DNA from: a virus
Virus record (IMG/VR): IMGVR_UViG_3300048790_000123
Span: 1-20,085 of that record
Strand: one strand, 5' to 3'
Length of the DNA: 20,085 bases
Shown: one piece after another, positions 1-20,085 of the stretch
Numbering within the stretch: position 1 is the stretch's first letter
How the letters are laid out: every line of letters starts with the position of its first letter
The notes under the pieces: generated by a model
What the model was told of the DNA's origin: nothing
The model's database searches: none
What the model saw: the letters and a program-made list of their open reading frames with translations, nothing else
Made by a program: the position numbers and the translations under genes

Positions 1-252
1 ACTGACGAAGAGTACCTCGCTTTCGATTCCGGTGCTGCCGATGACTTCCCTGTGGAGGTCGAAGCGCGAAAAACGAAGCTCATCACAACTCGCAAGGAGC
101 ATATCTGTTTCGGCTGGAAAGGCGACATGCAACACCCAATTCCAGCGGGCACGAGGGTTTTTCGAGAGTCTGGAAAATGCGAGGGTCACTTCGGCACAAA
201 TTATATGTGCATCCCTTGTGTCGATATTTGTCTTGAACCGGAATGGTGGTAG
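1..252 (+). CDS. Small Cys-containing phage protein, 3' part only
   Basis: An open frame enters from the left edge and ends at TAG 250-252, giving at least 83 residues with no start in the window. The C-terminal half contains HICFGWKGD, a GKCEGHF segment and a CIPC motif, a Cys/His arrangement resembling small zinc-binding phage proteins of the kind 'H-x-C ... I-x-x-G ... C-x-x-C'. The protein ends in Trp-Trp. Its last 10 nt overlap the next gene, so the two are probably translated together. I do not recognise a specific function; zinc binding is inferred from the Cys pattern only. Confidence 0.65.
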   Translation, partial: TDEEYLAFDSGAADDFPVEVEARKTKLITTRKEHICFGWKGDMQHPIPAGTRVFRESGKCEGHFGTNYMCIPCVDICLEPEWW

Positions 253-683
253 GCGTGAAGAAGAATCTCAAGTTGCCTTCCGAAGCAGTGCAACGAATGA
301 AGAAGATGGTCCCGACGGTAGACGAGTTGAGGGTCATAGACCTGATGCGAGACTATCGAGTGATCCGTAATCGATATTTTGGAAATACTATTCCTGTAGT
401 CGAAGATGTATTTATAAGGTTCCTTTCACAGAAGGAGATAAGCAGGTTCGTTGGCGAAGGAGAGGAGACGATAGGCGCGTGCTCGGCCGGTGTCTGCGGG
501 GGGCCACACGTACTAGCGGTCGCTGATGATCTCAGCGTTAGCGAGACCAGGATAACTTTGCTTCACGAAATGGCTCACCTGAAGGTCGATCTTAGTTTTC
601 CGCGTGCCCGTGGCCATGGGAAACATTGGCAGGCTGAGATGAAACGACTGGCACGAATCGGCGCTTTTGAGCGGTGGTGGTAG
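243..683 (+). CDS. SprT-like (Spartan-type) zinc metalloprotease
   Basis: This 146-aa protein has the gluzincin motif HEMAH at about residues 108-112, followed by GHGKHW at 124-129, where SprT-like proteins supply the third zinc ligand. It ends with the typical tail 'M-x-R-L-x-x-x-G-A'. The segment around residues 43-52 (NRYFGNTIP) fits the conserved N-terminal strand of the family. Spartan/SprT proteases cleave DNA-associated proteins; a role in phage DNA metabolism is inference. The ATG at 243 overlaps the upstream gene and has no good SD. GTG at 255 is an alternative that would remove four residues. The C-terminus ends in Trp-Trp like the preceding protein. Domain call is firm, start codon is not. 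Confidence 0.85.
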   Translation: MVVGVKKNLKLPSEAVQRMKKMVPTVDELRVIDLMRDYRVIRNRYFGNTIPVVEDVFIRFLSQKEISRFVGEGEETIGACSAGVCGGPHVLAVADDLSVSETRITLLHEMAHLKVDLSFPRARGHGKHWQAEMKRLARIGAFERWW

Positions 684-691
684 GAGAGGCA

Positions 692-1633
692 ATGACCAAT
701 GATCGAGCAGCAAGGCAGTTTATTACAGATTTCTTTTCCGAGCCCGGAAGCGGCGAAAGCCTTTCACCTGTTTCTGCAAAGCCTGCTCCAAAGTCAAGGC
801 AGCTCCGAGCCACCTTCCGGCCCACCCCAAATGAGTCCACCGGATTCCCAGGAACCCGCGCGTTCTCACCACGTCGTACTGACCGAGGAACGGCAGGAGC
901 AACTGTTCAACCAACGCGCCCAGGGGCTGAGCGCGCACCAGCGAATTCTGCGGGCTCAAACGACCTTGAGGGACGGCGTGCTTCCCTTCAGCAAGCCGGG
1001 GGAGGTTCCACAGCCAACCAGCCAGCCGAGTCCGCGGATGAAGGGAGTGTTCGCCGACGGGGGCGCGGCCCCAGTGGGGCCAACAGCGCCCGCACTTCCG
1101 GTACCGCAGACCAGCCCACAACCAAGCGTCCCGGCCGCCCCAAGAAAGACAAAGCTCCAGCGCTCCCCGCAGCCATCCAGAAGCTAGTCCCCAAATCCGA
1201 CACTCCCTCAGCCTCTAAGCTGATCCCCACCGAGAACGAGCGCGCCAGCGCCACACGCCTGTTCCGCGAGATCGGCCAGAGGTTCAATGAGAACCGGAAG
1301 AAGTCGAAGACCGCGGCCTACGCCGGCTTCCGTCACGATCTGATGGACAACCTGGACACGCTGGTCATGGGCGGCGCGATCGATTTGAAGGAAGCGACCT
1401 CGATCATTACCAATCTGGAGCAGTACACCAAGGAGACCGAGGCTGAATCGACCGAGACCCCGGCGACGATCCTTGGAAGGTGGCTCAGGATGGACGCGGC
1501 TGAGATTGCTGGATTGTCAGTGCCTGTGGAAGAAGTTGTGGAAGATGAGGAAAACTTGGAGGTTGAAGAGGTCGAGCTAGAGGAGCCTACTGAAATCGAG
1601 GCTGCCGATCCTGTTCAGGATATTTTCATTTAG
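692..1633 (+). CDS. Hypothetical protein with AT-hook-like segment and acidic tail; first half disputed with another frame
   Basis: ATG 692 follows AGGAG (682-686) by 5 nt; a GTG at 674 in the same frame is an alternative. The 313-aa product has a Pro/Arg/Gly-rich, low-complexity first half. A basic KRPGRPKKDK segment (AT-hook-like core GRP) lies near residues 148-157. A well-formed helical region follows (about residues 180-270), then a Glu-rich tail ending DPVQDIFI. The second half looks clearly coding. Up to about 1187 the frame starting at 699 reads at least as well as a protein, so this gene may start by frameshift from that frame or the two may overlap. The 3' end overlaps the opposing methyltransferase by 4 nt (1630-1633). 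Function unknown; a packaging or DNA-binding role would be guesswork. Confidence 0.6.
   Translation: MTNDRAARQFITDFFSEPGSGESLSPVSAKPAPKSRQLRATFRPTPNESTGFPGTRAFSPRRTDRGTAGATVQPTRPGAERAPANSAGSNDLEGRRASLQQAGGGSTANQPAESADEGSVRRRGRGPSGANSARTSGTADQPTTKRPGRPKKDKAPALPAAIQKLVPKSDTPSASKLIPTENERASATRLFREIGQRFNENRKKSKTAAYAGFRHDLMDNLDTLVMGGAIDLKEATSIITNLEQYTKETEAESTETPATILGRWLRMDAAEIAGLSVPVEEVVEDEENLEVEEVELEEPTEIEAADPVQDIFI
699..1187 (+). CDS. Overlapping-frame hypothetical protein (162 aa)
   Basis: ATG 699 lies 9 nt after GAGG (686-689) and opens a 162-codon frame overlapping the first half of the 692-1633 gene. The product starts with an amphipathic stretch (SFPSPEAAKAFHLFLQSLLQ), continues with a helical segment (LTEERQEQLFNQRAQGL) and then becomes Pro-rich. 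These segments look more natural than the Arg/Gly/Pro-rich translation of the other frame over the same bases. Explanations are a separate overlapping gene, a -1 frameshift joining it to the downstream half of the other frame, or a sequencing indel that split one gene. I found no classical X-XXY-YYZ slippery heptamer near the end of the overlap. Confidence 0.5.
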   Translation: MIEQQGSLLQISFPSPEAAKAFHLFLQSLLQSQGSSEPPSGPPQMSPPDSQEPARSHHVVLTEERQEQLFNQRAQGLSAHQRILRAQTTLRDGVLPFSKPGEVPQPTSQPSPRMKGVFADGGAAPVGPTAPALPVPQTSPQPSVPAAPRKTKLQRSPQPSRS

Positions 1634-3522
1634 GAGAATATATCGACGAGTTGGATTCGGCGGCCGATCCATTCCATGCAGCAGACGGCCATTGAGTTTC
1701 CGAGGGCTTTGTATCGGGGTCCATCCGCAGTTTTCTCGTTGATTTTTGTGTATCCGTCAGGGAACGCTTGCAGGCGTTCACACTCGGTCGGAGTTAATCG
1801 CCTGACTTGCATGGCTTGAACGACTCCGTTGTGTCTGCGCGATCCGTTGTTGCTGTCGAGAGTTGCGTGCGTATCGCATTCGCGTGTTCCGCTCTGTGAG
1901 GATTGAAAACCTGACACGTAGGTTCTGCTGCTGCTGCCCCCGCTGGACGCGCGCAGCGAAGCCCGGTCGCAGGGCTCAGGAAGTGAACCGCCTTCGCGGC
2001 CACGGAGGTTGAAGGCGATCAGGTCTGTGCGGTCTGTGCCGTTTCGTTTGTTGTGCGCCGCCGGAGAGTCCGAAGCCGAACGTAGAGTTCCAGCAACATC
2101 GGGCGCGTAAGCCACGGCCACCTGTCCACCAGCGTTTGCATGGCTCCCCGCGAAGTTCATCGAGCGAAGAGTCGGAGCGATTTCGCCCGAGTCGAGGCCT
2201 GAGTCTTTGCAGGAGAATGCGATGGGTGCGGTTCCTCCGTGTTGAGTGTTGTAGGTCATGTATCCAGGAGCATCACCGCATTGAGGGCAGACAAAGGGTT
2301 CGAGCATCTCAGTGCCGGGCAGATAGTGAACGCCGAATTCGATCATGCAGTCGAGACAGTAAGACGTGCCGACGCGCTCTCGTGCGACCGTTACCAGCGG
2401 CGTTCCCCGGCCCGTCCTATCCTCGCTCGCGTCGAAGCCGTCGGCGCGGAGGGAGTGGGTGACGGTTATGTTGCCGACATTGTAGCTGCCTGGACGAGGG
2501 TGGCTTCGTACAGTGTCGGTAATTAGGCCGTATTCTTCGGCTCCACGGTCGGCATAAGGACGGCAGGAAACGGGTGCGGTCACCAGCATTCCTGTTTCAG
2601 CGTCCTGCTGTGTTGCCGATCCTGCAGCTTTCCCGTTGGCGTTCAAGCATCCGGTGACGAACGTTTCGCTCTCGAAGTCCAATCGCCCGTTGGGGTCGCC
2701 ATGCGCATTGCAGGCGGTTGCTACGTCAATAGGTCCGCCAGTGTTATTTCCGTCGAAGGCTTGAGGGACGTGTCCGCCGTCGCAGTCGAAGTCGGTTCCG
2801 AGGCCACCGCCAGCAGAGCGGCGCGAAGGGATGGTGGGAGCGCTTTCCCTCTTTTCTCTGCTCGGCGGAGTATGCCCTTGCAGGCTGTGGCGCTCAAAAA
2901 GAAGCGGCGGTCTACCTCGCCAGTCTCCAGAATCGCGGATAAGGAAGACGCGACGGCGCCGTTGCGGAACTCCGAACCATTGCGCGTCCAGAACTGCCCA
3001 CTCGACGAGTCCTCGGGGTCCAAAAGCCACTCCGGTGTTTTGCCATTTGTTTTTGGGTACAGCAAATTCGGTTCCAGCCAGTTCTCCAACCACTGCCGCA
3101 AAGTCCAGTCCTGAGTTGGAAGAAAACAGCCCTGGGACGTTTTCTGCGATGGTCCAGCGGGTTCCCCAGAGTTCCCGGCAGATTTCAACGATTCGCATAG
3201 CTTCAAAGAAGAGTCCACTGCGTGCTCCTTTCAATCCGGCTCGTTTGCCGGCGACACTCAAATCTTGGCAGGGAAATCCGAAGACGACAGCATCTACAGA
3301 GCCGATTTCAACGAGCATTTCGCGAGTTATCCCGCAGATGTTGCCCAGGTTAGGCACATCTGGATAGCGATGCTTTAGGACGGCGCATGGAAATTTGTCG
3401 ATTTCGGCGACCGCGGCACATTCCCAACTTAACGGTGGGCTACACCAAGCTACCGACGCAGCTTCTATCCCGCTGAATAAACTGATGAAACGCATGAGGA
3501 TGAGTTTATTGCAAACTTTCAT
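1630..3522 (-). CDS. DNA (cytosine-5) methyltransferase, phage orphan type
   Basis: This 630-aa protein carries the ordered C5-methyltransferase motifs: LFSGIEAA (I, about 15-22), GFPCQDLS (IV, about 82-89, catalytic Cys85), AENVPG (VI, about 126-131), PQRRRRVF (VIII, about 186-193), RRLTPTECERLQAFPD (IX, about 574-589) and KALGNSM (X, about 605-611). It transfers a methyl group from S-adenosylmethionine to C5 of cytosine. The variable region between VIII and IX is very long (about 380 residues), Gly/Thr-rich with loose repeats, and includes two CxxC pairs (residues 389-392 and 412-415). No restriction endonuclease is next to it, so protection of phage DNA from host restriction is the likely role. 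It is the only confident leftward gene here. ATG 3522 has a weak upstream GGA; ATG 3495 is an alternative start. Confidence 0.96.
   Translation of the reverse strand: MKVCNKLILMRFISLFSGIEAASVAWCSPPLSWECAAVAEIDKFPCAVLKHRYPDVPNLGNICGITREMLVEIGSVDAVVFGFPCQDLSVAGKRAGLKGARSGLFFEAMRIVEICRELWGTRWTIAENVPGLFSSNSGLDFAAVVGELAGTEFAVPKNKWQNTGVAFGPRGLVEWAVLDAQWFGVPQRRRRVFLIRDSGDWRGRPPLLFERHSLQGHTPPSREKRESAPTIPSRRSAGGGLGTDFDCDGGHVPQAFDGNNTGGPIDVATACNAHGDPNGRLDFESETFVTGCLNANGKAAGSATQQDAETGMLVTAPVSCRPYADRGAEEYGLITDTVRSHPRPGSYNVGNITVTHSLRADGFDASEDRTGRGTPLVTVARERVGTSYCLDCMIEFGVHYLPGTEMLEPFVCPQCGDAPGYMTYNTQHGGTAPIAFSCKDSGLDSGEIAPTLRSMNFAGSHANAGGQVAVAYAPDVAGTLRSASDSPAAHNKRNGTDRTDLIAFNLRGREGGSLPEPCDRASLRASSGGSSSRTYVSGFQSSQSGTRECDTHATLDSNNGSRRHNGVVQAMQVRRLTPTECERLQAFPDGYTKINEKTADGPRYKALGNSMAVCCMEWIGRRIQLVDIFS
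2721..3218 (-). CDS. Candidate nested gene in the methyltransferase (same strand, other frame)
   Basis: A 165-codon frame lies wholly inside the methyltransferase gene, shifted by one base. GTG 3218 is preceded by AAAGGAG with a 6-nt spacer, a good SD. The product reads naturally: PTQDWTLRQWLENWL near residue 34, a GQFWTRNGSEF segment near 74, and SATACKGILRRAEKRGKALP near 109-128. From memory, proteins with this 'ILRRAEKRGK-x-LPP' ending are repeatedly annotated in phages next to or within cytosine methyltransferase genes. The same bases encode methyltransferase motifs VI to VIII, so apparent conservation can be forced by that gene. Whether it is translated is unproven; function unknown. Confidence 0.4.
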   Translation of the reverse strand: MDSSLKLCESLKSAGNSGEPAGPSQKTSQGCFLPTQDWTLRQWLENWLEPNLLYPKTNGKTPEWLLDPEDSSSGQFWTRNGSEFRNGAVASSLSAILETGEVDRRFFLSATACKGILRRAEKRGKALPPSLRAALLAVASEPTSTATADTSLKPSTEITLADLLT

Positions 3523-3527
3523 CTTTG

Positions 3528-3568
3528 TCCAGTGTTATTCCCATTTTCTCCAGTGTTGTGGCATTTTC
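3528..3568. repeat. Tandem direct repeat in the divergent gap upstream of the methyltransferase
   Basis: Two adjacent copies, TCCAGTGTTATTCCCATTTTC (3528-3548, written in two parts: TCCAGTGTT then ATTCCCATTTTC) and TCCAGTGTTGTGGCATTTTC (3549-3568), share TCCAGTGTT and CATTTTC. They lie within 46 bases upstream of the methyltransferase start and in the gap separating leftward and rightward genes. A protein-binding site or leader element is possible; no clear sigma-70 promoter was recognised here. Confidence 0.45.
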
Positions 3569-3625
3569 TCCCCACAAGCCTCTCACTTCCTTTATCCTCC
3601 CATGTAGAACTGCCTGGAGGCTCAA

Positions 3626-3829
3626 TTGTCCACCACACCGCGCGCCAAGTACCAGGACGCTGGCTCTCCCGGCGAATTCCGCTCGTCCCTCCCCCAGAAT
3701 CCGCGCAAGGACTACAACGACGAGGCCGCTCGGCCCAGTGGCCGTTCAGGCGGGGGCTCGTGCGACACGCCTCACCGCGTTTCGTCTTCGGTGCGCCGGA
3801 CTAAGACAAGGAGCCGCAGCCGTGGATGA
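3626..3829 (+). CDS. Small basic hypothetical protein (67 aa)
   Basis: The frame starts at TTG 3626, five bases after a strong GGAGG (3616-3620), which decides this rare start. The 67-aa product is hydrophilic, with a central Gly/Ser stretch and an Arg-rich C-terminus (SSVRRTKTRSRSRG). It is the first gene of the rightward structural block, and its end overlaps the next gene's GTG start by 8 nt, suggesting coupled translation. I do not recognise a family. Its basic tail resembles the tails of several other small proteins further right in the window. Confidence 0.6.
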   Translation: MSTTPRAKYQDAGSPGEFRSSLPQNPRKDYNDEAARPSGRSGGGSCDTPHRVSSSVRRTKTRSRSRG

Positions 3830-4178
3830 GATGGACGATTCCTCTCCCGAGGTTACGATCTCTCCGGCCGACAACGGCCATGTCGTCCGCTGGCACCAGC
3901 GCGGCAGCAAGAAAGACGAGCCAGGCCGCACCGTCAAGCGCGTAGCCATGTCGAGTGATGATGCGCTCGGTCACGCTGCCGAGGCGCTTGGCAGCACAGG
4001 CAAAGCCAAGTCCGCCAAGAAGAAATCTCTACGTTCAGTTGGGCACGCAAGCTCGGCCATCGGCGCCGACGCGTCCGATGCGGGGGATGGTGGTTCGGCC
4101 CCCGCTGCCCACTCAGGTATGCGCACCCGTTCCAGCTCCGTGCGCCGCCGCGCCCGGGTCAGCAGCCGCAGGAGCTAA
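3822..4178 (+). CDS. Small conserved phage-type hypothetical protein (118 aa)
   Basis: GTG 3822 sits 8 nt after AAGGAG (3808-3813), better placed than ATG 3831 in the same frame. The N-terminal half contains TISPADNGHVVRWHQRG and, later, SSDDALGHAAEALG. This resembles a small phage protein pattern I associate with genes near portals ('NG-x-x-V-R' then 'EAL-x-H'), recalled rather than searched. The C-terminal half is low complexity, Ser/Ala/Arg-rich and ends RRRARVSSRRS. Function unknown. It overlaps the upstream gene by 8 nt and probably belongs to the same transcript as the portal. Confidence 0.65.
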   Translation: MDEMDDSSPEVTISPADNGHVVRWHQRGSKKDEPGRTVKRVAMSSDDALGHAAEALGSTGKAKSAKKKSLRSVGHASSAIGADASDAGDGGSAPAAHSGMRTRSSSVRRRARVSSRRS

Positions 4179-4227
4179 CCGCTGCATCCTAATCGGGAGC
4201 AGCAACCATTTCTGAAGGAGGTCTTTC

Positions 4228-4971
4228 ATGACCACGTCCACCGCCCCTTTTGCTTTCACGCCGTACACTCCCTTGGCCACCGCGCCTGTGCTTGCGATTC
4301 AGTTCCTTGGCCAGCTTGACCCTGAATCCGAGTCTCCTGCCGCGCTCGCTTTCGCGCATACGGCTAATCCGGCGCGCACGCCTGACCTGTCGCTCACCGG
4401 AACGTTTGCCGGGTTCCCGGTTCGTGAGGAGCCTTACCGCCACACTCCGCAGGCGACGATTCCTGCGCCCGTGGCAGCGACCCTGCATCTCGCGCCGGCG
4501 ACTGAGCTGGCGGTTCTCGTTCCGACTGCCGCAGGCGGCCACCCCGCTTTTTCGGGCGATTGGATCGTGCAGGCCGCGGACAGCACGTACTCGGTCTGGT
4601 CCGATCTGAAGTTTCGCGCCGGCTTCGATGTTCCCGAGGCTCCAGGCTCCGGTACCGGCCGCTACGGCGCAGGGGAGCACTGGACTCAGCATGGCGATGG
4701 CACGGATTACCCCAGCGAGGGCGGCTCCTTCGGTGTGCCGCAGAACACACCGGTTGCCGAGCCAGCCGCCGCGGCCTTTGCACCCTCCGGCACCATCGGC
4801 GTGGGCTCATCCTTCCGTATTTTGCGTGGGGACCAGTCCGTCGATCCTGCCGTTCATGTGGTCAAGGCTCTCGATTTCGGCTTGGTCAGTTATGAGGCCG
4901 ATGGCGAGACGCTCGAAGTGAGTCGCGATCATGTTGTGCCGGTGAAGGCGGAGCACGACATCTTGGCGTAG
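4228..4971 (+). CDS. Hypothetical protein (247 aa), structural-region
   Basis: ATG 4228 follows a near-perfect AAGGAGGT (4214-4221) by 6 nt, so the start is well supported and expression is probably high. The product is Ala/Pro/Thr-rich with alternating short hydrophobic stretches suggestive of beta structure (for example around FSGDWIVQAADSTYSVWSDL). No signal peptide or convincing membrane segment is seen. I do not recognise the family. It lies just upstream of the portal with the 61-aa gene between, so a head- or packaging-associated role is plausible but inferred only from position. Confidence 0.75.
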   Translation: MTTSTAPFAFTPYTPLATAPVLAIQFLGQLDPESESPAALAFAHTANPARTPDLSLTGTFAGFPVREEPYRHTPQATIPAPVAATLHLAPATELAVLVPTAAGGHPAFSGDWIVQAADSTYSVWSDLKFRAGFDVPEAPGSGTGRYGAGEHWTQHGDGTDYPSEGGSFGVPQNTPVAEPAAAAFAPSGTIGVGSSFRILRGDQSVDPAVHVVKALDFGLVSYEADGETLEVSRDHVVPVKAEHDILA

Positions 4972-4990
4972 GAGCAGGAGGTAGTTTGCG

Positions 4991-5176
4991 ATGCCATGGA
5001 CTCCGAGCCAGGCCTCTCGGTTTACGAAGAAGGCCAAGTCGCCGAAGCGCAAGCGCCAGTTCTCGAAAGTGGCGAATTCAGTGCTGGCGCGAACTGGAGA
5101 TGACGGCGCTGCGATACGTGCGGCTAACAGCGCCGTCAAGAAATCTCAGGGGAAGCGCTCCCGTAAGAGAGCTTGA
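4991..5176 (+). CDS. Small basic conserved phage protein (61 aa)
   Basis: ATG 4991 follows AGGAGGT (4976-4982) by 8 nt. The protein begins MPWTPSQASRFTKKAKSP, continues RKRQFSKVANSVLARTGDDG and AAIRAANSAV, and ends GKRSRKRA. The combination 'MPWTP ... H/F-T-K-K-A ... W/F-x-x-VANSVL-x-x-TGD-x-x-x-AIR-x-AN' is a recurrent small phage protein pattern that I recognise from memory as widespread and uncharacterised. It is highly basic and sits immediately before the portal gene. A nucleic-acid-binding or head-associated role is inference. Confidence 0.8.
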   Translation: MPWTPSQASRFTKKAKSPKRKRQFSKVANSVLARTGDDGAAIRAANSAVKKSQGKRSRKRA

Positions 5177-5211
5177 TGCTAAGATAGTGTGAAATCAGGC
5201 TGAGGGGCTAA

Positions 5212-6984
5212 ATGGCGAACTTAGTTTTTATCGGTGCAAACAAAAAGTCCGCCAAGCAGGAACACCTCGATCCGAGGTCAAAACACATTTCCGAATGGCG
5301 CGAAAGTTCTGACTCTGCCCGTAACAAAGCGTTGGGCGAGAATTTTTTTAAGAATGCTGAAGACCTATATAACCTCCAAGATGCGATGACGCCAGGGCCG
5401 GTCTATCGGCCTAGCCTCTCGATACCGATGCTTCAAAGAATAATGCTGGAAGAAGCCAACCAAGTCTCAAATCTCAGTCCACGTATGTATGTTTTTCCGT
5501 CCGCGGGCTCAAGTGATCCTTCCTACTCCGGTGCCCAGCAGGCTGATCCAACTCTCGCTTCGACCTCCGCTCGTGATCTAGCTCGGGAGGTATCCCTCCA
5601 AGCTCAATGGCAGATATCCAAGATGAATCTGCATCTCCTGATGGCCGGCTTGACGGCCCGATATTGCGGAGCTGGGTGGATCGTCGCTGGGTTTGATCCG
5701 GATCTTGGCCGAGCCCGCGGCGGCATGTGGGCCAAGTCGATTGATCCGAGGCTTGTTTTCTTCGACCCAGGTACGGACTACACTTGGAACCCGTCCTACG
5801 CTGGCTGGGGCACTTGGATGAATCTTGAAGACGTGCGGCTTAAGTGGCCAGAGACTTCACGCGCGATCCAGCCGAAACACACCAGTGGCGGATTTCAACC
5901 ATTCTCCGGTGATTCAGGCTACGGTATAAGCCAGCCACCAGGGCCGATGAGTTCGATGCCCGGCGCAACCGGGCAGAATTCTAAGACCCAAAGTTCAGAA
6001 TGGCGTGTCCTCGTCAATCACTGCTTCTGCCGCGACTATACGCGCGAGACGGTCGAGAAAGAGGATGTTCCTACAACGTCCTTGATCGATCCAGAAGTAC
6101 GGCTCAAGTATCCGCGCGGCCGATGGATCGTGGAATGTGAGGGAGTTATACTTCAGGACGGTGATAATCCGTACCCGTTGCGCCGTGACATCAACGCTCC
6201 GAGGTTCCCGCTCTTCCCGAACTATGTTCTCCCTCCCCTCTTTGGCCCCTGGGGAATCCCTGTCACCCGCATGACCGAGAACATGCAGCGTCTTGGCCAG
6301 AAGTTCATGTCTCAGACTTTCGAGAATGGTCTGCGTATGAACAACGGTGTATGGTTTCTGGACGAAAATACCGGAATCGATATTGACGGTTTTGGCGGCC
6401 TGCCAGGTGAAGTAGTGACCCTCAAGCCGAACTCGCGTGTTCCGCAGGTTGTCACCCCTAATGCAATCGGGGCGGCATCTCTCCAGGCGGTCGACAAACT
6501 GTTCTCCATGCAGAACGATGTGCTCGGCTTCTCAACTTCCCGCCAGGGCGACCCCGGCGCCGGAAATGTGTCAACGGATCTGTTCGATTCAGCAGTGCTG
6601 CAATCTTCAGGTCTATTGCAGTTGGCCGGGAGATTTTTGAGTGAGACGGCGGAATCGATAGGTACGTTTTTCTTCGACAGCATGTGTAAATTTCAAGCGC
6701 CGGCTACGATGGCTTACCAAGGCCCGGAGGCCCTAACCATGGCTAGTTGGGCGGGCCAGGTCGATCCGGACGGGTTTAGCCTCGCGCTCGATCAGGCCAG
6801 CGTTCGCCCGCTTAGCGAGGCTGTGATTAGAAAACTAACTCCCGATCTGATGAAGGCCGGCGTAATCGGAACTGAGCGCGGTTTGAGAACTCTCGGCTAC
6901 CCCGATGCGGATAACGTCGCAAGCGAGCAGCAAACCCAGATGGCTCTGCAGGCTTTGGCGAAAGTCAGGTCAGGCAAGAAATGA
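5212..6984 (+). CDS. Portal protein
   Basis: The 590-aa product has the length and pattern of portal proteins of podovirus-type phages. An N-terminal helical part is followed by KSIDPRLVFFDPG (about 175-187) and a WGTWMNLEDVRLKWPE segment (about 199-214), then GRWIVECEGVILQDGDNPYP (about 303-322), the usual 'G-x-x-L-x-x-x-x-NPY' turn. A helical region near 350-375 precedes FSTSRQGDPGAGNVSTDLFDSAV (about 440-462), resembling the portal crown and stem area. The dodecameric portal forms the DNA entry/exit channel and motor docking site at one head vertex. Start ATG 5212 follows GAGGGG. Its TGA stop overlaps the next ATG (ATGA). The subfamily could not be fixed by eye. Confidence 0.9.
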   Translation: MANLVFIGANKKSAKQEHLDPRSKHISEWRESSDSARNKALGENFFKNAEDLYNLQDAMTPGPVYRPSLSIPMLQRIMLEEANQVSNLSPRMYVFPSAGSSDPSYSGAQQADPTLASTSARDLAREVSLQAQWQISKMNLHLLMAGLTARYCGAGWIVAGFDPDLGRARGGMWAKSIDPRLVFFDPGTDYTWNPSYAGWGTWMNLEDVRLKWPETSRAIQPKHTSGGFQPFSGDSGYGISQPPGPMSSMPGATGQNSKTQSSEWRVLVNHCFCRDYTRETVEKEDVPTTSLIDPEVRLKYPRGRWIVECEGVILQDGDNPYPLRRDINAPRFPLFPNYVLPPLFGPWGIPVTRMTENMQRLGQKFMSQTFENGLRMNNGVWFLDENTGIDIDGFGGLPGEVVTLKPNSRVPQVVTPNAIGAASLQAVDKLFSMQNDVLGFSTSRQGDPGAGNVSTDLFDSAVLQSSGLLQLAGRFLSETAESIGTFFFDSMCKFQAPATMAYQGPEALTMASWAGQVDPDGFSLALDQASVRPLSEAVIRKLTPDLMKAGVIGTERGLRTLGYPDADNVASEQQTQMALQALAKVRSGKK

Positions 6985-7226
6985 CGGGAGACGAAGGAAT
7001 GCAACCAACAGCCCAGCCAGCGCAGCCCAAATCTACTGTCCCCGTTCACAACTGGCGCGCGCATTGGTTGACTGCTCAGGAGTTTGCCAGGATGATGGGT
7101 CGTGAACCGCAGACTGTTTACAAATGGCTGCGGAATGGCACCTTGGCTGAATTCGGGGTTCCGGTCATGCATTTTCGGCAAGGTAAGCAGCATTCTGGCC
7201 GGACCTTTATTTTGAATATCTACTGA
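6981..7226 (+). CDS. Small helix-turn-helix protein (81 aa)
   Basis: ATG 6981 overlaps the portal stop in an ATGA tetranucleotide, pointing to coupled translation; ATG 6999 in frame is an alternative. Residues about 29-55 (HWLTAQEFARMMGREPQTVYKWLRNGTL) form an excisionase/MerR-like winged HTH: 'W-L-T-x-x-E-x-A-x-x-x-G' then 'T-V-Y-K-W-L-R-x-G'. The downstream segment PVMHFRQGKQHSGRTFIL resembles the wing. The first 25 residues are Pro/Gln-rich. Such proteins bind DNA. Placement between portal and scaffold, not near an integrase, is unusual for an excisionase and raises the possibility of a transcriptional or packaging-related regulator. Confidence 0.8.
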   Translation: MTGDEGMQPTAQPAQPKSTVPVHNWRAHWLTAQEFARMMGREPQTVYKWLRNGTLAEFGVPVMHFRQGKQHSGRTFILNIY

Positions 7227-7359
7227 TCACTCCCTCCTGTTTCGGCTTAGTGTTATTCCCCCGACCCCCATTCCCCTCCATCTTGTTCTATCCTCTCCTC
7301 AATCGCACAAAAGCACCAAGCCAACAAGCTCGTGCCAAGGGCGAACAAGGAGACTCATC

Positions 7360-7416
7360 ATGAACTTTGAATTCAAGGGTCGTCGCAAGTCCAAGAAGGA
7401 AGGCAAGCGCCGGTAG
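7360..7416 (+). CDS. Basic micro-ORF A (18 aa)
   Basis: ATG 7360 is 7 nt after AAGGAG (7347-7352) and the frame stops at TAG 7414-7416. The 18-residue product MNFEFKGRRKSKKEGKRR has nine Lys/Arg. It is too short for standard gene callers, but the SD and spacing are as good as those of the neighbouring structural genes. A small hairpin follows five bases after the stop. Function unknown; it could be a nucleic-acid-binding peptide, or the reading frame could serve as a leader. Confidence 0.5.
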   Translation: MNFEFKGRRKSKKEGKRR

Positions 7417-7421
7417 TTGGC

Positions 7422-7441
7422 CGGGAGGACTTGTCCTCTCG
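7422..7441 (+). other. Hairpin just after micro-ORF A
   Basis: CGGGAGGA (7422-7429) pairs with TCCTCTCG (7434-7441), 8 bp with one G-U pair, around the 4-nt loop CTTG. It begins 6 nt after the stop of micro-ORF A. There is no T-run after it, so it is not a standard terminator; mRNA stabilisation or processing is a possible role. Confidence 0.5.
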
Positions 7442-7509
7442 TTCCAGCTCCGCCGTTCCCTTCTTTCTATCGTCGTCACGTTCACTCCCAGGAAAGGACC
7501 TTGCTCAAG

Positions 7510-7638
7510 ATGGCCGGAACCCCCTCAAAATCTGATTCCCGTGTCGTCAAAGACTTCGGTCAACCCAGGAAGTTTCTGCGTGACATGCGTGCCAAGGCCG
7601 CTAAGAACTCTCGCAAGAGAGCGACCAAGCGGACTTAG
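7510..7638 (+). CDS. Basic mini-protein B (42 aa)
   Basis: ATG 7510 lies 11 nt after AAAGGA (7493-7498), a slightly long spacer; a TTG at 7501 is in frame but too close to the SD. The 42-residue product begins MAGTPSKSDSRVVKDFG and ends NSRKRATKRT, with 14 Lys/Arg, most in the C-terminal half, which should be a basic helix (RKFLRDMRAKAAK). No family recognised. It is the largest member of the run of basic short ORFs between the HTH gene and the 61-aa gene, and most likely a nucleic-acid-binding protein if translated. Confidence 0.55.
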   Translation: MAGTPSKSDSRVVKDFGQPRKFLRDMRAKAAKNSRKRATKRT

Positions 7639-7692
7639 CTCATTCCGGAGACGGCCGCTGCTGTTCCTTCGCGCCCCGTCTTCCCAGCCAGT

Positions 7693-7725
7693 AACGGTAC
7701 AAGTCTTCGGGCTTGTCTATCCGTT
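7693..7725 (+). other. UUCG-loop hairpin upstream of micro-ORF C
   Basis: An inner stem ACAAGTC (7699-7705) / GGCTTGT (7710-7716) closes the TTCG tetraloop, a classic very stable cUUCGg fold in RNA. An outer AACGG (7693-7697) / CCGTT (7721-7725) pairing extends it across an internal loop. It ends 13 nt before the SD of micro-ORF C. No T-run follows, so a terminator is unlikely. Confidence 0.5.
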
Positions 7726-7752
7726 GCAACCCGGAGCGAAGGAGGTACGCCG

Positions 7753-7809
7753 ATGGCAGCTCGTGGAGGAAGACGATCCAAGCGTCAGCGCACCACCGCT
7801 CGCAAGTAG
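7753..7809 (+). CDS. Basic micro-ORF C (18 aa)
   Basis: ATG 7753 is 6 nt after a perfect AAGGAGGT (7739-7746), the strongest SD in this stretch, and the frame stops at TAG 7807-7809. The product MAARGGRRSKRQRTTARK has eight Lys/Arg in 18 residues and no acidic residue. Such a strong initiation site on so short a frame argues for real translation. A GCAA-loop hairpin includes the last two bases of the stop codon. Function unknown; nucleic-acid binding is inferred from charge alone. Confidence 0.55.
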   Translation: MAARGGRRSKRQRTTARK

Positions 7810-7823
7810 AGGAGCAATCCTCT
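7808..7823 (+). other. GNRA-loop hairpin overlapping the stop of micro-ORF C
   Basis: AGAGGA (7808-7813) pairs perfectly with TCCTCT (7818-7823) around a GCAA loop, a GNRA tetraloop. The 5' arm contains the AG of the TAG stop. No T-run follows. Position and loop type suggest an intercistronic mRNA structure rather than a terminator. Confidence 0.5.
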
Positions 7824-7911
7824 GAATCGGCGGTGGCAGGTGGGAACTGGTGGGGGACTAGACCTCACCTTCCACGCCGAAAGCGTTGGATGTGCAAGAC
7901 AGGATGAGGCG

Positions 7912-7968
7912 ATGTGGTGGGCGGTAATCCGGCCGCATCGCCGATTCCCCAAAGGAGACTCGCGATGA
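7912..7968 (+). CDS. Possible micro-ORF (18 aa), weak
   Basis: ATG 7912 opens an 18-codon frame (MWWAVIRPHRRFPKGDSR) whose TGA stop overlaps the ATG of the next micro-ORF as ATGA (7965-7968), as expected for coupled translation. GAGG lies only 2-3 nt upstream, too close for a good SD. The start codon also lies in the arm of a possible hairpin (7909-7917 with 7933-7941). The product is basic like its neighbours. This may be chance. Confidence 0.25.
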   Translation: MWWAVIRPHRRFPKGDSR

Positions 7969-8033
7969 TGAAGTGTACAAAGATTCCGCGCATGATGAAG
8001 AAAGTCGATCGGCGCGTCGGCAAGCGCAAGTAG
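7965..8033 (+). CDS. Basic micro-ORF D (22 aa)
   Basis: ATG 7965 lies 7 nt after AAAGGAG (7951-7957); the frame ends at TAG 8031-8033. The 22-residue product starts MMKCTKIPRMMKK and ends DRRVGKRK, with ten Lys/Arg. Its ending resembles that of micro-ORF A (GKRR). A small hairpin follows the stop by three bases. As for the other members of this run, the strong SD is the main support and the function is unknown. Confidence 0.5.
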   Translation: MMKCTKIPRMMKKVDRRVGKRK

Positions 8034-8036
8034 TTT

Positions 8037-8050
8037 TCCGGATAACCGGA
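8037..8050 (+). other. Hairpin just after micro-ORF D
   Basis: TCCGG (8037-8041) pairs with CCGGA (8046-8050) around ATAA, three bases after the stop of micro-ORF D. The stem is short but perfect; no T-run follows. It repeats the stop-plus-hairpin arrangement seen after micro-ORFs A and C. Confidence 0.4.
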
Positions 8051-8093
8051 CAGTTTAGCAGCACCCAATTCAACCCTCTGAAGGAGCAGCACA

Positions 8094-8279
8094 ATGGCGA
8101 AGATCAAGGAATCGATGGGGAACACATTTAACGAAGCTATCTTGAAGAGCCCATTGACAGTTGGGCGTACCGGCAACGAGCCCGGCCCCGACGTTCACAA
8201 CAACCCCATCGCCATGCCCAAAGATCCGCTCGGTCTGATCCCCAGTGGCGGTGATATGCCGCATTGGTCGGAGAAGTAA
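8094..8279 (+). CDS. Small hypothetical protein (61 aa)
   Basis: ATG 8094 follows AAGGAG (8081-8086) by 7 nt. The 61-residue product (MAKIKESMGNTFNEAIL ... DMPHWSEK) is polar, Pro/Gly-rich in its second half and has no recognisable domain. Unlike the preceding basic micro-ORFs it is close to neutral. It is placed before two head-assembly genes and is probably a minor head-region protein, on position only. Confidence 0.65.
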   Translation: MAKIKESMGNTFNEAILKSPLTVGRTGNEPGPDVHNNPIAMPKDPLGLIPSGGDMPHWSEK

Positions 8280-8326
8280 GTAAGCGAGCGTAGCAAGATT
8301 GACAGCGAACGAGGACTCCGAACCAA

Positions 8327-8839
8327 ATGGCAGCAGGCAATCCAGCTTTGGCGCAGATGATGGCCCGGCAACTGATCGCAAAGATCGGTGGCCAAGGTGG
8401 CGCCCCCGGCGCTGGAGGTCCTCCTGCCGGTCCCGGCGGTCCGATGCCGCCTCCTCCCGGATTGACAGGTCAGGCTGGTCCGGGCGCGGGTCCGGGTGGT
8501 CCTCCTCCTCCTCCCGGCGGCCCCGGCTCCTCGCCCCCCGCTCCTCCTGCCGGTATGCAGCTTTCTCAGCAGCTTACCGAGCTTCAAGGCGCTGATCCGG
8601 ACGCCATCGTAAAGTCTCTTACGCAAATGAAGTCGATGGCTGTCCAGCACTACACTCGCGCGGCTTTCACCATGCCGGGCGTCACGCGCAATTTGGCTCA
8701 AGTCGTCAAGTACCTCGACAACTCCATTCAGGAAGCGGAGAAGGCAGCGGCGACGACTGCCGCAGCCGGTCCTATCGCCAACAACGCGGCTATCCAGAAT
8801 CCATCGGCCAGCCAATCGGCCCAACCCGGTCCTCAGTAA
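8327..8839 (+). CDS. Pro/Gly-rich head-region protein (170 aa)
   Basis: The protein has a short helical start (ALAQMMARQLIAKIGG, residues 7-22), a long Pro/Gly-rich linker to about residue 82, then a helical domain with QLSQQ-type start and LQGADPDAIVKSLTQMKSM, ending in an Ala/Gln-rich tail. This arrangement matches a type of small protein I have seen directly upstream of the scaffold in phages with podovirus-type heads; that is memory, not search. The long linker has strong C/G bias. ATG 8327 has GAGGA about 11 nt upstream. A virion or assembly role is inferred. Confidence 0.7.
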   Translation: MAAGNPALAQMMARQLIAKIGGQGGAPGAGGPPAGPGGPMPPPPGLTGQAGPGAGPGGPPPPPGGPGSSPPAPPAGMQLSQQLTELQGADPDAIVKSLTQMKSMAVQHYTRAAFTMPGVTRNLAQVVKYLDNSIQEAEKAAATTAAAGPIANNAAIQNPSASQSAQPGPQ

Positions 8840-8866
8840 TTTCAAAAGGAAAGTGAGCCCTCCCCC

Positions 8867-9847
8867 ATGGCACTGAAAGACATTCTCTCGAACGCCAAGT
8901 ATTCCGACGACATGATTCTGAATCTGCCCGACGGCAGCACGGTCAATGTCGGCGAGATTCGTGCCCTTCCCGTTGCCGAGCGTCAGGCGCTCACCGCACA
9001 TATTGAGCAGCGTCAGAACACTCTCGGCCAGGCCGAACTGGTTTTTGCGTCCAAGTTTCAGCAGGCTGTGCAGGCCGGCTGGCTGGTTCCGGACGCTAAA
9101 GGCGAGTATGTGGTCGCGCCACGGGCCAGTGCTGCCGCTGCCCAGCCCACTGTCGCTCAGATTCGTACTGCCGCTGCCGCGGAAATGGGCGTCGATGAGA
9201 ACGATCCGCTCCTCGGGCCGGTTGTCAAGATGTTCAAGCAAGAGCTGGCTACGCGCGATCAAACGCTCACCGAGATTCGCGCTGAGATGGCCAAGATGCC
9301 CGGCCAGTTTGATTCGCTCAAGTCCACCCTCACCGACAGTCTCGGCAAGGTGACCGGCGTGGTTAACACTTCGGTTGGCCGCTATCTGAACGACCAGTAC
9401 CAGTCGCAGTTCGCGCAGGCCACCAAGGATCTGCCGAAGGGAGTGTCCGTTGGTTATGAGGACGCTTACAAGTATGCTTCGGAGCGTCAGCTCAAGGACA
9501 AGGACGGCTTCCTGCTCATCAATGAGGCAGTGGACCGGTTGACGTGGAAGGAGCGCCAGAAAGCAGAACTGGCGGCTGAGCGCGCAGACTTGATCGCCAA
9601 GACCACCAAAGACCTTGAAGAACAAAGCCGGATAAAGACATTGACGCCCCCTCAGTCGCGTAATGCGCTGCACACCGCTCCGGTCAAGGATGGCGAGTTC
9701 AACCCTTTCAACGAGCGGACCGATTCCAAGGGGAACAAGGTCAAGGTTGTCAAGTCGTTTGAAGAAGCGATGTCGGAAGCGATGTCGGATGACGATGTGC
9801 TGAAGTCAGCGCTTTCGACCGCGAGTTTCGCCGGCGGCATTCAGTAA
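8867..9847 (+). CDS. Putative scaffold (capsid assembly) protein
   Basis: This 326-aa protein is strongly helical and charged, with long predicted coiled-coil stretches (ERQALTAHIEQRQNTLGQAE; DRLTWKERQKAELAAERADL; the segment from about residue 135 to 170) and a Pro/Ala-rich break near 85. Its C-terminal region is acidic then basic (KGNKVKVVKSFEEAM), as in scaffolds that dock onto the capsid shell. Size and the position directly before the major capsid gene fit a scaffold, which organises procapsid assembly and leaves before packaging is complete. No catalytic protease motif was seen. ATG 8867 follows a purine-rich AAGGAAAGTGAG. Confidence 0.75.
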   Translation: MALKDILSNAKYSDDMILNLPDGSTVNVGEIRALPVAERQALTAHIEQRQNTLGQAELVFASKFQQAVQAGWLVPDAKGEYVVAPRASAAAAQPTVAQIRTAAAAEMGVDENDPLLGPVVKMFKQELATRDQTLTEIRAEMAKMPGQFDSLKSTLTDSLGKVTGVVNTSVGRYLNDQYQSQFAQATKDLPKGVSVGYEDAYKYASERQLKDKDGFLLINEAVDRLTWKERQKAELAAERADLIAKTTKDLEEQSRIKTLTPPQSRNALHTAPVKDGEFNPFNERTDSKGNKVKVVKSFEEAMSEAMSDDDVLKSALSTASFAGGIQ

Positions 9848-9861
9848 GCCCAGTTCCGTTG

Positions 9862-9885
9862 GGGAAGGCGGCTGTTCCGCTTCCC
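9862..9885 (+). other. Hairpin between scaffold and major capsid genes
   Basis: GGGAAG plus CGG (9862-9871, one bulged G) pairs with CCGCTTCCC (9877-9885) around CTGTT, about 9 bp. No T-run follows. It may shape or stabilise the mRNA upstream of the capsid gene. Confidence 0.45.
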
Positions 9886-9948
9886 TGGTCCCTCAACCCC
9901 TAACCTGTCGGCGACCTCCCCCGTTTGCCCGACCCGGAGAACCTTCCA

Positions 9949-10935
9949 ATGGCCAATAGCGTGGTTGGACTGGGACTAGCATCGCCGCCGGTACAGCTCT
10001 CGAACACCGTCAACGCGATCTCCCAGAAGTTTATCGTCCCCGTCCTCGGCGACAACGTGTTCAAACCCAGCCCGGTTTTCTGGGCGCTGACCCGCGAGGG
10101 CAAGCGCTTCGGAGCCGGCGAGTTGATCTTCCCTGAAATCTACCAGGAAGAACTCCCCGGCGGCGCATACTTCGGTGACCAGTTGCTCGACACTTCGGTT
10201 GTGGACTCCGTGCAGCCTGCGAACCAACAGTGGAAGCCGTACCGCCAGCCTGTCGTGATTCCGATCACCGACATCATCCTGAATCGCGGCGGTTCGAACA
10301 ACCTGGACATCATCCGGGCGAAATTCCAGACCGCATCGGGCTCGTTCCTGCAGAAGCTCTCCCGCGCTTTGTGGCACACGTCGCCGCAGAACACCAGCCT
10401 GGACGTGGACGATTTGAATTCGTGGGTCGTGTCAACCACCAACACCATCGCGGGCATCAACCGCTCGTCCTCGGCGAACGCCTGGTGGCTGGCTGCAACT
10501 GCGGTGGGCGGCGGCTCAGCCGCGCTCTCTTCAGCCACCGCCGAGCCCGGCTACCAGTCCGTTACCTGGGGCTACGACGAACCCGATCTCTTTGTGATGA
10601 ACCGGACCTCTTACGCAGCTTTCAAGAATCAGTTTGTCGCGCAGATCCGCTTTGGCCAGGGGATGCAGGACGACGAGGCTCTGCAGGTCGGATTCCGCAA
10701 TCACTTCCTGTTCAACAACGCCGTGACCGTGGCTGATTATTTTGCCACTGCCAATCAGGCGCTGCTGTTGAACTCGAAGTACATCTTCCCGGTGTTCCAC
10801 GAGGCGGATTACTTCAACGTCGATCCGTTCCTGAAGCCCTCGAATCAGCGCGTCCTGGTTTCATGCATGTACCTGACCTGGAACCTGTCGTGCATCTCGC
10901 CCCGTATGAACGTGGCGTTCACTTCGATCACCTAA
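9949..10935 (+). CDS. Major capsid protein
   Basis: The 328-aa product fits an HK97-fold major capsid protein. It has an N-terminal arm, then VFWALTREGKRFGAGELIFPEIYQ (E-loop-like region, about 47-72), a GGAYFGDQLLDTS stretch, NQQWKPYRQPVVIPITDIILNRGG, a central variable region, and a C-terminal part with PDLFVMNRTSYAAFKNQF and the usual 'D-x-x-V-x-N' style beta strands ending QRVLVSCMYLTWNLSCISPRMN. It forms the icosahedral shell. ATG 9949 lies 9 nt after GGAG (9936-9939) and is preferred to an in-frame TTG at 9925. Scaffold upstream and a small beta-rich protein downstream support the call. Stable hairpins flank the gene, fitting a highly expressed mRNA. Confidence 0.88.
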   Translation: MANSVVGLGLASPPVQLSNTVNAISQKFIVPVLGDNVFKPSPVFWALTREGKRFGAGELIFPEIYQEELPGGAYFGDQLLDTSVVDSVQPANQQWKPYRQPVVIPITDIILNRGGSNNLDIIRAKFQTASGSFLQKLSRALWHTSPQNTSLDVDDLNSWVVSTTNTIAGINRSSSANAWWLAATAVGGGSAALSSATAEPGYQSVTWGYDEPDLFVMNRTSYAAFKNQFVAQIRFGQGMQDDEALQVGFRNHFLFNNAVTVADYFATANQALLLNSKYIFPVFHEADYFNVDPFLKPSNQRVLVSCMYLTWNLSCISPRMNVAFTSIT

Positions 10936-10942
10936 ACCGAAC

Positions 10943-10995
10943 AGGATAGGGTGGGCAGACCAGGCCTGTGACCTGGATTCAACCCGCCCTATCCT
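10943..10995 (+). other. Long stem-loop after the major capsid gene
   Basis: AGGATAGGGTGGG (10943-10955) pairs with CCCGCCCTATCCT (10983-10995) over 13 positions with one G-U. The interior holds a second small stem CCAGG/CCTGG (10960-10964 with 10972-10976). It starts 7 nt after the capsid stop. There is no T-run, so it may be an attenuator, processing site or mRNA-stabilising structure rather than a full terminator. Confidence 0.65.
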
Positions 10996-11015
10996 AGCCC
11001 CCAAGGAGAATTCCC

Positions 11016-11447
11016 ATGGCGCTTCCTTTCATCAATTCCGTCGCGCAGTCATTGCCGGGGTTCGGTTCACCCTCAAACTACGGCGCTGCGACTCAGACCA
11101 TCACCACCACGGCCGGTCCCACAGCTATTGTTATCGCAGCCACGGCCACCACGCCGAGCAGCGGCGGCACACCGTTCAACCTCGACGGCGCGCCTCCGCC
11201 TTCGCGCGGCAAGTACCACATCCGCTCGAATACAGTAAACGGCTCGACCACCACATCGATCACTGTCACGGCTACCGACGGAACCACGACTCTTCTGATC
11301 GGCACCGTGACCGCGGCAGCCGGCATCGCAATGGACGAGACCCGCGAGTTCAATACCGACCTTTCGCTTACATCGCTTTCGTTCAACATCACTCTGGGCG
11401 GATCGACGTTCACCGCCTCGTTTGATATTGAAGTTTCGATGGTCTAA
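11016..11447 (+). CDS. Small beta-rich protein after capsid (143 aa), possible head decoration or accessory
   Basis: ATG 11016 follows AAGGAG (11003-11008) by 7 nt. The product is Thr/Ser/Ala/Gly-rich with regularly alternating residues (TTSITVTATDGTTTLLIGTV; LTSLSFNITLGGSTFTASFDIEVSM), strongly suggesting a beta sandwich. Its position between the major capsid gene and a strong terminator suits a decoration or head-tail accessory protein, but no family is recognised. It shares the capsid transcript past the 10943-10995 stem-loop and is directly followed by the terminator at 11473. Confidence 0.7.
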   Translation: MALPFINSVAQSLPGFGSPSNYGAATQTITTTAGPTAIVIAATATTPSSGGTPFNLDGAPPPSRGKYHIRSNTVNGSTTTSITVTATDGTTTLLIGTVTAAAGIAMDETREFNTDLSLTSLSFNITLGGSTFTASFDIEVSMV

Positions 11448-11472
11448 ATTTCACCCCGCGTTGCTCACTGTC

Positions 11473-11513
11473 GGCGGATGCTCTAACCTTGACCGGGAGC
11501 ATCCGCCCTTTTT
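11473..11513 (+). terminator. Rho-independent terminator
   Basis: GGCGGATGCTC (11473-11483) pairs perfectly with GAGCATCCGCC (11497-11507), 11 bp, GC-rich, followed by CTTTTTG with five T (11509-11513). It ends the capsid transcript just before the adaptor gene. It is the only strong intrinsic terminator seen in the window. Confidence 0.9.
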
Positions 11514-11528
11514 GTTGGGAGAGAATGA

Positions 11529-12809
11529 ATGAGCCAATGGTCCCTCGTTGGAGATGCACTGATGTCTCTTCGGGAGCAGGCAGCAGATCCCCCGTCTGCG
11601 CTCCCGGCCCCGTCCAGCGTCGCCGCGGCGGGCACTGGAGGCGGTACGCTGGCTCTCTGGTTCACTGCGACCCAACTCACCCCTTGGGGCGAGTCCGCGG
11701 CCTCGACGGAGGTCACACTGACCGCTCAGGCCGTCGGTTCTACTTTTACGATCACAGGCAACTGTTCCTTCGCTGCGACTCAGATTCGCGTCTACTTCAC
11801 GCTCTCCGGCGCCGGTGGCGAAGATCGCTATCTTCCGTACACAGTTCCGACCGGCGGCATCGGCTCGTTTTCGATTGCGTTCACTCTATCTTCGACGGGG
11901 ATTGCACAGGGCTTTGCACCGTCGCGGTCTTCGGCGTGGCTTCCAGATACGGATGGGACGGCGCTGAGTGCTGCGGCCCTGTACCGTTGGATTAACGAGG
12001 GGCTGGACGCAGCGACCGCTCTTACTGAAGGCGTTCGCGATGTGACGGGTATTCCCTCGACTGCGGGCCAGGCTCAATATCAGGTCGTATCTAACTGGCG
12101 CAAGTTGACTTCGGGCTTCTACGATGGGTACCCGATCACGATGGGCAGCAAGTCAGATATTTTTCGCCGATCGAACGTCACAGGAATCTCGGGAACCACA
12201 GTTCTCAATCAAGATTCTGTAGTGCAGCAGGTTGAACTGTATCCGCAGTCGTCGCGCACGTCAGGAAACGGCACTCTGAATGGAGCACTGAGCGCCACCG
12301 CGACGGCCATTCCGTACACTCCCGGCAATTCTGGATGGGTGCTTGGTTTTGGCCTGGCGCTGATCGGGCCGTACCCAGCCGATCCTTCTGCCTCAGAAAT
12401 CATTTACTATTCCGGCAACGCTTCCAACTCCCTTTCACCCGTCACCCGCGGCATGGGTGGGACGATTGCTCAGGCGTGGCCATCAGGCACGTCAGTGATG
12501 GAAGCCAACATCTATTTTTCAGGTATCCGGTATCCGCTGCACTATTCGCGGGGTCAATCAGGGAATCAGTTGCAGCTTCCTCCGGCGTGGATTGACGCTT
12601 TGAAGGATTATCTTTCTGCACGTTTCCATGGCGCTGAACAAGACCTTGAAGGGGCAGGGGCTTTGCTGAAACAGTTTGAGCAGAAATGTCAATCGATCAA
12701 GGGAAACCGTGAAGTGATGAGTCCGCGGCAGGTGCAGGTGGGTGGGAGTACGGGACCGGAGGTCGCGGTTTCGATGGGCGGTTATTTCGGGGGAGTCATA
12801 ATCCCTTGA
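11529..12809 (+). CDS. Head-tail adaptor/connector-like protein with Ig/FN3-like N-terminus
   Basis: The 426-aa product starts with a helical leader, then an FN3/Ig-like beta domain (about 30-110, with LWFTATQLTPWGESAAST and TQIRVYFTLSGAGGED). The adaptor-like segment follows: AALYRWINEGLDAATAL (about 149-165) and STAGQAQYQVVSNWRKLTSGFYDG (about 177-200), recalling P22 gp4/T7 gp11-type adaptors. A beta insertion contains SEIIYYSGNASNSLSPVTRGMGG. A helical C-terminus (PPAWIDALKDYLSARF onward) completes the fold. Such proteins ring the portal and link it to the tail nozzle. ATG 11529 follows GGGAGAG by 5 nt and lies just after a terminator, so it needs a promoter or read-through. The class is a judgement from pattern and order. 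Confidence 0.75.
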   Translation: MSQWSLVGDALMSLREQAADPPSALPAPSSVAAAGTGGGTLALWFTATQLTPWGESAASTEVTLTAQAVGSTFTITGNCSFAATQIRVYFTLSGAGGEDRYLPYTVPTGGIGSFSIAFTLSSTGIAQGFAPSRSSAWLPDTDGTALSAAALYRWINEGLDAATALTEGVRDVTGIPSTAGQAQYQVVSNWRKLTSGFYDGYPITMGSKSDIFRRSNVTGISGTTVLNQDSVVQQVELYPQSSRTSGNGTLNGALSATATAIPYTPGNSGWVLGFGLALIGPYPADPSASEIIYYSGNASNSLSPVTRGMGGTIAQAWPSGTSVMEANIYFSGIRYPLHYSRGQSGNQLQLPPAWIDALKDYLSARFHGAEQDLEGAGALLKQFEQKCQSIKGNREVMSPRQVQVGGSTGPEVAVSMGGYFGGVIIP

Positions 12810-12877
12810 AAACAAAATACTTATACGCCGAAAAATTCTCCTTCTCCTACTACAGTGTCGATGGTAAACTTCAATCC

Positions 12878-13798
12878 ATGGACACTCAAATTGCGATATA
12901 TTCACTTATCGATCCGCGGACGAAACTGCCTTTCTACGTGGGTAAAACGAACGACCCAAAGATACGGCTCAAAAGCCACCGCGCAGGAAGGGGGACAACG
13001 CCATCGGCAGTTTTCATTCGGGAAATACGTGCAGAAGGGCATCGTCCTGAAATGGAAATTCTTGAACTCTGTGATGAAAAGAATTGGCAGGATCATGAAG
13101 CCTTCTGGGTTGAGCTCTATCAGTTCAGATTCGGTGAAACTCAGATTCTTAACGTTATGGAAGGCGGGGTTCAAGTAGGTAGGTTCATCGGCCACTCAGA
13201 CGCAACAAAGGAACGTTTACGTCAGATGTTCAAGGGTCGCGCTATTCCGCAAGAAGTGCGCGAGAAAATCAGTAAATCGCTTACAGGCCTGAAGCAGTCT
13301 TCAGAGACCGTAGCGAAAAGATTTTTCACGTATTCAAAGCGCCGTGTCGAGAAAGGCTTGCCTCCGATTGGGCAAAATCATGAGCGTGAAGTTCAGATGC
13401 GCCGAGATGAGCGTAAGAAAAAAGGGGTAATGGTCCATGGCTCGGAAGAGTATCGGCGCAATGCCGCAGAGAAGCAGCGTGCGTATTATGCGTCACTGAA
13501 TGACGAGCAGAAAGAGGCTGTGGCCGCTATTCGGCGCGGTAAACCAGGGGCCAACGCTGGAAGGAAATTCGGACCTTTATCGCCAGAGTTAAAAGCCAAA
13601 TTGTCAGAAATTCACAAACGACGTTTGGCATCTTTATCCCCTGAACAAAAAGAAGCACGGATGGCCGCAGCAAGAAAAGCTCAACCGGAGGCTTGGCGTA
13701 CTTTTCTCGCTTCTAAAACAAAAGAAGAACGCAAAGCTATGATGGCGGCAGCAGACGCGGCGAATCCAATGAAGCAAAAGGCTCTGCAAGGCGGTTAA
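12878..13798 (+). CDS. Free-standing GIY-YIG homing endonuclease with NUMOD3 modules
   Basis: From ATG 12878 (306 aa) the protein opens with AIYSLIDPRTKLPFYVGKT, the GIY-x10-YIG core as IY and YVG. It continues with R30 and H34 (PKIRLKSHRAG), then EAFWVELYQF with the catalytic-type Glu, and ends the domain at LNVMEGG. Two NUMOD3-like DNA-binding modules follow (GHSDATKERLRQMFKGRA; REKISKSLTGLKQSSETV), then a long Lys/Arg-rich helical tail with repeats of the type LSPE/LNDE-x-K. These enzymes cleave DNA to spread themselves. It is wedged between adaptor and nozzle genes, is less GC-rich by eye, and its first in-frame start is TTG 12806, overlapping the adaptor stop, with GGGAG 10 nt upstream. 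The ATG has no clear SD. Confidence 0.88.
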   Translation: MDTQIAIYSLIDPRTKLPFYVGKTNDPKIRLKSHRAGRGTTPSAVFIREIRAEGHRPEMEILELCDEKNWQDHEAFWVELYQFRFGETQILNVMEGGVQVGRFIGHSDATKERLRQMFKGRAIPQEVREKISKSLTGLKQSSETVAKRFFTYSKRRVEKGLPPIGQNHEREVQMRRDERKKKGVMVHGSEEYRRNAAEKQRAYYASLNDEQKEAVAAIRRGKPGANAGRKFGPLSPELKAKLSEIHKRRLASLSPEQKEARMAAARKAQPEAWRTFLASKTKEERKAMMAAADAANPMKQKALQGG

Positions 13799-16297
13799 GT
13801 GGCTTCCAAACCCATATCGCAGAAGAAGTTTTCAAAGCTCGTAGCTTCGACGGGGGCTCTCAGCCAGCCGCCTGGTGCGCTGACCCGCATGTCGAATCTC
13901 TTGTTTACGCAGAGGGGTTCTCTTCAAATCACCGATGGTTCCTCGTACCTGTCGTCCACGGCTCTCTCTGTTCCATCCAATTTCCCTCTGGTTGAATGGC
14001 TGACGCTCTACGCCAACACCTCTTACGCGCAGTCTCCGTATCTGGTTGCGATATCGCAGGCTGCTTCTCCTGCTTTCGCCACGCCCACCAACCTGACCGC
14101 TACGCCTTCAGGCTCGACAACCAATCCGGCCGGAAAGTACGGATTCGGGATCGTGGCGATCGGCTCTGCCGGCGGCACGGATCACACGGTGATGGATCTC
14201 GTCTCCATCAACCCAGGCTCGGCGTTCGGCTCAGTCGCTTTTACGTGGACTCCCGTGGCCGGGGTCTATGGCTACCAGATTTACGCAGTCCCGCTACAGG
14301 GTCCATTTCTTCTGCCCGATCCATCGAGAGCTTCGCTCTTGGCTACGGTTACCGGCGCCGGCTCCTCTTCGTACACGTTTACCGGCTCGGCTGACCCTAT
14401 TCCTTTCTCGACATTCTTCAACCTCAACACGACCTACTACCACACCGTTTCTATCTTTTATGCAACGCCGGGCTCGACTCTCCAGGTCTACCAAGTTGCC
14501 GCGGCGCTGTTTGCGGGCCTTCTTCGTCAGCCTGCCGCGCTCTCGCCGGCGGACCCTAATTTCTCGACTGCCGCGGCATCGCCGGGCTTCTCCCCTTATG
14601 GCGGAGTCGCCGGTGTCGTCTGCCCCATTCCCATCGCGGTCCAATTCGCAGGGCAGGAAATCCTGATCCTGGGCAACGGCTACGCGCCCCAGGCATTCCT
14701 ACCTTCGTCTCTTGCCACTGCGACTCCCACGCCCCTGCAAAATACGTTTCAGGCGGCGTATCCGACCTGGCAGGCATCGGTCGATTGGGTCACCGGCAGC
14801 CAGCTTGCGGTCCTTTCCGGCTCGGTCAACTATCTGTTTACCGCGACCCAGGGAGGCGTTTCAGGCACCTCGGCGCCAACGTGGAATTTCGCCACCAATT
14901 CGGAGACTTCCGACGGCAGCGTAATCTGGACCTCGAACGGACCTATTCCGATTTCCATTGCGCCCATCGGCGCCGCGCACGCCGTCGCTTACGCCGGTTC
15001 TCTCTGGATTGCGAATACATGGATCGCAACCACGCAGTACGCCAGATGGTCAGGCTCCACCGCGTTTTCAACGAACGCTCAGATTGCCGTGCTTGACGGC
15101 AGCGGCAATTCATGGCTGTTCGCCGCGGAGACTGGCGGAACCTCCGGCGGGTCGGCTCCCTCGTGGACTTTCACCGCGGGCACGACAACGACCGATGGGG
15201 GAATTACCTGGTTTTGTATCGGGGAGCTTTCCCCTGCTTTGGCCGCTGGGATCGATGGGCCTTCCTGCCTCAAGATGTCCGACGCCAATAATCCGAATTC
15301 ATGGAATCCAGTCAATGTGGCTTTCATTGCGTCGAACGATGGGACTCAGATCACCGGCCTGCAGCCCTTCACCATTGCCGCCCTGGGCATCTCCCCCACC
15401 GGCAGCCTGTGCGTGTTCAAGGAATTTACGACGTATCAGGTCATCGGCGTGTTCGGCTCGGATTCTTTTGAGATTCAGCCGGCGCAGACCAATCTTGGTT
15501 GCCTGGCCGCGCGCTCAATCCAGTTTCTCCCCGGCTTCGGCGTCGCTCGGTTCGCGCATCTAGGATTTGCAGTCTTCGACGGGATCAACGATCGGCTGAT
15601 CTCGGAAGACATTCGTCCGTATCTGTTTGGCGGCGTGGACTCCGAGGCGGACATCGTACCTGTCGACACCACCTATCTCTACCTTGCGCAATCGGCTCAG
15701 ACCGTTGCCCCGCCAATGTATCTGTGTGCCATGCCTCTGGTCGGCAGCGGAGGCCAGCTCACCCGCCTGTTCTGCTACGACCTGGTGATGAAGGCCTGGG
15801 CTATTCTCGATCTCCCCTGGGCGATCTCCGCGCTCAACACCACCGCCGGTGGAGAGGGCGTCCCGGTGGTCGTTTGCGGCAAGACCACCGGCCAGGTCGA
15901 GCGGATACAGGCTGGCGACACAAACTGGGACGTAGGCAATGGCCCCGACGTGACGCCGGTGAGCTGGTCATTCCGTTCGCCGGATGTTTTTGGAGAGGGA
16001 TCGAGCCAGAGGCTGTTTTATGAGCAGGTTACTCTCAGAGGTTACGGCAACGCGGCGATGGCCGCCTCAATTCTGAGTAACCTGTGGCTGGATGGTCAGC
16101 AGTTAGGCCCCCTGGGCGCGGACATTGTGCCGCAGGGCGGCTCGAATCTGTTTGAAATTCGCTTCGCCATCTTCAGAAACGGCTACCGCGCGCATTTGGA
16201 CATCAGCGGAAACAACGGCGGCGCGGCCGGCGTGATCGATGCAATCGATTGGGCGGTAACGCCAAAGTCACCTCTGGCCAGAAGGATCATCTCGTGA
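13799..16297 (+). CDS. Tail nozzle / tubular-B-like protein (832 aa)
   Basis: GTG 13799 directly follows the endonuclease stop. The start segment QPPGALTRMSNLLFTQRGSLQITDGSS is typical of podovirus nozzle (T7 gp12 / P22 gp10-like) proteins. An FN3-like domain follows (about 95-200, GKYGFGIVAIGS...AFTWTPVAGVYGYQIYAV). Then come two GTSG-type beta modules (about 333-382 and 426-475), the propeller strand LCVFKEFTTYQVIGVFG (about 535), NLGCLAARSIQFLPG...FAVFDGINDRLISEDI, and the C-terminal SQRLFYEQVTLRGYGN (about 733-748). It forms the tail tube below the adaptor through which DNA is ejected. Length matches the family (about 700-900 aa). Because its SD lies in the endonuclease tail, its translation may depend on that insertion. 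Confidence 0.82.
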   Translation: MASKPISQKKFSKLVASTGALSQPPGALTRMSNLLFTQRGSLQITDGSSYLSSTALSVPSNFPLVEWLTLYANTSYAQSPYLVAISQAASPAFATPTNLTATPSGSTTNPAGKYGFGIVAIGSAGGTDHTVMDLVSINPGSAFGSVAFTWTPVAGVYGYQIYAVPLQGPFLLPDPSRASLLATVTGAGSSSYTFTGSADPIPFSTFFNLNTTYYHTVSIFYATPGSTLQVYQVAAALFAGLLRQPAALSPADPNFSTAAASPGFSPYGGVAGVVCPIPIAVQFAGQEILILGNGYAPQAFLPSSLATATPTPLQNTFQAAYPTWQASVDWVTGSQLAVLSGSVNYLFTATQGGVSGTSAPTWNFATNSETSDGSVIWTSNGPIPISIAPIGAAHAVAYAGSLWIANTWIATTQYARWSGSTAFSTNAQIAVLDGSGNSWLFAAETGGTSGGSAPSWTFTAGTTTTDGGITWFCIGELSPALAAGIDGPSCLKMSDANNPNSWNPVNVAFIASNDGTQITGLQPFTIAALGISPTGSLCVFKEFTTYQVIGVFGSDSFEIQPAQTNLGCLAARSIQFLPGFGVARFAHLGFAVFDGINDRLISEDIRPYLFGGVDSEADIVPVDTTYLYLAQSAQTVAPPMYLCAMPLVGSGGQLTRLFCYDLVMKAWAILDLPWAISALNTTAGGEGVPVVVCGKTTGQVERIQAGDTNWDVGNGPDVTPVSWSFRSPDVFGEGSSQRLFYEQVTLRGYGNAAMAASILSNLWLDGQQLGPLGADIVPQGGSNLFEIRFAIFRNGYRAHLDISGNNGGAAGVIDAIDWAVTPKSPLARRIIS
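14795..15223 (+). repeat. Two related GTSG-type beta modules inside the nozzle gene
   Basis: Residues about 333-382 (14795-14944) and 426-475 (15074-15223) share the pattern 'Q-I/L-AVL-x-G-x-x-N-x-L/F...GG-x-SG-x-SAP-x-W-x-F...T-x-DG-x-I-x-W'. Both contain SGTSAPTW or SGGSAPSW and DGSVIW or DGGITW. This is a divergent tandem protein duplication, not a DNA-level repeat. Such modules occur in phage tail proteins. Confidence 0.7.
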
Positions 16298-16758
16298 GCC
16301 GAGCCATTCAGGTTCGCAATCTCCGTGAGGGGGAAGCGCCTTCTCTCCCGGCTGAACTTCAAAACCACGGGATGCCTTACCTGGTCCCGGAGTGGGCCTG
16401 GATCGTCGAGCAGGCCAGTCCGCTTGGACCCCTCGCGCCTTCTGCCCCGTTCGCGCTCATTGCAGGCTCTTTTTGCCATGGTTGGTTACTGTTATTCCGT
16501 GTTGTGGCGATCTCGCCTCTTCCTCCTGCTATCCCGCTAACATGGTTCATGGAAGCCCTCCCCCAGGTTTTCGCCGAGGCGCGGTCGCGAGGCTGCGTCG
16601 GATTCCTGACTCTGCTCGCGGATAACCGTCCCGAAGAGGTCAAGATCGCGCGAATCGTTGCTGGATTGCCGGGATGCTCGATCCTTCCGTTTCAGGGGTC
16701 GATGGGTGTAGGACCGTTGACACTGGGCGAGTTGAGTAAAGAGGAGGAATCGCAATGA
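16294..16758 (+). CDS. GNAT-fold-like protein, first of a pair (154 aa)
   Basis: GTG 16294 overlaps the nozzle stop as GTGA and has AAGGAT 7-8 nt upstream. It is favoured over an upstream GTG at 16249 that would lie deep inside the nozzle gene. The product contains YLVPEWAWIVEQASPLGPLAPSAPFALIAGSFCHGWLLLFRV, then EARSRGCVGFLTLLADNRPEEVKIARIVAGLPG and PFQGSMGVG. The pattern (beta strands, a helix, 'EAR-x-RG', 'ADN-x-x-E') resembles degenerate GNAT-like phage proteins that come before a second GNAT gene. The acetyl-CoA loop is not obvious. Function uncertain. It overlaps the following gene by 4 nt (ATGA). Confidence 0.6.
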   Translation: MSRAIQVRNLREGEAPSLPAELQNHGMPYLVPEWAWIVEQASPLGPLAPSAPFALIAGSFCHGWLLLFRVVAISPLPPAIPLTWFMEALPQVFAEARSRGCVGFLTLLADNRPEEVKIARIVAGLPGCSILPFQGSMGVGPLTLGELSKEEESQ

Positions 16759-17285
16759 TGACTGTCGAAGTCGAGGTCTCGATCCTCCCTGTAGCTTACG
16801 CTACGATCATGGACGACCCCGCTTTCCCTCCGTTACTCAACGCATACACTGCCGAATGCCTGGTCCCCGATGCCGAGCCCCAGCGGGCAATTTACGAGGG
16901 GATGGAGCGGGCGGGTGCGATCAAGTGCTTTGGCGCTTATGCGGACGGCCTCCTTATCGGATTCGCTTCCGTCCTTACCGCGGTCATGCCTCACGACGGC
17001 CATTGCGTCGCCACGATCGAGAGCCTATTCGTTGGCGCTGAGTATCGGGACACCGGCGCGGGCAATCTCCTCCTCGCGGCGTGCCGCGGCATCGCCGTAA
17101 CCGCAAAATGCCGGCTGATCCACTACAACGCACGCATCGGCAGCCGCCTGGACAAAGTGCTCTCGCGTCGCGCGGGCTGCAATTTGACCCACAATGTCTA
17201 CACCGAATGGCTGGTCGATGAGCCTCAGAATCCCTTGGCGGCCGTTACGTGGCCCGGCGTGGACGAGGAGGTCGATCATGTTTGA
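16755..17285 (+). CDS. GNAT-family acetyltransferase-like protein (176 aa)
   Basis: ATG 16755 overlaps the previous stop (ATGA) and has a strong GAGGAGG upstream. The product shows the N-terminal helix region (PPLLNAYTAECLVPDA), a central strand (GLLIGFASVLTAV), strand 4 ATIESLFVGAEYRD and motif A RDTGAGNLLLAACRGIA (about 98-114), where R-x-x-G-x-G binds acetyl-CoA pyrophosphate. Then LIHYNARIGSRLDKVLSR and a C-terminal strand follow. GNAT enzymes acetylate amino groups of proteins or small molecules; the target here is unknown. Phage versions in tail gene blocks are common and uncharacterised. Its end overlaps the next gene's ATG by 8 nt. Confidence 0.85.
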   Translation: MMTVEVEVSILPVAYATIMDDPAFPPLLNAYTAECLVPDAEPQRAIYEGMERAGAIKCFGAYADGLLIGFASVLTAVMPHDGHCVATIESLFVGAEYRDTGAGNLLLAACRGIAVTAKCRLIHYNARIGSRLDKVLSRRAGCNLTHNVYTEWLVDEPQNPLAAVTWPGVDEEVDHV

Positions 17286-17772
17286 GTCCATGGTCATTTG
17301 CGCCGCTCAAGTTGCGGAAGCTAGGGCGCGAGCATCTTTGGCTGCGCCCTCACCAGCCTTACTTGACCGGCTCGATCAGGCTCACGCACTGATTTCTTCT
17401 GTACCCCAGGTTGAGGTTGTTACGGAGCACCTTCTCCATGGGGGCATGTATGCGCGAACCATCCGGCGTGAGCCGGGCGTGGTCGCAGTCGGCTCCCTGG
17501 TTCTGCGAGCGACTATCCTGATCGTCAACGGGGATTGCTCTCTCCTCGACGGGGACGGTTCAACGCGCCGGCTCACCGGGTATAACGTTCTGTCCGGTCT
17601 CGCTGGCCGCAAATCGCTTTCTCTGACTCACGGACCGGTTGAGATGACCATGATTTTCCCGACTTCGGCCCAAACGGTTGAGGAAGCAGAGAACGAAATT
17701 TTCGGTGAAGCCGATCAACTCCTGTCTCGCAAGGACGGCAGTGGCGACACCATCACGATTACCGGTCAGTAG
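17278..17772 (+). CDS. Cupin-like small phage protein (164 aa)
   Basis: ATG 17278 follows GAGGAGG and overlaps the GNAT gene. After an N-terminal helix, residues about 47-127 form a beta-rich domain: TEHLLHGGMYARTIRREPG, VLRATILIVNGDCSLLDGDG, RRLTGYNVLSGLAGRKS and HGPVEMTMIFPTSAQTVEEAE. This is a recurring phage protein pattern (ending 'FPT-x-A-x-TVEEAE-x-E') that reads like a cupin-type jelly roll; I know it as an uncharacterised protein near tail genes. The HGGMYARTI segment sits where cupin motif 1 would be, but metal ligands are not certain. Enzymatic function is not established. Confidence 0.7.
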   Translation: MFESMVICAAQVAEARARASLAAPSPALLDRLDQAHALISSVPQVEVVTEHLLHGGMYARTIRREPGVVAVGSLVLRATILIVNGDCSLLDGDGSTRRLTGYNVLSGLAGRKSLSLTHGPVEMTMIFPTSAQTVEEAENEIFGEADQLLSRKDGSGDTITITGQ

Positions 17773-17791
17773 GCCGAGAAAGGAGACCGCC

Positions 17792-18373
17792 TTGTCAGGA
17801 AGCATTTCAGCCGCAACCGCGAGTTTAATCGCCGCCATCGTTGGCGGGGCAGGCGCTGCAGCGAGCATTGGCACCTCGATCTACGAGGGGGACAAGTCCA
17901 GCGATGCCCAGTCCGCGGCCACTACTGCCGAGCAACAGGCTCTGACCAAGCAGCAACAGGCGCAGGCGAACCAGGCAAATCTCTCCAAACAGGAAGCGGT
18001 TCTCGGCGCGCAGGGCCAGGAACAGCAACAGACCGGCGGGTCGCTGACAGATTCAGGGACAGCTTCGCTGACGGATTTGTTGGCCGGGTATCCAGGCTAT
18101 CAGGGCGGAGGCTCCGGCACGAGCGCCGGCACCGGGTCTGGTACCGGTGGGGTTTCCGGAGGCGCGACTCCTGCACCTTCAACCGGTGGGGCAGGCGGCA
18201 CGGGCGCTCCCGACATCAACGCGATCTTGGCGGCATTACGCAGCGGCGGCTCTGGCTCTGGCTCAGGCGGTGGCACCGGCTCCCCTGGCCTCAATCTCTC
18301 CGGCGGCAACTGGCAGTCGCAGGCCACTCAACCACAATCCTGGCAAGAATTGGCCAATCCGCCTCTAGGCTAG
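17792..18373 (+). CDS. Internal virion/ejection-type protein, Gln- and Gly-rich (193 aa)
   Basis: TTG 17792 is 6 nt after AAAGGAG (17779-17785), which fixes this rare start. An in-frame ATG at 17678 lies deep in the upstream gene and has no comparable SD. Residues about 4-28 are hydrophobic and small (ATASLIAAIVGGAGAAASIG), resembling a membrane-inserting or transmembrane segment. A Gln/Ala coiled region follows (TTAEQQALTKQQQAQANQAN), then a Gly/Ser/Thr low-complexity stretch. This make-up and the location after the nozzle fit podovirus ejection proteins that leave the head with the DNA. No specific family assigned. Confidence 0.6.
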   Translation: MSGSISAATASLIAAIVGGAGAAASIGTSIYEGDKSSDAQSAATTAEQQALTKQQQAQANQANLSKQEAVLGAQGQEQQQTGGSLTDSGTASLTDLLAGYPGYQGGGSGTSAGTGSGTGGVSGGATPAPSTGGAGGTGAPDINAILAALRSGGSGSGSGGGTGSPGLNLSGGNWQSQATQPQSWQELANPPLG

Positions 18374-18398
18374 ACAACGGCGAAGAAAGGACTCACCG

Positions 18399-19064
18399 AT
18401 GGACGCGATCACCTCAGCACTCCAGGCAATCCAGCCGGCGGTTCAGCCTGCTGCCGAGATCGCAGGCGTTGGCTCTGCCGCTTACAATCTTTACAATCAG
18501 TACCAAAATCAGCAGTATCAGGACACTCTGCGCCAGGATGCTCAGAACCCGGCGAAGGTCACTGCGCTGGCCCAGCAGTACACTCAGCCTCTGAATGCCG
18601 GCTTGACCACTTCGGTCAACAACCAGGCGCAGGCGTACCTTGCTCAGCGCGGACTCTCGGACTCGCCGCAGATTTCACAGCAGGTCGAGTCTCAGGCGCT
18701 GGCTCCATATATTCAGCAGAACGGGCAGCAGGGATACGCCGATGCGATTCAGGCTCTCGGCCTCGGTGGCGGAGCGGTCAACCCGAACAACCAAGCGCCT
18801 AACTCAATTGCAGCGCTGGCCAAGATGTTCGCGGGTCAACAGAGCAACCCCGGCGCGTTGAATGGGGCCTCAGCCCTGACTCGCCTGCTCCAGTTGGCTC
18901 AACCCGGCTCAAACGTGATGCCGCAGACTCAAGCGCCTGATTTGGGAGATCAATCGATCCCGTACCAGCCGACGCAATCGCTCGACTTGAGCAGCTTCTA
19001 CGTGCCGGACTATTCAGCGTCCGGAAGCGGCGGCGACTCGGTTCCATACACAGGATCAGACTAA
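18399..19064 (+). CDS. Internal virion/ejection-type protein (221 aa)
   Basis: ATG 18399 follows AAAGGA about 9 nt upstream. The product is rich in Gln, Ala and Asn: helical start (DAITSALQAIQPAVQPAAEIAG), YNLYNQYQNQQYQDTLRQDA, then NAGLTTSVNNQAQAYLAQRGLSDSPQISQQ, and a Pro/Ser/Gly-rich C-terminus. The 'A-x-R-G-L-x-x-S' pattern with flanking Gln-rich helices is familiar from internal proteins of podovirus-like phages. It probably acts with its two neighbours in forming a core or DNA-ejection complex, inferred from order and composition. Confidence 0.65.
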   Translation: MDAITSALQAIQPAVQPAAEIAGVGSAAYNLYNQYQNQQYQDTLRQDAQNPAKVTALAQQYTQPLNAGLTTSVNNQAQAYLAQRGLSDSPQISQQVESQALAPYIQQNGQQGYADAIQALGLGGGAVNPNNQAPNSIAALAKMFAGQQSNPGALNGASALTRLLQLAQPGSNVMPQTQAPDLGDQSIPYQPTQSLDLSSFYVPDYSASGSGGDSVPYTGSD

Positions 19065-19085
19065 AAGGGAAGGGACGCTCAATCC

Positions 19086-20085
19086 GTGGGTTTTTGGAAC
19101 GCACTCTCGGTCCTCGCTCCTGTCGCTCCGGCTTTGTCGGACGCGCAGGACATCCGCACTCAGCGGACGCAGGATGCTGCCAAATTCGCATCAGACGAGC
19201 AACTGAAGCAAGCCCAGTTGACAGCGCAGAAGCTGGCTGCGCAGGGGGAGCAGCAGAGGATAACGCAGGCCAGTCAGCCAATTATTATCGGCGAACCTCA
19301 GTGGAGCCCCACTACGCACACATGGCAGGTCACAACCTTCGATAAGAACACAGGGGCGCTGGCTATGAAAGACGCTCCCGGCGTAGATCCTGACCAAGCT
19401 GCCGAGGCGCGCCTCCAAGCTGCGCGCAAGGATTTTAAGGTTACCACCGGGCGCGATCTATCTCCGGAAGAAGACAGTTCTCTATTCTTTCAATCTTACG
19501 GGTATAAGCCTCCTGTAAATGCAAAACTCACTCCGTTGACTGGCACTGCAGGCCAGCCTCGACTCAGCGCCGACGGCAAAACTTACGTCCGTGATATGTT
19601 CGATTCCTCAACGCAGCAGACGATCGAGATCCCGATGCCGGCGGATTACAAGCCGCCGGCGCCGAAGCCAGGCACTCCGCATCCGGGGATGGCTAATGGG
19701 CGCAATGTGTTTGGGTTTTTCAATCCCGGCAAACAGCAATGGCAGGATGCTGCGGGGAACGCTCTGCCTGACTTTCGGCCGCAGCCATCTTTCGCCGAGA
19801 CCGGCATGTATGACCCCATGGTCACCTACAACCCTCAAACGCAAAGCATGGCTCTGGGGAGCTTCAATAAGCGGACTGGCGGGCTGTCGTTTGCTAATGG
19901 AATCGGAGCCTCGATTCCTCTTCCTCCAGCAATTGCAGCTACTATCGGCAAGGAGTTCGGTACGGCACGTGAGGCGCAGACCCGGCTCAAGATTATGCAG
20001 CAGAACGCGAAGGAAGCCTTGGCGACAGGCAATCAGCAAGCGATGGTATCTCTGTTGATGAACCACATTGGCATGACCCTTGGCG
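19086..20085 (+). CDS. Large internal virion-type protein, 5' part, runs off the window
   Basis: GTG 19086 opens a frame without stop up to the window end (333 codons). AGGGA lies about 11 nt upstream, so the start is probable rather than certain. The N-terminus GFWNALSVLAPVAPALSDAQD is followed by a Gln-rich helix (LKQAQLTAQKLAAQGEQQR), beta segments (IIIGEPQWSPTTHTWQVTTFD) and long mixed regions. The visible end, QQAMVSLLMNHIGMTLG, resembles a motif that I associate with large internal proteins of environmental podovirus-like phages. A role in the ejection apparatus is inferred. No lysozyme or transglycosylase motif is visible in the part shown. Confidence 0.7.
   Translation, partial: MGFWNALSVLAPVAPALSDAQDIRTQRTQDAAKFASDEQLKQAQLTAQKLAAQGEQQRITQASQPIIIGEPQWSPTTHTWQVTTFDKNTGALAMKDAPGVDPDQAAEARLQAARKDFKVTTGRDLSPEEDSSLFFQSYGYKPPVNAKLTPLTGTAGQPRLSADGKTYVRDMFDSSTQQTIEIPMPADYKPPAPKPGTPHPGMANGRNVFGFFNPGKQQWQDAAGNALPDFRPQPSFAETGMYDPMVTYNPQTQSMALGSFNKRTGGLSFANGIGASIPLPPAIAATIGKEFGTAREAQTRLKIMQQNAKEALATGNQQAMVSLLMNHIGMTLG

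Follow-up and report, generated by a model that had tools for sequence, protein, structure and literature searches.

The head-gene region of an uncultured virus (record IMGVR_UViG_3300048790_000123) raises the question of what lies between the stop codon of a small HTH gene (7226) and the following ORF (8094), an interval of 867 nt in a packed genome. "The window" means here the whole stretch of DNA that was analysed, 20,085 bases. A preliminary description had put this apparent gap at about 870 bases and had placed in it four ORFs of 18, 42, 18 and 22 codons, each preceded by an SD and with Lys and Arg making up a third to a half of each product. We checked the ORF coordinates and translations in the window, and all four micro-ORFs, named o1 to o4, were found within 7227-8093 exactly as described, to the base. 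The measured K+R content is 33-50%, an SD precedes each ORF, and a basic cluster stands at the C-terminal end of every one of them. The features of the region are collected in Table 1.

Table 1. Features of the cassette and of its neighbours in the window
Feature	Position	Strand	Description
Portal gene	5212-6984	+	Weak match to SU10 portal, below the curated cut-off
Small HTH gene	6981-7226		HTH_17 match just over its cut-off
Box 1	7247-7254	+	TTAGTGTT; leader-alignment consensus tTaGTGTT; candidate promoter or operator element, putative function
Box 2	7288-7308	+	CTATCCTCTCCTCAATCGCAC; leader-alignment consensus cTAtccT.tcc.tAATCGCAC; putative function
Leader hairpin	7305-7335	+	GCAC...GTGC, just 5' of the o1 SD; pairing read by eye from the alignment
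o1	7360-7416	+	18 aa, MNFEFKGRRKSKKEGKRR; 50% K+R; SD AAGGAG, spacing 7
o2	7510-7638	+	42 aa; 33% K+R; SD AAGGA, spacing 11
Element A, hairpin A1	7647-7683	+	7647-7653 pairs with 7677-7683; begins 8 nt past the o2 stop
Anti-SD heptamer	7666-7672	+	CCTTCGC in the A1 loop; complement of GCGAAGG (7736-7742), which overlaps the o3 SD
Hairpin P2	7691-7727	+	Between A1 and the o3 SD; sequence variable
o3	7753-7809	+	18 aa, MAARGGRRSKRQRTTARK; Arg-rich (MASRGGRRSTRRRRTAARK type); 44% K+R; SD AAGGAGGT, spacing 6
Element B, long hairpin	7827-7880	+	Invariant loop GGTGGGGGAC at 7849-7858
Near-invariant stretch	7883-7904	+	GCGTTSGATGYGCAAGACAGGA, 3' of hairpin B, ends GCAAGACAGGA; from alignment
Stem P4	7902-7948	+	Variable, directly 5' of the o4 SD; inner pairs swap GC/CG/AU among loci
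o4	7965-8033	+	22 aa; 45% K+R; SD AAGGAG, spacing 7
Downstream gene	8094-8279	+	61 aa, not basic, clade-conserved; dN/dS 0.16; marks the cassette end
Scaffold gene	8867-9847		Without family match; name from position only
Capsid protein	9925 or 9949 to 10935	+	NF033394 capsid_maj_Podo, 116 bits (cut-off 80); PHROG 9953

Short ORFs of this kind may arise by chance. We counted the ATG ORFs of 12-50 codons that have an SD and at least 30% K+R, both in the region and in 2000 dinucleotide-preserving shuffles of it. Four such ORFs were found in 7227-8093; the shuffles gave a mean of 0.0035 and a maximum of 1, and four were reached in none of the 2000. On either strand of the remainder of the window, no ORF of this class was detected. 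The reading of the four frames as chance ORFs was therefore rejected.

The surroundings agree with the preliminary description as well. The ORFs, which span 12 to about 50 codons in this group of phages, are small enough to be missed by gene callers in a packed head-gene neighbourhood, and the placing beside portal and scaffold genes is broadly right, except that the name of the latter is positional. Across the clade, the cassette sits between the portal and capsid genes. Among loci with portal differences of up to 20%, capsid protein identity is mostly 92-98%; in the distant locus L065, the portal of which is 62% identical, it is 88-89%. Several other genes of the window were recorded. A fifth small basic gene (4991-5176, plus strand; 61 aa, 30% K+R, with a 7-nt SD) lies just 5' of the portal gene; it is recognisable in most relatives, in some of them away from the portal gene, and searches of NCBIfam and Pfam gave no match for it. 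A GIY-YIG domain protein (PF01541) is encoded among the structural genes at 12806-13798 (plus strand) in DNA with a G+C content lower than the surroundings, and is probably an inserted homing endonuclease. A C-5 cytosine-specific DNA methylase (PF00145) is encoded at 1630-3522 on the minus strand, opposite to the structural genes.

A portal search of viral contigs yielded relatives at 68 loci; since these are uncultured contigs that are related to one another, the locus counts given here are not counts of independent events. In 54 loci (the window included), the genes o1, o2 and o3 have the same position and order, and no locus that spans the region is without o2 or o3. In 51 of the 54, o4 was called too, with its SD, frame and charge kept; the exceptions are L065, where it is absent, and the truncated contigs L030 and L032, where it was not called. 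L065 serves as the outgroup, and the outgroup evidence consists of this one contig: its next gene follows almost directly 3' of o3, and it has o1-o3 and element A but neither o4 nor element B. A further contig of 74.5 kb (L083), recovered with an o2 profile, carries all four micro-ORFs and has an antisense ORF of 212 aa (3863-4501, minus strand) between the HTH gene and o1, which indicates that the cassette is separable from the portal gene. That the cassette can gain members is indicated by two loci (L049, 2800-2859; L050, 5630-5689) in which an extra basic micro-ORF of 19 aa with an SD (MAKSTKVSRRVARKSAHRY) lies between o1 and o2. Three other loci (L015, L038 and L039) have about 500 extra bases between o4 and the 61-aa gene.

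Outside this clade, the searches returned little. Among sequenced phages nothing real was found for o2 or for the region, and the portal had no match; the only capsid match was that of Myxococcus phage Mx9 (25.5% identity), in which the portal-capsid interval holds ordinary annotated genes. Prokaryote genome contigs searched for the capsid protein or for the o3 start motif gave none, and thus no link to a host or a prophage. When the viral collection was scanned for parts of element A, of element B and of the o3 start, matches were confined to this clade, with one per contig, apart from three DNA-pattern matches (L128, L130 and L142) that look, on reading, like chance in unrelated DNA.

To describe the selection on the four frames, dN/dS was estimated by Nei-Gojobori counts on distinct sequences. 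The values are 0.49 for o1, 0.42 for o2, 0.32 for o3 and 0.37 for o4, higher than those of the portal (0.08) and the capsid (0.06); that of the HTH gene is 0.21. Codon position 3 holds 43-51% of all differences in the micro-genes. Both comparisons proposed in the preliminary description were run. As to the stops or indels in homologues that it had named as refuting signs, the frames stay open and length changes come in whole codons; as to start, frame, basic tail and synonymous ratio, the SD, the frame and the charge are kept and dN/dS falls within 0.32-0.49. These data bear on the explanation that the whole interval functions as a single non-coding RNA of about 800 nt, with the ORFs as by-products. 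The conserved RNA elements described below and the low synonymous variation of o3 would fit such an RNA, but the third-position bias and the codon-sized length changes do not, nor do four well-spaced SDs kept amid variable sequence, an o1 whose Lys/Arg composition is kept despite sequence turnover, or an outgroup that has o1-o3 and element A without element B. A purely non-coding RNA is thus largely refuted by the codon pattern, and we regard it as highly improbable. From the shared order and SDs in 54 loci, the position-3 bias, the dN/dS values and the exclusion of chance, we concluded that o1-o4 are almost certainly genuine protein-coding micro-genes under purifying selection.

Every copy of every peptide has a net charge of +6 to +13 and a pI of at least 11.1. 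In the relatives, o1 is 12-23 aa long with 43-69% K+R, a charge of +6 to +9 and an SD in all 54 loci, and ranges from MARRHRKEKKRK to MAHRKRQETKKERRAAAKRK. The charge is kept as sequence and length drift, which fits what is expected of a non-specific polyanion binder, and o1 and o3 both look like binders of this type. The o2 peptide has a conserved core, KDFGQPRKFLRDMRAK, and nine invariant columns, F22 and D25 being among the invariant residues. AlphaFold2 predicted that its N-terminus is disordered and that residues 19-39 form a helix (mean pLDDT 67.5; about 86 at residues 21-30). Searches with o2, the only one of the four peptides so searched, gave no significant match in Pfam, PHROG or the PDB. 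In o4 the C-terminal half is conserved (RMTKKVDRRVGKRK type). The conserved non-basic residues of o2 and o4 suggest a partner, so that these two peptides might also contact a protein or an RNA. The synonymous difference in o3 is 0.21, as against 0.50 in the capsid gene and 0.71 in the portal gene, and o3 repeats AGA and CGA codons, which are rare in the long genes of the window. The low synonymous difference and the repeated codons point to a second constraint, at the RNA level, inside the o3 gene.

The preliminary description had missed the conserved, covarying RNA structure that the spacers between the ORFs contain. In the alignments, the spacers are strongly conserved as DNA. In the o3-o4 spacer (element B and P4 together), 9 of 27 pairs show double changes and 97.9% of the cells are paired, as compared with 34-49% in a control with slid partners. 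The loop motif of element B is present in 36 of 36 distinct loci; the folding of this element has a z of -3.1 for the window segment and a mean z of -3.3 over the loci, and P4 has a mean z of -4.2 (33 distinct loci). Taken over P2, B, P4 and the o1 leader, the mean z values of fold stability run from -2.1 to -4.2, and that of the o2 coding region is -0.6. A hairpin in the o1-o2 spacer was dropped from consideration, having no excess stability (mean z -0.5). Against Rfam, the spacer RNA gave no match at the gathering score and weak sub-threshold matches only. We concluded that the spacers very probably form conserved RNA structure with compensatory changes.

Element A opens directly behind the o2 stop with CTCATCCC; GGAGACG, a loop that includes CCTTCGC, and CGTCTTC follow in this order. 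In the A1 stem 4 of 7 pairs are changed on both sides and 99.6% of the cells are paired, a result reached by 0 of 500 control shuffles; four pairs are changed together in the outgroup (GGGAGTG with CACTCCC). In 35 of 36 distinct loci, A1 lies 8 nt past the o2 stop; in L065 the distance is 7 nt. The loop heptamer CCTTCGC and its counterpart GCGAAGG are invariant and fully complementary in all 32 distinct aligned sequences, an invariance that leaves no variation for a covariation test. By simple counting, we estimate that a loop of this kind would contain a 7-nt complement by chance in a fraction of a percent of cases. The stretch between the anti-SD and the SD varies from 21 to 92 nt, and P2, which lies in it, folds better than shuffles (mean z -2.1, 35 distinct loci). 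The RNAalifold consensus pairs the A1 loop with the o3 SD instead of forming A1; as the two pairings cross, a pseudoknot would result if both formed. When the o3 coding region was included, nested folding gave the SD pairing a mean probability of 0.07 and mostly favoured alternative partners. We regard the A1 loop and the o3 SD as a candidate pseudoknot. Two other readings of element A were rejected. Translation through the o2 stop was considered because readthrough signals typically have a structure about 8 nt past the stop codon, but single-base gains and losses in the A1 loop (the window, L002, L008) break any frame downstream. The second reading, a pairing between the 3' arm of A1 and GAAGACG within o3, is complementary in many loci but lost in L065, and was dropped.

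The last 60 nt of the o1 leader also fold better than shuffles (mean z -2.6, 35 distinct loci). Further upstream lie boxes 1 and 2, a pair that occurs only once in the window. A sigma-70 scan of this leader recognised no promoter. The two conserved boxes, together with the antisense insertion in L083, suggest a separate promoter in front of the cassette.

On these grounds we are inclined to regard 7227-8093 as a capsid-operon cassette that opens the capsid gene cluster, encodes nucleic-acid-binding basic micro-peptides and in which translation would be tuned by cis RNA elements. For the RNA part of this model, control of translation by the spacer structure seems fairly probable. Predicted SD pairing is highest, among the genes compared, for o1 (0.79) and o3 (0.74), versus 0.40 for the next gene. 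Given the highly paired SDs of o1 and o3, and given that A1 keeps its distance from the o2 stop while the interval from anti-SD to SD varies, we favour coupled translation and dosing of the micro-genes. Element A would control o3 in the following way: the A1 loop would mask the o3 SD; a ribosome terminating on o2 would sit over the 5' arm of A1, the structure would open and the o3 SD would be freed, so that o3 output would be coupled to o2 translation. Element B and P4 may act likewise for o4.

The same arrangement could be expected if o1-o4 were regulatory leader ORFs, in which the act of translation matters and not the product. A basic nascent chain might slow the ribosome near the stop and remodel the RNA that follows, or a long leader might simply be kept occupied. 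The basic cluster that ends each ORF in the window, the constant position of the o2 stop relative to A1 and the variable sequence of o1 would all suit such ORFs. However, o2, o3 and o4 are conserved as amino acids, non-basic residues included, and their dN/dS is well under 1; we consider this explanation improbable.

The preferred reading, that the peptides act as products, leaves the choice of their target. Most simply, they would be nucleic-acid binders made with the head proteins. Their binding to DNA in the head or during head assembly, proposed from charge and gene position, is a tentative suggestion: made together with the head proteins, they might bind the packaged DNA and neutralise its charge during packaging. 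The structured spacers speak for translational control or RNA binding no less than for DNA neutralisation. In an alternative that gives the peptides no role on packaged DNA, they would be RNA-binding peptides of the arginine-rich-motif type that act on the adjacent RNA elements and autoregulate the translation or transcription of the capsid genes. The elements directly adjoin the peptide genes, L065 is without o4 as well as element B, and the synonymous-site constraint in o3 points to an RNA-level function within the gene. Yet the joint loss of o4 and element B in L065 counts as one event, the variability of o1 is too great for sequence-specific recognition of RNA, and peptide-RNA co-variation is inseparable from shared ancestry. 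T4 gene 32 offers a phage precedent for a protein that binds nucleic acid and acts on a pseudoknot in a leader: its mRNA has a pseudoknot 67 nt upstream of the start codon, which nucleates gp32 binding over the ribosome binding site and controls translation of this protein (PMC3014915). The present locus is similar in that a candidate phage pseudoknot lies 5' of a gene for a basic, presumably nucleic-acid-binding product, and differs in that gp32 is a full-size protein, whereas here the candidate pseudoknot would include the SD and follows a micro-ORF stop. Arginine-rich peptides of the lambda N type are short basic sequences able to bind RNA hairpins; in N this motif belongs to a larger, early antiterminator protein, whereas the o1-o4 genes sit with capsid genes. 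Weighing both sides, we judge the solely RNA-directed role to be rather unlikely. In a combined and equally speculative version, the four peptides and the interleaved RNA elements would bind each other to time or dose head assembly, with the stop-proximal pseudoknot coupling one micro-gene to the next.

For the DNA-binding function that we tentatively suggest, two known systems offer themselves for comparison. The J protein of microviruses of the phiX174 type is a single, very small and very basic peptide that is encoded in the head-gene region of an ssDNA phage and binds the packaged DNA. Like J, o1-o4 are tiny, strongly basic and encoded among head genes; unlike this single gene of an ssDNA phage, the cassette has four genes and linked RNA elements, and we know of no such elements linked to J. 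Family searches, made with o2 only, gave no sequence relation to J-type proteins. In adenovirus, a dsDNA virus, Mu and the protamine-like protein VII are basic core proteins on the viral DNA (PMC4189039). The o1-o4 peptides share with them the basic character. The adenovirus core proteins belong to a virus of a different realm and are made and processed differently, and, to our knowledge, adenovirus has neither an operon of four tiny genes nor such cis RNA elements. The preliminary description had known of no described system of this form, and we likewise found none in the open-licence literature, where an earlier mention of one of the peptides as an unnamed small-gene family is possible. On small phage genes, a passage of PMC11323111 cites Fremin et al. 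2022.

The locus shows that the head operon of a tailed phage can contain a whole series of genes too short for the usual gene-caller threshold, and that a diverse clade can keep the order of such a cassette along with its RNA structures. What appears as a gap in a packed phage genome is filled with functional sequence, micro-genes as well as RNA structures. Entry of the peptides into the virion would give tailed phages a protamine-like set of several parts; binding to the RNA elements would make the cassette a new kind of peptide-RNA control.
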